Below are positions 1 through 64,000 of a DNA stretch of 64,000 nt, piece by piece. Position 1 is the first letter of the stretch. The number at the start of each line of letters is the position of its first letter. The notes under the pieces were generated by a model. It had not been told where the DNA came from. It did not search any database and worked only from the letters and a program-made list of their open reading frames with translations. The position numbers and the translations under genes were made by a program. The stretch spans positions 2,046,001 through 2,110,000 of the forward strand of contig NZ_AP027130.1 of the NCBI RefSeq assembly GCF_027925145.1, read 5' to 3'. Source of the stretch: Thermodesulfomicrobium sp. WS. Its GTDB lineage: Bacteria; Desulfobacterota; Desulfovibrionia; Desulfovibrionales; Desulfomicrobiaceae.

Positions 1-45
1 CGAAGTGGACCTCGGCTGGCGGCATGTGAACTATTGAGGAGAAGC

Positions 46-342
46 GTGAGGTCGCGCATGAAAGTATTTTCTCTCCTTGTGATGATGATTCTTTTTCATC
101 TGATGGCTTTTGCCATGCCATGGTCCAAGGGGACTGTGACCAAACCAGCATGGTACGATACGGGTGGCTATCAAGTAGAAATTGACCACATTCGATACGT
201 ATTCATCAGAACCGCCCGCATTAAATATGATGACCGATGGTATGATGTCCCAGATCGAGCCCATCTTCTGACACCAAAGACACGCGTTCGCATCCAAAAA
301 GAAGGCTTTCGTATTTATGCTCTGGAAATCGAAGGAAGGTGA
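46..342 (+). CDS. Small exported protein upstream of pilY1
   Basis: Protein of 98 residues that I do not recognise with certainty. The N-terminus has two arginines followed by about 17 hydrophobic residues ending AFA, a classical Sec signal peptide, so it is probably periplasmic. The mature part is short, basic and rich in Tyr and Trp. A GTG start at 46 is chosen because GAGGAG lies just upstream; ATG at 58 is the alternative. The stop lies 4 bases before the pilY1 ATG, so the two are almost certainly co-transcribed. Small PilY2-type proteins accompany pilY1 elsewhere, and a similar accessory role is possible but inferred from position only. Confidence 0.6.
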   Translation: MRSRMKVFSLLVMMILFHLMAFAMPWSKGTVTKPAWYDTGGYQVEIDHIRYVFIRTARIKYDDRWYDVPDRAHLLTPKTRVRIQKEGFRIYALEIEGR

Positions 343-346
343 TAGC

Positions 347-3300
347 ATGCGCCGCCTCGTTACAATTTTTCTGTTTGGATGGGCCATTTTTTCCATAGGA
401 AATTTTGCATGGGCAGAAGTTGCCTCGCAGTATAATTACGTTCCACCATTTTTGACTAACAGTCTACCACCGATGGTCATGCTCACTATGGCCAGAGATC
501 ATCGCCTATACTACGAAGCCTATAACGATGCTTCTGACATCGATGGTGATGGAGATCTCGATATTCGCTATAAACCGTCGATCAATTACTACGGCTATTT
601 TGATTCCTTTAAATATTACGAATACAATAACGCGGCCGGGAGATTTGAACCCCGTGGAGTCACCACCACCAAGAAGGCCCCTGATGGGCCCTATTGGAGC
701 GGTGACTTTCTGAACTATGTCAGCATGACGCGCATGGATTGTCTCCGCAAGGTGCTCTATGGAGGATATCGCAGCACCGATACTGCAACAGAAACCGTGT
801 TGGAACGGGCGTATATCCCTCAAGACGCCCATTCTTTTGGAAAAGAATACGAAAGTATCGCCCGCGATGGGTATGATATCCGCGAATACACGCCTCTCGA
901 TCTTCCCCTTTCCGGTCGTCGCCATCTCATCGCCACAACCGCCCTCGGCACCGACGGCGCCCCACTTTTACGGGTTCTTCCCAATAGCTCAGCCCGTATT
1001 TGGGAATGGGTCGCCACCGAGCGTCCAGTGGTCAAAAGTAACTTTGGCGGAAGCACCAGCCATCCTGGGCACCCTGCCAATGCGGCAGGGTTTCAAACCA
1101 TGGTCGCCACCTATGCAACGCCAAGTCGGCAATTTGGGAATACCACCGGAGATACGATAACTATTGACGGGTCAGACAATCCATTTGGCAATGACGACAA
1201 CTTCCTCACGATCTTTTCTGGAACGTTGAATACCAACAATTCTGGAAACTATACATTTGCCATTGACGGTGATGATGCCGTTGAACTCCTTATTGACGGC
1301 AATGTTGTTGTAGGATGGTATGGAGGACATGGCAAATGTGACTGCAAAACACACAACGCAACAGTTGCTCTTACATCAGGGCAGCATGCAATCGAATTTC
1401 GCCACGAAGAAGCTTCGGGATCAGCAAACTATTACTTATATTGGTATAATGTTTCTAAAAAAAATAAATGGGATATCGTTCCGGCAAACAGCACCCTTGG
1501 TCTCTCTAACATGACTCATGCCACCTACAACTTGGTGGATACTGCAGTCATTACGGACTACATTCTTCGTGTTCAGGTAGGTGTCGCATCAATGCCTGAA
1601 CCGAATTGCAAGCTCTATCCCAACGGGACGTATAAACCCATCGGCATTCTCCAGCGCCATGGCGAATCAGACAAAATGCTCTTTGGCTTGATCACTGGAT
1701 CCTATACCAAGAATCTTTCTGGTGGAGTCCTGCGCCAAAATATTGGAAGTATCTCTCGCGAGATCAACAGTACAACAGGAGAATTCCTCTATCTTGACAA
1801 TAGTTCCATAGGCGGAATTATAGCAACTATTGATCGACTTCGAATTCATGGATTTCGAAATGACTCTAATTTCGATTATAATGAAAATTGTGGATGGATT
1901 ACGACGAGACCCCTCAAAGAGGGAGAATGCCGGATGTGGGGCAATCCCATGGCAGAAATGATGTACGAAACAGAACGCTACTTCGCCGGAGCAGGCAATG
2001 CCACCCCTGCATTTACTTATAGCAGTACCGATGTGAACTTAGACGATAATCAGCTTGGACTTCCTTTGGCCGCATGGAACAACCCGTATAATGCTTCCAA
2101 CTACTGTGCCAAGCCAGTCATGATCGCTATCTCCGATATCTTTCCTTCCTACGACTCCGATCAACTTCCAGGCAGCGCCTGGAATAGCACGTTTACTTCT
2201 ACACTCTCCGGACTCAACGTCCAAACACGTTCCCAGAACATTTCCAATACAGAATCCATCAATGGAACGTATTTTATCGGCGAGTCAAGTTCATATAATG
2301 GTGCATGCACTCCAAAATCCGTCCTTGGATTTGGATCTATTCGTGGCCTTTGTCCGGAAGAGCCTACCAAACAAGGTTCGTTCTACAGTGCAGCAATCAC
2401 CAACTATGGAGCAACCACCGATCTCAATCCTGTCAATGGAACACAATCCATGATTTCATACATAGTGGCGCTTTCTTCGCCGCTTCCAGAAATCAAAATA
2501 CCCGTCGGCAATAGCACTATCACTATGGTCCCATTTGCAAAATCCGTTGGTGGATCCAGCATTAGTTCTGATCCAGGAGCATTCCAGCCAACAAATACCA
2601 TTGTTGATTTCTTTGTGGAGGGAATCAATGCAACCAGCGGAAGATTTCGCGTCAATTTTGAAGATGTGGAACAAGGTGCAGATCATGATATGGATGCCAT
2701 TGTCCGATATAGTTACGAAGTGCTTGCCAACAATACGGTTCAAATCACTCTGACATCGGAATATGCTGCTGGAGGTATCATTCAGCACATGGGCTATGTC
2801 ATCTCCGGAACCACTGCTGACGGCACGTACTTGGTTGTGCGCGATAAAGACACCGCTGCAGACAGCGACCCCGACTATTATCTTGACTCCCCCAATGACC
2901 CAGGACCTCTGCCACTGACTTCCACGCTATTCTTCACTCCTGGCTCCACCCCTGGCGCCAGCCTCCTCAAGACACCACTGTGGTACGCCGCCAAATGGGG
3001 GGGATTTGAAGACAGCAATAATAACGGCATCCCTGATTTGACCTCCGAGTGGGACAAAAACAACGATGGCGTTCCTGATACCTATTTTTACGTCGCCAAC
3101 CCAACGAAGCTTGAAGAGCAGCTCAATAAAGCGTTCGCGGATATCCTCCGCCGGACGGCATCCGGTTCGGCAGCGTCCGTGATTTCTCAATCCCGAGAAG
3201 GTGAAGGTGCTGTTTATCAATCGATATTCTTCCCAGAATTCCGAGATGAAGCGGGAAATACCATTCATTGGGCAGGCCAAGTCCACGCGCTGCTGGTCGA

Positions 3301-5737
3301 TCCCCAAGGAAATATCCGTGAAGACACCAATGGCAACGGACAACTTGATATCCAATACGACAAGATTATTCGCTATCAAGACCTCAATATTTATCGATAT
3401 ACGGACGTCAATGCCAATGGAAAGCTTGATCCAGAAGAACAAAATGCAACAATAGAATTATTGAACAATCCTTTTGATGTTCATTATATATGGACATCCA
3501 GTAACTGGCTCAATCAAATCGATAATTCGTCTGTTGTGGCACAGCGTTCATTTTACAATGCAACAACAGCCAACCGATACATCATCACCTTTGCCGACAA
3601 GAACGCCAACGGCGTTGTGGAAACCGGCGAGATCCAGCATTTCAAATGGCCACCGGATGCCTCATACTCTCCAGGTCTCACCAACTCTACGGATTTCTAC
3701 GCCTATTTGACGCTATACCCCTCATTCGAGGATACGCCAGCGGCCTACAATACACTCCGGACCAGCAATTCGAGCGCGTTTGCCGCTCTCCTCGAAGGTC
3801 TTGCCCGCCGCCAGGTGGATTTCATCCGCGGGGCGGATCAATCGAGCGAGACCATCGCCGGCATCGCGGTCAATGCCTCACGCAGCCGTCGTTATGTAGA
3901 AAACGGAACGTCGTATACTTGGCGTCTTGGAGATGTCGTCTTCTCCACGCCAACGGTAGTCGGCAAACCTGCAGAAAATTATCATCTTATTTATAAAGAC
4001 AAGACATACCAAGATTTTGTTGGAAAATACAAAAACAGACGTAATGTTGTATACGTCGGCGCAAATGACGGAATGCTACATGCCTTCAATGCAGGATTTT
4101 ATAATAGTACCAGAAAAGGGTTTGACACAACCCAAGACGGAAAGACACAATTTCCAATTGGATCGGAACTATGGGCATACATCCCATACAATCTGCTTCC
4201 CCACCTTTACTGGCTCATGGATCCGTCCTACGGGAGACAACTCCATGTTTCCTACATGGATCTCAAGCCACGGGTCTTCGATGCCCGAGTATTTTTCCAG
4301 ACAGACGGCATCACTCCCAACGACAATGCTACCCATCCCCAAGGTTGGGGGACCTTGTTGGTCGCCGGCATGCGTTTTGGAGGCGGAAAAATCCGAGCAG
4401 ACCTCGATAAGACTGGCCTTCCCGGCTTTGACAACGCCACCGACCGTATCATGGGCTCCGCGTATGTCATTTTCGACATCACCGACCCAGAACTCGGCCC
4501 CCAACCCTTGGCGGAAATCCGTCTTCCCGGCATGGGATTCACCACCTGCTATCCCACGGTGATGCCCATGAGCACGCCCAATGCCAATACGGCTTCTGAC
4601 AACAATTGGTATCTCGTATTCGGCTCTGGCCCGGCCAACAGCGCGGGCGAACCTGACCCCAATACAATCAATTTGGCCACTAGCGACCAAGCGGGCAAAC
4701 TTTTTGTCCTTGACCTCAAGGCACTGATAACACAAAAAACGATCCGAACTCTGGACGCTACAGGAACATTTCTCTCCAATTCCACGTCATTTTTCGCAGA
4801 AACCGAACCAGGATCTTTTATTGGTGACCCAGTTGCTGTCGACTTGGATGTTGGGAAAAATGATGCAAACCAGGAATTCAAGGCAGACGTAGTCTACTAT
4901 GGATCTATTGCGGGAGATCCAACCAATGCAACCGGGAAGATGTACCGGCTCACAACCAACGACACCCAGGAGTCATCCAATATTGTTACGTGGATAGGAA
5001 ATTCTACACTTCTCAACGCCCAAAAACCATTTTCCGCATCCGCATCTATTGCCTTGGATGAAAAGCAAAACATCTGGGTTTACGCTGGAACCGGTCGTTT
5101 CTTTACTCGCAACGATATCCAGCAATCTCAAGGAATGTCTTTTTACGGTATCAAAGAGCCAAAATCCAACGGTACGGAGACATGGAGCGCTGTCAATGCA
5201 GCGGATCTTTTCAACAGCACGCAAATAAGTCTCGTCAATGCCACATGCGGCAATACGTTCACGAAGACATGTGTTCAAGTCATCAAAACAGAGGGCAGCA
5301 CCAATACAACCCTTACATGGGACAGCTTGATCTCGCAGACAGAATCAAAACCTGGCTGGGAACGGAATTTTCCTTCCCAACCATTAGAACGCGTCCTTGG
5401 CCAAGCGGCGGTATTGGGAGGCACAACGCTCTTCACTACTTATATACCAAGTAACGACTTGTGTGAAATAGAAGGAAGAAGCAAACTTTATGCTGTGTAT
5501 TACAAAACAGGGACACCTTACTATGTCCCGATACTCACCAATACAGAAGATCCCTTTGCAGTCTCTGTAGATCTTGGCAAAGGACTTGCTCTAACTCCGA
5601 ACATTCATGTGGGAGAAAAAAGCAAGGGAACGGCGTTCATCCAAACGAGCACCGGCGCCATTGCCACCGTGGAGCTCGCCATGCCGCTCCCCTTCAAAAG
5701 TGGTATTCTCTATTGGCTCAAACGCACCACGGACTAA
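347..5737 (+). CDS. pilY1: PilY1-type type IV pilus tip adhesin
   Basis: Exported protein of 1796 residues with a signal peptide cleaved near FAWA. PilY1 proteins sit at the pilus tip and govern adhesion, surface sensing and retraction. The C-terminal beta-propeller is marked by VYVGANDGMLHAFNA near residues 1235-1249. Calcium-loop-like motifs occur near 64-72 (DIDGDGDLD), 889-911 (two thrombospondin-type-3-like units), 993-1002, 1021-1032 and 1084-1095. Residues about 262-375 resemble a PA14 domain, an unusual insert. By eye I count about 40 N-X-S/T sequons spread over the whole length. The start at 347 has GGAAGG upstream and gives an immediate signal peptide. The central part is visibly more AT-rich than neighbouring genes. 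Other pilus genes probably lie left of the window. Confidence 0.93.
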   Translation: MRRLVTIFLFGWAIFSIGNFAWAEVASQYNYVPPFLTNSLPPMVMLTMARDHRLYYEAYNDASDIDGDGDLDIRYKPSINYYGYFDSFKYYEYNNAAGRFEPRGVTTTKKAPDGPYWSGDFLNYVSMTRMDCLRKVLYGGYRSTDTATETVLERAYIPQDAHSFGKEYESIARDGYDIREYTPLDLPLSGRRHLIATTALGTDGAPLLRVLPNSSARIWEWVATERPVVKSNFGGSTSHPGHPANAAGFQTMVATYATPSRQFGNTTGDTITIDGSDNPFGNDDNFLTIFSGTLNTNNSGNYTFAIDGDDAVELLIDGNVVVGWYGGHGKCDCKTHNATVALTSGQHAIEFRHEEASGSANYYLYWYNVSKKNKWDIVPANSTLGLSNMTHATYNLVDTAVITDYILRVQVGVASMPEPNCKLYPNGTYKPIGILQRHGESDKMLFGLITGSYTKNLSGGVLRQNIGSISREINSTTGEFLYLDNSSIGGIIATIDRLRIHGFRNDSNFDYNENCGWITTRPLKEGECRMWGNPMAEMMYETERYFAGAGNATPAFTYSSTDVNLDDNQLGLPLAAWNNPYNASNYCAKPVMIAISDIFPSYDSDQLPGSAWNSTFTSTLSGLNVQTRSQNISNTESINGTYFIGESSSYNGACTPKSVLGFGSIRGLCPEEPTKQGSFYSAAITNYGATTDLNPVNGTQSMISYIVALSSPLPEIKIPVGNSTITMVPFAKSVGGSSISSDPGAFQPTNTIVDFFVEGINATSGRFRVNFEDVEQGADHDMDAIVRYSYEVLANNTVQITLTSEYAAGGIIQHMGYVISGTTADGTYLVVRDKDTAADSDPDYYLDSPNDPGPLPLTSTLFFTPGSTPGASLLKTPLWYAAKWGGFEDSNNNGIPDLTSEWDKNNDGVPDTYFYVANPTKLEEQLNKAFADILRRTASGSAASVISQSREGEGAVYQSIFFPEFRDEAGNTIHWAGQVHALLVDPQGNIREDTNGNGQLDIQYDKIIRYQDLNIYRYTDVNANGKLDPEEQNATIELLNNPFDVHYIWTSSNWLNQIDNSSVVAQRSFYNATTANRYIITFADKNANGVVETGEIQHFKWPPDASYSPGLTNSTDFYAYLTLYPSFEDTPAAYNTLRTSNSSAFAALLEGLARRQVDFIRGADQSSETIAGIAVNASRSRRYVENGTSYTWRLGDVVFSTPTVVGKPAENYHLIYKDKTYQDFVGKYKNRRNVVYVGANDGMLHAFNAGFYNSTRKGFDTTQDGKTQFPIGSELWAYIPYNLLPHLYWLMDPSYGRQLHVSYMDLKPRVFDARVFFQTDGITPNDNATHPQGWGTLLVAGMRFGGGKIRADLDKTGLPGFDNATDRIMGSAYVIFDITDPELGPQPLAEIRLPGMGFTTCYPTVMPMSTPNANTASDNNWYLVFGSGPANSAGEPDPNTINLATSDQAGKLFVLDLKALITQKTIRTLDATGTFLSNSTSFFAETEPGSFIGDPVAVDLDVGKNDANQEFKADVVYYGSIAGDPTNATGKMYRLTTNDTQESSNIVTWIGNSTLLNAQKPFSASASIALDEKQNIWVYAGTGRFFTRNDIQQSQGMSFYGIKEPKSNGTETWSAVNAADLFNSTQISLVNATCGNTFTKTCVQVIKTEGSTNTTLTWDSLISQTESKPGWERNFPSQPLERVLGQAAVLGGTTLFTTYIPSNDLCEIEGRSKLYAVYYKTGTPYYVPILTNTEDPFAVSVDLGKGLALTPNIHVGEKSKGTAFIQTSTGAIATVELAMPLPFKSGILYWLKRTTD

Positions 5738-5792
5738 GCGCTCAGGAGGGCATCGTCTCGCGCAAATCGTCCAACGGGGGACCTGAACCACC

Positions 5793-5828
5793 ACAACACC
5801 GATCCTTGTCCCGAAGGATCGGTGTTGT
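5793..5828 (+). terminator. Strong stem-loop after pilY1
   Basis: A perfect 15-bp inverted repeat with a 6-base loop lies 55 bases after the pilY1 stop. It is followed by a short GCTATTTT stretch rather than a long U-tract, so it is a likely but not textbook intrinsic terminator. The rest of the interval to 6003 shows no gene. Confidence 0.7.
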
Positions 5829-6003
5829 GCTATTTTGAGTATCCGAGACGCTTCCCAAGCAGCAGGTATCGTTTCGCCGGATGGCCTGCTCTGTCTCTGA
5901 AAAATTCCCGCTCTCAAGAAGGTCAGCGTGTCAACTCCAGCCTTGACCGCAGCCCTATACCGAGTCACAAAGCGACATATCTTCGCATCAAGGATGGCCA
6001 TCT

Positions 6004-6393
6004 ATGTCTCCCATTCGTGTACTCATCGTCGATGATGAAGACCGCTTCCGCCAGCTCATGGCCAAGCTCTTTACTGCCAAAGGTCTCGACGTGGTCACCG
6101 CCGCCAACGGCCCCGAGGCTCTCCTCCGTCTCGAAGACGCCGGCCCCTTCGACGTAGTGATCCTCGACATCAAGATGCCTGGCCCGAGCGGACTCGACAT
6201 CCTCCCCCACCTGCGCGCCTGCGCCCCGGCTACCCAGGTCATCATCCTCACCGGCCATGGCGATATCCAGGCTGCAAGCCGCTCTCTCCAGGACGGCGCT
6301 GCAGAATTCCTCCTCAAACCGTGCTCCTTCGAAGAACTCCTCAGCGCCGTCCATCAGGCAGTGGACCGCATGCGTACCACGACAACGCCCTAA
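6004..6393 (+). CDS. Stand-alone receiver-domain response regulator
   Basis: Protein of 129 residues made of a single CheY-like receiver domain: acidic pair DDED near residue 10, phospho-acceptor in VVILDIKMPGPSG near 54, the Thr of ILTGHG near 82 and the conserved Lys in LLKPCS near 104. It has no output domain, so it must act through protein contacts or as a phosphorelay intermediate. No kinase is adjacent; the nearest are at 15.9-19.5 kb. It converges with the following minus-strand gene, and the two stop codons overlap (6390-6393). An AAGG motif precedes the ATG. Confidence 0.88.
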   Translation: MSPIRVLIVDDEDRFRQLMAKLFTAKGLDVVTAANGPEALLRLEDAGPFDVVILDIKMPGPSGLDILPHLRACAPATQVIILTGHGDIQAASRSLQDGAAEFLLKPCSFEELLSAVHQAVDRMRTTTTP

Positions 6394-8984
6394 ACAGGAC
6401 ATTGAAAGTACGCATCGCCTCGCAGAAAACTTTCCACCATAGCGTCCACACATGCTTCATTGACCATGAGCATGTCTGCCTGCCGGGTAAATTGGAGCAA
6501 TCGTCCCACATGCACCAGTCGCTCGGCAATGACCTCGGCGCTGGCCTTATGGAAGCGGGCGAAACTTTGATCCGCCACGGTTTCCACCCGAAAATGGAGC
6601 CGAGCCAAAATGGCAGCAATGGCCCGGGCCCGACGGCTGCGTTTGGCGTCGTCAGCGGCCCCGCCCTTGAAGACAAACGAAATATAATTTTTATTCACCG
6701 TATTGCCGCAATAGCAGTCCAGCACCCCGTAGTGATAGCCCACGCGGGAGCTGAAATTGAGATATTTATCGGACACAATGGCATAGCTCTTTTCCCCAAA
6801 GCGATCTTCCCCCGGACGGGCGCCGCCCAGCGCCTGCTCACGCAGTACGGAAAGCAGCCCTCCAACATGCACCGGCCGCGGCTGGCGCAAGGCCGCTTCG
6901 CCGAGCACCAAACCTTGCAGCAACGCGGCAAAAGGCCGCGATACCACATCTTCAAGCCGCACCCATCCTTCCTGCCCCGCTTTTGAGACAAGGGCGCCAC
7001 CCAAATCAATAATGTGGAGATCAAGACCCGTGGGGGCATCGAGCCGTAGAGTGGCCCCCTGGTGATCAGCCACCAAATCGCTCAAGCGGAACATCTCCGC
7101 ATAGGAGCGCTCGTGGATATAGCGCATGATGTCATGGATGGTGTGACACCCCTGAGGAGCAAACTGGGGAGATTTGGGATCCACCAGCCGCAAAGGCACG
7201 ACGAGGTCGTACAGGGCTCGAGCCATGGCGTACGCGCTCCCTCGACGACGTGGGCTCGCCTCTGCAGCACGAACCCCAGCCACCAGCGCCTCCAGACGAC
7301 CTGCATAGACCCGCCGGGCGCGGGCATCCACCGTCACCTCCTCTCCGGGACGCACGGCCGCGAGGGCTCCTGGAACCCCCACCAGTGAAGGGACATGGAA
7401 TTCCCGGCACAACGACGCCATGTGGCCAGTGACACTGCCGAACTCGGTGACCACAGCCGCAGCTTTGGGCAAGGCAAAAAGATACGCTGGCGACGAATGG
7501 CTGGCCACCAGCACGGCGCCCTGGGGAAACACGTCGAGGTCGTGGGCATCGTGCACCACGAATACCGGACCAGCGCCGACGCCAGCATAGGCAGGCTCGC
7601 CGCCGCTCACAAGTACTGGAGCCTGCAGAACGAGATCCTCTTGCTGCGCTTGCGGGACGCATCCCAAAGGCCGGCTCTGGACAATAACGATATCGCCATT
7701 GTCACGCATCACCCACTCCACATCCTGCGGCCCACCTCCAAAACGCTCCAGCGCTTCGCCAAGGCGGCCCAAGGCAAGAACTGTAGCCGTATCCAGGCAA
7801 AGGCTCCGACGCTGGGTTTCCGGCAGCGGACAGTGCTTGACGCCGCCCGGGACGGGGACCACCGCAAGGGCCTTGTCGCCAGGCTGGACATCGGTCACGA
7901 CCACATCCGCATCGGTGCGCTCCAAAACCCAACGATCCGGCACCACCAAACCGTCCACCACAGCCACGCCCAACCCCCACGCGGCCTCCAGCAAAAGATG
8001 CGGACTTCGGCCCGAGCGGGGGTCGCGGGTAAACAGTACCCCGGCAGCTCGGGCGGGGATCATTTCCTGGACGAGCACGGCCATGGCCACCGAATCCATG
8101 CCCAAGGCCGCCCGATACACAATGGCTTCAGGGGTAAAGAGACTGGCGAGGACCTCCCGGTAGGCATCCTCCATGCCGTCCACACCCACTCCCAACACGG
8201 TGTGGTACTGACCGGCAAAGGAATAGTCGCCGTCCTCGTCCTCGGCGCTGGAACGCACCGCCACACGAAGATGCTCCAGCTCGATTCCACACTGACGCGC
8301 CAACGCCTCCATGGCCTGTACCATTTGTTCTCCAAGCTCGGGAGGGAAGGGGACGGTTTGGACCACCTGCTTGAGCGCCTCCGAGGCCTGCCGCACCGTT
8401 GTGGGAACATTGGGATCCACCGTCAAAAGCCAGTGCTGGATCTCAGGCCAACTTTCGCTTTGCTGGAGCACCGCGGCGCAGGCCGCAGCAGTCACCACAA
8501 ACCCCCGCGGCACAGGAAACCCCGCCCGGACCAAAGCCCCCATAGTTACGGCTTTACCGCCGACCAAGGAGGCCGGAGAGTCATGGATCTCCTCCACAGC
8601 GAGAATCCACGGCCCCGAAGGAGCTCCGGTCATTGTCTGGACCAGTGCGTCCATCCTCTCCTGAAGCGAGAGCAGACGACGGTGCAATTCCGGCTCGGGG
8701 CGACCCGCAAGGGTCTCGAAGCTCCGCAGCATGCGCAAGGCATGAAAGACTGTCCGGCTGGCCCAGGTGCGCGGCACCCCAGGGCCGAGAGGCCGCCCCT
8801 GTTCAAGAACATCTTCCATCTCGGCAATGATGCGCAACAGCTCGGTATTGCTCTCCAAAAGCTGCAAAAAGGCATGGTATTTCTCCTTGAAGGAGCCATC
8901 CACCTCTGCGGGCCGAGAAGAAGCACCGCGCCCCCTCGCCCATTGCCACAACGCGCGCAACCCATCCAAAACGCTGCCCGCCAT
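6390..8984 (-). CDS. PEP synthase-like protein lacking the catalytic C-terminal barrel
   Basis: Protein of 864 residues. Residues 1-120 are a helical extension. Residues about 130-470 match the ATP-grasp PEP/pyruvate-binding domain of PEP synthase and PPDK (LVGGKAVTMGALVRAGFPVP; then AVRSSAEDED). Residues about 480-570 are the swivelling phosphohistidine domain, with the active-site His in GSVTGHMASLC near 521. The usual C-terminal TIM barrel, where PEP is made, is not recognisable. It is replaced by about 270 residues of unknown type containing YGVLDCYCGNTVNKNYISF. A pyrophosphoryl- or phosphoryl-transfer role with another acceptor is inference. The start at 8984 has AGAGGAG upstream and lies 4 bases from the regulator stop, so the two genes are co-transcribed. 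Confidence 0.8.
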   Translation of the reverse strand: MAGSVLDGLRALWQWARGRGASSRPAEVDGSFKEKYHAFLQLLESNTELLRIIAEMEDVLEQGRPLGPGVPRTWASRTVFHALRMLRSFETLAGRPEPELHRRLLSLQERMDALVQTMTGAPSGPWILAVEEIHDSPASLVGGKAVTMGALVRAGFPVPRGFVVTAAACAAVLQQSESWPEIQHWLLTVDPNVPTTVRQASEALKQVVQTVPFPPELGEQMVQAMEALARQCGIELEHLRVAVRSSAEDEDGDYSFAGQYHTVLGVGVDGMEDAYREVLASLFTPEAIVYRAALGMDSVAMAVLVQEMIPARAAGVLFTRDPRSGRSPHLLLEAAWGLGVAVVDGLVVPDRWVLERTDADVVVTDVQPGDKALAVVPVPGGVKHCPLPETQRRSLCLDTATVLALGRLGEALERFGGGPQDVEWVMRDNGDIVIVQSRPLGCVPQAQQEDLVLQAPVLVSGGEPAYAGVGAGPVFVVHDAHDLDVFPQGAVLVASHSSPAYLFALPKAAAVVTEFGSVTGHMASLCREFHVPSLVGVPGALAAVRPGEEVTVDARARRVYAGRLEALVAGVRAAEASPRRRGSAYAMARALYDLVVPLRLVDPKSPQFAPQGCHTIHDIMRYIHERSYAEMFRLSDLVADHQGATLRLDAPTGLDLHIIDLGGALVSKAGQEGWVRLEDVVSRPFAALLQGLVLGEAALRQPRPVHVGGLLSVLREQALGGARPGEDRFGEKSYAIVSDKYLNFSSRVGYHYGVLDCYCGNTVNKNYISFVFKGGAADDAKRSRRARAIAAILARLHFRVETVADQSFARFHKASAEVIAERLVHVGRLLQFTRQADMLMVNEACVDAMVESFLRGDAYFQCPV

Positions 8985-8988
8985 ACCA

Positions 8989-11475
8989 TTATTCTCCTCT
9001 GTGTTGGGACTCGCGGTCTTCTGCGAGCACGTAGCGCGTTGATGGCCCTTTGCCTTCGAGTACGGCATATCCTTTCCGCACCAGCTCCTTGAGATCATAA
9101 AGGGCGGTGCGCGGTGCAATGCGTTCCTCAAACAAGGATTCATATTGCTGCCGGGTCATGGATCCATGGGCACGCAGATATTCCAATCCGCGTTGCTGAC
9201 GAGGGGTCAGGGATTCCCGGGGTCGGGCACCACCATCGGCAGGTGGGACAGATTGCTCGGAGGACTTGGCCACCAGCGGCAACGAAGCGCTGGCAGCTCC
9301 CTCGCCGTTACCCAATCCATTGCCCAGCAGAAGATCCTCGGCTTGAATCACCCCGGTCTCCACAAAGGCCGCCACGCGCAAAATACAATTTTTCAGTTCG
9401 CGGATATTCCCCGGCCAGTCGTAGGCCATCAGCTTCGCCACGGCGCCGCGGCTCAGAAGCACCGGTGATCGGCCAGAGGCCTCGCAGGCTGCCTGCAGGA
9501 AATGGGCAGCCAAAAGGGGAATATCCTCCTTGCGCTGCCGCAGAGGCGGCGTGGCAATGGTGAGTACCTGAAGGCGAAAGTAGAGGTCTTCTCGGAAAAG
9601 GCCTTGACGTACCATGTCCTCCAAATTGGCGTTGGTGGCAGCGATGACACGGGTATCGAAGGGGATCTCGCGGTCACTGCCCAGGGGCTGAAGCTTACGG
9701 GCGGAAAGGGCGCGCAAAAGCGCCTGCTGCACGCGCATGGAGGCATTGCCGAGCTCGTCCAACAGGAGGGTGCCCCCATTGGCCGCCAAAAACGCCCCTT
9801 GGCGCTCACCTTTGGCCTCGGAAAAGGCGCCTTTGACGTGGCCAAACAAGGCGTCCATGAGGAGGTTTTCATCCAACGCCCCACAATTGATGGTGATGTA
9901 CGGACCAAGGCTTCGGCGACTGCACTCATGAATGGCATGGGCTACCAACTCCTTGCCCGTACCGGTCTCGCCCACAATGAGCACGTCGGCGTCCGTAGCC
10001 GCGGCCTTGGCGATGACCCCGCGCAGTTGGTCCACTGCCGCGCTGATCCCCACCAGCCCCACACCCATACCATCGCCAGGCGGCAGTTCCAACGCCACAG
10101 GCTCCCGTGCCTGCAAACTTTCCATCATCTTGTCGCGGCGCACGATCTCAGCATCCTTGCAACGGAGGCTGTGGATGAGCGCTCCGATGGTCTGGCGCAA
10201 CAAAACGGTTTCCTGATCCATTTCCGGCTCCAGAGGCAACTCCTCATATTTCCCGGCCTGCAAGTCCCGCACATCTTCCACAAGACGCAAAAGAGGTCTG
10301 GTGATGACCGCGCCCACGGCCCAAAGCACCAAAGAGAGGACGCCAATGGTGAGCCCCCCTACTCCCAGCATCAGCCACAGCTGCTGTTCACCGGCGCGCG
10401 CCACGAGCAGACTGCGGTCCACATACACCAAGCCAGCCACGACCCGAGGCGGCTGCCCAGGATCTTCCGCAAAACGCACCGGCGCATACCCCACCACGAT
10501 AGCCCCTTCGGAGCTCCCTACCCGGCGTGACCATAACGAGCGTGCCACCCCATGCCGCCCCTCTTGAAGATCCGCCACCACCGCCCAATAACTCTCAAAC
10601 TCTGGCCCAGGACGAAAGGCCACCTCCAACGCCCCGCGCCCCTGAATCCCCTGAAACCCAAAACGCACATCATCCACATCCAGTGGAGCAAGGGGGGAGA
10701 CATCACCTCTCGCCTCCAGATACATCCAGCCTTGAAGATCCAAGAGCACGGAATAACGCAGCCCTGGGGTGCGCGTGAAACCAGCCAAGGGAGAATCCGC
10801 CCCATGGTATCGAGCAAGGAAATTACGTACTGCACGCAAACTTACGCCAACCACCAATACCGCGCCGTCGGGAAGCCCCATAGCCCACCGCACCACCTCC
10901 CAATGCACCGGCTGGTTATCAGCCCCCCGCAATTCAATGGGATAGACCGTATCGACAACCCCCAACCATTGTCGCCTCCCTGGGGCCAAGCCAGCGGTAT
11001 CCGCGGGTAACGGCGAATTGCGAATATGCGCGACCCAGCGCAAGGGGACCTCAAGAGGTTCTCCCTGGGAATCGGCCACCACCAAGGCGCTGGTCTGCGG
11101 AGGCCTGGCGGCCAGGGCCGCCTCCACCACCACGCCATTGCCAAGCACAATTCGCGCATCGCGCAAAAATTGCTGCAAAACCTGAGGTGAAGGCTCGGCC
11201 TCGGCAAAAGCGCGTTCCGCCAATCGAACCGAAGTGGCGAACACCCCGGCCACGGCGTCGGCTTGCGCCAAAGTGGACAGCAGCGTCACCCGCTCTACAG
11301 CCATTCCCACGAAATAGTGGGTCGAGCGCATGAGCAGGGCTCCGCTTATCACCAAAACACCCAATACTACCGGAAAAACCGCTGCAGCCAGTTTGCGACG
11401 CACACTCCAATGCGCAAACCGGCTGGGTCGCCGGGGACGACAGGCAACGATATTGGAAAGCGAAAAGAGACGCAT
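8989..11475 (-). CDS. Membrane-anchored sigma-54-type AAA+ regulator with periplasmic sensor
   Basis: Protein of 828 residues. Transmembrane segment near 27-47, periplasmic sensor (Cache-like by layout) to about 360, second membrane segment near 363-387, HAMP-like linker, then an enhancer-binding-protein AAA+ domain at about 500-730 with Walker A GETGTGKE and Walker B GGTLLLDELGNAS. The sigma-54 contact loop, normally GAFTGA, reads GAFSEA near 545-550. The C-terminus (about 765-820, starting TPRQQRGLEYL) looks like a winged helix, not the usual Fis-type helix-turn-helix. Start at 11475 chosen for GGAGGG upstream. It is divergent from the usp-tauE operon, its likely target, and is followed by the PEP-synthase-like gene. 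Confidence 0.85.
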   Translation of the reverse strand: MRLFSLSNIVACRPRRPSRFAHWSVRRKLAAAVFPVVLGVLVISGALLMRSTHYFVGMAVERVTLLSTLAQADAVAGVFATSVRLAERAFAEAEPSPQVLQQFLRDARIVLGNGVVVEAALAARPPQTSALVVADSQGEPLEVPLRWVAHIRNSPLPADTAGLAPGRRQWLGVVDTVYPIELRGADNQPVHWEVVRWAMGLPDGAVLVVGVSLRAVRNFLARYHGADSPLAGFTRTPGLRYSVLLDLQGWMYLEARGDVSPLAPLDVDDVRFGFQGIQGRGALEVAFRPGPEFESYWAVVADLQEGRHGVARSLWSRRVGSSEGAIVVGYAPVRFAEDPGQPPRVVAGLVYVDRSLLVARAGEQQLWLMLGVGGLTIGVLSLVLWAVGAVITRPLLRLVEDVRDLQAGKYEELPLEPEMDQETVLLRQTIGALIHSLRCKDAEIVRRDKMMESLQAREPVALELPPGDGMGVGLVGISAAVDQLRGVIAKAAATDADVLIVGETGTGKELVAHAIHECSRRSLGPYITINCGALDENLLMDALFGHVKGAFSEAKGERQGAFLAANGGTLLLDELGNASMRVQQALLRALSARKLQPLGSDREIPFDTRVIAATNANLEDMVRQGLFREDLYFRLQVLTIATPPLRQRKEDIPLLAAHFLQAACEASGRSPVLLSRGAVAKLMAYDWPGNIRELKNCILRVAAFVETGVIQAEDLLLGNGLGNGEGAASASLPLVAKSSEQSVPPADGGARPRESLTPRQQRGLEYLRAHGSMTRQQYESLFEERIAPRTALYDLKELVRKGYAVLEGKGPSTRYVLAEDRESQHRGE

Positions 11476-11571
11476 ACCACCCTCCGATGCGCAAACAATC
11501 GCGCAAAAATCCCGCCAAGGCAAGACCTGTCGCACAAAAAACAATCAACAAAAAAAGCGTGTTGTCAGCAA

Positions 11572-11587
11572 AGGCACGGAGCTTGAT
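11572..11587 (+). promoter_or_regulatory. Candidate sigma-54 promoter of the usp-tauE operon
   Basis: The sequence AGGCACGGAGCTTGAT fits the sigma-54 pattern TGGCACG-N4-TTGCA with two mismatches, including GA instead of GC at the -12 element. It lies about 50 bases upstream of the usp start codon and is divergent from the enhancer-binding-protein gene. Two direct GCGCAAA copies (11489-11495 and 11501-11507) lie upstream and could be activator half-sites. Motif reading only. Confidence 0.35.
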
Positions 11588-11634
11588 ACTTCGTGCACAA
11601 GCACAACCCCCAAACCTTCTTGAGGAGGAAACGT

Positions 11635-12081
11635 ATGGAATGGAAAAGGAAACCTATCAAAACCATCTTGGTCCCACTGGACCTCTCCAGCCAAGCTCCA
11701 TCGGTACTTGAAGAGGCCATCCACCAGGCAAAGGCCTCGGAAGCAGAGCTGGTCCTCTTGATGGTGGCGGAAGATTTCTCCGACATCGGCGATTATGCCC
11801 ACGCTGCCCAGGTGCAGACAAAGCTCCTTGAAGAGACGCAAGCCAAGGCGGAGGAGTACGCGCACCATGCCAAGGCTGCGGGACTCATTCCTCAGGTAGA
11901 GGTATGCCAAAGCCCATCCCCAGCGGACGCCATCCTGCGCGTGGCTGAAGAGCGTCATGCGGACTTCATCGTCATGGGGAGCCGATCCAAACGCGGTATC
12001 GACCGCTTCGTGTTGGGCAGCGTAGCAGGCAAAGTAGTTTCCCATGCCCCGTGTTCTGTATTGGTGGTTCGTAACCCCTAA
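11635..12081 (+). CDS. Universal stress protein, UspA family
   Basis: Cytosolic protein of 148 residues with the UspA fold: start strand KTILVPLDLSSQAPSVLEEA and the C-terminal nucleotide-loop motif GSRSKRGIDRFVLGSVAGKV followed by APCSVLVVRNP, matching G-2X-G-9X-G(S/T). The family binds ATP or acts as a stress-responsive dimer. A strong GAGGAGG precedes the ATG. It is the first gene of a plus-strand operon with a small membrane protein, TauE/SafE permease and lipoprotein, divergent from the sigma-54-type regulator. A second Usp with a similar transporter context lies at 30.9 kb. Confidence 0.93.
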   Translation: MEWKRKPIKTILVPLDLSSQAPSVLEEAIHQAKASEAELVLLMVAEDFSDIGDYAHAAQVQTKLLEETQAKAEEYAHHAKAAGLIPQVEVCQSPSPADAILRVAEERHADFIVMGSRSKRGIDRFVLGSVAGKVVSHAPCSVLVVRNP

Positions 12082-12090
12082 GGAGGAGAT

Positions 12091-12378
12091 ATGCGACGTT
12101 TCATTTCCCCTATTCTTGCCTTTCTGTTTCTTGTGCTTCCGCTTACCGCATTGGCTGCAGGAGGCGGAGGATCTTCCATCGTGATCGTTGCCGACACCCG
12201 CTGGACCAGCGGTATCTCCCATTGGTGGGCGACGCTCTACAACGAAAGTCACCTCTATTTCACTATCGTCACCGTCATCATAATTCCAGTAGTAGGCATT
12301 ATATTTGGCACCATTGCCGACTTTATCATGGCTCACATCGGCATTGATCTTACGAAGCGCGGTCACGGCGGCCACTAA
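12091..12378 (+). CDS. Small membrane protein of the usp-tauE operon
   Basis: Protein of 95 residues that I cannot assign. A signal-like hydrophobic stretch at about 5-23 ends ALAAG, followed by a short exported loop with HWWATLYNE and a second hydrophobic segment at about 57-78 (IVTVIIIPVVGIIFGTIADF), then a basic His-rich tail GHGGH. It probably spans the inner membrane once after signal cleavage, or twice if uncleaved. An AAGGAGG motif lies between the usp stop and its ATG. Its place between usp and the tauE-like gene suggests an accessory role for the permease; that is inference. Confidence 0.72.
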   Translation: MRRFISPILAFLFLVLPLTALAAGGGGSSIVIVADTRWTSGISHWWATLYNESHLYFTIVTVIIIPVVGIIFGTIADFIMAHIGIDLTKRGHGGH

Positions 12379-12395
12379 AATCAAAGGAGGATGCA

Positions 12396-13454
12396 ATGGA
12401 TTGGCTTTACGTACACATGCCTATTGCCGGCGTGGATATTTTCTGGCCCGGACTCATCATCCTCGGTGTGGGAGTGGGGATTATCGGTGGGTTCTTTGGC
12501 ATGGGCGGCGCATGGATGGTGACCCCTGGACTCAATATCTTAGGTTTCCCCATGGCCTTTGCCATCGGCACCGACATCGCGCACATGGCCGGCAAATCGT
12601 TGGTGTCCACCATGCGACACGGCAAATTCGGTAACGTCGACTACAAGCTCGGCATTATCATGCTCGTGGGCACCGTAGGCGGATTCGAGGTAGGCGCCCA
12701 AATGATCATGTGGCTCGAGCGGTTAGGTTCGGTGGATAAAGTCGTCCGCTACATCTACTTGGTGCTTTTGGCGTTCATCGCCTGGCTCGTCTTTTACGAC
12801 GTCCACAAGAAGAAAAGGCGCGAAGAAGAAGCCCGGCGTTTAGGTCGCGATCCCGAAGAAGCCGTGGGCGTGGAATGGCATAAGACCCTGCATAAAATCA
12901 AAATTCCTCCCATGGTACACCTCAATGTCGCAGGCATCTATTGTTCTGCGTGGCTGCCTATCGCGGTCTCTTTCTTCACCGGGTGGTTGGCTGGCATCCT
13001 CGGCATCGGCGGTGGACTCATCCGCATGCCTTCGCTCATCTATCTTTTGGGATGTCCCACGCACGTAGCAGTAGGCACCGACCTCTTTGAAGTCATGATC
13101 TCCGGTCTCTATGGAGCGGCTTCCTATACCTACAAAGGACGAACTGAGCTTGTTGCCGCTATTATCATGCTCGTCGGCGCTTCCATGGGTGCCCAGGTTG
13201 GGGCAGTGGCAACCAAATACATCCATGGATACGGTATCCGATATGTATTCGGGTGGGCGGTCATCGGCTGCGCCGTATCCATTGTCATGAAACTCGTTGG
13301 CGCTGCAGTTCCATCTACCAAGGATGCCATGGACATCTCAGCCACCATCCTGGTCAATGGTCTGGTCGCTGCCATGTCGCTCTATATCTTCGTGCGCATG
13401 GTTCAGGGAGCTAAGGCGGAGATTGCTGCCAAAAAACGTGGTGTCGCGAGCTAA
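12396..13454 (+). CDS. TauE/SafE family anion permease
   Basis: Polytopic membrane protein of 352 residues with the duplicated TauE/SafE (formerly DUF81) architecture: GGFFGMGGAWMVTPGLNILG in the first half and GILGIGGGLIRMPSLIYLLG in the second, each a glycine-rich loop followed by helices. A hydrophilic loop at about 140-165 (KKKRREEEARR) is cytoplasmic. Members export or import sulfite, sulfoacetate and other organosulfur anions; the substrate here is unknown, but sulfite would suit a sulfate reducer. An AAAGGAGG motif precedes the ATG. Co-directional with usp upstream and a lipoprotein 16 bases downstream. Confidence 0.9.
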   Translation: MDWLYVHMPIAGVDIFWPGLIILGVGVGIIGGFFGMGGAWMVTPGLNILGFPMAFAIGTDIAHMAGKSLVSTMRHGKFGNVDYKLGIIMLVGTVGGFEVGAQMIMWLERLGSVDKVVRYIYLVLLAFIAWLVFYDVHKKKRREEEARRLGRDPEEAVGVEWHKTLHKIKIPPMVHLNVAGIYCSAWLPIAVSFFTGWLAGILGIGGGLIRMPSLIYLLGCPTHVAVGTDLFEVMISGLYGAASYTYKGRTELVAAIIMLVGASMGAQVGAVATKYIHGYGIRYVFGWAVIGCAVSIVMKLVGAAVPSTKDAMDISATILVNGLVAAMSLYIFVRMVQGAKAEIAAKKRGVAS

Positions 13455-13470
13455 GCAGAGGGAGGAAACC

Positions 13471-14064
13471 ATGAAAATACTACATCGCACTGCATTCTTC
13501 GTCGTGGCGGCAAGCCTGTTTCTCGTGACCGGATGCCTGGAAGAAGGCAAGGTGGAACAAGGCCGCACCGTGGCCTATGACAAGGCCAAAGGCGAGGTCA
13601 CCATCATCCGGGACACCTCAGCGGTACAAGGCAAACCTGATTATACCCACCTGCCTCCAGTCACTTTCAAAATCCCCGCAGATCCCGCAGAAATGGGGCC
13701 AGAACCTCGCCCCGGCGGACGCATGAAGCTGGACATGGAAAAGAACGAAGTGGTGATCTTCGACGCTGCGATCCAAAACTTTGTCCACATCCCCTTCAAG
13801 CTGGTGGATAAGCAGACAGAAATCACCAAAGATCACCCCTTGGTGGCGGGCAAGAAGTTCCCTATAGTGGACGCCGCCAAACGGACCGTGACCATTTATT
13901 CCAGCCGGCAAAAGACCCTGGTGACCATCGAAGTGGCAGAGGCGGACATCCAACGCCCCCAGACCGTATGGCAGGCCGGTGACGAGATTCGGGTGTACTA
14001 CAAGCAGCCAGGTCAGGCTCTGCGACTCATGAATATCACCCAAACGGACATCTACAAAAAGTAA
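13471..14064 (+). CDS. Lipoprotein of the tauE operon
   Basis: Protein of 197 residues with a type II signal peptide and lipobox LVTGC, so it is lipidated at Cys 20 or 21. The mature domain is beta-rich, with repeated phrases of the type R.VAYDKAKGEVTIIRDTS, KNEVVIFDAA and KRTVTIYSSRQKTLVTIEVA, suggesting a small beta-barrel. It resembles, from memory, a Desulfovibrio lipoprotein family of unknown function (DUF4881); no search was done. GGAGG precedes the ATG at 13471. Co-transcription with the permease suggests an envelope partner or sensor for it. Confidence 0.8.
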   Translation: MKILHRTAFFVVAASLFLVTGCLEEGKVEQGRTVAYDKAKGEVTIIRDTSAVQGKPDYTHLPPVTFKIPADPAEMGPEPRPGGRMKLDMEKNEVVIFDAAIQNFVHIPFKLVDKQTEITKDHPLVAGKKFPIVDAAKRTVTIYSSRQKTLVTIEVAEADIQRPQTVWQAGDEIRVYYKQPGQALRLMNITQTDIYKK

Positions 14065-14116
14065 CGTCAACCCACGGCAGGGGGCATGCCCCCTGCCCTT
14101 GCCCACGGAGGCCATC

Positions 14117-14320
14117 ATGAGATCCTCTTCCCCTTGGTGGTTCGTCGTCACCCTGGATGCCCTGGTCTTGGGCTACCTCTGTATCGCCATGTACCAGGCA
14201 CACCGCACCCCGGACACTTTTACTCCCACCTTCATGAAGACCTTCTTTGGGCTCCTGCTGCCAACCCTCGTGGCGTTCTTTTTCCTCCGGCGCCGCCTTA
14301 TGCGGGAGAAGGCGGCATGA
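14117..14320 (+). CDS. Small two-helix membrane protein
   Basis: Protein of 67 residues with two predicted membrane helices (about 6-25, FVVTLDALVLGYLCIAM, and about 42-58, FFGLLLPTLVAFFFL) and a basic C-terminus RRRLMREKAA that should face the cytoplasm. Not recognised. GGAGG stands 7 bases before the ATG at 14117. The TGA overlaps the ATG of the next gene (ATGA), so translation of the two is coupled and the products may form one complex. Confidence 0.65.
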   Translation: MRSSSPWWFVVTLDALVLGYLCIAMYQAHRTPDTFTPTFMKTFFGLLLPTLVAFFFLRRRLMREKAA

Positions 14321-15075
14321 GTCCTCGCATCCAGCAACTCTTCACCCAGCGTCGCATCCTGGGAGGCATCGCCTCCCTCTTTTTGCTTCTGGCCCTTGGG
14401 GCGGTGGCGGATGGACTCCAGCACATGGCCAGGCAGGATGCTTCGCAACTCGTGATCATTGCAGGGGAAAGCGTCCCCATCTCCGGCTGGGTTCCAGCCA
14501 ACGCCACATCCCAGGCCAGCATCCATATCCAGCCGCCCCTCTCTTTTGCCTTGCGCGGCCAACAGACGGGATACTACCTCGGCGGCAACCAGTGGCTGGG
14601 GACCATTACCGCCCCAGAGACTACCCCCGAGGGAAATTTCACGGCGTCCGTCCTTTTCCCGGGCGCTCCCGCCCAAGAATTCCACATTCGCGTGGTCTCC
14701 TCCGCCGCGCATGCGCAGCGTCTTGCCCCAAGCGTCCTCATCCGCACCCTTGGCGTGCACCCCTACCTGATAGCCGCCATACTGGCCACGTGCGGGGGGG
14801 GCACGGCGATTGCCATCTACCGTCTCTCCTCGACCCTTGAGAAGCTGCTTGCGCTGCAAAACTTGGCGGAGACCACCATTGATCACCGGGGCCGGCTCAC
14901 TGTGCCTTGGGGAAGCCGCCACGGACTCACTCCAGAGACCCGCCTCGCCGTTGTCCTTCCAGGTGGAGAAGCAGTGGGGTATGCCCAGGTGGTGAATGTG
15001 TGGGAAGACCACGCCCGGGCATCCTGCCCAGGAGTGCGGGGGGTGGTGCTCGTCGCCCGCCCCGCGCCGCACTAA
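14317..15075 (+). CDS. Membrane protein with periplasmic beta domain and cytoplasmic barrel
   Basis: Protein of 252 residues, not recognised. An N-terminal membrane anchor (about 16-34) is followed by an exported beta-rich region (about 45-145, including SVPISGWVPANA and GYYLGGNQWLGTI), a second membrane helix (about 150-172) and a cytoplasmic C-terminal domain (about 185-250). The last part has the pattern GRLTVPWGSRHGLTPETRLAV and resembles small barrel domains that follow a V..G...G...G..L.V rule. Such a layout fits signal transmission across the membrane, but no function can be claimed. The ATG overlaps the stop of the preceding small membrane gene; the gene ends 19 bases from the convergent response-regulator gene. 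Confidence 0.65.
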   Translation: MSPRIQQLFTQRRILGGIASLFLLLALGAVADGLQHMARQDASQLVIIAGESVPISGWVPANATSQASIHIQPPLSFALRGQQTGYYLGGNQWLGTITAPETTPEGNFTASVLFPGAPAQEFHIRVVSSAAHAQRLAPSVLIRTLGVHPYLIAAILATCGGGTAIAIYRLSSTLEKLLALQNLAETTIDHRGRLTVPWGSRHGLTPETRLAVVLPGGEAVGYAQVVNVWEDHARASCPGVRGVVLVARPAPH

Positions 15076-15094
15076 TGCCCTGCCCAATCAGGGT

Positions 15095-15877
15095 TCATGC
15101 TCCCCGGCCCCAGCCCCATCGCACTGCCGCCGCGCGGAGTTGCTGAGGGCCGATAACCCCCGCCAAGCTCCCAGCCATCCCCACGGCTACTATCCCATGG
15201 AGAGCCACCTGGGCTGCGGTTTCCACCAGAGTACAATGCGCATCCACCCATGACGGCGCGCAGCAGACACTGGCCACAGGATCCCGCCACAAGGTCGGCC
15301 AAGGCCGGCTCGCCAAGGCCTTCACCCAAAGACCGGGGTCCCAAATGCCCTGAAGAGCGCTGTCTTCCATCAGCAAGACGACCGTATCTTCTGACCAGTG
15401 CTCTAAGGCCCCCAAGGTTTGTCCCACGCTCCAGGACGGCGCCGTCACCAAACATTGGTCCACTGGCACAAGGATGTCTCCAGCGTGGAGATTGCGACCG
15501 CGAGAGGTTTGCACGGCCTCTCGCAAACGGGTCACGAGGATCGCTGTGTCACAGGGTTTGTGGAGCACATCAAAGGCGCCCTGTTCCACCGCCCTGGCCG
15601 CATCGTCCAAGGTGGCGTGACCGGTGAGCAAGATGACCGGCGCCCGAGGGCACACCGCCCGAATGCGCGGCAAGGCATCCACCCCGGAGAGTCCCGGCAT
15701 CCGCACATCAAGGACGATAACATCCGGCTCGACCATCTGCAAAAACTCCAAAGCTTCCCCAGCGCTGGCAGCCGAAGAGGTCACAAACCCCTGGTGCTCC
15801 AAAACCTTGGCCAACACCTTGGTAAAGGCAGTCTCATCATCGACGAGCAATACATGACTGCGCTGGCGCTCCTCCAT
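15095..15877 (-). CDS. Response regulator with receiver and CBS-domain pair
   Basis: Protein of 260 residues. Residues 1-120 are a receiver: DDE near 14, phospho-acceptor in VIVLDVRMPGLSG near 57, Thr of LLTGHA, Lys of LHKPCD. Residues about 130-250 form two repeats resembling CBS domains (GDILVPVDQCLVTAPSWSV and VDAHCTLVETAAQVALHGI followed by AGVIGPQQL). CBS pairs bind adenylates or SAM, so the output could be ligand-gated binding rather than transcription. There is no DNA-binding domain. Last gene of a four-gene minus-strand operon; AAGGAGA precedes the ATG, 10 bases after the kinase stop. Confidence 0.82.
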   Translation of the reverse strand: MEERQRSHVLLVDDETAFTKVLAKVLEHQGFVTSSAASAGEALEFLQMVEPDVIVLDVRMPGLSGVDALPRIRAVCPRAPVILLTGHATLDDAARAVEQGAFDVLHKPCDTAILVTRLREAVQTSRGRNLHAGDILVPVDQCLVTAPSWSVGQTLGALEHWSEDTVVLLMEDSALQGIWDPGLWVKALASRPWPTLWRDPVASVCCAPSWVDAHCTLVETAAQVALHGIVAVGMAGSLAGVIGPQQLRAAAVRWGWGRGA

Positions 15878-15887
15878 GGCATTCTCC

Positions 15888-17423
15888 TTAGGAACGGATA
15901 AGGGGAAGACGAGGCAGCGTTACGGTAAAACGCGTGCCCCGGCCAAGCTCACTGGAAAAATCTATACGCCCGCCCATGGCCTGCACCAGGGCATGGCAAA
16001 TAGGCAGCCCCAGGCCTGTTCCCCGGTCCGGAGCCTTGGTGGTAAAAAACGGAGTAAAAATGGCTTCCTGGTGCTCAGGAGCAATGCCACACCCGTTGTC
16101 CTCCACCACGATGCACGTCTCCTCGCCGTGTTCGGCAACTTCCACCCGTACCGTCACCCGTGACTGGGGCCCTCGGCCTTCCACAGCATGAAGGGCGTTG
16201 ACGATAAGATTGGCAAGCACTTGCTGGAGTTTGGCGGGATCTAGGCGTACCATGACTGGCTCGGGTAGAGCGGATGTCTCCAATTGGGCACCCATACCCT
16301 CGGCCATGGAATGAAAGGTGGAAACCACTTCCGGCACAAAACGACACAAATCCACCACCCGGGACTCTGCGCCAGAAGAAAGGCGACCAAACCCCAAGAT
16401 GGCGTGGGTTATGCGACTGCAGCGTTGGATCTGTCCCTCAAGTTGGCTCATGCTTTCCAAAAGCTCCTCTCCTGGCCCTGAGGCATCGGGACAAACCGCG
16501 CGCAGTTGCTCCAAAAGCATGCGCATATAGGCATGCTCACTCTTCATGACCTGCAAAGGATTATTGATTTCATGGGCAAAACCGGCAGCCATGGTCCCCA
16601 ACTGGGCCAAAAGCTCAGCTCGAGAAAGGGCCTCGCGCAAACTCTCCTGCTCGGTGTGATACTGGGCCAAAAGCCGCGTCACCGCACTACTCGTGCGCAA
16701 GGCGACACCCACCACCAGCGCCCCGCCAGCCACCAAAACCGCTGCCAAAAAAAGCCCGAGCCACCGCTCCACAAAAAGGCCCCACTCTTGCGGCGCGGCC
16801 ACTTCCACCTGCCAGGGGAGCCCTGGGACTCCAACCCTGGCCATTTCCCATCCTTCTTGAGGGGCATCTCCCCGCTCCAGGCGCCCCCCTGAGACCTGGA
16901 GGACCACATGCTCGCGCTTTTGTCGGGCAAGATCGAGCCAACGAGCCAGAGCGTTTGCCTCGAGATAGACCCAATGAAGGCCGTCTCCGCGACGAGCCCC
17001 CACCACCACACCAGCAACGGGTTGGGTTTGCAGGGGAGCGGCCACCAGGGGCCCTTGGTGAACCAACACATCGCGAGCCGCGGCCAATGCCGCTTCCGGG
17101 GCCAATACCCCTCCCTGAAAATGCACCTCTCCAGCATCATCCACCCGACCTACGGCCAAGACCCCCCACGCACGCATGCTCTCCACAGGAACGACCTGAG
17201 CAACCTCCAAGGTCTGACGTACCCATTGCTCCACGACGCGAGCCACCGTGGTCGCCCGTTGGCGCACCACTTCCTGATGGGCATGGTGGACGACTCCTAC
17301 CCCCCACACCAGGGCGCAGCCCAACGCTAAAAGCACCGGCACTAAGGGCGGACCAACGATAACCGCAATCAAACGCCCTTGGACCCCGCGGGCCCAAGCA
17401 AAGAGTTCAGGCAACGGGCGCAT
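15888..17423 (-). CDS. Membrane sensor histidine kinase (second of the operon)
   Basis: Protein of 511 residues. Membrane helix at about 18-45, a short periplasmic sensor to about 210, second helix near 215-233, then HisKA with phospho-acceptor His in [13 protein letters not shown] near 284 and a HATPase domain with N-box VNALHAVEG, G1 VEDNGCGIAPEH, F-box IFTPFFTTKAPD and G2 GTGLGLPICHA. It should autophosphorylate and pass phosphate to one or both receivers of the operon. Its start overlaps the end of the upstream receiver gene by 17 bases, giving coupled translation. Confidence 0.92.
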   Translation of the reverse strand: MRPLPELFAWARGVQGRLIAVIVGPPLVPVLLALGCALVWGVGVVHHAHQEVVRQRATTVARVVEQWVRQTLEVAQVVPVESMRAWGVLAVGRVDDAGEVHFQGGVLAPEAALAAARDVLVHQGPLVAAPLQTQPVAGVVVGARRGDGLHWVYLEANALARWLDLARQKREHVVLQVSGGRLERGDAPQEGWEMARVGVPGLPWQVEVAAPQEWGLFVERWLGLFLAAVLVAGGALVVGVALRTSSAVTRLLAQYHTEQESLREALSRAELLAQLGTMAAGFAHEINNPLQVMKSEHAYMRMLLEQLRAVCPDASGPGEELLESMSQLEGQIQRCSRITHAILGFGRLSSGAESRVVDLCRFVPEVVSTFHSMAEGMGAQLETSALPEPVMVRLDPAKLQQVLANLIVNALHAVEGRGPQSRVTVRVEVAEHGEETCIVVEDNGCGIAPEHQEAIFTPFFTTKAPDRGTGLGLPICHALVQAMGGRIDFSSELGRGTRFTVTLPRLPLIRS

Positions 17424-17802
17424 ATTCTGCTGCTTGGATCACCGTATCCACGAGTCGAGCAAGCGGCACGGGCTTGAGAAGGTAGGCAAACGCCCCATAG
17501 GCCATGCCCCGCACCCCGAGTTCCTCGCCACCATGTCCTGAAAGCAGGACCACCTGCACCCGAGGATAGTTTTCTTTGATATACCGTAACGTCTCAAGGC
17601 CATCCATGCCTGGCATGAGGATATCGAGGACCACCACATGAACGGGCTGCCGCTCTAGGGTCTTGAGGGCCTCTGCACCGCTGAGTGCACCCTGGGTCGC
17701 AAAGCCGCGGCGAGCCAGGCGCTTCACAAGAGCGTCCACAAAATCCTGCTCATCGTCCACCACGAGCACGGAAATTTCATTTTTCACCGAGGTGACGGTC
17801 AT
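17407..17802 (-). CDS. Receiver-only response regulator
   Basis: Protein of 131 residues made of one receiver domain: DDEQ near 16, phospho-acceptor in VVVLDILMPGMDG near 58, Ser of LLSGHG and Lys of LLKPVP. No output domain. The start at 17802 (MTVTSVKNE) is chosen because it gives a normal receiver N-terminus; it overlaps the upstream kinase gene by 26 bases, and its own end overlaps the next kinase gene. Its place between two kinases suggests a phosphorelay intermediate or a kinase-control protein rather than a transcription factor. Confidence 0.9.
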   Translation of the reverse strand: MTVTSVKNEISVLVVDDEQDFVDALVKRLARRGFATQGALSGAEALKTLERQPVHVVVLDILMPGMDGLETLRYIKENYPRVQVVLLSGHGGEELGVRGMAYGAFAYLLKPVPLARLVDTVIQAAEYAPVA

Positions 17803-19459
17803 CGGCCTTACTCCCCCTGCGCACGGGCAGGCAAATGATGAATTCCGTTCCTTCACCCGGCTGGGAGACAAAGCGGATGGTGCCGCCCAACCGGGTGACA
17901 ATAGAATAACTGATGGAAAGCCCAAGGCCAGTCCCTTCGCCCACCTGCTTGGTAGTAAAGAAAGGATCGAAGACGCGCGCCTGGATTTCCTTATCCATAC
18001 CCGGCCCATCATCCCGAATGTGCATGCAGACACATCCGCTTTGGGCGTCATAGGCAGCGCCAAGGGTAATGGTCCCGTCCTTGCCAATGGCATCAATCGC
18101 ATTGTCCACAATATTCAGAATCACTTGTTGGAGCTGAGAAGGATCGGTCTCTACCAATGGAAGATCTTCTTCTATATCCCATTTTAACTGAATATTACGA
18201 AAATGCATCTCATTTTGCAAAAAGACAACCGTCTCTCGCAATAGATCTGGTATAGACACATCAAATCGTACCGGTTCCATGCGTCTTGCAAAGCCAAGCA
18301 TTCGGTGGACAACACTTCCTGCTCGCTCAACATGTTGTTCTATCTTGATGACTGCGTCTCGAAGTTCTTGAAAATTGGGACTTGACTGGATGTCCTCCTC
18401 TTCCAAAAGATCACGGATCCACCCTGCCTGCTCGCGGATCACCGCCAAGGGATTGTTGACTTCGTGGGCCACGCCAGCGGCAAGCTTTCCTAAGGCAGCC
18501 ATCTTGCTCGACTGCACCAGCTCCTCGTTGAGGCGCGCCTGCTCCCGCTCTTGGCGTTCCTGATGGACCACAATCATTCGACTTACCACCAAAATTCCAA
18601 GGAGGATGCACAGCAGTCCACCAGCGCTGACGAGAATAGTCATCGTACGAGTACGTAACAGTGGTTCCAGCTCGCTGTGCTTATCCTCTTCGATCACTAC
18701 AAGCCATTCTTTCTCCTGCAGCCATATACCAGCGATATAAACAGCATTATCATGCATTATTCCTTCATGAATTCGAACACCAGAAAACTTACTATCTATC
18801 AATGGACGAATAACCTGGACATCTTTTCCTGAAAATCTCGGATTTGTCTGAAGTTCACCTTTTTTATTAATAATATATGCATCTCCTTTTTTTCCTATCT
18901 GAATAAGACGAACAAAAGAATCAAATATTTCAGAGTTTATCGTTGCTCGCAAAATCCATTCTCGACCATTTTCTTGCTTAGAAACAGCAATAATAATATG
19001 TGGAAAACCACGAAATCCTGTAAATACATCACTAATATATAGCTTGCGAACACGGACTATTTTAAACCATTCTTCATTTTTATAATTTATGGAACGAAGA
19101 TTATAAGGCCCGCTGTACACCACGTGGTTCCCTTCGTCATCAATGAGTCCCAAATCGACTATAGTTTGAGATCCTTGCTGCATGATGGAAAGCAGCCGAT
19201 CCATGAACTCCTGAGAAGAAAGCTGGGCCAGGCTATGGCTTTGCGCAGCAACACGCAACTGGGCCACCTGATCGCGCAAAAACAAATCGATGGCATTGCG
19301 CTTATCCTCGGCAAAAATGGCGAGATTGTCACGCACCTTTGCGTGATAGGCAGACGCAAACATCCCATAAACCACCCACCCCAAAAGAAACAAGGGGACA
19401 AAAGAAAAAAGCAATACAGTGCCAACAATGGATTTTCGGAGCGAAGGGCTCGGGAGCAT
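17777..19459 (-). CDS. Membrane sensor histidine kinase with Cache-type sensor
   Basis: Protein of 560 residues. Membrane helix at about 12-34, a long periplasmic part (about 35-285) with the layout of a double Cache domain (DLGLIDDEGNHVVYSGPYN; later GDAYIINKKGELQTNP), second helix near 300-322, HisKA with His in GVAHEVNNPLAV near 330 and HATPase motifs IVDNAIDAI, IRDDGPGMDKE, FDPFFTTKQ and GTGLGLSISYS. Cache sensors bind small carboxylates, amino acids or similar ligands. The start at 19459 has AGGAGGAGA upstream. First gene of the kinase-receiver-kinase-receiver operon. The sensor-coding stretch is more AT-rich than its neighbours. Confidence 0.92.
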   Translation of the reverse strand: MLPSPSLRKSIVGTVLLFSFVPLFLLGWVVYGMFASAYHAKVRDNLAIFAEDKRNAIDLFLRDQVAQLRVAAQSHSLAQLSSQEFMDRLLSIMQQGSQTIVDLGLIDDEGNHVVYSGPYNLRSINYKNEEWFKIVRVRKLYISDVFTGFRGFPHIIIAVSKQENGREWILRATINSEIFDSFVRLIQIGKKGDAYIINKKGELQTNPRFSGKDVQVIRPLIDSKFSGVRIHEGIMHDNAVYIAGIWLQEKEWLVVIEEDKHSELEPLLRTRTMTILVSAGGLLCILLGILVVSRMIVVHQERQEREQARLNEELVQSSKMAALGKLAAGVAHEVNNPLAVIREQAGWIRDLLEEEDIQSSPNFQELRDAVIKIEQHVERAGSVVHRMLGFARRMEPVRFDVSIPDLLRETVVFLQNEMHFRNIQLKWDIEEDLPLVETDPSQLQQVILNIVDNAIDAIGKDGTITLGAAYDAQSGCVCMHIRDDGPGMDKEIQARVFDPFFTTKQVGEGTGLGLSISYSIVTRLGGTIRFVSQPGEGTEFIICLPVRRGSKADDRHLGEK

Positions 19460-19638
19460 CTGGTCTCTCCTCCTTGGAATACGCGTCGGGATGTCGCAAA
19501 AATTGCACAGGATATGCCACAGCCACATGAAGGCCCCAAGAAAACTCCAAAAGCAAAGGGGCACGGAATCGTTGCCTCCCGTGGGAAAGACACCCGGCGC
19601 ATACTGCGTTGCCCAGGGGGCCGAGGGGTCTCGGCGAT

Positions 19639-19680
19639 AGCACAAAGCCAATGGCTGTAAACAGCACAAAGCCAATGGCT
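19639..19680. repeat. Tandem direct repeat with palindromic core
   Basis: An 18-base unit (AGCACAAAGCCAATGGCT) occurs twice, at 19639-19656 and 19663-19680, offset by 24 bases. Each copy ends in palindromic arms AGCCA/TGGCT around one central A. The pair lies between the divergent histidine-kinase operon and the thiamine transport operon and abuts a TTGACC hexamer, so it could be a two-site operator. No regulator is identified. Confidence 0.6.
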
Positions 19681-19708
19681 TGACCCCGGCCGCCGCGCTT
19701 CGTTAACC
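19680..19708 (+). promoter_or_regulatory. Possible promoter of the thiamine transport operon
   Basis: TTGACC at 19680-19685 is a good -35 hexamer. Seventeen bases downstream TTAACC (19703-19708) is only a weak -10 match. Transcription starting just after it would begin at the 5' edge of the TPP riboswitch. The geometry supports the call; the -10 sequence does not. Confidence 0.3.
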
Positions 19709-19713
19709 GGAGC

Positions 19714-19811
19714 GTGCATTCGGGAGTCCGGTGGAGCCGGGCTGAGAGGGTTCCCGTTCTGGAGCCGACCGACGAACCTGATCCGGGTCATGCCGGCGCA
19801 GGGATTGCCGC
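19714..19811 (+). promoter_or_regulatory. TPP riboswitch (THI element)
   Basis: The conserved TPP aptamer core is directly readable: GGGCTGAGAGGG (pyrimidine-sensor arm), CCTGATCCGGGTCATGCCGG (pyrophosphate-sensor arm) and GCGCAGGGA closing the aptamer. It heads the thiBPQ operon, which confirms the ligand. Downstream, TCCGAG (19817-19822) can pair with CTCGGA (19845-19850), covering the thiB Shine-Dalgarno GGAGG (19848-19852); CCTCC at 19825-19829 is also complementary to it. That points to translational control: ligand binding would favour the sequestering helix and shut off thiB translation. Confidence 0.95.
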
Positions 19812-19857
19812 CCCCTTCCGAGTGCCTCCCCATTCCCACCACGCCTCGGAGGTTTCT

Positions 19858-20886
19858 ATGTCTCGTCTCGTATGCGCATTCGTCTTGGTGCTTGGCGCGC
19901 TTCCCATCCGTGCCACGGCCGAAGAACTCACCGTCCTCGTCCACGACAGCTTCAGCATCAGCAAGGAGGTAGTCGCCCGCTTCGAGGCGGAACACAATTG
20001 CACCGTCCGCTTCCTTCAAGGCGGCGATGCCGGACTGACCCTCAACCAGGCCATCCTCACCAAGCACGCCCCCCTGGCCGACGTACTCTTTGGTGTGGAC
20101 AATACCTTTTTGAGCCGTGCCCTCAAAGAAGACATCTTTATCCCCTATCAATCGCCCGCCCTGGCACGGGTGCGGCCGGAACTGGTCCTGGATCCCGAAT
20201 ATCGGGTAACGCCCATCGACTTTGGCGACGTCTGCCTCAACTATGACCGCGCCTGGTTCGCCAGCCGCGGCATGACCCCACCTCAAGACATAGCAGATCT
20301 CCTCCGGCCCGAATATGCGCGTCTTTTGGTCGTGCAAAACCCTGCCACTTCCTCTCCGGGACTGGCATTCCTGCTCACCACCATCGCCCGCTTCGGTGAG
20401 GACGAAGCCTTTGCCTTCTGGGAAAAACTCAAGGCCGGCGGAGTGCTGGTGCGGCCGGGCTGGAAAGACGCCTATTGGGGGGATTTCACCGCCGCATCCA
20501 AAGGCCAGCGCCCCATTGTCGTCAGCTACGCCACCAGCCCTGCAGCGGAAGTCTACTTCGGCAAAAACGGCACCGCAGAAGCCCCCACTGCCGCCGTGCT
20601 CACCCCCGGGGCAGCCTTCCGGCAGGTGGAGTTCGCCGGCATCCTTAAAGGGACCAAGCACGCCGAGCTCGCCCGCCAGTGGATCGACTTCATGCTCTCC
20701 GAGCCCTTTCAGGAAGACATCCCCCTGCAGATGTTCGTCTTCCCTGCAGTGCACGGCGTCCGCCTCCCCGATGTCTTCACGCGCCATGCCCGCATGGCCG
20801 AAAGCCCGGCCTGGATCGCGCCGGAGGACATTGCCGCCCGTCGCGATGCCTGGATTGCCCGCTGGAACCGCATCATGACCCCGTGA
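19858..20886 (+). CDS. thiB: Thiamine ABC transporter, substrate-binding protein
   Basis: Periplasmic binding protein of 342 residues with a Sec signal peptide (MSRLVCAFVLVLGALPIRA) and the TbpA/ThiB body: ELTVLVHDSFSISKEVV, then FLQGGDAGLTLNQAILTK, VDNTFLSRAL and VTPIDFGDVCLNYDR. It captures thiamine, TMP or TPP and delivers it to ThiP. The start at 19858 follows CGGAGG, the Shine-Dalgarno sequence that the riboswitch helix can cover. The stop overlaps the thiP ATG by one base. With the TPP riboswitch in the leader the assignment is firm. Confidence 0.95.
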   Translation: MSRLVCAFVLVLGALPIRATAEELTVLVHDSFSISKEVVARFEAEHNCTVRFLQGGDAGLTLNQAILTKHAPLADVLFGVDNTFLSRALKEDIFIPYQSPALARVRPELVLDPEYRVTPIDFGDVCLNYDRAWFASRGMTPPQDIADLLRPEYARLLVVQNPATSSPGLAFLLTTIARFGEDEAFAFWEKLKAGGVLVRPGWKDAYWGDFTAASKGQRPIVVSYATSPAAEVYFGKNGTAEAPTAAVLTPGAAFRQVEFAGILKGTKHAELARQWIDFMLSEPFQEDIPLQMFVFPAVHGVRLPDVFTRHARMAESPAWIAPEDIAARRDAWIARWNRIMTP

Positions 20887-22523
20887 TGCGCCCACACCGA
20901 CCATGGGTGGCGCCCACTGCCTGGGCGCCCCTCATCTTTCTCGCCCTCTTCTTCGCCCACCCGCTGGCGGCCATCCTCTCCGTGAGCTTCGCCCAAGGAG
21001 GCTGGCAGGCAGCGGCCATCGTCCTGCGTGACCCCCTCGTGCACCAGATGCTCTCCTGGACCACCTTCCAGGCCCTCCTTTCCAGTGGCATCAGCGTCGT
21101 CCTTGCCCTGCCCGCGGCCTTTTTCCTCTCCCGGGTGCAGTTTCCGGGGCAAGGGGTTGCCTCCACGCTCCTCCTGCTCCCCTTCGTGCTCCCCACCGTG
21201 GTGGTGGCCACGGCCTTTGCCGTGCTCGCAGACCCCACCTCGTTTCTGGGCCGGCTCACGGCCCCGGTCTTCGGTGCCGCCGAGACCCCCGGCATGGCGG
21301 CTATTCTCGGGGCACACGTATTCTATAATCTGGGACTCGCCGCCCGCATCATGGCCAGCCTTTGGGCGCGGATTCCACAAAGCACCGCGGAGGCCGCCGC
21401 CACTTTAGGGTCGCCGCCCATGACCATCTTCCTCCGCGTCCATCTCCCCTTGCTTGCCCCGGGCATCCTCGCTGCGGCCATCACGGTCTTTGCTTTGTGC
21501 TTCAGCTCCTTCGGGGTGGTGCTGCTTCTTGGTGGAGGACGGTTCGCAACCGTAGAGGTAGCCATCTACCAGGCCACCATGCAGCAGTTGGATCTTCCCC
21601 GGGCAGGAAGTCTGGCTGTGCTGCAGCTTGGATGCAGCGCCCTCTTCTTTGCCCTGGCAAGCGTCAGTGCCCGCAGTGTGCCGCTGCGCGGCCAGGCCAC
21701 CCCCACGGCGTGGCGGCAGCTTCCCCGGGCCGTACAGGGGGCAGGGATCCTTTGCGGCGCCATTCTTTTTGCCGGGCTCATCCTCCCCCTTGTGGCGCTG
21801 ATACTGGAATCTTTTCGCGTCCAAAACGCCTGGAGCTTGGAGGCCTACCGCCTCCTTACCCAGGACACCCGCCAATCGGCCCTGGGAACTGCCCCCATCG
21901 TCTCCCTTGCCTACTCCCTGCGCTACGCCGCCCTGGCCACGGCCCTGGCCGTCCCCTTGGGGCTTGCCGCTGCCCTAGGGGCCCGGCGCAGCCGCTTGCG
22001 CACCGCCATCGAAACCGTATGCATGCTCCCCATGACCACCTCTGCCGCCACCTTGGGGTTGGGGCTGCTGCTTGCCCTGCGCACGCCCTGGTGGGACGCC
22101 CGTACCGCTGCGTGGGTCATCCCCGTGGCCCACGCCCTGGTGGCCCTGCCCTTGGTGCTGCGCACCCTGCAGCCGCCCCTGGAGGCCATTTCCCCGCAGT
22201 TGGGCGAGGCCGCCGCCACCCTGGGGGCGAGCCCCAGACAGATCCTTGGCCGCATCACACTCCCGCTCCTTGCCCGGCCCCTGGCCGTGGCCACCAGCGT
22301 GAGCCTGGCCGTAAGCATGGGAGAGTTCGGGGCGAGCCTTTTTCTCGTACGCCCCGCCACCCCTACCTTACCCGTGGCCATCTACCGCTCCCTGAGCCTG
22401 CCCGGCACCACCAACCACGCCCAGGCCATGGCCCTGGCCACCATCCTCCTTGCCACGTGCGCAGTCTTGGGACTCGTGGCCCAGCGCCTCTGGGTCGGCG
22501 CGTCCCATAAGGCCCACCCATGA
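20886..22523 (+). CDS. thiP: Thiamine ABC transporter, permease
   Basis: Inner-membrane permease of 545 residues with two fused MetI-type transmembrane modules, as in ThiP. Each carries an EAA loop that docks to the ATPase: EAAATLGSPPMTIFLRVHLP near 175-195 and EAAATLGASPRQILGRITLP near 440-460. About 12 membrane helices. The ATG at 20886 overlaps the thiB TGA, and its stop overlaps the thiQ ATG, so the three genes are translationally coupled and expected in fixed ratio. Confidence 0.95.
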   Translation: MRPHRPWVAPTAWAPLIFLALFFAHPLAAILSVSFAQGGWQAAAIVLRDPLVHQMLSWTTFQALLSSGISVVLALPAAFFLSRVQFPGQGVASTLLLLPFVLPTVVVATAFAVLADPTSFLGRLTAPVFGAAETPGMAAILGAHVFYNLGLAARIMASLWARIPQSTAEAAATLGSPPMTIFLRVHLPLLAPGILAAAITVFALCFSSFGVVLLLGGGRFATVEVAIYQATMQQLDLPRAGSLAVLQLGCSALFFALASVSARSVPLRGQATPTAWRQLPRAVQGAGILCGAILFAGLILPLVALILESFRVQNAWSLEAYRLLTQDTRQSALGTAPIVSLAYSLRYAALATALAVPLGLAAALGARRSRLRTAIETVCMLPMTTSAATLGLGLLLALRTPWWDARTAAWVIPVAHALVALPLVLRTLQPPLEAISPQLGEAAATLGASPRQILGRITLPLLARPLAVATSVSLAVSMGEFGASLFLVRPATPTLPVAIYRSLSLPGTTNHAQAMALATILLATCAVLGLVAQRLWVGASHKAHP

Positions 22524-23542
22524 GCATCCTGCGCCTGCAACGCATCGCCAAACGCTTTGATTCTTGGGAACTTGCGCCCCTTGATCTCGAACTTCCTCCC
22601 AACGCCACCCTGGCGGTGCTCGGACCAAGCGGCAGCGGCAAATCCACGCTGCTTCGCCTCATCGCCGGCCTGGAACGCCCGGATCAAGGCCGGATCTTTC
22701 TAGAAGACCGGGAAATCACCCATCTGCCGGCACACCGACGCAATATGGGGGTCATGTTTCAGGACTACGCCCTCTTTCCCCACCTGAGTGTGGCGGAAAA
22801 CGTGGCCTTTGGCCTGGTGGTGCGCGGCGATGACCGAAGAAGCATCCACCAGCGGGTGGCGAGTCTCCTTGCCGATATGGGACTTGGCGGCATGGAAAAA
22901 CGCCGCATTTGGGAGCTTTCCGGAGGCGAGCAGCAGCGTGTGGCCCTGGCCCGGGCCCTGGCCCCACAGCCGCGGGTGCTACTCCTCGACGAGCCCTTGG
23001 CAGCCCTCGACCAAGAACTGCGCCAGCGTCTGGTGGGGCAGCTCGCCGCGCTCCTTGCCCACGCGCAGGTGCCGACCCTGATCGTCACCCACGACCCGAC
23101 CGAGGCCTGCCGCCTGGCCAGCCACCTGGCCATCCTTTATCACGGAAGGCTACTTCGCTTCGGCCCAGTGGAGGCGGTGCTGGACGATCCCGGCACGGTG
23201 AGCGCCGCTGCGCTCCTTGGCCAAACCACCATCGTCGCAAGCGGGCCTTTGGTTGCCCGCCTTGCCGAAGTGCTGCCTCCAGCCCCGGCCTACCTCGTGT
23301 TTCCGGACGCCGCGCTTACCGCCCACGCGCCGGACCTAGGCATTGCCCTCGAAGGGAGAGTGCTTGGCCGCCGCCTCGAGAACGCCCGCACCCTGGTGGA
23401 AGTGTGCGGCAGTACCCTGGAGCTCTTTCTGCCGCCGGAATATATCCCTGGGGAGCAGATCCGCCTCACCCTCAACAGGACGCGGGTTCGTCCCCTCTCT
23501 CAGGACGCGGTCCCAAGCGCCGCGCTTCCCACGCCCGGGTAA
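22520..23542 (+). CDS. thiQ: Thiamine ABC transporter, ATP-binding protein
   Basis: ABC ATPase of 340 residues: Walker A GPSGSGKST near 35-43, Q-loop MFQDYALFP, signature LSGGEQQRVALARAL, Walker B VLLLDEPLAALD and H-loop THDPTEA. It energises ThiBP. Typical ThiQ is about 230 residues; here a C-terminal extension from about 235 (including AYLVFPDAAL and LELFLPPEYIPGEQIRLTL) looks like a TOBE-type regulatory domain as in MalK/PotA relatives. The ATG overlaps the thiP stop. The last 71 bases overlap the convergent ribokinase-fold gene. Confidence 0.93.
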   Translation: MSILRLQRIAKRFDSWELAPLDLELPPNATLAVLGPSGSGKSTLLRLIAGLERPDQGRIFLEDREITHLPAHRRNMGVMFQDYALFPHLSVAENVAFGLVVRGDDRRSIHQRVASLLADMGLGGMEKRRIWELSGGEQQRVALARALAPQPRVLLLDEPLAALDQELRQRLVGQLAALLAHAQVPTLIVTHDPTEACRLASHLAILYHGRLLRFGPVEAVLDDPGTVSAAALLGQTTIVASGPLVARLAEVLPPAPAYLVFPDAALTAHAPDLGIALEGRVLGRRLENARTLVEVCGSTLELFLPPEYIPGEQIRLTLNRTRVRPLSQDAVPSAALPTPG

Positions 23543-24380
23543 GTGCTGCTGGCACAAAGGGCAAAAACTCCGCCACTCCAAAGGCTGGTGTGGGCTGGGC
23601 CAACTCCCCCAAGAAACGATTGGCAAGGGCTGCCACGCAGCAGGCCTCCTGGAGGGAAAGGCGCGCGGCCAAGAGCATGGAGACCAGGGCCGTAAGGGTA
23701 TCGCCCGTGCCGCCGATGGGCTCCATGGCCGGCACGTCCGGAGCAGCGATGCGCGCCACAATGCGACCGGCCTCCACCACAAAATCAACCTGCCCTTTGA
23801 CGAGCAAGGCCCGGGCGGCGTTCTCCTCGGCATAGGCGCGGCGGATGAGTTCGGGCACCGCCGCTTCGTCCTGCAAGAGAAACCCCCGCGTGTAGAAAGG
23901 ATGCGGAGCGGATTCGTCCGCCAAAAAGGCCATCTCCCCCACGTCCGGGGTGAAGAGGTCGTAGTGGGCGGCAAAACCACTCATCTTGGCGGCGTACATA
24001 AACCCGGCATCCGCCACCAAAAGAGGGCGGGGGCAGAGTGCCTCCAGGGCCCACAGTACCTGATTGTGCCCTGCGACATCGGGCATAAGATAATGGAAGG
24101 TCACCCCTGACCCCTGCGCCCGCTGCGGCTCGGCAGCCAGCGCCGCATAGATCTGCCGGCTCCCCTCGCCGGTTCCGATATCCCCGGCGAGGAGAACATC
24201 CGGGGCGGGCAGACGCAAAAAGGCCGCGGCCACCAAGGCGGTGGCCACCAGGGCAGGGGTACCTCGGGCCACCCGCACCCGCGCGTCCCCAAGGAGAAGC
24301 TCCGCCCCATCAAGCTGCGCCGGCCCCCAATAGAGGCCAAAATCCGCCCGAGGCACCGTGCCCACAATCAGCCACGACAT
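23472..24380 (-). CDS. Ribokinase-fold protein, NAD(P)HX dehydratase/kinase-like
   Basis: Protein of 302 residues with ribokinase-superfamily marks: acidic residues in LLVADAGFMYA, a domain motif LFTPDVGEMAFLAD and the anion-hole/catalytic motif GGTGDTLTALV near 250. The pattern resembles NnrD-type ADP-dependent dehydratases more than sugar kinases, but I cannot fix the substrate. The start at 24380 is chosen over 24425 because GGAGG lies upstream; it overlaps the DUF3343 gene. It is the last gene of the YedE-TusA-DUF3343 operon, suggesting a role in selenium/sulfur metabolism or repair of a cofactor used there. It overlaps thiQ tail to tail. Confidence 0.7.
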   Translation of the reverse strand: MSWLIVGTVPRADFGLYWGPAQLDGAELLLGDARVRVARGTPALVATALVAAAFLRLPAPDVLLAGDIGTGEGSRQIYAALAAEPQRAQGSGVTFHYLMPDVAGHNQVLWALEALCPRPLLVADAGFMYAAKMSGFAAHYDLFTPDVGEMAFLADESAPHPFYTRGFLLQDEAAVPELIRRAYAEENAARALLVKGQVDFVVEAGRIVARIAAPDVPAMEPIGGTGDTLTALVSMLLAARLSLQEACCVAALANRFLGELAQPTPAFGVAEFLPFVPAALTRAWEARRLGPRPERGDEPASC

Positions 24381-24925
24381 CGGCGCCGCGCCTCCGTAAA
24401 GGCCAATTGTAAGGCGTACCCGCATAAGGTGCGGCCCAGAGAGCGGGGCTCCGGGGCGTCGTCAAGACTGCGGCCCACCAAGACCTCGGCCAAGTAGGGA
24501 ACATCCGGGCAACCTCCACCCGAGACATTGACGATGCGGCCAGAAGGGCGGTGCACCGTGACCTTCATGTTGGCCGCCCGCACCATGAGAAAGTCCCCCA
24601 ACTCCTTGACGTGGAAAAGAGACACCGGCTCCAGGAGATGGTCTTCCACCACCGCCACCCGCAAGGGCACGAGGCGGTGGTTCTCCAGGACTTCCCGCAC
24701 CCGAAGCTCTTCCACCAAGGGAAATTCCACCACCATGTCACAGCCCTGGCGCAGGGCCGGCGGTGGACCTTTGACGGTCACATTTACCCCGGCTTCCCGC
24801 AGCACGGTCTCGGCGCGGATGACCTCTCCGGTACTGGGAAAGAGGAGCATACCCCGATCGGACATGCCCCGCTTCGGCGCATTCGCTGGATCGCGGCGCA
24901 CCAGGCGCCGAACCCATGCGATCAT
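24368..24925 (-). CDS. DUF3343 putative Se/S carrier protein with C-terminal extension
   Basis: Protein of 185 residues. Residues about 25-105 match the DUF3343 putative selenium/sulfur-carrier family: LLFPSTGEVIRAETVLREAG and PPALRQGCDMVVEFPL, with the Cys of QGCDM the likely carrier residue. The C-terminal half (about 115-185), with VNVSGGGCPDVPYLAEVLVG, is an added domain with a second conserved-looking Cys. In known genomes DUF3343 genes travel with YedE, YedF/TusA and selenium genes. The ATG overlaps the tusA stop (ATGA). Role in handing Se or S from TusA onward is inference. Confidence 0.75.
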   Translation of the reverse strand: MIAWVRRLVRRDPANAPKRGMSDRGMLLFPSTGEVIRAETVLREAGVNVTVKGPPPALRQGCDMVVEFPLVEELRVREVLENHRLVPLRVAVVEDHLLEPVSLFHVKELGDFLMVRAANMKVTVHRPSGRIVNVSGGGCPDVPYLAEVLVGRSLDDAPEPRSLGRTLCGYALQLAFTEARRRCRG

Positions 24926-25131
24926 TTCCGAAGTTCCAAACGGAACTCGCCGCCGGGGAGCTCGGTCACGGCAACACTCCAGCCCCGACCTTCCGCAGCC
25001 CGGGTGACATTTTCGCAGCTGGCCTCCGTATCCACCAACACCTCAATGGCACCGGAGCCCGCCTCGCTTATGGCCTGCAGGGCAAGGAGCACCGGCTGGG
25101 GGCAGGAAAGGCCCCGTGCATCCACCTTCAT
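24922..25131 (-). CDS. TusA/YedF-type sulfurtransferase
   Basis: Protein of 69 residues with the TusA signature at the very start, VDARGLSCPQPVLLA, where the Cys of SCPQP carries a persulfide or perselenide, and a second Cys in EASCENV as in YedF relatives. It lacks the C-terminal extra domain of full-length YedF. Start at 25131. It overlaps both neighbours by 4 bases (ATGA), between yedE upstream and the DUF3343 gene downstream, so all three are made together as a transport and carrier set. Confidence 0.9.
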   Translation of the reverse strand: MKVDARGLSCPQPVLLALQAISEAGSGAIEVLVDTEASCENVTRAAEGRGWSVAVTELPGGEFRLELRK

Positions 25132-26225
25132 GACTGCCTCCTCGTATGGAACCATCCAAGAAGCACCAGCACCAAAAGCCCGATCACCACCGCGGCCATG
25201 CCATGGGGACCGATGCCTTTGGGAGAGCTCGCCAGACCGAAATTGTGCGACACCGCTGCCCCTACGAGCATGCCCAATCCAAAGAGCGCGGCATCGGTGT
25301 TGCCCTCGCCGGCCATGAAGAGCTGACGACCCGGACACCCGCCAGCCAAGGCAAAGGCCAGGCCCGCCACCAGCATGCCAGCGAAGTTCCACAACCCCAT
25401 GGTATGGGCCACAGGCTGCTCTTCAAATCCAGGATGGAATTGCCCCACCACCACGTTGGTCACCAAGGCGGCGCCAAACAAGGCTACCACGCCCAAAAAG
25501 AGATGCGTATGCCGGAAAAGGATGAGATCCCGCAGGGCGCCCATGGTGCAAAAACGGCTGCGCTGGGCCAAGAACCCGATACCCAGACCCGCGGCCAAGG
25601 AGACGGTCATCGGGGCATAGGCCGCGCCGGGCCCTTTGAGAGAATACCACAGCACGCCGCTTTGGGCCTCGCCAGGAAGCGGCGGGAAAATCAGCCGCAG
25701 GGCCAAAAGACCCAGCATAATGGCCGGAAACACCAAGCCTGTTGCCACTGTCTGCGTCTGCGCCCGGCCTAGGGAAAAACCGGCCTTGAAAAAAAGTGTG
25801 CCGATCCACACCCCGGTGGCCAGGCCAGCCAATCCGAACAGGGCATTGCCATCACCGCCAGCCAGACGCAAAAACACCCGCCACGGGCAGCCCAAAAAGA
25901 CCAAAGCGCCAATCATGGCGATCATGCCGAGCACAAACCGCGTCACCGGGGCCGAGCCGCCGGAAGGTTTGAATTCTCCAAAGATCACGGCCGCCACCAA
26001 TGATCCGAGCACAAAGCCCATGATCTCCGGCCGCAGGTACTGGACCACCTCGGCCCGGTGCAGGCCGATGGCGCCCGCTACATCCCGTCCAAAACAGGCC
26101 ACACACACGCCCATGTTGGCAGGGTTCCCCCAGTACTGCAGCAGGGCCGCCACAATGCCAATGATCGCTCCCACCACCACGATCCCGGTGGTCGTAGCAA
26201 AAACATTGGTCCGTCCTTGAGCCAT
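25128..26225 (-). CDS. yedE: YedE family putative selenium/sulfur transporter
   Basis: Polytopic membrane protein of 365 residues of the YeeE/YedE family, with about 10-11 helices. Characteristic loops: GNPANMGVCVACFGRDVAGA near 30-50, MIGALVFLGCPWRVFLRLAGG near 120-140, AQRSRFCTMGALRDLILFR near 235 and ALAGGCPGRQLFMAGEGN near 305. The repeated Gly-Cys-Pro motifs are thought to guide thiosulfate or selenium species. YedE beside TusA and DUF3343 is the arrangement linked to selenium metabolism. The start at 26225 has AAGGAGG upstream; a cysteine-rich small gene lies 25 bases upstream. Confidence 0.92.
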   Translation of the reverse strand: MAQGRTNVFATTTGIVVVGAIIGIVAALLQYWGNPANMGVCVACFGRDVAGAIGLHRAEVVQYLRPEIMGFVLGSLVAAVIFGEFKPSGGSAPVTRFVLGMIAMIGALVFLGCPWRVFLRLAGGDGNALFGLAGLATGVWIGTLFFKAGFSLGRAQTQTVATGLVFPAIMLGLLALRLIFPPLPGEAQSGVLWYSLKGPGAAYAPMTVSLAAGLGIGFLAQRSRFCTMGALRDLILFRHTHLFLGVVALFGAALVTNVVVGQFHPGFEEQPVAHTMGLWNFAGMLVAGLAFALAGGCPGRQLFMAGEGNTDAALFGLGMLVGAAVSHNFGLASSPKGIGPHGMAAVVIGLLVLVLLGWFHTRRQS

Positions 26226-26250
26226 AGCTTCCTCCTTGGTCGCCGTATTC

Positions 26251-26460
26251 TCAGCGCTTCTGCCCCAATGCACACGGACAGAGCACCGCATCCGGAGTGT
26301 AGCGGTGCACTTTGCCACACAGTGGGCAATCCACCCGCACGAGCCCACGCACCCAGCGGGCTCCTCGCTCCGTTTCCTCCACCTGAAGACGCTCCTCTAT
26401 CGTCCAGGAATGATGATAGAAGACCTCCCCACATTCTGGGCACACGAATGCAACTTCCAT
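26251..26460 (-). CDS. Small zinc-ribbon-like protein at the head of the yedE operon
   Basis: Protein of 69 residues with paired cysteines, CPEC near 7-10 and CPLC near 46-49, the spacing of a zinc ribbon, and a third group CPCAL near the end. Not recognised further. The ATG at 26460 directly abuts the U-tract side of a stem-loop and has no Shine-Dalgarno; a GTG at 26445 (giving MCPECGEVF) has GGAAG 8 bases upstream and may be the true start. Position before yedE, with a 25-base gap, suggests co-expression with the selenium/sulfur genes. Confidence 0.62.
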   Translation of the reverse strand: MEVAFVCPECGEVFYHHSWTIEERLQVEETERGARWVRGLVRVDCPLCGKVHRYTPDAVLCPCALGQKR

Positions 26461-26488
26461 AAAAATAAGCGCCTTTTAAGGCGCTTAT
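26461..26488 (-). terminator. Intrinsic terminator after proB, abutting the next start codon
   Basis: Read on the minus strand this is an inverted repeat ATAAGCGCCTT/AAGGCGCTTAT followed by five T residues, a good intrinsic terminator about 100 bases after the proB stop. The T-tract runs directly into the ATG of the small cysteine protein at 26460. Any transcript for that gene must read through the hairpin or start inside it. Confidence 0.75.
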
Positions 26489-26584
26489 CCGGCAGAGTCC
26501 AATTGTCTTGAAAAATCAAAAACAAAAAAATCAATAGATTCGCCCAATAGCCCCTGTCTTGCACAGAAGCACAGGAAATGGGCA

Positions 26585-27724
26585 CTAGAGCGTCTCGTCC
26601 AGGACGAGATTGTCGCGATGGATGACTTCCGGGTGCGGACAGGTGCCCAGGAGCGCTGTGATTTCCGCCGAAGAAAGCCCCTGGATGCGCCGCAGCTCCG
26701 CGGCCTTGAAATTCGTCAGCCCGACGCCGATGGTAGTACCTTCGGGGTCCACGACCTTCACCAGAGCGCCCACGCCGAACTGGCCTTGCACGCCCACGAC
26801 ACCGGCAGCAAGGAGGCTCTTGCCGCGGGAGCGCAGGGCCTGGGCCGCGCCTGCGTCCACCTGCACCACGCCTGCGGGGTCCAAATGGTAGGCAAGCCAG
26901 AACTTCCGCCCGGACATATTGCGTTTGGGCCGCACCCAGGTCCCCAGCGCTTCCCCGGCAAAGACCCGCTCCAAGGCAAACTTCTCCCGGCCCGAGACGA
27001 TGATGGTGGGGATACCCAAACGCGCGGCCCGCCGGGCGGCCAAAAGCTTGCTGAGCATCCCGCCGGTACCGGCCTGGGTCTTGCCCCGACACATGGCGGC
27101 AAGGGGGAGACTCTCGATATCTTCAATGCACGCAAGGAGCGTGGCCGCCGGATTTTCCTGGGGATTGTCGTCAAAAACCCCGGGCGCGGACGTGAGATTT
27201 ACCACCAGGTCCGCGCCCACCAGGTTGGCCACCATGACCGACAAGGCGTCGTTGTCGCCGAACTTGAGCTCCTGCACGGCCACGGTGTCGTTTTCGTTGA
27301 CCACGGGAATGACCTTCCAGGCAAGAAGCTCGGACATGGTGTTGCGGGCGTTGAGGAAACGCTCCCGACTGCGCAGGTCGTCCTTGGTGAGCAGTACCTG
27401 GGCCGAGATCTTGCCAAAACGGGCAAAGGCCTCGTCGTAGGCATGCATGAGCCGGCTCTGCCCCACAGCGGAAGCGGCCTGCTTGTGCACCAGACAGGCG
27501 CAGGCACCACGACCCAGCACCGAGCGGCCCGCAGCCACGGCCCCTGAAGTCACGAGCACCACCTCCAGCCCCCGGTCATGCAGGCCCGCCACCTGATCCA
27601 CCAGCCGGCTCACGACCCGCATGTCCAGGCCTTCCGAACAGGTGAGCACCGCGCTGCCCACCTTGATCACCACCCGCCGGGCACCTTCCACAGCCCGACG
27701 CCGCTCTTCACGCCAATCTGCCAT
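26585..27724 (-). CDS. proB: Glutamate 5-kinase
   Basis: Protein of 379 residues, the usual length of the two-domain form. Amino-acid-kinase domain: RRVVIKVGSAVLT near 18, LVTSGAVAAGRSVLG near 55-70, FGDNDALSVMVANLVGADLVV and GTGGMLSKLLAARRAARLGI. A PUA domain follows from about 275 (LHHACGVQ-equivalent region to KAAELRRIQGLSS). It phosphorylates glutamate in the first step of proline synthesis; the PUA domain usually helps feedback control by proline. GGGGAAGGGGG precedes the ATG. Overlaps obg by 17 bases as the last gene of the obg-proB unit. Confidence 0.96.
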   Translation of the reverse strand: MADWREERRRAVEGARRVVIKVGSAVLTCSEGLDMRVVSRLVDQVAGLHDRGLEVVLVTSGAVAAGRSVLGRGACACLVHKQAASAVGQSRLMHAYDEAFARFGKISAQVLLTKDDLRSRERFLNARNTMSELLAWKVIPVVNENDTVAVQELKFGDNDALSVMVANLVGADLVVNLTSAPGVFDDNPQENPAATLLACIEDIESLPLAAMCRGKTQAGTGGMLSKLLAARRAARLGIPTIIVSGREKFALERVFAGEALGTWVRPKRNMSGRKFWLAYHLDPAGVVQVDAGAAQALRSRGKSLLAAGVVGVQGQFGVGALVKVVDPEGTTIGVGLTNFKAAELRRIQGLSSAEITALLGTCPHPEVIHRDNLVLDETL

Positions 27725-28772
27725 CCCCCTTCCCCTCGGAGTCCGGATTTGGGGCCACGCCTGCAAGTTCGGTAGTCTCCAGCATGGCCCACATAGCGGC
27801 CACTACCGCCTCCACCCCCTCGCCGTCCAGCGCGGACATGAAGAGCGCCGAAATCCCGGCGGCGGAAAGCGCCTCGGCAAGACGCGCACGCGCCGGGGCG
27901 TCCAAGAGATCGATCTTGTTCACCACGAGGAGCTGTGGCTTTTGGGCAAGGGCCGCGTCAAAGAGGCGAAGCTCCTCGTTGAGCATGGCGAACACCGCGC
28001 CCGGATCCTCGCCTTCCACGTCCGGGGCCGCCGCCAGGTGCACGAGGAACCGGGTGCGCTCCACGTGGCGCAAAAAGGTGTGCCCCAGACCGACACCAGC
28101 ATGGGCACCCTCCACCAGGCCGGGGATGTCGGCCACCACCATGCGGGTGCCTGCAGGGTGTTCCATCACTCCAAGCTGCGGGGTGAGCGTCGTGAAAGGA
28201 TAGGGCGCGATCTTGGGCCGTGCAGCAGAAATGCGCGAAAGAAATGTGGATTTTCCGGCATTGGGAAGTCCCAGCAGCCCTGCGTCGGCAAAGACCCTAA
28301 GCTCCAGACGCAGGCGCTTCTCCTCCCCGGGCTCGCCCGGCTGGGCAAAACGCGGTGTGCGCATGGTGGCGGACTTGAAGTGGGCATTACCCTTGCCCCC
28401 GCGCCCCCCGCGGGCGACGACGACCTCCTGGCCGTCGGAGACCAAATCCGCCAAAAGCACCTCGCCGTCTTCGGTCTCCTCGAAGACCAAGGTTCCCACA
28501 GGCACTTCCACGATCTTGGGGGCGCCGGCGCGGCCAAAGCACATGCCCCCCCCTCCAGGGCGGCCGTTTTCCGCCTCCTGCACCGACTGATGGCGATAGT
28601 CATACAGCGTCAAGAGCCGGCTCGAGGCCCGCACGATGACATCGCCGCCTGCGCCGCCATCCCCGCCATCCGGGCCACCTTTGGGAACATACTTCTCCCG
28701 TCGAAAGGAGACACACCCCCGGCCCCCATGTCCCGAACGCACAAGGATCCGGGCTTCATCCACAAAACGCAT
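27708..28772 (-). CDS. obg: GTPase Obg (CgtA)
   Basis: Ribosome-assembly GTPase of 354 residues. N-terminal Obg fold with glycine-rich stretch GGPDGGDGGAGGDVI near 30-45, then the G domain: G1 GLPNAGKSTFLS, G3 VADIPGLVEGA, G4 VNKIDL and G5 near MSALDGEGV. It acts in 50S maturation and the stringent response. No OCT domain beyond the G domain apart from a short acidic tail. GGGAGGAG precedes the ATG at 28772. An intrinsic terminator lies between it and rpmA, so its level may be set separately from L21/L27. Confidence 0.96.
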   Translation of the reverse strand: MRFVDEARILVRSGHGGRGCVSFRREKYVPKGGPDGGDGGAGGDVIVRASSRLLTLYDYRHQSVQEAENGRPGGGGMCFGRAGAPKIVEVPVGTLVFEETEDGEVLLADLVSDGQEVVVARGGRGGKGNAHFKSATMRTPRFAQPGEPGEEKRLRLELRVFADAGLLGLPNAGKSTFLSRISAARPKIAPYPFTTLTPQLGVMEHPAGTRMVVADIPGLVEGAHAGVGLGHTFLRHVERTRFLVHLAAAPDVEGEDPGAVFAMLNEELRLFDAALAQKPQLLVVNKIDLLDAPARARLAEALSAAGISALFMSALDGEGVEAVVAAMWAMLETTELAGVAPNPDSEGKGDGRLA

Positions 28773-28800
28773 TGGCTCCTCCCTTGCCGGCCGCTGCCCC

Positions 28801-28835
28801 AAAACACAAAAGCCGCCCGGAACTCCCGAGCGGCT
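28801..28835 (-). terminator. Intrinsic terminator between rpmA and obg
   Basis: On the minus strand AGCCGCTCGG and CCGGGCGGCT pair (one G-U) around a 5-base loop, followed by TTTGTGTTTT. It lies just after the rpmA stop and about 30 bases before the obg start, so it should end or attenuate rplU-rpmA transcription before obg-proB. Confidence 0.8.
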
Positions 28836-28858
28836 AGGAAAGCGAACGGGGCTTGGCG

Positions 28859-29125
28859 CTAGGCCACCGGCACCACGTTGACCCGAGTCTTCACCACATT
28901 CTTGCGGGAATACTTCTCAAACTGCACCACGCCATCCACCAGGGCGAACAAGGTATCGTCCTTGCCCTTGCCCACGTTGAGGCCGGGATGGAACTTGGTG
29001 CCCCGCTGCCGCACCAGGATATTTCCCGCGAGCACCTGCTGGCCGCCGAATTTCTTGACACCCAGCCGCCGACCTGCGCTGTCGCGTCCGTTCCGAGAAC
29101 TTCCGCCTGCCTTTTTATGTGCCAT
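28859..29125 (-). CDS. rpmA: 50S ribosomal protein L27
   Basis: Protein of 88 residues starting [18 protein letters not shown], the invariant L27 N-terminus that reaches toward the peptidyl-transferase centre. There is no cleavable N-terminal extension of the Firmicutes type. Followed by [18 protein letters not shown], also standard. Nine bases separate it from rplU. The order rplU-rpmA-obg is widely conserved. Confidence 0.98.
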
Positions 29126-29134
29126 GACGTCCTC

Positions 29135-29452
29135 CTAGAGTGCGGCCTCGATGCCCGTCACCTTCACCAAAGTGAAGTCCTGACGGTGGCCCTGCTTTTT
29201 GCTGTAGCCCTTGCGGCGCTTTTTCTTGAAAACGATGATCTTTTTGTCCCGGCCATGGTCCACCACCTGGCAGCGCACCACCGCGCCTTCCACCAGCGGC
29301 TGTCCCACCTTGAGACCGGACTCACCCTGCACCAAAAGCACCCGGTCCAGAGCGATCTCCGCGCCGACCTCGGCCTCCATCTTGGGCGCCTTGAACTGCA
29401 GCCCTTCTTCCACCCGGAACTGCTTCCCGCCCGTTTCTACAATCGCGAACAT
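29135..29452 (-). CDS. rplU: 50S ribosomal protein L21
   Basis: Protein of 105 residues: [17 protein letters not shown] at the start and the basic motif [20 protein letters not shown] near 75-92, both diagnostic of L21. The start at 29452 has TTGGAGG upstream. First gene of the rplU-rpmA unit. The region upstream (to 29843) has no confident gene and presumably carries its promoter. Confidence 0.98.
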
Positions 29453-29843
29453 GGTATGATGACCTCCAAAAAAGTGAACGACGCCCGAAACATGCTGCGC
29501 GGACGTCACGCCTTGCCGTCGAGAGGGAGGCTTTCTGTACGCGGCGATGGCCCTGACGTCAACCACAAAGCAAAAACTCCCATCCGGGCGTCCCGGGCCG
29601 GCACCGTGCCCAAGGAGACTGCGCCGTGCACCCGCAAATCATCCGGCGGCCACCTCCCAGCCGACGATCTGGCGCAGATTCCGGGAAAATTCCACGCCCA
29701 CCTCGATGACGGTGACTTCCGGGGCGCGGTATTTGGAGGAACACGAAGCATAGCGTCCCCCTTGAGTACGGAGGAGAGGTTGCGCAGGCATCCTCCCAGC
29801 CTCCCATGCCCTGCTTTGCGCAACGCATCCCTCTGAGCCGGCA
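29453..29843. other. 391-base interval without a confident gene
   Basis: Lies between rplU and the second tauE-like gene, both on the minus strand. It must hold the ribosomal-protein promoter. The only protein-like signal is a possible short minus-strand reading frame at 29639-29791, listed separately. I see no tRNA, strong hairpin or repeat. Confidence 0.6.
29639..29791 (-). CDS. Possible 50-residue peptide with a YxxP motif
   Basis: A short frame starting at ATG 29791, with GGGAGG upstream, would encode 50 residues. The C-terminal 31 (from KYRAPEVTVIEV) look protein-like, with GC-ending codons typical of this genome. YxxP stretches occur in leader peptides of some ribosomally made natural products, but no modification genes are nearby. 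A second ATG in another frame at about 29743, with GGGGA upstream, would join this reading only through a one-base frameshift. This could be a small gene, a remnant or chance. Confidence 0.25.
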   Translation of the reverse strand: MPAQPLLRTQGGRYASCSSKYRAPEVTVIEVGVEFSRNLRQIVGWEVAAG

Positions 29844-30728
29844 TCACATGCCCTTTCCCACAAACTCCATCACGTACTTGGCCGCGGTACTCAAAAGCAC
29901 CAGCACCAAGCCGGCCTTGATGACCCGCGACGGCACGAAACGCTGGCAGCGCGCCCCCAGATACATGCCCGCCATGCCGCCCAAACCAAAAAGCAGCCCC
30001 AACTTCCAGTCCGGGGCAACAGAAAGGTGCGGGTACCACGGAGCAATGGCTTGATAGAAGATCACCCCAGCCACGGAGGTAACGCACGTGCCCATGAGGG
30101 CCGCGCCAGCCACGGCGTACACCGGCAGGCCGAATATGGAGACAAAAAACGGGGCCACGATGGCGCCACCGCCGATGCCGTACACCCCGCCCACAACGCC
30201 CACCACCAGGCAAAGGACAAAAATCCCCCACACCGGGGCCTGATACCGCCTTCCTTGAAAGGTAAACGCCACCTGCCGCCAATTCCAGGCCTCCACCTCC
30301 ACCACGCCATGGCCGGTGTCCTTTTTGCCGCCGCCGCGCCACAGGTCGCGCACCATACGCGCGCCGATATAGGCGAGCACCAGGGCGGCAAACAGCTTGA
30401 AGCGCCGCGGATCCGGCAAATAGGCCACGCGCAACATCGCGCCGAGAAACACCCCGGGCAAGGTACCCAGCACCACGGCCCAGGTGAGCGGCCACACCAT
30501 GCGCCCCTCCTTGGCGTAGCGCCACACTCCGCTGGGGATGGCCACCACGTTGAAGAGCTGGTTGGTGGCGCTCACCGAGGGGTGCACATACCCCAGCACC
30601 GACATCTGAAAAGGAAGAAGAAGAAACGCCCCGGACACCCCGCCCATGGAAGTGCCCAGCGAAATGGCAAAGGCCGTCAGCGGCGGCACCCACCACGCCA
30701 CTTCGATACCTGCAGTGGAAAACATCAT
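29844..30728 (-). CDS. TauE/SafE family permease, second copy
   Basis: Polytopic membrane protein of 294 residues, shorter than the paralogue at 12.4 kb. First half has ISLGTSMGGVSGAFLLLPFQ near 20-40 and second half VVGVVGGVYGIGGGAIVAPF near 160-180, the paired TauE/SafE loops. Substrate unknown; sulfite-type anions are plausible in a sulfate reducer. Two adjacent ATG codons occur (30728 and 30725); the second is better spaced from AGAGGG. A perfect TGTGA-N6-TCACA palindrome 40-55 bases upstream indicates CRP/FNR-family control. Confidence 0.9.
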   Translation of the reverse strand: MMFSTAGIEVAWWVPPLTAFAISLGTSMGGVSGAFLLLPFQMSVLGYVHPSVSATNQLFNVVAIPSGVWRYAKEGRMVWPLTWAVVLGTLPGVFLGAMLRVAYLPDPRRFKLFAALVLAYIGARMVRDLWRGGGKKDTGHGVVEVEAWNWRQVAFTFQGRRYQAPVWGIFVLCLVVGVVGGVYGIGGGAIVAPFFVSIFGLPVYAVAGAALMGTCVTSVAGVIFYQAIAPWYPHLSVAPDWKLGLLFGLGGMAGMYLGARCQRFVPSRVIKAGLVLVLLSTAAKYVMEFVGKGM

Positions 30729-30767
30729 AACCCTCTCCCTCTGCTGTATTTTTTCACATATCTACTT

Positions 30768-30783
30768 TGTGATAAAAATCACA
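30768..30783. promoter_or_regulatory. CRP/FNR-type operator upstream of the tauE-like gene
   Basis: TGTGATAAAAATCACA is a perfect TGTGA-N6-TCACA palindrome, the canonical site of the CRP/FNR superfamily. Its centre is about 50 bases from the start codon of the minus-strand permease, compatible with a site at or near -41.5. Which family member binds cannot be told. Confidence 0.7.
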
Positions 30784-30814
30784 GAATCGTCAAGCCCCTC
30801 ACGGACCTCTCCTC

Positions 30815-30847
30815 AAAAAAAATCCCGGCCAGAACGCCCTGGCCGGG
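30815..30847 (-). terminator. Intrinsic terminator after the second usp gene
   Basis: On the minus strand CCCGGCCAG and CTGGCCGGG form a 9-bp stem with a 6-base loop, followed by A and a run of eight T residues. It lies about 28 bases after the usp stop and isolates the antiporter-usp operon from the tauE-like gene. Confidence 0.92.
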
Positions 30848-30874
30848 AAAGCACATTTCCAGCAGTTCCAAACG

Positions 30875-31339
30875 TCATATTCCGCAGGCGTCCTGCAGAT
30901 ACTTATGACGCAGGTTGCGCGTCACCAGCACGGGGCATTGGGCCCCTTGGAGCACGTGAGTCACCACACTGCCCATAATGACCCCTTCCAAGGCCGAAAG
31001 TCCCCGGGATCCAATCACAATGAGGTCGCAGTCATACTCTTCCTGCACATCGAGGATGACATACCCCGGCCGGCCTTCACGGGCGATGAGCTCAATGCGC
31101 ATGCCACAGGGCTCGAGCATCTTCTTATAATCCTCAAGCATCGCCATGGATTTCGCCTGCTCCTCTGCACGCAACATGGCAGCCTCATCTCCACCGATGG
31201 TCATATTGATAGGCTCATAGACATGCAGAAGATAGAGCACCGGATTGCGGACATTGAGTAAGTGACTCGCATATTTTGCTGCGTTGCGGGATGAATCGGA
31301 TCCATCCACCGGCACTAGGACGCGTTCAATCTTGATCAT
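30875..31339 (-). CDS. Universal stress protein, UspA family
   Basis: Protein of 154 residues: ERVLVPVDGSDSSRNAAKYA at the start and the nucleotide-binding motif GSRGLSALEGVIMGSVVTHV with CPVLVTRN at the end. Compared with the 11.6 kb copy it has an ATP-binding-type G-2X-G-9X-GS pattern and a longer helical insert. It follows the antiporter-like gene by 28 bases with a purine-rich ribosome site (GGAGGATC), so it is probably the second gene of that operon and may tune the transporter or respond to the same stress. Confidence 0.93.
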   Translation of the reverse strand: MIKIERVLVPVDGSDSSRNAAKYASHLLNVRNPVLYLLHVYEPINMTIGGDEAAMLRAEEQAKSMAMLEDYKKMLEPCGMRIELIAREGRPGYVILDVQEEYDCDLIVIGSRGLSALEGVIMGSVVTHVLQGAQCPVLVTRNLRHKYLQDACGI

Positions 31340-31367
31340 AGATCCTCCACGAGATCATACTTCCGCA

Positions 31368-32804
31368 TTAGAGGAAGAAAATCACGGTTGTCAAAATAAA
31401 ACACGGAATCAAAATTCCAATAGACCACGCCATGTAGCCGAAGAAGCTCGGCATCTTCACACCTGTAGATTCCGCGATAGAACGCACCATGAAGTTAGGC
31501 GCATTGCCGATATAGGTGTTGGCACCCATGAATACCGCTCCGGCAGAAATCGCCATGAGAGTAGTCACTTCCTGCATGAGCACCTGGGCATCACCGCCAG
31601 CGGTATTGAAGAATACCAAATAGGTCGGGGCATTGTCCAAAAAGCTCGACAGTGCGCCGGTAAGCCAAAAATACATGGCGTGGTTGGGCTGACCGTTCTC
31701 GGACACCAAGGCGATGATGCTCCGCAGCGCCCCTTCCTCGCCAGCGCGCAAGATGGCGATGGCCGGAATCATGGAAAGGAAGATGCCGGCAAAGAGCTTG
31801 GCCACCTCGCGAATGGGCTCCCAGTCGAACTCGTTCTTGCGCCGGGTCTCAAAACTGGTGGTCTTGAGGCTGATGCCCGCCAAAATGAGCAGCAGAATAT
31901 CCCGCACCACGTTTTGCAACTCCACGTGCACATGGTACACGTCAAAGCCCGTACCCGGGTTCCACATGCCACTCATGAGCACCCCGCCAACAACACCCGC
32001 CAAGAGCAGAAGGTTATGGGTGCCTTCCAACCCAAGCTTGCCCTTGGCTTGCGGCGGCGTGGGACGGCCTTCCTTGTTGAAGAGCACGGTATCCAGGACC
32101 AGGTACAGGGTCAGGAGAATGGCGGCGATCACGGCCATGGGTACGAAGAGATGCACCGTGGTCCAGAAGAACGATACGCCCTTGAGGAAGCCCAAGAAAA
32201 GCGGCGGGTCTCCCAGCGGCGTGAGCGATCCGCCGATATTGGCCACGAGAAAAATGAAGAACACCACGGTGTGCACCTTGTACTTGCGATGCGCGATGGC
32301 GCGAAGAAGCGGCCGGATCATGAGCATCGCCGCGCCGGTGGTCCCCATCCAGCTCGCCAAGATCGTGCCCAAAAGCAGGAGTCCTGCATTCACCTTGGGC
32401 GTGCCCACGAGGCTGCCGGTAAGGCACACCCCGCCGGCGATGGTAAAGAGTGCAAAAAGCAAAATAATGAAGGGGATGTACTCCAGAAGTGCGGTATGTA
32501 CCACTTCGTAGAGGGCCAGGTCGAATCCATGGGTCAGGGCAAAGGGGACAAGAAACGCCAACCCCCAGAAGGCCGCCACCTTGCCGTAGTGATGATGCCA
32601 AAAATGCGGCACGGTAAGCGGCATGACGGCAATGGAAAGGAGCATGCAGGCAAAGGGGATGACCCACAATGCGCCCAATTCTTTTCCGATCTCCTCGGCA
32701 GCGTGATGCAAGTCTCCGCCTGCGGCCCATGCCGGGGCCAACCCGCCAAGGAGCGCCACACCAAGGAGCGCGGCCACCCATGGCCAAATCCGTCGCTGTT
32801 GCAT
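31368..32804 (-). CDS. Na+/H+ antiporter-like transporter (ion transporter superfamily)
   Basis: Polytopic membrane protein of 478 residues with a signal-like first helix ending APAWAAGG and about 11-12 further helices. Motifs such as GTILASWMGTTGAAMLMIRP, ANIGGSLTPLGDPPLFLGFL and TGALSSFLDNAPTYLVFFN match the NhaD/CitMHS/ArsB ion-transporter superfamily; the SLTPLGDPP loop and SSFLDNAPT helix break are typical of NhaD-like sodium:proton antiporters. The substrate is therefore probably Na+/H+, though an organic anion cannot be excluded. The start at 32804 has AGGAGG upstream. It heads a two-gene operon with a universal stress protein. Confidence 0.82.
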   Translation of the reverse strand: MQQRRIWPWVAALLGVALLGGLAPAWAAGGDLHHAAEEIGKELGALWVIPFACMLLSIAVMPLTVPHFWHHHYGKVAAFWGLAFLVPFALTHGFDLALYEVVHTALLEYIPFIILLFALFTIAGGVCLTGSLVGTPKVNAGLLLLGTILASWMGTTGAAMLMIRPLLRAIAHRKYKVHTVVFFIFLVANIGGSLTPLGDPPLFLGFLKGVSFFWTTVHLFVPMAVIAAILLTLYLVLDTVLFNKEGRPTPPQAKGKLGLEGTHNLLLLAGVVGGVLMSGMWNPGTGFDVYHVHVELQNVVRDILLLILAGISLKTTSFETRRKNEFDWEPIREVAKLFAGIFLSMIPAIAILRAGEEGALRSIIALVSENGQPNHAMYFWLTGALSSFLDNAPTYLVFFNTAGGDAQVLMQEVTTLMAISAGAVFMGANTYIGNAPNFMVRSIAESTGVKMPSFFGYMAWSIGILIPCFILTTVIFFL

Positions 32805-32853
32805 GCAAGGTCCTCCTGTTTTCGGTTCTTCCAAACCTGATTGACGTTGCCCC

Positions 32854-34149
32854 CTACGCGGGAGGATGGGCGGCCACCACCGCCACCACGGCCTGGCACA
32901 AGTGGACCAGGTCTTCCTCGCTGATGACGTATGGCGGCATGACGTATACCAAGCGGCCAAAAGGCCGCACCCACACACCGGCGTGCACCAAAGCGGGTTG
33001 TATGACCGCCATGTGCACCGGCGCCGTGAGCTCCACCACACCGATCCCTCCGAGTACCCGCACCTCGGCCACATGGGGGAGGTCCTGACACGGAGCCAAA
33101 CCCTCCCGCAAAAGCGCCTCCATGCGCGACACGGCCTGCCGCCAGCCCCCCTGCCGCACGAGTTCCAGCGATGCCCGGGCCACGGCGCAGGCGAGCGGAT
33201 TGGCCATGAAGGTCGGGCCATGCATGAGGCATCCCGGCCCACCGGCATTGACCCCCTGGGCCACTGCAGCAGTGGCGAGCACCGCCCCCAACGTGAGGTA
33301 GCCGCCAGTAAGCGCTTTCCCTACGGCCATGATGTCCGGAGAAATCCCGGCGTGTTCACAAGCGAACATGCGGCCGGTGCGGCCAAAGCCGGTAGCGATC
33401 TCGTCGGCGATGAGCAGCACGTCAAAGGCGTCGCACAACCGCCGTGCCGCACGCAAGAATTGCGGGTGGTAGAAATACATGCCGCCCGCCCCCTGCACCA
33501 CCGGCTCCAGCACCAGGGCCGCGATCTCGCTTCCGTGGCGCGCCAGCACCTCCTCGAGGGCGGCCATAGCCTGGTCATCCCAGGGAGCACCCCAAGGCAC
33601 TGCCGGGCGGGGCACAAACAAATGCTGCGGCAAGATGCGCGCGAAATGGGCGTGCATGCCGTTTTCCGGGTCACACACGCTCATGGCGCCCAAGGTATCC
33701 CCATGGTAGCCGCCGCGCAGGGCCACCAACCGGCATTTTTCCGGCCGCCCCCGCCCCATCCAGTACTGAAAGGCCATCTTCATGGCCACTTCCATGGCCA
33801 CGGAGCCCGAGTCGGCAAAGAACACCACGGAGAGCGGTTCCGGCGCCAATTCCACCAATTCCCGCGCCAAGAGCACTGCCGGCTCGTGGGTGATGCCGCC
33901 AAACATCACATGGGCCATGCGAGAGAGCTGCCGGGTGATGGCCGCATCCAGCTCGGGGTGGCGATAACCATGAATGACCGCCCACCACGACGCCATGCCG
34001 TCGATGAGTTCCCGGCCATCGGCCAAGCGCAGGCGGGCACCCTGGGCGGACTCCACCACCACCGGAGGCATGGCCGCAGGCATGGTGGCATACGGATGCC
34101 ACACATGCTGGCGATCCAGCTCAAGGAGGTGGCGCAGGGCAGGGTCCAT
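32854..34149 (-). CDS. bioA: Adenosylmethionine-8-amino-7-oxononanoate aminotransferase
   Basis: PLP enzyme of 431 residues, full length for BioA, which makes 7,8-diaminopelargonate in biotin synthesis using SAM as amino donor. Start region LDRQHVWHPYATM and DGMASWWAVIHGYRHPELDA are BioA signatures; LLIADEIATGFGRTGRMFAC carries the PLP-contacting Asp, and GKALTGGYLTLGA holds the catalytic Lys near 275. No other bio gene is in the window. It is divergent from queA, with a 55-base shared promoter region, and ends 49 bases from the antiporter-like gene. Confidence 0.95.
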   Translation of the reverse strand: MDPALRHLLELDRQHVWHPYATMPAAMPPVVVESAQGARLRLADGRELIDGMASWWAVIHGYRHPELDAAITRQLSRMAHVMFGGITHEPAVLLARELVELAPEPLSVVFFADSGSVAMEVAMKMAFQYWMGRGRPEKCRLVALRGGYHGDTLGAMSVCDPENGMHAHFARILPQHLFVPRPAVPWGAPWDDQAMAALEEVLARHGSEIAALVLEPVVQGAGGMYFYHPQFLRAARRLCDAFDVLLIADEIATGFGRTGRMFACEHAGISPDIMAVGKALTGGYLTLGAVLATAAVAQGVNAGGPGCLMHGPTFMANPLACAVARASLELVRQGGWRQAVSRMEALLREGLAPCQDLPHVAEVRVLGGIGVVELTAPVHMAVIQPALVHAGVWVRPFGRLVYVMPPYVISEEDLVHLCQAVVAVVAAHPPA

Positions 34150-34204
34150 GACCGGAAGCCTCCCATGGGTTGCGGGCGAGCGCCCTTTGCACTACGGGGC
34201 GCCC

Positions 34205-35287
34205 ATGGTTGCCTCGCCCCCTATCCCAGAACGCTATTGCCTGCAATCCTACATCTACGAGTTGCCTGAAGATCGCATCGCGCAGACGCCAGCGAAACAG
34301 CGTGAGGCATCCCGACTGCTCGTGGTCCCCCGTGAAGGCTCGATATTTTCCGAGCACGCCTTTGCCGAGCTCCCCCAGCTTCTGCCCTCCGAGGCGCTGC
34401 TCGTCTTCAACACCACCAAGGTGCTGCCGGCCCGGCTGCTCGCCACCAAGCCCACGGGCGGCAAGAGCGAATTTCTCCTCCTCACTCCCCTTCCCCGCAT
34501 TGTCCCGGAGCCGGACGGCACAGGCTGGCAGGCCGAGGCCGAAGGGCTGGTGCGCGGCCTCAAGCCAGGGCAAGCCCTCGATTTTCACGGCCTTGAGGTG
34601 CGCGTCCTCGAGCGCATGGACTTCGGCCGCTGCCGCGTGCGCCTTACCTGGCAGGGGGAGCTTGCGGACATCTTTCTGCGCCACGGGCACATGCCGCTTC
34701 CGCCGTACATCGACCGTCCCGACACCCACGAGGACGAGGAGCGCTACCAAACCGTGTACGCCGATCCCGCCAAGCTCGGGTCCGTGGCCGCCCCTACCGC
34801 AGGACTCCACTTCACCCCGCAAATCCTCGCTGCCCTCCGCGAACGCGGGATGCAGACGGTGGCGGTCTGCCTCTACGTCGGCTACGGGACCTTCAGCCCG
34901 GTACGCTGCGCGGACATCCGCGAGCACCGCATGCACGCCGAGTTCATCGAGGTTTCCGAGCATGCGGCCCAGGCCATTGCCCAGGCCAAGGCCCAAGGCC
35001 GGCCCGTCGTGGCCGTAGGGACCACGTCTGCCCGCACCCTAGAGAGCCTGCCGGTCAGAACCGGCGGCATCCACCCCTACCAGGGCTGGACCGACCTCTA
35101 CATCCTTCCCGGCCACCGCTTCCAGGTGGTGGACAGTCTCATCACCAACTTCCACTTGCCCGCATCGAGCCTGCTCATTATGGTCGCCGCGCTGGCGAGC
35201 CTAACCACCATCCGCGCCGCCTACGCGCAAGCGGTGCAATCCGGTTTCCGATTTTTTTCCTATGGCGACGCCATGCTCATCCGCTAA
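34205..35287 (+). CDS. queA: S-adenosylmethionine:tRNA ribosyltransferase-isomerase
   Basis: Protein of 360 residues: YELPEDRIAQTPAKQREASR at the start, FNTTKVLPARL, GHMPLPPYIDRPDTHEDEER and PTAGLHFTPQ, all QueA signatures. It transfers and rearranges the ribosyl group of SAM onto preQ1-tRNA to give epoxyqueuosine. The start at 34205 lacks a strong Shine-Dalgarno; it gives a few extra residues before the conserved core. Divergent from bioA; 22 bases separate it from the ferredoxin-like vor subunit. Confidence 0.96.
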   Translation: MVASPPIPERYCLQSYIYELPEDRIAQTPAKQREASRLLVVPREGSIFSEHAFAELPQLLPSEALLVFNTTKVLPARLLATKPTGGKSEFLLLTPLPRIVPEPDGTGWQAEAEGLVRGLKPGQALDFHGLEVRVLERMDFGRCRVRLTWQGELADIFLRHGHMPLPPYIDRPDTHEDEERYQTVYADPAKLGSVAAPTAGLHFTPQILAALRERGMQTVAVCLYVGYGTFSPVRCADIREHRMHAEFIEVSEHAAQAIAQAKAQGRPVVAVGTTSARTLESLPVRTGGIHPYQGWTDLYILPGHRFQVVDSLITNFHLPASSLLIMVAALASLTTIRAAYAQAVQSGFRFFSYGDAMLIR

Positions 35288-35309
35288 CCCCACCCCTCGG
35301 AGGTCGCTT

Positions 35310-35537
35310 ATGCCAAGCCGCGTCCAATTCCGGGAAGACCGCTGCAAAGGCTGCCTGCTCTGTGTCCAGGCCTGCCCCAGCGGCATCATCCAGCAATCTT
35401 CCCGTTTCAACCAACAGGGCTACAAAGTAGCCGAAGTCCCTGCCGAACGCATGGCGGAATGCAAAGGCTGCGCCTTTTGCGCCCTCATGTGCCCGGATTT
35501 CGCCATCCATGTCTTCAAAACCAAGGAGGCCGCATGA
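35310..35537 (+). CDS. 2-oxoacid:ferredoxin oxidoreductase, delta (ferredoxin-like) subunit
   Basis: Protein of 75 residues with two 4Fe-4S sites, CKGCLLCVQACPSG and CKGCAFCALMCPDF, the clostridial-ferredoxin pattern of the delta subunit. It relays electrons from the thiamine site to external ferredoxin. CGGAGG precedes the ATG at 35310. The stop overlaps the alpha-subunit ATG (ATGA), starting a delta-alpha-beta-gamma operon. Confidence 0.93.
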   Translation: MPSRVQFREDRCKGCLLCVQACPSGIIQQSSRFNQQGYKVAEVPAERMAECKGCAFCALMCPDFAIHVFKTKEAA

Positions 35538-36595
35538 GCGAGCGCGTCTTCCTCAAAGGCAATGAGGCCATCGCCCGGGCGGCGCTTGCCGCGGGCATGC
35601 GCTGCTATTTCGGCTACCCCATCACCCCGCAAAACGACATCCCGGAACTCCTTTCCGCGGAGCTGCCCAAGGCGGGCGGAGAGTTCGTCCAGGCGGAAAG
35701 TGAAGTGGCCGCCGCCAACATGCTGCTTGGCGCCGCGGCCTGCGGGGTACGCGCCATGACCACGTCCTCAAGCCCCGGCATCTCCCTCATGCAGGAAGCC
35801 ATCTCCTACATGGCCGGCAGCGAACTCCCCGGAGTCATCGTCAATATGAATCGTGGCGGCCCGGGTCTGGGGGACATCGGCCCCTCACAGGGGGATTACT
35901 ACCAGTCCACCCGCGGCGGCGGCCATGGCGACTACCGCACCCTGGTGCTCGCCCCCGGCACGGTGCAAGAGGCCTACGATCTCACCATGCTCGCCTTCGA
36001 CCTTGCCTTTCACTACCGCAACCCGGTCATAGTGCTCGGAGACGCCATCCTCGGGCAGATGAAAGAACCGGTCACCCCTCATGCCCCCGCCCGCACCGCT
36101 GATCCTGAGGCCGCAAGCTGGTGTTTGGAAGGCGCCGTGGGTCGACCCGGGCGCATCATCAAATCGCTCTTCCTGGAAGACGGGGCCTTGGCAGGACAAA
36201 ACACCCGCCTGGCCGCCAAGTACCAGGCCATGGAGGCGGAGATCCGCGCCGAACAATTCCTCGTGGAGGACGCCGAACTCGTCGTGGTGGCGTATGGATC
36301 CATCGGCCGCATCGCCAAGAGCACGGTGCGCAAGCTGCGCAACGCCGGACACAGAGTGGGGCTGGTGCGGCCCATCACCCTCTTCCCCTTCCCCTCGGCC
36401 ATGCTGCGCGCCCTTGCCGACCAGGGCAAACGCTTCCTCACCATCGAACACAACCTGGGACAAATGGTGGATGACGTGCGCCTGGCCATCCGCACGGTGG
36501 CCGACAGTGCCTTTCACGGCCATCTGCCCGGCAACCTGCCCACGCCCAACGACTTCGAAGCCCCAATCCTGGCCGCCCTTGGCGCCGACCACTAA
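35534..36595 (+). CDS. vorB: 2-oxoacid:ferredoxin oxidoreductase, alpha subunit (VorB-like)
   Basis: Protein of 353 residues. N-terminal domain with FLKGNEAIARAALAAGMRCY and GYPITPQNDIPELL, then TTSSSPGISLMQEAISYMAG. This wording and length fit the VorB class (2-oxoisovalerate) better than the longer KorA, but substrate specificity of this family is hard to call, and 2-oxoglutarate or aryl-pyruvate substrates remain possible. The complex decarboxylates a 2-oxoacid to acyl-CoA and reduces ferredoxin, or runs in reverse. Coupled to the delta subunit by a 4-base overlap and followed by beta after 12 bases. Confidence 0.88.
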   Translation: MSERVFLKGNEAIARAALAAGMRCYFGYPITPQNDIPELLSAELPKAGGEFVQAESEVAAANMLLGAAACGVRAMTTSSSPGISLMQEAISYMAGSELPGVIVNMNRGGPGLGDIGPSQGDYYQSTRGGGHGDYRTLVLAPGTVQEAYDLTMLAFDLAFHYRNPVIVLGDAILGQMKEPVTPHAPARTADPEAASWCLEGAVGRPGRIIKSLFLEDGALAGQNTRLAAKYQAMEAEIRAEQFLVEDAELVVVAYGSIGRIAKSTVRKLRNAGHRVGLVRPITLFPFPSAMLRALADQGKRFLTIEHNLGQMVDDVRLAIRTVADSAFHGHLPGNLPTPNDFEAPILAALGADH

Positions 36596-36607
36596 CGGGA
36601 GACCAGC

Positions 36608-37366
36608 ATGCAGGAAATCCGCGTCACCAATTATCCGGAAGTCTTGGTGGATCGTCCCACCCACTACTGCCCTGGGTGCCAACATGGCATCGCCCACCGC
36701 TTGGTGGCCGAGGCCCTCACCGACCTGGGGGTGGTGGACAAGACCATCGCCGTAAGCTCCATCGGCTGTTCCGTGTTCCTCTACAACTACCTCAACCTCG
36801 ACACCGTAGAAGCCCCCCATGGCCGGGCCCCGGCCGTAGCCACGGGCGTCAAACGCGCCCGACCCGACGCCGTGGTCTTCACCTACCAGGGCGACGGCGA
36901 CCTGGCCTCCATCGGCATGGCGGAAATCATGCACTGCGCCAACCGTGGCGAGCGGGTAACCGTCATCTTCGTCAACAACACGGTGTACGGCATGACCGGC
37001 GGCCAGATGGCCCCCACCACCCTGGTGGGCCAAAAGACCACCACCTGCCCGGGCGGCCGTTGTCTGGAGCGCGAAGGCGCTCCCATCCGCATGAGCGAGA
37101 TCATCGCCAGCCTCGGGGGCACGACCTACTGTGAGCGCGTGGCCGTCAACACGGTGAAAAACGTCCTTGGCGCCAAGAAGGCCATCCGCAAGGCGTTTCA
37201 ATACCAACTGGACGGCAAGGGGTTTTCCTTCGTAGAAGTCCTCGCCACCTGCCCCACCAATTGGCGCATGACGCCGGTGGCGGCCAATGAACGGGTCGCC
37301 ACAGAAATGATCCCCTACTTCCCCTTAGGGACCTTCAAAGACATCGCCGCCACGGAGGGAGCCTAA
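36608..37366 (+). CDS. 2-oxoacid:ferredoxin oxidoreductase, beta (thiamine diphosphate) subunit
   Basis: Protein of 252 residues. HYCPGCQHGIAHRLVAEAL near 20-38 and SSIGCSVFLYNYL carry cluster- and cofactor-region cysteines; the thiamine diphosphate motif is YQGDGDLASIGMAE followed by FVNNTVYGMTGGQMAPTTL, the GDG...N pattern. GGGAGACC precedes the ATG. It pairs with the alpha subunit to form the active site; the gamma gene follows after 2 bases. Confidence 0.95.
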   Translation: MQEIRVTNYPEVLVDRPTHYCPGCQHGIAHRLVAEALTDLGVVDKTIAVSSIGCSVFLYNYLNLDTVEAPHGRAPAVATGVKRARPDAVVFTYQGDGDLASIGMAEIMHCANRGERVTVIFVNNTVYGMTGGQMAPTTLVGQKTTTCPGGRCLEREGAPIRMSEIIASLGGTTYCERVAVNTVKNVLGAKKAIRKAFQYQLDGKGFSFVEVLATCPTNWRMTPVAANERVATEMIPYFPLGTFKDIAATEGA

Positions 37367-37368
37367 CC

Positions 37369-37911
37369 ATGTACATGGATGCCATTATCGCCGGTTTCGG
37401 CGGCCAGGGAGTCATGCTCATCGGCAACCTCCTCGCCTATGCGGGGATGCACCACGGCCTGGAAGTCACCTACATCCCGGTGTATGGCCCCGAGATGCGC
37501 GGGGGCACGGCCAATTGCACCGTGGTGCTCTCGGACGAGCCCATCGGCTCGCCCATCATCCACACCCCGCAAAGCCTCATCATCATGAACGGCCCCTCGC
37601 TCACCAAGTTCGCCCCCCGGCTGGTGGACGGCGGCATTCTGGTGCTCAACACCTCGCTGGTGCCGGAAGAAACCGCCGATGCCTCCCGGGTGCGGGTCAT
37701 CGGAGTGCCGGCCAATGCGATCGCCGACGGCATCGGCAACACGCGCATGGCCAACATGGTGGCCCTCGGCGCCTACGTGGCCGCCACGGGGGTCGTGCCC
37801 TTGGACGTGGTGGAGGCCAGCCTCTCTTCGGTCATCTCCAGCCACTACAGCCACCTGATCCCCAAAAACGTCGAGGCCCTGCGCGCAGGCGCGGCTTGTG
37901 TGAAGCGCTGA
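37369..37911 (+). CDS. 2-oxoacid:ferredoxin oxidoreductase, gamma subunit
   Basis: Protein of 180 residues with the gamma-domain signature AIIAGFGGQGVMLIGNLLAY at the start and YGPEMRGGTANCTVVLSDEP near 40-60. The family fold binds at the CoA side of the complex. GGAGCC lies before the ATG. The TGA overlaps the aroE ATG by one base, so this metabolic operon runs straight into shikimate synthesis. Confidence 0.95.
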   Translation: MYMDAIIAGFGGQGVMLIGNLLAYAGMHHGLEVTYIPVYGPEMRGGTANCTVVLSDEPIGSPIIHTPQSLIIMNGPSLTKFAPRLVDGGILVLNTSLVPEETADASRVRVIGVPANAIADGIGNTRMANMVALGAYVAATGVVPLDVVEASLSSVISSHYSHLIPKNVEALRAGAACVKR

Positions 37912-38714
37912 TGCTGCTTTTGGGTGTCGTCGGTCATCCCGTGGGGCATTCCTTAAGTCCCCGGCTCCACAACTGGGCCCTGCGCCACGCAGGGCTCTGT
38001 GGGGCCTACCACGCCTGGGACATCGCGCCCCACGACCTCGCGGCCTTTGTCCAGGCGGTGCGGCTGCTGCCCATCCATGGGGTGAGTGTCACCATCCCCC
38101 ATAAGGAAGCCATTCTCCGCCGTGTGGATGCAGTGACCCCGGAGGCAAAGGCCATAGGCGCGGCCAACACCCTTTTGTGGGCGGAGGGCAGACTGGTGGC
38201 GGACAACACCGATGTCACCGGCTTCATGGCCCCCATCGCCGAGCTTTCCCCAGGCCGGGCCCTGGTGCTCGGTGCCGGGGGCGCGGCCCGGGCTGCGGTG
38301 TACGGACTTCGGAAGCGCGGCTGGCAGGTGGCGGTCACGGCCAGAAACCTCGCCCGCGCCCAAACCTTGGCTACGGACTTGGGAGCCGAGGCCGTCCCCT
38401 GGGAAAAACGCACGCACCTCGATTTCGACCTCCTGGTGAACGCCACCCCACTGGGCATGCGCGGCCCCCAGGAAGACTGCTCGCCCTGGGAGGCAGCACT
38501 CCCGGCCGCGGCCACGGTGTACGACATGGTCTACACCCCGGATCCCACGCGGCTTGTGCGCCACGCCCAAAAAAGCGGCTGCGCCACCATTTCGGGTCTG
38601 GCCATGTTCGTGGCCCAGGCCCAGGCCCAGTTCACCCGCTGGACCCAAGCCACCTTCCCCGGGGATCAGGCCCGCGCCCTCCTCGCCCAAGCGCTCTGCC
38701 CATGCCCCGCCTGA
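37911..38714 (+). CDS. aroE: Shikimate dehydrogenase
   Basis: Protein of 267 residues: substrate site GHSLSPRLHNWALRHAG near 12-28, catalytic Lys in VTIPHKEAI near 64, AANTLL near 85, dinucleotide fold LVLGAGGAARAAVYGLRKRG near 125-145 and NATPLGM. It reduces 3-dehydroshikimate with NADPH in aromatic amino-acid synthesis. It starts on the last base of the gamma subunit stop and overlaps the next permease gene by 13 bases. Confidence 0.95.
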   Translation: MLLLGVVGHPVGHSLSPRLHNWALRHAGLCGAYHAWDIAPHDLAAFVQAVRLLPIHGVSVTIPHKEAILRRVDAVTPEAKAIGAANTLLWAEGRLVADNTDVTGFMAPIAELSPGRALVLGAGGAARAAVYGLRKRGWQVAVTARNLARAQTLATDLGAEAVPWEKRTHLDFDLLVNATPLGMRGPQEDCSPWEAALPAAATVYDMVYTPDPTRLVRHAQKSGCATISGLAMFVAQAQAQFTRWTQATFPGDQARALLAQALCPCPA

Positions 38715-39613
38715 GTATCGCCCTTGCGGCCATCCTTTGGGGGACCACGGGCACGGCCCAGGCCCTGGCCTCCACGCAAGCGCATCCATTAGCAGTCGGG
38801 GCCATACGCCTGCTCATCGGGGCGGCCTGTCTCCTCGGTCTAGCCATGTTCGCCGATCGCCCCGGGCTTCTGCGTCCCTGGCCCCGCCGGGCAACCCTGC
38901 TGGCCGGGCTCGGGGTCGCCCTCTACCAGGTAAGCTTTTTCGCGGCGGTGAAGACCATGGGGGTAGCGGCAGGCACTGTCACGGCCATCGGCAGCGCGCC
39001 CGTGGCGGCGGGTATCCTCGGGTTTGTGCTCCATAGAGAGCGGCCGGCCTGGCCCTGGTATCCCGCCACGGCCCTGGCGGTCTGTGGCTGCGCGCTCCTC
39101 ACTTCTTCCCATGCGGGGGAGATTTCCTGGGCCGGCATGCCGCTCGCCCTCGGGGCAGGCTTCTCCTATGCCCTCTACTGCGCCGCCTGCAAAAGCATCC
39201 TTCGGGATCGACGGCCGGAGACCGCCATGGCCGGCGTCTTCGGCATCGCCGCAGTGCTGCTTGCCCCACTGCTGGGAATTCTCGATATGACCTGGCTCTG
39301 GGAGCTCCGCTCCATGGCTGCCATGGCGCACCTCGGGGTTGCCGCCACCGCCCTGGCCTACGTCCTCTTCTCGCGCGGGCTCACGAGCACCCCGGTGGCC
39401 ACTGCGGTCACCATCTCGCTTCTGGAGCCACTGACCGCAACAGCCCTGGGGATCTTTCTCCTGCGCGAGCCCGTAAGCCCTGGCCAGCTCATGGGTATGG
39501 GAAGCATCCTCGCCGGCATGATGCTCCTTGCCGCAGAAGGCACGGTCTTGCCAAAAACTTCCTCGAGCCCTACTTTGAAGACCAAATATTCCAACCCGGG
39601 AGGAAGACCATGA
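38702..39613 (+). CDS. EamA/DMT family permease
   Basis: Membrane protein of 303 residues with two EamA repeats (about 5-130 and 145-285), ten predicted helices. LAAILWGTTGTAQAL at the start and VTISLLEPLTATALGIFLLRE near the end are typical of the drug/metabolite transporter superfamily. Substrate unknown; exporters of amino acids or metabolites are common in the family. Overlaps aroE by 13 bases and the next small gene by 4, so it is part of the vor-aroE operon. Confidence 0.88.
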   Translation: MPRLSIALAAILWGTTGTAQALASTQAHPLAVGAIRLLIGAACLLGLAMFADRPGLLRPWPRRATLLAGLGVALYQVSFFAAVKTMGVAAGTVTAIGSAPVAAGILGFVLHRERPAWPWYPATALAVCGCALLTSSHAGEISWAGMPLALGAGFSYALYCAACKSILRDRRPETAMAGVFGIAAVLLAPLLGILDMTWLWELRSMAAMAHLGVAATALAYVLFSRGLTSTPVATAVTISLLEPLTATALGIFLLREPVSPGQLMGMGSILAGMMLLAAEGTVLPKTSSSPTLKTKYSNPGGRP

Positions 39614-39831
39614 CCGACAAACCCACCACCGAGACCCCCATGAGCATCCCAGCAGCCAAGGCCCCCAAGGCCCTGAGCGAGGATGCCAAGCCCGCCCTCC
39701 ATGGCCAAAAGTTTCAGGAGCTCGACGCTTCCACGGCCGCCATGCTGGAATCCCAGGAAGTGCCCGCCATCCAAGGCAGTGACGAGGAATGGTGGTGCCC
39801 CAACCCCACCTGCGAAGTCATCGACAAATAG
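39610..39831 (+). CDS. Small unknown protein with C-terminal WWCPNPTCE motif
   Basis: Protein of 73 residues, unrecognised. The first two-thirds are low-complexity, rich in Pro, Ala, Lys and Thr and probably disordered. The end, DEEWWCPNPTCEVIDK, has two Cys five residues apart that could bind metal or form a disulfide. The ATG overlaps the permease stop (ATGA) and GGGAGGAAG lies upstream, good support for translation. It sits just before lpxB. Confidence 0.65.
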   Translation: MTDKPTTETPMSIPAAKAPKALSEDAKPALHGQKFQELDASTAAMLESQEVPAIQGSDEEWWCPNPTCEVIDK

Positions 39832-39867
39832 TCCCTTGGCCCGTGGAGTGCACGGGCCGTACTTTCT

Positions 39868-40989
39868 ATGCCCAACATATGGATCAATGCCGGTGAAATC
39901 TCCGGCGACGTCCACGGCGGACTTCTGGCGCGGGAGATCCTCCGTCTCTGCCCCCAGGCCCGACTCTTCGGCATGGCCGGGCCGGCCATGCGCGCCACCG
40001 GGGTGAAGCCGCTGCTTGCCACCGAAGACCTCTCCGTCATGGGGGTCACCGAGGTCCTGGCCCACGCAGGCACCATCGTCAAACTCCTGCGCCGTACCCG
40101 CCGGGAGCTTGCCGCACAGCGCCCGGACCTCATGGTGGTCATCGATGCCCCGGACTACCACTTCCGCCTCCTTGCCATGGCCAAAAAACTCGGCATTCCA
40201 TCGGTATACTACATCAGCCCCAAGCTCTGGGCCTGGCGGGAAAACCGCGCCCGATTCCTCAAAACACACGTGCGCCGCATCCTCTCCATCCTGCCCTTCG
40301 AGTCCGCGTTCTACGCCCGTTTCGGTATGGAGGTGGATTTTGTGGGCCACCCCCTCGTGGACGCAGTCTGCACGCCCGAGGTGATGGCCATCCCCCCCGT
40401 CCCCGGACGCATCGCCGTGCTGCCCGGAAGCCGCCGCAGAGAACTCACCGCCCTGCTTCCCACCTTTGCCGAGGCATGCCGGCTCCTTACTCGCCGCTAC
40501 CCGGGCCTGGAGTTTCTCCTCCCTGTGGCCCCGGGCATCTCCGAAGCCATGGTGCGCAATCTCTGGAAAGGCGGCCCTGCCGTGCGCCTGGTGTCCGCCG
40601 CAGAGCGCTACCCAGGGATCCGCTCGTGCCAGCTGGCCCTGGCAGCCTCGGGCACCGTCACCCTGGAGACCGCCCTGCTCCACGTCCCCACCGTGGTGGC
40701 CTACCGTTTTTCGCCCCTCACCTATGCGGTGGGCAAGCGCGTGGTGCGGGTACCTTTCATCTCCCTGCCCAATCTCGTGCTGGGCGCCGAAGTCTTCCCG
40801 GAGCTTCTTCAAGATCAGGCCCACAGCGCCGCATTGGCAGCACACCTGGCGCTTTGGCTGGACACGCCCCAATGCGCAGAAACCGTGCGTACCCGTTTGC
40901 GCACCCTGCCGGAACTCCTGGGTGGCGGCGGCGCGGGAAAACGCGCAGCGCGCATCGTGCTGGAGGAAGCCCAGAGGAGGCACGCGTGA
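39868..40989 (+). CDS. lpxB: Lipid-A-disaccharide synthase
   Basis: Protein of 373 residues, normal LpxB length. INAGEISGDVHGGLLAREIL at the start, VVIDAPDYHFRLLAMAKKLG near 90, YYISPKLWAWRENR near 115 and ASGTVTLETALLHVPTVVAYR near 270 are diagnostic. A peripheral membrane glycosyltransferase that joins lipid X and UDP-diacylglucosamine in lipid A synthesis, so the organism has an outer membrane. The TGA overlaps the GTG start of acpS. Confidence 0.96.
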   Translation: MPNIWINAGEISGDVHGGLLAREILRLCPQARLFGMAGPAMRATGVKPLLATEDLSVMGVTEVLAHAGTIVKLLRRTRRELAAQRPDLMVVIDAPDYHFRLLAMAKKLGIPSVYYISPKLWAWRENRARFLKTHVRRILSILPFESAFYARFGMEVDFVGHPLVDAVCTPEVMAIPPVPGRIAVLPGSRRRELTALLPTFAEACRLLTRRYPGLEFLLPVAPGISEAMVRNLWKGGPAVRLVSAAERYPGIRSCQLALAASGTVTLETALLHVPTVVAYRFSPLTYAVGKRVVRVPFISLPNLVLGAEVFPELLQDQAHSAALAAHLALWLDTPQCAETVRTRLRTLPELLGGGGAGKRAARIVLEEAQRRHA

Positions 40990-41441
40990 TCCTCGGCCTT
41001 GGAGTGGACGTGGTGGAGATCGCCCGCATCGCCCGGGCCATGGAGCGGCTGGGAGAACGCTTCGCCCAACGCATCCTCCGACCCGAGGAAATGCGGGATA
41101 CTCTGACTCCAACCTACGTAGCCGGGCGGTTTGCGGCTAAAGAAGCCCTGGTCAAGGCACTGGGCACAGGATTTACCCAAGGCATCGGCTTCCACGATTT
41201 CGCGGTTGTTTCGACCCCCAGCGGCGCCCCCCACGGACTCCTCTTCGGGGCGGCGCATGAACGATTCCGGCAACTCGGTGGCTCCGCCCTGCACCTTTCC
41301 ATCAGCCATAGCCGACAGCACGCTGTGGCCATGGCCATCGTCGAAGGAGAAAGCACCTCCTCCCCGGTTCGAGCATGCAGGACAATCGCATTGGAGAATA
41401 TATTCGAGGGCGTGCCCGGAGGCTCGATGCGATTGCCCTAG
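40986..41441 (+). CDS. acpS: Holo-[acyl-carrier-protein] synthase
   Basis: Protein of 151 residues. ILGLGVDVVEIARIARAMER carries the Mg-binding Asp; GRFAAKEALVKALGTGF and LHLSISHSRQHAVAMAIVE complete the AcpS signature. It moves phosphopantetheine from CoA to acyl carrier protein. It starts at GTG inside the lpxB stop (GTGA). About 25 residues after the normal end (from STSSPVRACR) form a tail not typical of the 120-130 residue family. The gene ends 64 bases before tRNA-Gly. Confidence 0.94.
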   Translation: MILGLGVDVVEIARIARAMERLGERFAQRILRPEEMRDTLTPTYVAGRFAAKEALVKALGTGFTQGIGFHDFAVVSTPSGAPHGLLFGAAHERFRQLGGSALHLSISHSRQHAVAMAIVEGESTSSPVRACRTIALENIFEGVPGGSMRLP

Positions 41442-41505
41442 CCCGCAGCCAGGAAACATCTTGACGGCCACGGCCCATTTGGGGCAAAGAGGCCTTCGCT
41501 TCCGA

Positions 41506-41581
41506 GCGGGTGTAGCTCAATTGGTAGAGTACAAGCTTCCCAAGCTTGGTGTCGCGAGTTCGATTCTCGTCACCCGCTCCA
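41506..41581 (+). tRNA. tRNA-Gly (anticodon CCC)
   Basis: A 76-base cloverleaf: acceptor stem GCGGGTG/CACCCGC, D arm GCTC...GAGT with TTGGT loop, anticodon stem CAAGC/GCTTG with loop TTCCCAA giving anticodon CCC (reads GGG), T arm with GTTCGATTC, and an encoded CCA end. It is followed by an intrinsic terminator and then rimP. A TTGACG hexamer at 41461-41466 is a candidate -35 for it, though the -10 is weak. Confidence 0.96.
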
Positions 41582-41622
41582 CACCTCATGTATCCGTCCG
41601 CGACCGCGCGGAGAACCGATGA

Positions 41623-41658
41623 GGGTGGGCCCGGTTTCGGTCCACCTTCTTTTTTTCT
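41623..41658 (+). terminator. Intrinsic terminator between tRNA-Gly and rimP
   Basis: GGTGGGCC and GGTCCACC pair (one G-U) around a 7-base loop, followed by an almost pure T run (TTCTTTTTTTC). It ends about 10 bases before the rimP start codon, which has no visible Shine-Dalgarno. It should end tRNA transcription and may attenuate the rimP-nusA-infB operon. Confidence 0.88.
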
Positions 41659-41668
41659 CGACCGCCCC

Positions 41669-42166
41669 ATGACCATGGACACCACTGCCCTGCGCACCCA
41701 TATCACCTCTTTGGCCCAAACCGCCTGCCTCGCCCACGGGATCTCCCTGTGGGGGATCGAATTTGGCGGCGGCTCGCGACGCCTTGTGGTTCGCGTCTAC
41801 GTCGACGCCCCCGGCGGGGTGACCATCGAGCATTGCGAGGCCGTAAGCAAACACTTAAGCCTTGCCTTGGACGTGGAAGACCCCATCCCCGGGGCCTATA
41901 CCTTGGAAGTGTCTTCTCCGGGCCTTGACCGGCTCTTTTTCCACCCCGAGCAGCTCGCTTCCTCTGTGGGGGCCACCATCCGGGTGCGTCTGCGTGCAGC
42001 CATGGACGGCCGCAAAAATTTCCAGGGAGTTCTCCAAGCGCTGGAGGACGATACCCTTGTCCTGGCGGAAAACGATCGTATCTTCCGCCTGCCCTGGCCC
42101 GCCTGCGCCAAGGTCCAGCTGGTGTACGACCTCTCGCCCGCCTTTTCCACGGAGACTACCGCATGA
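41669..42166 (+). CDS. rimP: Ribosome maturation factor RimP
   Basis: Protein of 165 residues (163 if the second ATG at 41675 is used). RimP signatures: LVVRVYVDAPGGVTIEHCEA near 40-58 and YTLEVSSPGLDRLFF near 80-95. It assists 30S assembly. Neither ATG has a Shine-Dalgarno sequence; the start follows directly on a terminator U-tract. The stop overlaps nusA (ATGA). Position at the head of the nusA-infB operon is the same as in E. coli. Confidence 0.92.
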   Translation: MTMDTTALRTHITSLAQTACLAHGISLWGIEFGGGSRRLVVRVYVDAPGGVTIEHCEAVSKHLSLALDVEDPIPGAYTLEVSSPGLDRLFFHPEQLASSVGATIRVRLRAAMDGRKNFQGVLQALEDDTLVLAENDRIFRLPWPACAKVQLVYDLSPAFSTETTA

Positions 42167-43443
42167 ATCTCGAACTGAAAAAAGTCATCGACCAAATCAG
42201 CAAAGACAAAGGGATCGACCGCGACCTCCTCATCGATACCCTCGAAGAAGCCATCCGGGCCTCGGTCATCAAAAAATATGGGGACGGCCTCGATATCGAA
42301 GTCACCTTCAACGAGGAGACGGGCGACATCGAAGTCTTCCAATTCAAGATCGTGGTGGACAAGGTCCGCGACCCGGACAACGAAATCTCCTTGGAAGAGG
42401 CGCGCCGGCACGATCCCAACGTGGAACTGGACGACGAGATGGGCTTTCGCCTGCACGTGGAAGACCTTGGCCGCATCGCCGCGCAAAGCGCCAAACAGGT
42501 GCTCATCCAGCGCATGCGCGACGCCGAACAGGAAATCATCTACGAGGAATACAAAAATCGCAAAAACGAGATCGTCAGCGGCATCATCCAGCGCCGCGAC
42601 CGTGCCGGCTGGATCGTCAACCTGGGCCGCACCGAGGCCCTGCTCCCCAAGGAGCAGCAAATCCCCCGCGAACACTTCCGCCAGGGGGACCGGGTGGAAG
42701 GCCTCATCATCGACGTGCGCAAGGAAGGCCGCGGCCCGCAGATCATCATTTCCCGATCCCACCCCGATTACATGGTGGCCTTGTTCCGCCGCGAAGTGCC
42801 TGAGGTCGCCGACGGCACGGTGAACATCATGAGTGTCGCCCGGGATCCGGGACTGCGGGCCAAGGTGGCGGTGTTGTCGCAAGATTCCAATGTGGATCCT
42901 GTGGGGGCCTGTGTGGGGGTGCGGGGGTCGCGCATCCACAACATCGTGCAGGAGCTGCGCGGCGAGCGCATCGATATCGTCCTCTGGAGTCCGGATATCG
43001 CCACCTATGCGGCCAACGCCCTGTCCCCGGCGCGCATCGCCAAGATCATCGTGGACGACGAAGAAAAGACCCTCGAGGTGGTCGTCCCCGATGACCAGCT
43101 GACCCCCGCCATCGGCAAAAAGGGCCAAAACGTGAAACTGGCGGCCAAGCTCCTGGGCTGGAAGATCGACATCCATTCGCTCACCCGCTTCAACCAGATG
43201 TACAAAAATCGCCAGCAATTGGAACAGGTGGCGAGCGCAGCGCAAATTTCCCTGGCCGACATCCTGGATGCGGGATTTGACTCTCTGGAGTCTCTGGCTG
43301 CAGCGGAAAATACGGACCTGATGCGCATTCGCGGGGTGGACGAAGACACGGTGGGGATTTTACGCACCGCCATCAACCTCCTGTCGCCCAAGGTCCAGGC
43401 CCACGACCATGAGGCCGAGAGTGGAACAGCACTCCACGAATGA
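42163..43443 (+). CDS. nusA: Transcription factor NusA
   Basis: Protein of 426 residues: N-terminal RNAP-binding domain, S1 domain near 135-200 (GIIQRRDRAGWIVNLGR), then KH1 and KH2 (VGACVGVRGSRIHNIVQELR; TPAIGKKGQNVKLAAKLLGW) and a short C-terminal helix-hairpin-helix part (GFDSLESLAAA). It lacks the paired acidic repeats of the longer E. coli protein. It controls pausing, termination and antitermination and is often autoregulated in this operon. Overlaps rimP by 4 bases and ylxR by 35. Confidence 0.97.
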   Translation: MNLELKKVIDQISKDKGIDRDLLIDTLEEAIRASVIKKYGDGLDIEVTFNEETGDIEVFQFKIVVDKVRDPDNEISLEEARRHDPNVELDDEMGFRLHVEDLGRIAAQSAKQVLIQRMRDAEQEIIYEEYKNRKNEIVSGIIQRRDRAGWIVNLGRTEALLPKEQQIPREHFRQGDRVEGLIIDVRKEGRGPQIIISRSHPDYMVALFRREVPEVADGTVNIMSVARDPGLRAKVAVLSQDSNVDPVGACVGVRGSRIHNIVQELRGERIDIVLWSPDIATYAANALSPARIAKIIVDDEEKTLEVVVPDDQLTPAIGKKGQNVKLAAKLLGWKIDIHSLTRFNQMYKNRQQLEQVASAAQISLADILDAGFDSLESLAAAENTDLMRIRGVDEDTVGILRTAINLLSPKVQAHDHEAESGTALHE

Positions 43444-43675
43444 TTTTCCTCGCAAACACCGCCCGGTTCGCACCTGTGTCATCTGCCGGCAGCGGTTTGA
43501 GAAAGATGGTATGCAGAGATATCTCTGCCCGCCGCCAGGGGGCGCCGCATTGGTGCCAGATCCGAGCGGCCGGCAGCCAGGCCGCGGTTTTTACGTCTGC
43601 GGCAACGCGAAATGTCAGGAGCGTGTGGCCTCGTACCGCGGCTGGCGCATGAAATGTAAGGGAGAGAGGGCATGA
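43409..43675 (+). CDS. ylxR: YlxR family RNA-binding protein
   Basis: Protein of 88 residues of the YlxR (DUF448) family: [20 protein letters not shown] and [12 protein letters not shown], the family's GRGAYVC-like motif. Often encoded between nusA and infB, thought to bind RNA or the RNase P protein. The ATG lies inside the end of nusA, and its stop overlaps the infB ATG, so it is translated by coupling. Confidence 0.93.
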
Positions 43676-46383
43676 GCACGAAAATGCGGATTCGGGATTT
43701 GGTGGCCGAGCTCGGCGCACAAGGTCGGGAGATCATGCGCATTGTCCATGAGCTGGGCATCGAGGCCAAAACCCAGATGAGCGGCCTCACGGAAGAACAG
43801 GTGGAGGCCGTACGCAAACGCTACGAAGCATCCCAAAACGCCCCGGTGGAGACCCGTGTGGCAGGGGAAGTGGTCGTGCGCCGTCGGCGGACGACGCGCA
43901 GCAGCGCCCAAGCAGACGACCAAACGCCGGAAGCGGGCGCTCCGGCCACCCAGGAGGCCCCGCAAGCCCCTGAGGGCTCGGATCTCACGCCGCAAAAGTC
44001 CGCCCGTAAGGCCCGTCGTCCTGAGGAGACCCGGGCTCGCATCATCGCAACCCCCAAGCCGGAGCCGCAGCCCGCGCCCCAAGCCGAAGCCACACCTGCC
44101 GCCACCATCCCCGAGAGCGATGCGGTATCAGAACCGGCCTCCCCGGTCCCTGCCGCTTCCGAGACTGCTCCCGTGGTCGCCACCGAGACCGCTGCCGAGA
44201 TTTCCTCCGAGGACACCATGATCGCCTCCCCCGAGGCATCCGCCGACGGTCGGCCTGTGCTGGCGCCCCAGCCCGAGGGCAAGGAAGCCCCCCAGAAGGA
44301 CGATCGCAAACGCTCCAAGGACCGCAGCCGCAAGCCCGCGGCGCCCACGGTGGCCGTCAAGGTCATCTCCCGACCCAAGGTGGTGGAGTTTCCCCAGGCA
44401 TCTCCCCGGCCTGAGCCGCGTCCAGCCCCTGCGCCAGCGGCCCCGCCGAGCGACACCCCCAGCCGTGATGGCCGCGGAAAGAAGAAAAAAGGCCGCCGCA
44501 CCGTGGAGGCTCGGGATATTTACGACAAGCAGGAAGCCGCCATCCTCTCCAAGAGCAAAAAGGCGCAGCGGGCGGAAGCCAAGCGGCAGTCGGAGCGCCG
44601 CCCGGTGTCCCAGCCCATCAAAGCGGCCAAACGCAAGATCCGCATCGAGGAAAGCATCCGCTTGAGCGACCTGGCCCATCAAATGGGCGTCAAGGCCCAA
44701 GAGCTCATCAAGACCCTCTTTGGCATGGGCGTGCTGGCCACCATCAACCAATCCCTGGATTTCGAGACCGCAGCGCTGGTGGCCGCAGAGTTCCAGTATG
44801 ACGTGGAAAAGGTGGGTTTCTCCGAGGAGTCGTTCCTTGTGCCCCAAGAAGTCGACGCCCCCGAGTCCCTCAAGCCCCGGCCGCCTGTGGTGACCATCAT
44901 GGGGCATGTGGACCACGGCAAGACCTCCCTCTTGGACGCCATCCGCCAGACCAACGTGGCCTCGGGAGAGGCCGGCGGCATCACCCAGCACATCGGCGCC
45001 TACCATGTGCGCACGGCCCGGGGCGAAGTGGTCTTCCTGGACACCCCGGGTCATGAGGCCTTCACCACCATGCGCGCCCGCGGCGCTCAGGTCACGGACA
45101 TCGTGGTGCTCGTGGTGGCTGCGGACGACGGCGTCATGGAGCAGACCCGCGAGGCCATCAACCACGCCCGGGCCGCCGGTGTGCCCATCGTGGTGGCGGT
45201 CAACAAGATCGACAAGCCCGGTGCGGACCCTGACCGGGTCAAGCGCGAGCTCGCCGACTTGGGCCTTCTCGCCGAAGACTGGGGCGGCGACACCATCTTC
45301 GCCCATGTCTCGGCCAAAAAACGCATCGGCTTGGACGAACTCCTGGAACTCATCCTGCTGCAGGCCGAAGTCCTGGAGCTCAGGGCCAATCCCGACAAGC
45401 CTGGACGCGGCCACGTGATCGAGGCGCGTCTGGACAAAGGCCGCGGCCCGGTGGCCACCATCCTGGTGAAGGAAGGCCAGATCCGCCAGGGCGACGCCTT
45501 TGTGTGCGGACTTTTCAGCGGCAAGGTGCGGGCCATGTTCAATGACCAGGGCCGTAGCATCAAGGTGGCCGGCCCCTCCATGCCGGCAGAACTCCAGGGT
45601 CTGGAAGGCGTGCCCGAGGCGGGTGACGAATTCGTGGTGGTGCAGGACGAAAAAGTCGCCCGCCGCATTGCGGAAGAACGGCGTATGAAGCAGCGCGAGC
45701 GCGAGCTGGCCAAGGAATCCAAGGTCACCCTGGAGAGCTTTTTGGCGGCCAAGGCGGGAGGGGAGGCCCAAAGCCTCAACATCGTGCTCAAGGCCGATGT
45801 CCAGGGTTCTCAAGAAGCCATTGCCGACGCCCTACGCAAGCTCTCCACCGACGAGATCAAGATCGGCATCGTCCACGCCGGCACCGGGGCCATTTCCGAG
45901 TCCGACATCCTTTTGGCCTCGGCCTCCAACGCCATCGTCATCGGCTTCAATGTGCGGCCCACGGCCAAGATCAAAGAGATCGCCGAGCAGGAACAGGTGG
46001 ACATCCGCTTCTATGACATCATCTACAAGCTGGTGGATGACATCAAGGCGGCCATGTCCGGCATGCTCTCGCCGGAGATCAAAGAGGTCTACCTGGGCCA
46101 GGCCGACGTGCAGCAGACCTTCTCCGTCCCCAAAGTGGGCACGGTGGCCGGCTGCATGGTGAGCGACGGCAAGATCAAGCGCAACGCCGGTGCCCGCTTG
46201 CTGCGCGACGGCGTGGTGGTGTACACGGGCCGCATCGCATCCCTCAAACGCTTCAAGGAAGACGCCCGGGAGGTGACCAAAGGCTACGAATGTGGCATCG
46301 GCCTGGAGAACTTCAACGACATCAAAGTGGGCGACGTCATCGAAGCCTTCGAACAGGTGGAAGAGGCTCGCACCATCGAATAA
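43672..46383 (+). CDS. infB: Translation initiation factor IF-2
   Basis: GTPase of 903 residues. N-terminal IF2N fold ([20 protein letters not shown]), a long Pro/Ala/Glu-rich linker at about 60-290, a second IF2N near 325, then G1 [17 protein letters not shown] near 405, G3 DTPGHEAF, G4 [13 protein letters not shown], and domains II-IV ending in [19 protein letters not shown]. It places initiator tRNA on the ribosome. The ATG overlaps the ylxR stop. The linker explains the length. Confidence 0.98.
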
Positions 46384-46386
46384 GCC

Positions 46387-46674
46387 ATGTACATTGGGGC
46401 GCTGCGTTTGGAATTCCGTTTGCACGGCGTCTTCTCCCTCAAGGAGAAACGCCGTATCGCCGCCAGCCTCAAGCAGAAGCTGCGCAACAAGTTCAATGTC
46501 GCTGTGGCGGAGACAGATTCCCAGGACAGCCATGGGTCCTTGGTGCTTGGGGTGGTCACGGTCAGCGGCGACGCCACCCACGCCCAAGGGCTGCTCCACA
46601 AGGCCGTGGCCATGGTCGAAGCTGCCACCAGTGAAGAGCTCATCGCCGCAGACATCGAAATTTTTGGAGACTGA
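46387..46674 (+). CDS. YlxP/DUF503 family protein
   Basis: Protein of 95 residues of the YlxP-like DUF503 family: MYIGALRLEFRLHGVFSLKE, then KLRNKFNVAVAETDSQD and a C-terminal EELIAADIEIFGD. Function unknown; the gene almost always lies between infB and rbfA, suggesting ribosome assembly or translation. It begins 3 bases after the infB stop, and rbfA follows at once. Confidence 0.92.
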   Translation: MYIGALRLEFRLHGVFSLKEKRRIAASLKQKLRNKFNVAVAETDSQDSHGSLVLGVVTVSGDATHAQGLLHKAVAMVEAATSEELIAADIEIFGD

Positions 46675-46675
46675 T

Positions 46676-47020
46676 ATGCACCGCGCCACAAGCCGCCGTG
46701 CCATACAAATGGCCGACCAAATCCTGCAGGTCCTTGCCCGCATCCTCGTGGAAGAGGTGGAAGATCCGGCCGTGCGCTTGGTGACGGTCACCGGCGTGCG
46801 CCTCAATCGGGACTTCAGCATCGCGGAGGTGCTCTTCACCCACGTGGAAGGCCGCGCGGTGGAAGCCCGCACGGCCCAAGGGCTCAACCGGGCAAAAGGG
46901 TTCCTGCGCCTGCGTCTCGGCCAAGAGTTGCGGCTGCGCGCGGTCCCTGACCTGCGCTTTACCTGGGATACCTTCCTGGAGGAAATGGTGTATGATCCCC
47001 CCGCTGCACCCCATCGCTGA
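46676..47020 (+). CDS. rbfA: Ribosome-binding factor A
   Basis: Protein of 114 residues: RRAIQMADQILQVLARILVE near 8-27, DPAVRLVTVTGVRLNRDFSI and LRLRAVPDLRFTWD, all RbfA signatures. It binds 30S subunits during 16S 5'-end maturation and cold adaptation. The ATG lies 1 base after the preceding stop; the next gene starts 29 bases before its stop. Confidence 0.95.
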   Translation: MHRATSRRAIQMADQILQVLARILVEEVEDPAVRLVTVTGVRLNRDFSIAEVLFTHVEGRAVEARTAQGLNRAKGFLRLRLGQELRLRAVPDLRFTWDTFLEEMVYDPPAAPHR

Positions 47021-47978
47021 CGCCATCCGGCAATACCACCATTTCCTCGTCACTTCCCATGTCAATCCCGACGGAGACGCCATCGGTTCCATGCTCGCCA
47101 TGGGCAATATCTTGCGCGCGCTCCACAAAGAGGTCGTCGTGTACAACGAATCCGGGCTGCCGCGCCGCTTTGACTGGATCACCGGGGGCGAGGCCATTGT
47201 CTCCACGCTGCCGGCCCACAAGCCCGAGGCCATCATCGTGCTCGATTGCGGCGACGTCCGTCGCCCGGGAGAGACCATCCAGCCCTGGCTCACCACGCTG
47301 CCCATCATCAATCTGGACCACCACCTGGGCAATTCCCATTTTGGCACCTACAATTGGGTGGATCAGCGCATGGCCGCCACCGGCGAGATGGTGGGCATGC
47401 TCGCCCGGGTCTTTGGCATCCCCTTTGCCGGCGCCCTGGGCGAGGCCCTGTACTTGGCCCTGACTGCGGACACCGGCGATTTTTGCTACAACAACACCCG
47501 GCCCCAAACCCTGGAGATGGCGGCGGAGATCCTGCGCCAAGGCCTCAAACCCGGCCCGTTTTACGAACGCAAGCACTCCACCGGCACCCTGGCGCAGATC
47601 CAGATGCGCGGGGAGGTGATGCAAAAGGCCCAGCTCTTCGGCGACGGCCGTATCTGTCTCTTCCAGTTCACCCAAGAGCTTTTTTCCCGCACCGGCACCA
47701 CCCCCGAGGACACCGAAGGGCTCGTCAACGAAGGGCTGGCCATCCGCGGCGTCCTGGTGTCCGTGAGCCTGCGGGAAGAGCGCGACCGGATCAAATTTTC
47801 CCTGCGCTCCAAGGGCGAGATCAATGTCCAGGCCGTCGCCATCCGCTTTGGCGGCGGCGGGCACCGCAATGCTGCCGGCGGCAATCTCGCCACCACGGAC
47901 ATGGACGAGGCCATCCGCACCCTCACCCCTGCAATCACGGCGGAATTGGAGAAGGCATGCAGCACCACGGCATCCTGA
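46992..47978 (+). CDS. nrnA: DHH/DHHA1 phosphoesterase (NrnA-type nanoRNase/pAp phosphatase)
   Basis: Protein of 328 residues. DHH motifs: VTSHVNPDGDAIGSMLAMG near 20-38, VLDCGD near 85, NLDHHLGNSHFG near 108 and ADTGDF near 160; DHHA1 domain ends in RFGGGGHRNAAGGN near 290-303. NrnA degrades short RNAs and 3'-phosphoadenosine 5'-phosphate, which matters in a sulfur-metabolising cell. TGGAGG lies before the ATG inside rbfA; it overlaps truB by 22 bases. Confidence 0.93.
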   Translation: MIPPLHPIADAIRQYHHFLVTSHVNPDGDAIGSMLAMGNILRALHKEVVVYNESGLPRRFDWITGGEAIVSTLPAHKPEAIIVLDCGDVRRPGETIQPWLTTLPIINLDHHLGNSHFGTYNWVDQRMAATGEMVGMLARVFGIPFAGALGEALYLALTADTGDFCYNNTRPQTLEMAAEILRQGLKPGPFYERKHSTGTLAQIQMRGEVMQKAQLFGDGRICLFQFTQELFSRTGTTPEDTEGLVNEGLAIRGVLVSVSLREERDRIKFSLRSKGEINVQAVAIRFGGGGHRNAAGGNLATTDMDEAIRTLTPAITAELEKACSTTAS

Positions 47979-48853
47979 TCGTCGCCAAACCTCCGGGGCT
48001 CACCTCGGCCCAGGTCACCAACCGCATCAAACGCCTGGGACAGCGCAAGATCGGCCACGCCGGGACCCTCGATCCCATGGCCACCGGCGTCCTGGTGGTG
48101 CTCCTCGGCCATGGGACCAAACTCGCCGAACACCTCAACACCGGCACCAAGGTCTACCGCGGGGTCTTGCGTCTTGGCCGGACCACCGATACCTACGACC
48201 GCGAGGGCACGGTGACGTCCGAGGCGCCGTGGCAGCACGTAGATTCCGATGCCGTGCGTCGTCTCATCCTCTCCTGGACTGAGATCACCGAGCAGGAAGT
48301 GCCGCCCGTATCCGCGGCCAAACACGGAGGCAAACCCGGATACCTCTTGGTGCGCCAAGGCATTACCCCGCCTGCCAAGACCAAGCCCATTACCATTTTT
48401 TCCGCCCAGGTCCTGCGCGTGGACCTGCCGCGGGTCGAATTTCGAGTCACGTGCTCTACCGGCACCTATGTTCGGTCCCTGGCCCACAGCCTGGGGATGC
48501 GGCTTGGGTGCGGCGCCGTGCTCGAGGAACTGGAACGCGAGGCATGCCATCCATTTACCCTGGATCAGGCCTTGAGCCTCGAGGAAATCCTCGCCGCAGG
48601 CGAGGACCTCGGCCGCCTGGTCATCCCGTTGGCCGATGCCCTGCCCCATTGGCCGCGCCTCACCGCCACCGAGGCGCAAGCCACGCTGGTGCGCCAGGGA
48701 CAGATGCTGCCTGCCGGGATGTTTCCCGGCGTGACGGCGGCCCCGGGGGACAAGGCCCTCATGCTGGATTCCAGCGGCGCGGCCCTGGCCCTCATGCAGG
48801 CCAAGATCCACGGGAAGACGGTGGTATGGCGTGTGCTGCGCGGCCTATGGTAG
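47957..48853 (+). CDS. truB: tRNA pseudouridine(55) synthase
   Basis: Protein of 298 residues: GILIVAKPPGLTSAQVTN at the start, catalytic Asp in GHAGTLDPMATGVLVV near 38, and TCSTGTYVRSLAHSLG near 170. It makes pseudouridine 55 in the T loop of tRNAs. The start overlaps the end of nrnA. C-terminal residues 230-298 form a PUA-like domain (PAGMFPGVTAAPG). rpsO follows after 47 bases. Confidence 0.96.
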   Translation: MQHHGILIVAKPPGLTSAQVTNRIKRLGQRKIGHAGTLDPMATGVLVVLLGHGTKLAEHLNTGTKVYRGVLRLGRTTDTYDREGTVTSEAPWQHVDSDAVRRLILSWTEITEQEVPPVSAAKHGGKPGYLLVRQGITPPAKTKPITIFSAQVLRVDLPRVEFRVTCSTGTYVRSLAHSLGMRLGCGAVLEELEREACHPFTLDQALSLEEILAAGEDLGRLVIPLADALPHWPRLTATEAQATLVRQGQMLPAGMFPGVTAAPGDKALMLDSSGAALALMQAKIHGKTVVWRVLRGLW

Positions 48854-48900
48854 GCCCAGTTCCATGGTCCATCACCCTAACCAAATAGAAGGAGATCGCT

Positions 48901-49170
48901 GTGGTCCTGACACCGGAACGAAAAGCGGAAATCATCAAGGAATTCGGAAAGTCGGAAGCCGATACCGGCAGCCCTGAGGTCCAGATCGCCCTGCTTTCGG
49001 CGCGCATCGACTACCTCACCGAGCACTTCAAAAGTCATCCCAAAGACCATCATTCGCGGGTAGGGCTCTTGAAACTCGTCGGCAAACGCAAGCAACTGCT
49101 CTCCTACCTGCGCTCCAAAGACGTGCAGCGCTACCGCGACATCATCACCAAGCTCGGTCTGCGCAAGTAA
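48901..49170 (+). CDS. rpsO: 30S ribosomal protein S15
   Basis: Protein of 89 residues with GTG start (AAGGAGAT upstream). [19 protein letters not shown] near 18-36 and [20 protein letters not shown] are the invariant S15 signatures that contact 16S rRNA helices 20-22. As in E. coli it lies between truB and pnp and is followed by a stem-loop. Confidence 0.98.
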
Positions 49171-49176
49171 CCCCAC

Positions 49177-49200
49177 GGGCGGGGCTCCCCCCCGCCCTTT
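49177..49200 (+). terminator. Stem-loop after rpsO
   Basis: GGGCGGGG and CCCCGCCC form an 8-bp GC-only stem with a 5-base loop, followed by TTT. It lies 6 bases after the rpsO stop. The short T-tract suggests partial termination, as at the E. coli rpsO-pnp boundary. Confidence 0.75.
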
Positions 49201-49274
49201 GCCCTCCCGCCCCAGGGTTTCGTGTTGCTGTTCAGGAAGCGAAACGTCGTTTTCTGCACGCATCACCAAACCCG

Positions 49275-49296
49275 CAAGGGGAGGGCCAACCCCTTG
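49275..49296 (+). promoter_or_regulatory. Leader hairpin immediately upstream of pnp
   Basis: CAAGGGG and CCCCTTG pair around an 8-base loop, and the Shine-Dalgarno GAGGA (49296-49300) begins at the stem base, 12 bases before the pnp ATG. In E. coli, PNPase autoregulates through RNase III processing of its leader stem; a similar role here is inference. Confidence 0.45.
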
Positions 49297-49307
49297 AGGA
49301 GTATATC

Positions 49308-51485
49308 ATGTCTGGATTTTCCACGACCACACGCACCATTTCGTGGGCAGATGGGTCCATCACCATCGAACACGGCCGCCTGGCCCTGCAAGCCAGCGGC
49401 GCGGTCACCGTGCGCTGGGGCGACACCATCGTGCTCGTCACCGCCACCCATCAGGCCCTGGACCGCGCCGTGGACTTCCTGCCGCTTACCTGCAACTACC
49501 AGGAAATGCTCTACGCCGCAGGCCGCATCCCCGGAAGCTACTTCCGCCGGGAGATCGGCCGCCCCAGCGACCATGAGACCCTCATCTCCCGCCTCGTGGA
49601 CCGCCCCATCCGGCCGCTTTTCCCCAAAACCATCAATCACGAGATCCAAATCATCGCCACGGTCATCTCCTCGGACCGCGAACACCCGGCGGACATCCTC
49701 GCCATGCTGGGGGCCTCGGCGGCCCTGCACATCTCGGACATCCCCTTTGCCGGCCCCATGGCTGCGGTGCGCATCGGCCAAAAAGACGGCGCCTTCATCC
49801 TCAACCCCACCACCAAGGAGATGGCTGCCAGCACCCTCAATCTGGTGCTGGCCGGCACCCGGGACGCTGTCGTCATGGTGGAGGGCGGGGCCCAGTTCAT
49901 CCGCGAAGACGTGCTCGCCGAGGCCATCGCCTGGGGACACAGCCAGCTTGCCCCCTTCCTCGATGCCCAGGAGTCCCTGCGTGAGGAACGCGGCCGGGCC
50001 AAGTTTGTGGTTCCGGAAGCGGTCCACGACGCCGAACTGGAGGCCGCAGTACGGGAAGTGGCCATCGCCCCCCTGGACGAGGCCCTGCGCGTGCCGACCA
50101 AGCTCGCCCGCAAGGAGGCCAAGGCCGCGGCCAAGGAGACCATCCTTGCCGCCCTGCGGGAACGCTTTGCCGAAACCCCGGAACGACTGGCGCGGGTAGG
50201 CGAAATCCTGGAAGCCTTGGAGAAGGAATTGGTGCGCCGCCGCATCCTCGAAGAAGGCCGCCGCATCGACGGCCGGGACCTGACCACCGTACGGCCCCTG
50301 ACCATGGAAGTGGGCGTCCTGCCCCGCACCCACGGCTCCGCCATCTTTGCCCGCGGCGAGACCAAGGCGCTGTGCACCTGCACCCTAGGAAGCTCCCGGG
50401 ACGAGCAGCGACTGGAGACCCTAGGCGGCGACGTGGCCAAGCGTTTCCTCATGCACTACAATTTCCCGCCCTACTGCGTGGGCGAGGCCCGACCGCTGCG
50501 TGCCCCCTCCCGACGCGAGGTCGGCCACGGCGCCCTCTCGGAACGGGCCCTCGCTCCTATCTTGCCAGACCCACACTCCTTCCCCTTCACCATCCGCTTG
50601 GTGTCGGACATCATGGAGTCCAACGGCTCCTCATCCATGGCCTCAGTATGCGGCGGCTGCCTCGCTCTCATGGACGCAGGCGTGCCCATTACCACCCCGG
50701 TGGCGGGCATCGCCATGGGACTCATCAAGGAAGGCGACCGCTATCTGGTACTCACCGATATCCTCGGGGATGAGGACCACCTCGGCGACATGGACTTCAA
50801 GGTGGCCGGCAGCCGCGACGGCGTCACCGCCATCCAGATGGACATCAAGATCGCCGGCATCCCGGCGGAAGTCATGCGCCAGGCCCTGGCCCAGGCGCGC
50901 GAGGCCCGCATTTTCATCCTCGATGCCATGGCCAAAGTCCTGCCCGCCCCGCGGGGCGAACTCTCCCGCTTTGCGCCCCAGACGGATACGGTCCACATCT
51001 CTCCGGACAAAATCCGAGAGCTCATCGGCCCGGGCGGCAAGAACATCAAGGCCATCTGCGAGGCCACCCAGGCGGACATCGACATCGACGATTCCGGCAA
51101 GGTGAGCATCTTCGCCCCGGACCAGGAAACCCTGGCCAAGGCCCGGGAAATGGTGCTCTTCTACGATCAAAAGGCCGAACTGGGCCGCGACTACGACGGC
51201 ATCGTCAAAAAAGTCATGGATTTCGGCGCCTTTGTGGAGATTTTACCCGGCCTGGAGGGCCTGTGCCATATCTCCCAGTTGGACCGCGCCCGAGTCCAGA
51301 CCGTTACGGACGTGGTGCGCGAAGGCGATGCCATCCGCGTGCGGGTCATCGACATCGAACCTTCGGGACGCATCAAACTCAGCCGCAAGGCCATCCTCCA
51401 AGAGGCCGCGGGCGAAGCCCCAGACCCGGTGGAGCGCCAAGCCCCGCGCAGCGGCGGGCGGCCTCGCGGCGGCGGACGACGCTAG
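49308..51485 (+). CDS. pnp: Polyribonucleotide nucleotidyltransferase
   Basis: Protein of 725 residues with the full PNPase layout: two RNase PH domains (YQEMLYAAGRIPGSYFRREI near 65; GSSSMASVCGGCLALMDAGV near 445), an alpha-helical linker, KH domain (IRELIGPGGKNIKAICEAT near 575) and S1 domain (KKVMDFGAFVEILPGLEGL near 635). The tail is Arg/Gly-rich (RSGGRPRGGGRR). It degrades RNA 3' to 5' by phosphorolysis. The ATG has TTGAGGAG upstream. Last gene of the translation operon, closed by the hairpin at 51520. Confidence 0.98.
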   Translation: MSGFSTTTRTISWADGSITIEHGRLALQASGAVTVRWGDTIVLVTATHQALDRAVDFLPLTCNYQEMLYAAGRIPGSYFRREIGRPSDHETLISRLVDRPIRPLFPKTINHEIQIIATVISSDREHPADILAMLGASAALHISDIPFAGPMAAVRIGQKDGAFILNPTTKEMAASTLNLVLAGTRDAVVMVEGGAQFIREDVLAEAIAWGHSQLAPFLDAQESLREERGRAKFVVPEAVHDAELEAAVREVAIAPLDEALRVPTKLARKEAKAAAKETILAALRERFAETPERLARVGEILEALEKELVRRRILEEGRRIDGRDLTTVRPLTMEVGVLPRTHGSAIFARGETKALCTCTLGSSRDEQRLETLGGDVAKRFLMHYNFPPYCVGEARPLRAPSRREVGHGALSERALAPILPDPHSFPFTIRLVSDIMESNGSSSMASVCGGCLALMDAGVPITTPVAGIAMGLIKEGDRYLVLTDILGDEDHLGDMDFKVAGSRDGVTAIQMDIKIAGIPAEVMRQALAQAREARIFILDAMAKVLPAPRGELSRFAPQTDTVHISPDKIRELIGPGGKNIKAICEATQADIDIDDSGKVSIFAPDQETLAKAREMVLFYDQKAELGRDYDGIVKKVMDFGAFVEILPGLEGLCHISQLDRARVQTVTDVVREGDAIRVRVIDIEPSGRIKLSRKAILQEAAGEAPDPVERQAPRSGGRPRGGGRR

Positions 51486-51519
51486 ATACGCCTTGGACAA
51501 ACACCCCTATCCACATCCG

Positions 51520-51549
51520 ACAGCGGGGCGAGAAATCTCGCCCCGTTGT
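51520..51549 (+). terminator. Stem-loop after pnp
   Basis: ACAGCGGGGCGAG and CTCGCCCCGTTGT form a stem of about 13 bp (one G-U) with a 4-base loop, 35 bases after the pnp stop. No T-run follows, so termination efficiency is uncertain. The next gene starts 18 bases later. Confidence 0.7.
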
Positions 51550-51566
51550 TCCGTCAGGGAGACGCC

Positions 51567-52430
51567 ATGCACCGCAAGGAAGCCACTGCCAACCTCCTTT
51601 TGTGCCTCACCGCCCTTATTTGGGGATTTGCCTTCACTGCCCAACGGGTGGGCATGGACTTCATGGGGCCGCTCACCTTCAACGGGATCCGCTTCCTTTT
51701 GGGCGGCCTCACCCTCATCCCCCTAGCCTGGGGGTTGGGGGAGCGGGCATTGCCTGTCCCCTGGATGCTTCGCCGCGGTATGGTCCTCGGAGTGGTGCTC
51801 TTTCTCGGCGCCTGGCTCCAACAATTGGGCATCTGCTGGACCACCGCCGGTAACGCGGGATTCATTACTGGCCTCTACGTCCTCCTCGTGCCGGTTCTGG
51901 GCTACCCTTTTGGCCAGCGCGCCGGACTCGGCACCTGGGTGGGCGCATGCTTGGCCCTCACCGGCATGTATCTGCTTTCCGTTACCGAAGATTTCTCCAT
52001 GAGCCGCGGCGATATTCTCGTTCTCTTCTCCGCCGTGTTCTGGGCCGTGCACGTGCTGGCCATCGGTAGGTTCAGCGCAGGACTTCGCGCCGGAGAAGCG
52101 GTCATCCTTTCCATCATCCAGTTTCTCACCTGCGGTCTCATCAGCCTTACCGGGGCGCTGGCTACCGAAACCATCGCCCTCCATGGACTGCGCCAAGGGC
52201 TGATCCCCATTCTCTACGGCGGCCTCGGTTCCGTGGGGGTCGCCTACACCCTGCAGGTCATTGCCCAGCGCCACGCGAGACCAGCACCGGCGGCCATCAT
52301 CCTGAGCCTGGAGGCGGTGTTCGCCGCCCTGGGCGGCTGGGCTGTTTTGGGAGAAACCATGACCCTGCGGGCCATGCTCGGCTGCGGTCTCATGCTTCTT
52401 GGCACCATCACCGCGCAACTACGGCCATGA
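51567..52430 (+). CDS. EamA/DMT family permease
   Basis: Membrane protein of 287 residues with two EamA repeats and about ten helices: LLLCLTALIWGFAFTAQRVG at the start and PAAIILSLEAVFAALGGWAV in the second repeat, with the family's Glu. Substrate unknown. Its sequence differs clearly from the 38.7 kb paralogue. CAGGGAG precedes the ATG at 51567. It stands alone between the pnp terminator and the pilin-like gene. Confidence 0.88.
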   Translation: MHRKEATANLLLCLTALIWGFAFTAQRVGMDFMGPLTFNGIRFLLGGLTLIPLAWGLGERALPVPWMLRRGMVLGVVLFLGAWLQQLGICWTTAGNAGFITGLYVLLVPVLGYPFGQRAGLGTWVGACLALTGMYLLSVTEDFSMSRGDILVLFSAVFWAVHVLAIGRFSAGLRAGEAVILSIIQFLTCGLISLTGALATETIALHGLRQGLIPILYGGLGSVGVAYTLQVIAQRHARPAPAAIILSLEAVFAALGGWAVLGETMTLRAMLGCGLMLLGTITAQLRP

Positions 52431-52441
52431 TTTTGCTTCCC

Positions 52442-52463
52442 TCGGCAAACCGCCGTTTGCCGA
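52442..52463. terminator. Inverted repeat between permease and pilin-like gene
   Basis: TCGGCAAAC and GTTTGCCGA are perfect 9-bp arms around CGCC, 12 bases after the permease stop. No T-run follows on either strand, so it could equally be a weak terminator or an operator for the pilin operon whose first ATG is at 52521. Confidence 0.5.
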
Positions 52464-52520
52464 AAACTGCTAGCGTTACGCCCAACCTTGTGGCATGGAG
52501 ATGAAAACCAAGGAGGCCGT

Positions 52521-52871
52521 ATGCGGCAGGCAGGATTTACGCTGGTGGAACTTCTGGTGGCGGTCGCCATCGTGGGCATCCTCGCGGCCATTGCCATCCC
52601 GCAACTGGTCAAATACCGCATTCAGGGGGCGCTCGCCCGGGCGCAAAGCGACCTGCGCTCCTGCATGATGCTGGCCGCCAGTCAAGAAGTCATCGATGGC
52701 ATCCAAAACTACACCTGCTCCAACATGAGCGGAAATCTCCTGACCTGCACCGTCTCCATCTATGTCGCCAACGGCACCACCACCCTTTCAGTGCCCTGCC
52801 AGCAGAACTACGACGGCGTGACCATCAATTGCTCCATCACCGCCAATGTGGCGGTCTGTACGCCTCAATAG
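52521..52871 (+). CDS. Type IV pilin-like protein
   Basis: Precursor of 116 residues with a class III signal: MRQAG then FTLVELLVAVAIVGILAAIA, cleaved by prepilin peptidase before Phe, with the conserved Glu at +5. The globular part is small (about 80 residues), with six cysteines and four N-X-S/T sequons (NYT, NMS, NGT, NCS). It may be a minor pilin or a small major pilin. AAGGAGG precedes the ATG. It is followed after 2 bases by a sensor kinase gene and then cyclic-di-GMP genes, an unusual place for a pilin away from assembly genes. Confidence 0.9.
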   Translation: MRQAGFTLVELLVAVAIVGILAAIAIPQLVKYRIQGALARAQSDLRSCMMLAASQEVIDGIQNYTCSNMSGNLLTCTVSIYVANGTTTLSVPCQQNYDGVTINCSITANVAVCTPQ

Positions 52872-52873
52872 CC

Positions 52874-55732
52874 ATGCGGTCCATCACCCTCCTCGTCCTC
52901 CTGTGCCTGCTCGCCCCTGCTCTGTGCTGGGCGCAAAAGCTCTCCTTCTCCGCGGAAGAAAAGGCCTATCTGCTCCAGCACCCTACCCTCACCGTGGTCT
53001 TCGACCGCAACTATCCGCCCTTCGAATATCTGGAAAACGGAGAGTTGCAGGGCTTTACCCGCGGGCTCATGGAGCTTGTGGAGCAGCGCATCGGGGTGCA
53101 CCTGCGCTTCGTCGCCCCAAACACCTGGACCGAGGCCCTGGAAAGGATGCGCCAGGGCGAGGCGGACATCGTCACCAGCATTGCCTTCACCCCAGAGCGC
53201 GCGCAGTTTCTCCTCTTCACCAAGCCCTACCTTTCCCTGCCCCTCGGGATCATCGTGCGCAAGGAAAGTCCCTGGTCGGACATGGAATCCTTACGCGGCC
53301 GCACCATCGCCCTTGTCCGCAACTATGCGGGCTCGGTGAAGGTCCGCCGCAGCCTCCCCGACGACTACGCCCGCTTCATCGAAGTAGGCACCGTCGCCGA
53401 GGCGCTCATGAAAGTGGCCTTTGGAGAGGCCGACGCCGCCATCCACAACACCGCGGTGGCGACCGATGTCATCCATCGCCTGGGCATGACCACCCTGCGC
53501 ATGGCCCAATTCTTGGATCACCGCGTAGATCTCGGCCTCGCCACCCGCCGGGATGCGCCGCTTCTGGCAAGCATCCTCGACAAGACGCTGGCATCCATCT
53601 CCCCGGAAGAATGGCAGGCGCTGCGGCAGCGCTGGCTTCCTGCCGAGCTCCCCATGGACCCTGCCGTACGCCGCGCCCTCATCCTTGCAGCTACCGCGGG
53701 CACAGGGATCCTCCTGGTGCTTACCGCCACGGCCCTTTTTCTAACCCGACGGCTGCGCGCCCGCATGCGGGAACTCGAGGCTGCTCACGCCCAGGGGCAG
53801 GCCGCACTCCGGCGTCTGGAAATCGCCCTCGAGGCCACCGGGGCCGGAGTGTGGGAGCATGACCTCACCACCGGCACTGAGCAGCACTCCGCCTCCTCCT
53901 GGTACCGCATGCTCGGCTACCCGCCCCCAGAAAAGGAAAGCAACGGCTATGCCCAATGGCAACACCTCGTCCACCCTGAGGATCTGCCCCACGCAGAGGC
54001 CGCATTCTTCCGTTTTCTCCAAGATCCCAGCGTGCAACGATACACCGCCCGATTCCGCATGCGCGCAAACGATGGCTCCTGGCGCTGGATCTCAAGTTTC
54101 GCCCAAGCCCTCACGCGCGACGCCGCCGGCACACCCACCCACGTGGTGGGTGTTCACCTGGACATCCACGATCAGGAGGAAACCCGGCAGCAGCTCATGC
54201 GCAGCAAGCGGCGCCTGCAGGCCGTACTCGAGCATGTGCCTATGGCCTTTGCCCTTTTCCGCCGCACGCAAGACCAGGTCTTCCTCATCGAAGAATCCAA
54301 TCCCGCTACCACAGAAAGCATCGGCGTGGACTCTCACACCGTGCTGGGCAAAACCCTCTTCGAGGCCTTTCCACGCCTGGCATCCACCCAGCTTGCCCCA
54401 CTCCTCCACAAGGTGCTCGACCAACACGCCCCGCACATCGAGGAGGACTTCCGCTACGTCAACCGCCTGAACCAAGAGCACTTCTACACCGTCATCGCCT
54501 TTCCGGTGGACACGGATCTCGCAGGCATCTTTTTTCGCGACATCACGGCACAGCGCCTTGCCCAACAAGAACGCGAAGATGCGCTACGGCTTTTCACCAC
54601 AGTCTTCCACCTCTCCCCCGAGGCCCTCGCCCTGATAGACCGCCACAAGACCATTCTCCATGCCAATGCGACCTTTACGCAGCTCACTGCTGGTGCCACG
54701 GTCCCCCCAAAAATCCTGGACGAGGTCCGCATCCTCCCTGGAGAATTGCGCGCCGCCCTCTGCACGGCAGTCTTCGATCACGGGGAAACCGTGCGTCAGG
54801 ATGCCCAAGGCATTCGTGCGGACGCTAGCTCCATGTCGCTCTCCATCACCGCCTGCCCCCTTGTGCTCCACGACGAAACGCATATGCTGCTTGCCCTGCG
54901 CGACATGACCGAACACCACCGCATTCAGGAACTTCTGATGCAAACGGAAAAAATGCTCTCTTTGGGCGGCATTGCCGCAGGCATTGCCCATGAGATCAAT
55001 AATCCGCTGGGGATCATTCTGCAGAGCGCCCAAAACGCCGAGCTGCGGCTGCGCCCAGATTTTCCCAAGAACCGCCACGTGGCCGAAGAACTCGGCGTGG
55101 TCCTGGACGACGTGCACCGCTACATCACGGCTCGGGGTATTCCTGGCTTTCTTGCCGACATCCGCGATGCTGGCGGCCGAGCGGCAAGCATCATACGCAC
55201 CATGCTCGATTTCGGCCGTAGGAGTGAATCTCGCCGCAGTATATGCGCCGTCCATGACATGCTGGAAACCGCCATTGCGCTGGCCAGCAAGGACTATGAC
55301 CTCAAAAAACACTATGATTTCCGACATATTACCATCGAACGCGACTACGCCCCAGCGCTGCCGCCAGTATTCGTCACGCAGACGGAAATCGAACAGATCA
55401 TGCTCAATCTGCTTCGCAACGCAGCCCACGCCTTGCACGAGGCCCCGCCCGCCGAAGGCCCGCGCATCCATATCACCACCAGCTACCACGAGGGGACGAT
55501 ACGCATCCGCATTGCCGACAACGGCCCAGGTATCCCCCCGGAGATCCTGCCCCGTATCTTCGAGCCCTTTTTCACTACCAAGCCCCCAGGCCACGGTACT
55601 GGGCTTGGGCTCGCGGTGTCTTATTTTATTGCCCAAAACCACGGTGGCCGACTGTGGGCCGAATCCACGCCAGGCCAGGGGGCGGAGTTCTTCCTGGAAC
55701 TTCCTGCTGCCCTCGAGCTCACTCCAGCCTAA
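52874..55732 (+). CDS. BvgS-like sensor kinase with solute-binding and PAS domains
   Basis: Protein of 952 residues. Signal peptide ending CWAQ, a periplasmic family-3 solute-binding domain at about 35-255 ([20 protein letters not shown]), one membrane helix near 268-295, then PAS-type regions at about 310-436, 444-569 and 572-680, HisKA with His in [11 protein letters not shown] near 706, and HATPase at about 833-951 ([31 protein letters not shown]). The sensor type suggests amino acids or similar small ligands. It has no receiver of its own; the adjacent HD-GYP response regulator is the obvious partner. The ATG lacks a Shine-Dalgarno and lies 2 bases after the pilin stop, implying coupling. 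Confidence 0.92.
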
Positions 55733-55741
55733 GGAGGTCTC

Positions 55742-56824
55742 ATGCGCGTTCTCGTCGTGGACGACGAACCCGCCCTACGCCGCTCCGTGCGCGCCTACTT
55801 GGAAGATTTGGACCACCAGGTGCTGGAAGCGGAAAACGGCCAAATGGCCTTGGAGATCCTTGCCACCACACCCGTGGACGTGGCCTTAGTGGACCTCAAC
55901 ATGCCGGTGCTGGATGGCTATGCGGTCATCGAGGCCACGCGTCGCAGTCACCCTGAGATGCCGACGGTGGTCATCTCCGGCGTCGGAGTTGTGGAAGAGG
56001 CACTGCGTGCAGTGCGTCTGGGCGCGTGGGACTACATCACCAAACCCATCCGCAACTTCGACCTTCTGCTCTACACCTTGAACAAGGTCATGGAGCGGGC
56101 CGCACTCCTGCGGGAAAACCGTCGCCACCAAGAACATCTGGAAGAGCTCGTGACCCAGCGCACCCGTGAACTCGAGCGTACCCGCCGCCAGATCATGCAG
56201 CGCCTGAGCCGTGCTGCGGAATACAAAGACAACGAAACCGGCAACCACGTCATGCGCGTGGGCGAAATCAGCGCGGTCCTCGGTCGGGCCATGGGGCTTT
56301 CCGAGGAACGCTGCCTGATGCTGCGCGACTGCGCCCCGCTGCACGATATCGGCAAGATCGGCATCCCGGACGCCGTCCTCCTCAAGCCCGGCAAACTCGA
56401 CCCCGAAGAATGGGCCATCATGCAGCGCCACTGCTTCTACGGCTGTGAGATCCTCTCCAGCCTGAAAAGCCGCGACGAGGCTCGGAAGCATTGCCTGCAC
56501 TTCGACGAGACCGACCCCGATGACAACGAACTCTTGCACCTGGCCCGCATCCTCGCCCTGCTGCACCACGAACGCTGGGATGGCTCTGGCTACCCCTTGG
56601 GGCTCAAAGGCGAGCACATCCCCATAGAGGCGCGCATCGTGGCCTTGGTGGACGTCTACGACGCTCTTTCCAGCGAACGGCCCTACAAGCCTGCCTTTCC
56701 CGAGGAGCGTTGCCTGGCCATCATTGCCGAAGGTCGATGCACCCACTTCGACCCGGCCATCGTCGACGCCTTTTTCCAGCACATCGAGGAAATCCGCGCC
56801 ATCCACGCTCACTGGCAAGACTGA
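55742..56824 (+). CDS. Response regulator with HD-GYP phosphodiesterase domain
   Basis: Protein of 360 residues. Receiver at 1-120: VLVVDDEPALRRS, phospho-acceptor in VALVDLNMPVLDG near 53, Lys of ITKPIR. A helical linker precedes the HD-GYP domain at about 155-355: CAPLHDIGKIGIPDAVLLKP and LHHERWDGSGYPLGL, both complete, so cyclic-di-GMP hydrolysis is expected. TAAGGAGG precedes the ATG, 9 bases after the kinase stop. The stop overlaps the FIST gene start. Confidence 0.95.
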   Translation: MRVLVVDDEPALRRSVRAYLEDLDHQVLEAENGQMALEILATTPVDVALVDLNMPVLDGYAVIEATRRSHPEMPTVVISGVGVVEEALRAVRLGAWDYITKPIRNFDLLLYTLNKVMERAALLRENRRHQEHLEELVTQRTRELERTRRQIMQRLSRAAEYKDNETGNHVMRVGEISAVLGRAMGLSEERCLMLRDCAPLHDIGKIGIPDAVLLKPGKLDPEEWAIMQRHCFYGCEILSSLKSRDEARKHCLHFDETDPDDNELLHLARILALLHHERWDGSGYPLGLKGEHIPIEARIVALVDVYDALSSERPYKPAFPEERCLAIIAEGRCTHFDPAIVDAFFQHIEEIRAIHAHWQD

Positions 56825-57903
56825 TGTTCCGCACCTGCCACACGCACTCCGCAGACTGGTACGACCTGCCGCAAAAGCCTCCTTCCGCCATCCTCCTCTG
56901 GTGGGCAGAAGTCCCGGACGCCATGGTCCAGGACGCCGCCGCTGCCCTTCGGCGACGCTACCCAACTGTCCCGATTCTTGGCTGCTCCACCGCAGGCATG
57001 ATTGAAGGAAGCCGCCTTCACAGCCACGGGATCCTCGCCGTGTTCTGGTTTCTCCCGGAAAAGACACGCGCCGTCCATGTTCGAGCCCGGGGGTTAGCCT
57101 CGGAATGGACCCTTGCCCGCAAGCTGGCCGATGCCCTAGGCCCAGCTCCGACAGGCCCGATCATCATCATGGCCGAAGGACTCCACCTCGACGGGGAACG
57201 CCTCACCCGCGCCCTCTGCGAGACGCTCCCCCACGCCACCATCGTCGGCGGCATGGCTGCGGACGGAGAACGCTTTCAGCGCACCGTCCTGCTCCAGGAT
57301 ACGGAAATCCTCACCGACGGCCTGGTGGCCATGGCCTTGCCGCCCCAAATAGCGGCAGTCTTCGCCACCGGATGCGGCTGGCAGCCCATGGGGCCGCCCC
57401 GCACGGTCACCAAGGCCGAAGGGAGGCTCGTTCTCCAATTGGACGACGAACCAGCGCTCTCCCTCTACGCCCGCTATCTCGGCCCCCATGCGGCAGACCT
57501 GCCTGCCAGCGGACACCATTTTCCCCTCCTGGTGTCCGCCCCAGGAGGGGCGCCCGCGCTGCGCAGTCTCATCGCCGTAGACGCCGAGCGCCACGGACTC
57601 TTCTTTACCACCGCCATCCCCGAAGGCAGTACCGTGCGGCTCATGCACGCCTCCATGCGGGACGTCCTGGACGCAGCGCGCACTGCGGCCAGGCAAATCC
57701 CGCAAGGCTGCACCGCGGCCCTCATGGTGAGCTGTGTGGCGCGCCGCCATGTCCTTGGTCCCCTGGCCGAGGATGAACCCGCCGAGGTGGCCGCCACGCT
57801 GGGTGTCCCCATGGCCGGCTGGTATTCCTACGGAGAGATCGCCGCCGCGCCCTGCTCCTTCCGCAATCAAACCATCTGCCTCACGGCCCTCCGCCCACGC
57901 TAA
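56824..57903 (+). CDS. FIST domain sensory protein
   Basis: Protein of 359 residues with FIST_N and FIST_C parts: VPILGCSTAGMIEGSRLHSHG near 50-70, ATIVGGMAADGERFQRTVLL near 140, and in the C-terminal half a motif GVPMAGWYSYGEIAAAPCS typical of FIST_C. FIST domains are thought to bind small ligands, perhaps amino acids, and are often encoded beside signalling proteins. No membrane segment. It overlaps both neighbours by 1 base, between the HD-GYP regulator and the GGDEF/EAL protein, so it may feed a signal into cyclic-di-GMP turnover. Confidence 0.87.
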   Translation: MFRTCHTHSADWYDLPQKPPSAILLWWAEVPDAMVQDAAAALRRRYPTVPILGCSTAGMIEGSRLHSHGILAVFWFLPEKTRAVHVRARGLASEWTLARKLADALGPAPTGPIIIMAEGLHLDGERLTRALCETLPHATIVGGMAADGERFQRTVLLQDTEILTDGLVAMALPPQIAAVFATGCGWQPMGPPRTVTKAEGRLVLQLDDEPALSLYARYLGPHAADLPASGHHFPLLVSAPGGAPALRSLIAVDAERHGLFFTTAIPEGSTVRLMHASMRDVLDAARTAARQIPQGCTAALMVSCVARRHVLGPLAEDEPAEVAATLGVPMAGWYSYGEIAAAPCSFRNQTICLTALRPR

Positions 57904-60599
57904 TGCACCGCCTCCTCGCCCGCCAACTCCGTGACCTCGGCCTCTCGGCAGAGTCCCTCGACCCCAAGCTTGCCCCCCTCGCCGAAGCCGTCAGCAATGC
58001 CTACTTCCACCTGGAAGAAGAGATCGCCCTCCAAACCCAGTCCCTGCGCCTGGCCACCCAAGAGCTCGCCGAGCAAAGTCAGCGCCTCAGCGAGACCCAA
58101 GAACGGCTCTCCCGCATCATCGAATTTTTGCCCGACCCCACCATGGTCATCGACCACGAAGGCCGGGTGCAGGCATGGAACCGGGCCATGGAGGCGCTCA
58201 CGCACGTGCCCGCGGTGGAGATTCTGGGCAAGGGGGGGCGATGCTACGCGATCCCCTTCTACGGCTATACACGCCCTATCCTCGTGGACCTGCTGCTCGA
58301 TCCCTCCCTTCCCGATCGCCATCAGTACCCGGAACTGCACGAAGAAGAGGACCTGCTCACCGCAGAGGTGTTCGCCCCGGCCCTGCGCCAAGGCGCCGGG
58401 GCCTTTGTGTGGGCCCGAGCCATCCTCCTGCGGGACTCTTCGGGGAAGGTGGCCGGGGCCATCGAATCGGTCCGCGATATCACGAGCCATAAACGGGACA
58501 TCGTGCGCGCCCGCATCCTCTACGAGCTCTCTCGACATACCACGGACCTCGGCAGCCTGGACGCCTTGCCGCAAGCTGTGGCGGGTGTGCTTTCCCGGCA
58601 GCTGCCGCTCACGGACGTGGCCTTGCGTCTGCGCCCCGAAAACGAAGGCGAGCGCTTCTTCTGCCAGGGCGCCCACAGCGGATTCGCCCAGCGGGCCAGA
58701 GCTGCCATGGATCAGGCGGAATCCCTCGGCCGCAGCACCGAAGCGGCGCTCCTGGCCGACGGCTGGGTCATGGCCGCGCCCCTGCCCGCGACGGCACAAT
58801 TCTCCGGCGCAGTGGCCCTGTGCCTGTCCCAGGCAGGCCGGCTGCTGGCTGCCGGCGGACTGCTGGACCAAGTCGCCGACCAATTGACCCTAGCGGCAAC
58901 GCATCTCCAACTCCAGGAACAACTGGCGGCGACGCAAGACAAGTTTCAGCAGCTCTTCGACAATGCGCCGCTCGGCATCCTCATGCTGGACCCCCAAGGC
59001 CAGCCGCAAGCCGCCAACGCCGCGTTTCTCCATCTCTTCGGCCTCAAGGCCGCAGAGGTCGCGGGCGCCTTTGCCGTGCTCGTGGACGAGGCAAACCAGG
59101 CGCAACACGCCGCCCTCGTGCAGCGGGCCCTGGCAGGGGCCAACGTGCATGTGGAGACCAGCCGCCGCCACCGCATGGGACACAGCATCGACGTGGCCAT
59201 CTTGGGCTACCCCTATCTGGTGGCCGGCCGAGTGGCCGGGGCCTTTTTCCTCTACCAGGACATCTCCCAGCGCAAACGCTACGAGGAAGAACTGGCCTAC
59301 CAGGCCCTCCATGACCAGCTCACCGGGCTGCCCAACCGCACCTTGTTTCTGGACCGGCTCTCCCAGGCCCTTGCCCGCAGGCAGCGGCGTTTCGCGGCCA
59401 TGATGCTCGATCTCGACGACTTCAAACGGGTCAACGACACCCTAGGCCACGCCGCGGGAGACACCTTACTCGAACACATCGCCCGGGTCCTCTCCCAAGC
59501 GGTGCGCGCAGGCGATACCGTGGCGCGCCTGGGCGGCGACGAGTTTGCCATTCTCCTTGCGGACATCTCGTCTCCCCGGGACGCCGTGCCGGTCATCCGG
59601 CGCATCCTCCGCTCCATGAACCAGCCGGTGGATTTGGAGGGACACGCCTACCAGCCTGCCACCTCCATCGGGGTCGTCCTCAATACCGACGGCTACACAT
59701 CGGCCGACGAAGTGCTGCGCGATGCGGACATCGCCATGTACCATGCGAAAAATGCGGGGAAAAACCGATTCAAAGTCTTTACCCGGCGCATGTATGCCCA
59801 GGTGATGCAGGATATGCAGATGGAAAACCACCTGCGCGCGGCCATTGAAAACGGTGGGCTCTCCATCCACTTCCAGCCCATTGTCCAGGTGGCTGACGGA
59901 GGGGTGGTCGGCCTCGAAGGGCTGGTGCGCTGGCAGCATCCCCAATTGGGGCCGGTCCCACCTGCCACCTTCGTCCCCCTGGCGGAAAAGGCCAACCTCA
60001 TCACCCAGCTGACCCAATGGATGCTCAGGACTGCCTGCCGCATCTTTGCCTCCTGGCGCAAGCAGCATCCGCAACTGGCGACCCTCTTCCTCTCCCTCAA
60101 CCTCTCGGCCCAGGATCTCGCCCACCCCAATCTTGTGACCACGGTGCTCACCAGCCTGCGCGAGGCCCACATGCCGCCGTCCTGCCTCAAGCTCGAAATC
60201 ACCGAGACGGCCATCATGCGACACATCGAGCAGGCAAGCCACAAACTCCACCGCCTGCGCCAGGAAGGTGTCGGCGTGTGCATGGACGACTTCGGCACGG
60301 GATATTCTTCCTTGTCCTACCTGCGCCGCCTGCCGGTGGACACCCTGAAGATCGACCGCTCCTTCGTGAACTCCATGCTGGAAAATCCCTCCAATCGGGA
60401 AATCGTGCGGGTCATCTTGGGGCTGGCCCAGGTGCTGCGCCTCACCACCGTGGCCGAAGGCGTGGAAACGCGAGCGCAACTGGACGCCCTCCACCAATTG
60501 GGCTGCCCTCTGGCGCAAGGCTACTGCCTCGGCCGCCCCATGGACGCCGAAGCCGCGCTCACCTTCCTTCTGGAGCACGCCGCCCAAGATCCGTCATGA
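57903..60599 (+). CDS. Diguanylate cyclase/phosphodiesterase with PAS and GAF-like sensors
   Basis: Cytosolic protein of 898 residues. Coiled coil near 35-70, PAS at about 70-190, a GAF-like region at about 200-330, a second PAS at about 345-460, GGDEF at about 465-630 and EAL at about 645-890. The GGDEF motif is intact (RLGGDEFAILL) with an inhibitory RxxD site (RAGD) five residues before it. The EAL motif reads EGL (VGLEGLVRWQHP), but KLEITETAIM, DDFGTGYSSLSYL, KIDRSFV and EGVET are present, so the phosphodiesterase may still work. It starts on the last base of the FIST stop and overlaps the UPF0280 gene by 4 bases. Confidence 0.95.
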   Translation: MHRLLARQLRDLGLSAESLDPKLAPLAEAVSNAYFHLEEEIALQTQSLRLATQELAEQSQRLSETQERLSRIIEFLPDPTMVIDHEGRVQAWNRAMEALTHVPAVEILGKGGRCYAIPFYGYTRPILVDLLLDPSLPDRHQYPELHEEEDLLTAEVFAPALRQGAGAFVWARAILLRDSSGKVAGAIESVRDITSHKRDIVRARILYELSRHTTDLGSLDALPQAVAGVLSRQLPLTDVALRLRPENEGERFFCQGAHSGFAQRARAAMDQAESLGRSTEAALLADGWVMAAPLPATAQFSGAVALCLSQAGRLLAAGGLLDQVADQLTLAATHLQLQEQLAATQDKFQQLFDNAPLGILMLDPQGQPQAANAAFLHLFGLKAAEVAGAFAVLVDEANQAQHAALVQRALAGANVHVETSRRHRMGHSIDVAILGYPYLVAGRVAGAFFLYQDISQRKRYEEELAYQALHDQLTGLPNRTLFLDRLSQALARRQRRFAAMMLDLDDFKRVNDTLGHAAGDTLLEHIARVLSQAVRAGDTVARLGGDEFAILLADISSPRDAVPVIRRILRSMNQPVDLEGHAYQPATSIGVVLNTDGYTSADEVLRDADIAMYHAKNAGKNRFKVFTRRMYAQVMQDMQMENHLRAAIENGGLSIHFQPIVQVADGGVVGLEGLVRWQHPQLGPVPPATFVPLAEKANLITQLTQWMLRTACRIFASWRKQHPQLATLFLSLNLSAQDLAHPNLVTTVLTSLREAHMPPSCLKLEITETAIMRHIEQASHKLHRLRQEGVGVCMDDFGTGYSSLSYLRRLPVDTLKIDRSFVNSMLENPSNREIVRVILGLAQVLRLTTVAEGVETRAQLDALHQLGCPLAQGYCLGRPMDAEAALTFLLEHAAQDPS

Positions 60600-61339
60600 A
60601 ATCCAATTCCTGGATCCGGAACTACCGCACCCATCCCCACGATCTCACCACCTTCCAAGTGGTCATCGAGGAATCGGACCTGTGGATCGCCGCCCACCAG
60701 GACCTCTCCAGCATGGCGGCCGCAGAAATCCGGCGCCTGCGCGGCCAGATCCAGGCCTGGGCGGAGCTCCACCCGGAGTTCTATCCGGCCCTCACCCCAC
60801 TGCCCTGTCCCCAGCGCGCCCCGAGCATCGTCAGGCGCATGTACCGTGCTGCCGAAGCCGTGGGCGTGGGGCCCATGGCCGCCGTGGCCGGGGCCATTGC
60901 CCAGGCCGTGGCCGAGGCCCTGCACCAAGAAAGCCCCGAAGTGCTCGTGGAAAACGGCGGCGACAACTACCTCATCTCCCGCGCCGAACGGGTGGTGGGC
61001 ATCCTCGACGATCCGGCCGCAGGCATCCACCTCGGCCTGCGCCTTACCCCAAAGGATTTCCCCTGCGCCCTGTGTGCCTCATCGGCGCGCATCGGCCATT
61101 CCCTGAGCTTTGGAGATGCGGACCTGGTGGTGGTGCGCGCCGCCGACGCCGCCCTGGCCGACGCCGCAGCCACGGCCCTGGCCAATCGGGTGCACAGCCC
61201 CCGCCACGTGCATCGAACCCTCGCCCTGGCGCAAGCGTGGGAAGCAATCGGCATTGAGGGGGTGCTTGTGCGCTGCGGTGACGTGTTCGGCGCGTGGGGA
61301 AATCTGGAGCTGGTCGCCTTGGACACCCCGCAGGGCTAA
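60596..61339 (+). CDS. UPF0280 family protein (ApbE-like fold)
   Basis: Protein of 247 residues of the UPF0280 family, related to the FAD-transferase ApbE: SIVRRMYRAAEAVGVGPMAA near 80-98, AGAIAQAVAEAL, LVENGGDNYLIS and SSARIGHSLSFGDADLVVV near 163-180. No biochemical role is established. The ATG overlaps the GGDEF/EAL stop (ATGA). Its end overlaps the convergent membrane-protein gene by 4 bases (61336-61339). Confidence 0.85.
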   Translation: MKSNSWIRNYRTHPHDLTTFQVVIEESDLWIAAHQDLSSMAAAEIRRLRGQIQAWAELHPEFYPALTPLPCPQRAPSIVRRMYRAAEAVGVGPMAAVAGAIAQAVAEALHQESPEVLVENGGDNYLISRAERVVGILDDPAAGIHLGLRLTPKDFPCALCASSARIGHSLSFGDADLVVVRAADAALADAAATALANRVHSPRHVHRTLALAQAWEAIGIEGVLVRCGDVFGAWGNLELVALDTPQG

Positions 61340-62301
61340 GCCGTCAGCCAGGCATACATGCCGCCGCACACCACAAGGCTGAGCACGCGAAAGGCCTGAC
61401 TGGCAACGATGAGCTCCAGCGCCAGACGCGGCGCAAAGATCCCGGCATAGTACGGGAACTGGTGCCGAAAGGCGCGCATGGGCGAAGAGACGATGTTGCC
61501 CACCACCAGGGCGAGCACCACCTGGCGCTCGGGCAGGGCTGCGGCGTCAAGCAAGGCGCCGGCCGCGGCCATGCCTGCGGAAAGCTCCGCGGCCAATTGG
61601 AACAGCACGACGCTCATGGCTTGAGGGGGAACGAGCGCGCTGCCGAGATGTTCCACCGCCCACGCCTCCAGCCACGAAAAGACGCCGGCAGCGGTAAGCC
61701 CCTGCAAGGCGAGGTACACCGGCACGGTAATGGCGACGATCTTGCCGATGCGCCGCCGAAAGCGCTTCCATGCCGCGCGCACCACGTCGGCGAGGTCCTG
61801 CGGCGCAGGCGGCAGCGCCGGCTCTTCCAGACTGCACCGGCCAAGGCCTCCCAAAAGCAGCCGCGCCACCCCCAAAATGCCGCATGTGCGCAGCAGCGCC
61901 GCCCCCACGGTGATGGACAGATACACCACCGCGGCGCGTCCCAGAAGCGGCACGGTCACAAAGACCATGCTTGGCAGATGGAGGAAATACGTGGGCAGGC
62001 TGTTGAACAAGTTAGATAAAATGAGTTCGCGCCGACTGATGCGGCCTTCTTCGTAGGCCGAGGCGAGCATGGTATTGGCCGTGTAGCCGGAGACAAAGGC
62101 CACGGCAAAGCTGGCTGCGGAAATGTCACAAAAGCGCCCGAGCCGGGCCACAGGCCGCGCCACGCGGGCAAGCCAGCGCGACCAGGACGAAGCCTCGATG
62201 AGATTGCCCACCAAGACCCCAACCGCCACCGCCGCCACCAGCTTGACACTCGGCCAAACCACGGTGCGCAGGGCCGCATCCCACGAGGAAAGATCCATCA
62301 T
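61336..62301 (-). CDS. Nucleoside-recognition (Gate) domain membrane protein
   Basis: Polytopic membrane protein of 321 residues with two Gate-type repeats: first half FVSGYTANTMLASAYEEGRI near 70-90 and ILSNLFNSLPTYFLHLPSM; second half LAAELSAGMAAAGALLDAAAL and LVVGNIVSSPMRAFRHQFPY. The fold is shared with nucleoside transporters and spore-maturation SpmA/B proteins, but the substrate is unknown. Start at 62301; ATG at 62298 and TTG at 62322 are alternatives. It follows the aminotransferase gene by 24 bases on the same strand. Confidence 0.82.
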   Translation of the reverse strand: MMDLSSWDAALRTVVWPSVKLVAAVAVGVLVGNLIEASSWSRWLARVARPVARLGRFCDISAASFAVAFVSGYTANTMLASAYEEGRISRRELILSNLFNSLPTYFLHLPSMVFVTVPLLGRAAVVYLSITVGAALLRTCGILGVARLLLGGLGRCSLEEPALPPAPQDLADVVRAAWKRFRRRIGKIVAITVPVYLALQGLTAAGVFSWLEAWAVEHLGSALVPPQAMSVVLFQLAAELSAGMAAAGALLDAAALPERQVVLALVVGNIVSSPMRAFRHQFPYYAGIFAPRLALELIVASQAFRVLSLVVCGGMYAWLTA

Positions 62302-62325
62302 CGCCAGGCCGCTCCCGCACAAAGA

Positions 62326-63489
62326 TCACCGAACGCTGGTCCCCGCCACGGTCCCGCGCACCGCCGCGATGACGTCGTCCACGTCTGCGTCCGTAAGCTT
62401 GGCCGAAAGCGGGAGGCTCACCGTACGCCGGCCCATATCACGGGCGTTGGGGACCATATCCGGACTCCAGCCAAAACGTTCCTGGTAGTAGGGGTGCTCA
62501 GGGATACAGAGATAATGCACGCCCACCCCGATATTCTGCCGCCGCATGGCGCCCAAAAACTCGTCCCGAGCAATGCCGCAGCGTGTCTCCTCCACGCCGA
62601 TGGTAAAGAGATGCAGTCCATGGCGCTGATCCGGCTCCAATGGTGCCGGCAGATCGATGGGCAAATCCGCAAAGGCCTCCATGTAGCGCTGCCAGATCTC
62701 CCCGCGTCGCTGCCAATAGCGCTCCACCTTGGAGAGCTGAATGCGGCCCATGGCGGCCTGAATGTCCATCATGTTGTATTTGAAACCCGCCTCGGTGACG
62801 TAGTAATGCTTGTAGCCGTCATCGCCGAAACGTTTCCAGGCATCGGCGCTCATGCCGTGTAAGGCGAGCACCTTGATGCGGGCCGCGGCCTTTGGGTCCG
62901 CGGTAATGACCATGCCGCCCTCACCGGTGACCACGTTTTTGGTGACGTAAAAACTGAAGCAGCCAAACTGCCCCATGGTGCCGGCCTGACGGCCATGGTA
63001 CTCGGTTTCGATGGCGTGGGCGCAGTCCTCAATAACGATCAGATCATGCCGCTGGGCAAGCTGCATGAGGGGGTCCATGGGGCAGGCGCGGCCTGCAAAA
63101 TGCACCGGGAGGAGCGCACGGGTACGTGGGGTGATGGCCGCAGCCACCGCCTCGGGGTCGATGTTGCCGGTGGCGGGATCCACGTCCACGATGACCGGGG
63201 TCGCACCGGCATGGATGATGGCGTTGACCGTGGCGCAAAAGGTCATGGCCGTGGTGATGACCTCGTCTCCTGGGGCGAGATCCGCGGCAAGGAGCGCCAA
63301 ATGCAAGGCCGCGGTGCAGGAATTGACCGCCACCGCATAAGGCGCCCCCTTGTAGGCCGCGAACTCGCTCTCAAAGGCCGCCACCTGCGGACCGGTGCCA
63401 ATCCAGCCGGATTTGAGGCACGCAAGGACCGCATCCATCTCATCGGCCTCAATGCGCGGCGATCCAAAAACCAAAAAATCTTGACGCAT
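62326..63489 (-). CDS. DegT/DnrJ/EryC1 family sugar aminotransferase
   Basis: PLP enzyme of 387 residues. VFGSPRIEADEMDAVLACLK at the start, VNSCTAALHLALLAADLAPG near 60, DCAHAIETEYHG near 160 and FSFYVTKNVVTGEGGMVITA near 185 holding the Schiff-base Lys. The family transaminates nucleotide-linked keto-sugars for O-antigen, capsule or glycoprotein glycans, using glutamate. The start at 63489 (MRQDFLVFG) follows AGGGAGAAGAG. A glycan role could bear on the glycosylation sequons seen in the pilus proteins, but no glycosyltransferase is nearby. Confidence 0.92.
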   Translation of the reverse strand: MRQDFLVFGSPRIEADEMDAVLACLKSGWIGTGPQVAAFESEFAAYKGAPYAVAVNSCTAALHLALLAADLAPGDEVITTAMTFCATVNAIIHAGATPVIVDVDPATGNIDPEAVAAAITPRTRALLPVHFAGRACPMDPLMQLAQRHDLIVIEDCAHAIETEYHGRQAGTMGQFGCFSFYVTKNVVTGEGGMVITADPKAAARIKVLALHGMSADAWKRFGDDGYKHYYVTEAGFKYNMMDIQAAMGRIQLSKVERYWQRRGEIWQRYMEAFADLPIDLPAPLEPDQRHGLHLFTIGVEETRCGIARDEFLGAMRRQNIGVGVHYLCIPEHPYYQERFGWSPDMVPNARDMGRRTVSLPLSAKLTDADVDDVIAAVRGTVAGTSVR

Positions 63490-63590
63490 ACTCTTCTCCC
63501 TGCCGGGCATGGACGCCCTCGCACAAATAGACTACCCAGACACCGGCTCGGGGGCTATACCAGCCCCATCCTAGACGCAAGGAGGAAACC

Positions 63591-63851
63591 ATGTCGCAAC
63601 CGGCCCCCATAACCCTCTACGCCCTGAGCACCTGCATCCATTGCAAGCACACCAAGGAATTCTTGGATCGCTGCGGCGTCACCTATGACTGTATCTTCGT
63701 CGATAAATTGACCGGAGATGAACGGAAAACCATGGTAGAGCACATCAAAAAAATCAATCCTAAACTTTCTTTCCCGACACTTTCGATCAATGGACAAGTG
63801 ATCATCGGCTTCAAAGAGAAAGAAATCGAGGAGGCATTGCGTAACTTATGA
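63591..63851 (+). CDS. Glutaredoxin-like protein
   Basis: Protein of 86 residues with a glutaredoxin fold: ITLYALSTCIHCKHTKEFLD containing the redox motif CIHC near 15-18, and the cis-Pro motif SFPTLSINGQVIIGFKEKEI near 61-80. The AAGGAGG site precedes the ATG. Its stop overlaps the ATG of the ferredoxin:thioredoxin reductase catalytic subunit, which suggests that reduced ferredoxin, rather than glutathione, recharges this protein. Divergent from the aminotransferase gene. Confidence 0.92.
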   Translation: MSQPAPITLYALSTCIHCKHTKEFLDRCGVTYDCIFVDKLTGDERKTMVEHIKKINPKLSFPTLSINGQVIIGFKEKEIEEALRNL

Positions 63852-64000
63852 CCACGAAGGAACTGTACGAAAAGCTCAAAGCGATCCAAGAGCCTAAAGG
63901 ATATTTCTTCAATAAAGATATGCAAATGACCATGGACCTCTTGGAGAGCCTTTTGGTCAATAAAGAACGCTATGGGTACATGGCCTGCCCATGCCGGCTT
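63848..64000 (+). CDS. Ferredoxin:thioredoxin reductase catalytic subunit (partial, cut by window edge)
   Basis: The first 51 codons are present. The segment NKERYGYMACPCRL is the hallmark of the FTR catalytic beta chain, where the CPC cysteines ligate the 4Fe-4S cluster and one belongs to the active disulfide. It transfers electrons from ferredoxin to thioredoxin-like partners. The ATG overlaps the glutaredoxin-like stop (ATGA), making the pair translationally coupled. The rest of the gene lies beyond base 64000. Confidence 0.9.
   Translation, partial: MTTKELYEKLKAIQEPKGYFFNKDMQMTMDLLESLLVNKERYGYMACPCRL

Follow-up and report, generated by a model that had tools for sequence, protein, structure and literature searches.

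A probable transmembrane one-component sigma-54 activator with an acidic L1 loop and a winged-helix C-terminus in Thermodesulfomicrobium sp. WS

The analysis of a 64,000-nucleotide window of Thermodesulfomicrobium sp. WS (the whole stretch of DNA analysed) revealed a one-component transmembrane regulator that probably activates a TSUP-transporter operon through sigma-54, as judged from sequence comparison and structure prediction. The gene for this sigma-54-type activator with a membrane anchor was located at 8989-11475 on the minus strand, with an ATG start at 11475 and a TGA end at 8989; these coordinates had been given in a preliminary description of the DNA and proved correct. The protein has 828 amino acids and was compared among 54 family members. 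Its domain order, topology, winged helix and acidic loop, as well as the promoters of its relatives and the conservation of its neighbourhood, were observed at the sequence level.

The family set comprised the window protein, 30 loci and 24 more that were detected when 395 genomes of the phylum were scanned with the sensor profile. L187, a fragment lacking the AAA+ domain, was left out, which gave 54 members. In an AAA+ tree of 155 sequences, calculated with a quick method, with the loop columns kept and with members gathered by sensor domain or full length, all 54 members were found on one side of a branch with an SH-aLRT support of 100. By this comparison the regulator belongs to one clade within the phylum, and its clade membership is reported here for the first time. 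A second branch within the family held 10 members with GAFTDG or GAYTDG loops, the GAFTDG loci being L138, L139, L140, L142, L143, L144, L146, L136 and L036.

The membrane topology of the regulator was derived from Kyte-Doolittle hydropathy, which placed transmembrane helix 1 at residues 25-49 (11329-11403, minus strand) and transmembrane helix 2 at residues 366-399 (10279-10380, minus strand). All 30 relatives scanned have a segment of the helix 1 type close to their N-terminus, and the arrangement of two helices was kept in nearly all of them, helix 2 of L152 falling below the hydropathy cut-off. The part enclosed by the helices, residues 48-366 (10378-11334, minus strand; ∼320 residues), is a predicted Cache-like periplasmic sensor: at E<=1 the dCache_1 profile matched this part in 23 of the 30 members, with 4.2e-9 as the best value, the window copy giving no match. 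A HAMP-like linker follows at approximately residues 388-440 (10156-10314, minus strand; limits approximate), for which PF00672 matched 7 of the 30 members, the window copy not among them. Hydropathy agrees with the membrane anchor named in the preliminary description, and the profile matches of the relatives suggest the periplasmic sensor. The sensor and winged-helix profiles gave no usable match against PDB sequences, and a full-length structure model, calculated from a two-sequence alignment, was discarded at a pLDDT of 38.

The AAA+ sigma-54 interaction domain was located at residues 475-640 (9556-10053, minus strand; PF00158, E 3.5e-59, 199.7 bits against a cut-off of 20.2), followed by the AAA+ lid at residues 646-715. 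The Walker A (GETGTGKE), Walker B, arginine-finger and sensor positions were all conserved in the regulator, the catalytic residues were invariant in the family and the reading frames were intact. The GAFSEA loop named in the preliminary description is indeed present in this otherwise intact domain, as the L1 loop at residues 549-554 (9814-9831, minus strand). Wherever the loop could be read in the family (54 members), its fifth position was acidic, as glutamate in 43 and as aspartate in 11, and the loop types were GAFTEA (21), GAFSEA (19), GAFTDG (9), GAHSEA (2), GAFSDA (1), WAYTEA (1) and GAYTDG (1). Because the acidic residue is kept in 54/54, GAFSEA is not a chance variant, and this family-wide acidic position, as read from the alignment, is new here.

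The loop position was also compared in 101 other activators. This set combined the top AAA+ matches in diverse bacteria, a few relatives included, with the activators of the own genome. The aligned residue was glycine in 78 and aspartate in 16, and glutamate in none. A further 16 AAA+ positions differed consistently between the family and the other activators. The L1/L2 Glu/Arg pair, which we take to be E97 and R131 of PspF, was considered as a replacement confined to the family and was dropped, as the glutamate was missing in 27 and the arginine was replaced by proline in 28 of the 101 other activators. The 2.36-Mb genome encodes 18 proteins with strong PF00158 matches, and position 5 is acidic only in this regulator; the other loops were GAFTGA, GSFTGA, GAFTHA, GAYSGA, GAFSGA and GVATGV, that of L008 being read as GAFTGA. 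In L018 (C1:1632834-1633313), which is activator-like, the L1 loop was not recognisable (GKTAPAPQPGRF), and this protein possibly does not contact sigma-54. L010 (C1:2189284-2189778) carries GVATGV instead of GAFTGA; the same odd loop is described in PMC4641369 for DVUA0100, which is linked there to type III secretion genes.

The L1 loop contacts region I of sigma-54 and the DNA at -11/-12, according to a review (PMC7175178). For NorR, PMC2941729 reports that the G266E variant is non-functional, that G266D and G266N are constitutively active and that exchanges to Q, S, C or M leave partial activity. As the NorR glutamate variant is inactive, it would be wrong to regard GAFSEA as harmless. Either the other AAA+ changes of the family compensate for the acidic loop, or the contact with sigma-54 differs. 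The point of interest is therefore whether the acidic loop works, given the NorR result on the one side and the conserved promoters on the other.

The C-terminal domain, approximately residues 755-820 (9016-9213, minus strand), was assigned as a winged helix from profiles, predicted structure and structure matches. The C-terminal 78 residues yielded a confident fold (pLDDT 87, from a two-sequence alignment), and among the Foldseek matches listed for this model most were winged-helix DNA-binding proteins, five of them at E<=0.001; the model fitted 3lmm_D (DIP2311) at 1.0 Å over 59 columns. At E<=1 the DIP2311-like_C profile matched 20 and HTH_DeoR 16 of 30 members, and by profile alone the C-terminus of the window copy showed a weak LexA_DNA_bind match (E 0.026). 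The Fis profile of Pfam, HTH_8, matched none of the 30 family members and all 10 of the other own-genome activators tested (10 of 17 taken). The winged-helix end suggested earlier was hence confirmed. Orthologues with GAFTGA and a Fis-type domain, which had been named as the case that would speak against a distinct class, were not found: exact GAFTGA occurred in 0/54 and a Fis match in 0/30 members.

Divergent to the regulator, on the plus strand, lies an operon that begins with a universal stress protein gene (11635-12081; PF00582), for which the ATG start was taken, with a ribosome-binding site read ahead of it, and a longer frame with a GTG start opens at 11593. The gap ahead of the transporter gene holds a gene for a small exported or membrane protein of 95 amino acids of the DVU0150 family (12091-12378; NF040783, 118.6 bits against a cut-off of 70), and no RNA family was found between the divergent genes and the transporter. 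Proteins of the DVU0150 family were present in 77 of the 395 genomes of the phylum, some of them with no match to the regulator's sensor. The TSUP/TauE transporter gene (12396-13454; PF01925) is followed by a lipoprotein-like DUF4881 gene (13471-14064; PF16222, E 1.7e-73) and, as the last gene of the operon, by one for a membrane protein with no family assigned (14086-15075). On the other side, 4 bases 3' of the regulator stop, lies a gene for a protein with PPDK_N and PEP-utilizers domains (6390-8984, minus strand), which is probably in the operon of the regulator and adjoins it downstream in 28 of 55 loci; the protein showed no match to a PEP/pyruvate-binding barrel, and its C-terminal 300 residues have no assignment. 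A stand-alone response-regulator receiver domain is encoded at 6004-6393 on the plus strand (PF00072). A cluster beside the transporter operon, at 15095-19675 on the minus strand, encodes two sensor kinases, of which one has a dCache_1 match, and two response regulators. Kinases similar to those of this cluster adjoin the regulator in many relatives.

Conservation of the neighbourhood was counted in the window and 54 loci (n=55). In 42 of these a TSUP transporter gene lies on the divergent side of the regulator. The GAFTDG/GAYTDG branch accounted for 10 loci, in 9 of which the divergent gene encodes a CBS-domain protein; as far as the contigs extend, the next gene encodes a large membrane protein that resembles anion transporters. 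The contig of L155 is too short for the divergent gene to be judged. Contig ends truncate L173 and L185, and L176 lacks a TSUP neighbour, with a DUF4881-like gene alone in that place.

The preliminary description had proposed that homologues with the loop variant be examined for conservation together with sigma-54 promoters, and this check was run with a hand-entered -24/-12 scoring matrix, with equal-length segments of the same loci as controls and with L173, L176 and L185 outside the TSUP scan (contig end or no TSUP neighbour). For the best site between the regulator and the TSUP gene of the divergent operon, 32 of the 42 loci gave a score of at least 13, compared with 34 of the 1314 control segments (2.6%), and 21 gave at least 15, compared with 4 control segments; the loci are related and the counts therefore not independent. 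The promoter fell below 13 in the remaining 10 of the 42 loci. The rpoN gene is present in the genome (PF04552, E 1.2e-62).

In the window, a degenerate -24/-12 element, AGGCACGGAGCTTGAT, was located at 11572-11587 on the plus strand within a block common to the congener: both share GGCAC..AGCTTGAT inside diverged flanks, with the -24 element nearly intact and GC changed to GA at -12. The candidate scored 10.0 in the window, a score reached by 27 of 200 shuffles, and 10.3 in the congener. A TTGTCA-N17-GATACT arrangement, read by eye at ∼11556-11584, overlaps the element and is absent in the congener. The -12 C was also replaced by A in L181 and L183 and by G in L169 and L170, at sites about where relatives of their own families carry a canonical site. 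Of the 10 members of the second branch, 8 have T and 1 has A in its place, and with the -12 C scored as neutral 8 of 10 reached 13, against 4 of 410 control segments. The promoters of the CBS genes in this branch read TGGCAC-N5-TTGT/TTGA-like. The change, which recurs at one base, may be tolerated by this activator class. A simple rule linking loop type and -12 base was rejected, since GAFSEA members carry C, A or G; given that the loop contacts the -11/-12 DNA (PMC7175178), a link between the two is worth testing. In the own genome the -24/-12 pattern was counted 28+35 times and its reversed form 29+27 times; this is no enrichment, and the pattern was therefore not used to define a regulon.

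A direct repeat, GCGCAAA-N5-GCGCAAA, was identified at 11489-11507 on the plus strand as a putative upstream activating site. It lies directly upstream of the ribosome-binding site of the regulator and is the sole exact copy in the genome. Of 40 loci, 30 carried GCGCAA in the 140 bases upstream of the promoter, where GC-matched stretches would lead one to expect 9.8, and the other 10 lacked it; L171 and L187 were excluded from the 42 loci because no promoter could be placed. The position of the repeat would suit activation and self-control alike, and we infer that the winged helix would be the binder of the GCGCAA repeats.

In the mechanism that we propose, the Cache-like periplasmic domain would sense some molecule outside the cytoplasm, and the signal would travel through transmembrane helix 2 and the HAMP-like linker before it reaches the AAA+ ring. 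Held by its winged helix at the GCGCAA repeats between the divergent genes, the regulator would draw this DNA to the membrane. At the -24/-12 promoter, ATP hydrolysis would then drive the GAF(S/T)(E/D)(A/G) loop onto sigma-54. The operon opened would be that of the universal stress protein, the DVU0150-family protein, the TSUP transporter, the DUF4881 protein and the membrane protein. Sensing, signal passage, sigma-54 contact by the acidic loop and activity in the species of the window are the steps that we infer.

The preliminary description had left open whether the regulator forms a distinct class of one-component transmembrane activator or has lost contact with sigma-54. The first is upheld by the conserved topology, the single clade of 54 members and the winged helix. 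The second is unlikely for the family as a whole, because -24/-12 promoters are conserved, rpoN is present and no ATPase motif is impaired. In the species of the window it may apply, since the promoter there has GA in place of GC at -12. One could suppose that in this genus the regulator left sigma-54 and, bound to the intergenic region, governs the operon through a promoter of the sigma-70 type, like TyrR-like proteins, which the -12 base of window and congener, the overlapping sigma-70-like hexamers and the loss of NorR activity with a loop glutamate (PMC2941729) would favour. We consider this quite unlikely, as the GGCAC-containing block is kept with the congener amid diverged flanks and the hexamers are not, relatives with canonical promoters carry the same loop, and the -12 base is replaced too in L169, L170, L181, L183 and the second branch; moreover, PMC3162934 describes loop substitutions or deletions in the sigma-70-dependent TyrR, DhaR and HupR.

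It is very unlikely that the regulator mainly represses or regulates itself while another sigma-54 activator of the genome drives the divergent operon. The repeat at 11489-11507 does lie directly upstream of the regulator start, and 17 other proteins with strong PF00158 matches are encoded in the genome, but autoregulation is compatible with activation, and the divergent position, found in 42 of the 55 loci and in a wide range of families, points to the regulator as the activator of the operon. A decayed activator, in which the drift of the loop marks a loss of function, would explain the deviant loop and the low promoter score of the window; against the acidic position in 54/54, the 16 family-specific AAA+ positions, the intact frames and the invariant catalytic residues, it is extremely improbable.

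A close parallel has been described by Kazakov et al. (2015; PMC4641369) in Desulfovibrio vulgaris Hildenborough. According to that paper, DVU0151 is a single-component regulator with GAFSEA whose predicted target is the divergent operon DVU0150-DVU0146 (transmembrane transport) with a sigma-54 promoter; it has no annotated Fis domain, its orthologues (DvMF_2340, Dde_0697 and Dbac_2039) show winged-helix similarity, its long conserved N-terminus may contain a novel sensing domain, and the GAFSEA variation would maintain activity, for which a review is cited. The window's divergent operon contains a DVU0150-family gene and is therefore of the same locus type; this gene and the independent prediction for DVU0151 both speak for the proposed reading. 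By description and locus type, the window regulator is essentially the counterpart of DVU0151, sharing GAFSEA, the lack of a Fis domain, the winged-helix end and a divergent sigma-54 transporter operon with a DVU0150-type gene. Unlike the DVU0151 operon, which starts with DVU0150, that of the window has a universal stress protein gene in front and a degenerate promoter. The passages of PMC4641369 covered mention no transmembrane topology, Cache/HAMP arrangement or family-wide acidic loop for DVU0151, and in the portions of open-licence full texts covered we found no study on the regulator's membrane topology or activity and no experiment on DVU0151.

Other known systems share parts of this architecture. 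Enhancer-binding proteins of the NorR/NtrC/PspF type have an AAA+ domain with intact ATPase motifs as in the regulator, but combine GAFTGA with cytoplasmic regulation and a Fis-type end where the regulator has GAFSEA and a winged helix. Winged helices of the DeoR/DIP2311 type resemble its C-terminal domain, although there no sigma-54 AAA+ motor is attached. One-component transmembrane regulators like ToxR and CadC also unite sensor, membrane anchor and DNA-binding domain in one protein; they have no AAA+ motor.

GAFTGA is taken as needed by sigma-54 activators, yet this family has fixed acidity at the loop position, usually as glutamate, and keeps sigma-54 promoters at its targets. Glutamate, which destroyed NorR (PMC2941729) but prevails here, offers a natural test of the loop requirements. 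The class occurs in sulfate reducers and their relatives, for many of whose activators no signal is known, and in it sigma-54 would receive a periplasmic signal with no kinase or response regulator in between. A more far-reaching reading, which we consider rather unlikely, is a phylum-wide class of transmembrane activators with a re-tuned contact, in which the fixed acidic L1 residue would act in concert with other family-specific AAA+ positions and a -12 element lacking the usual C would be tolerated. If this is true, the loop and the -12 base would have co-evolved as a pair into a second way of remodelling sigma-54, controlled directly by a periplasmic sensor.
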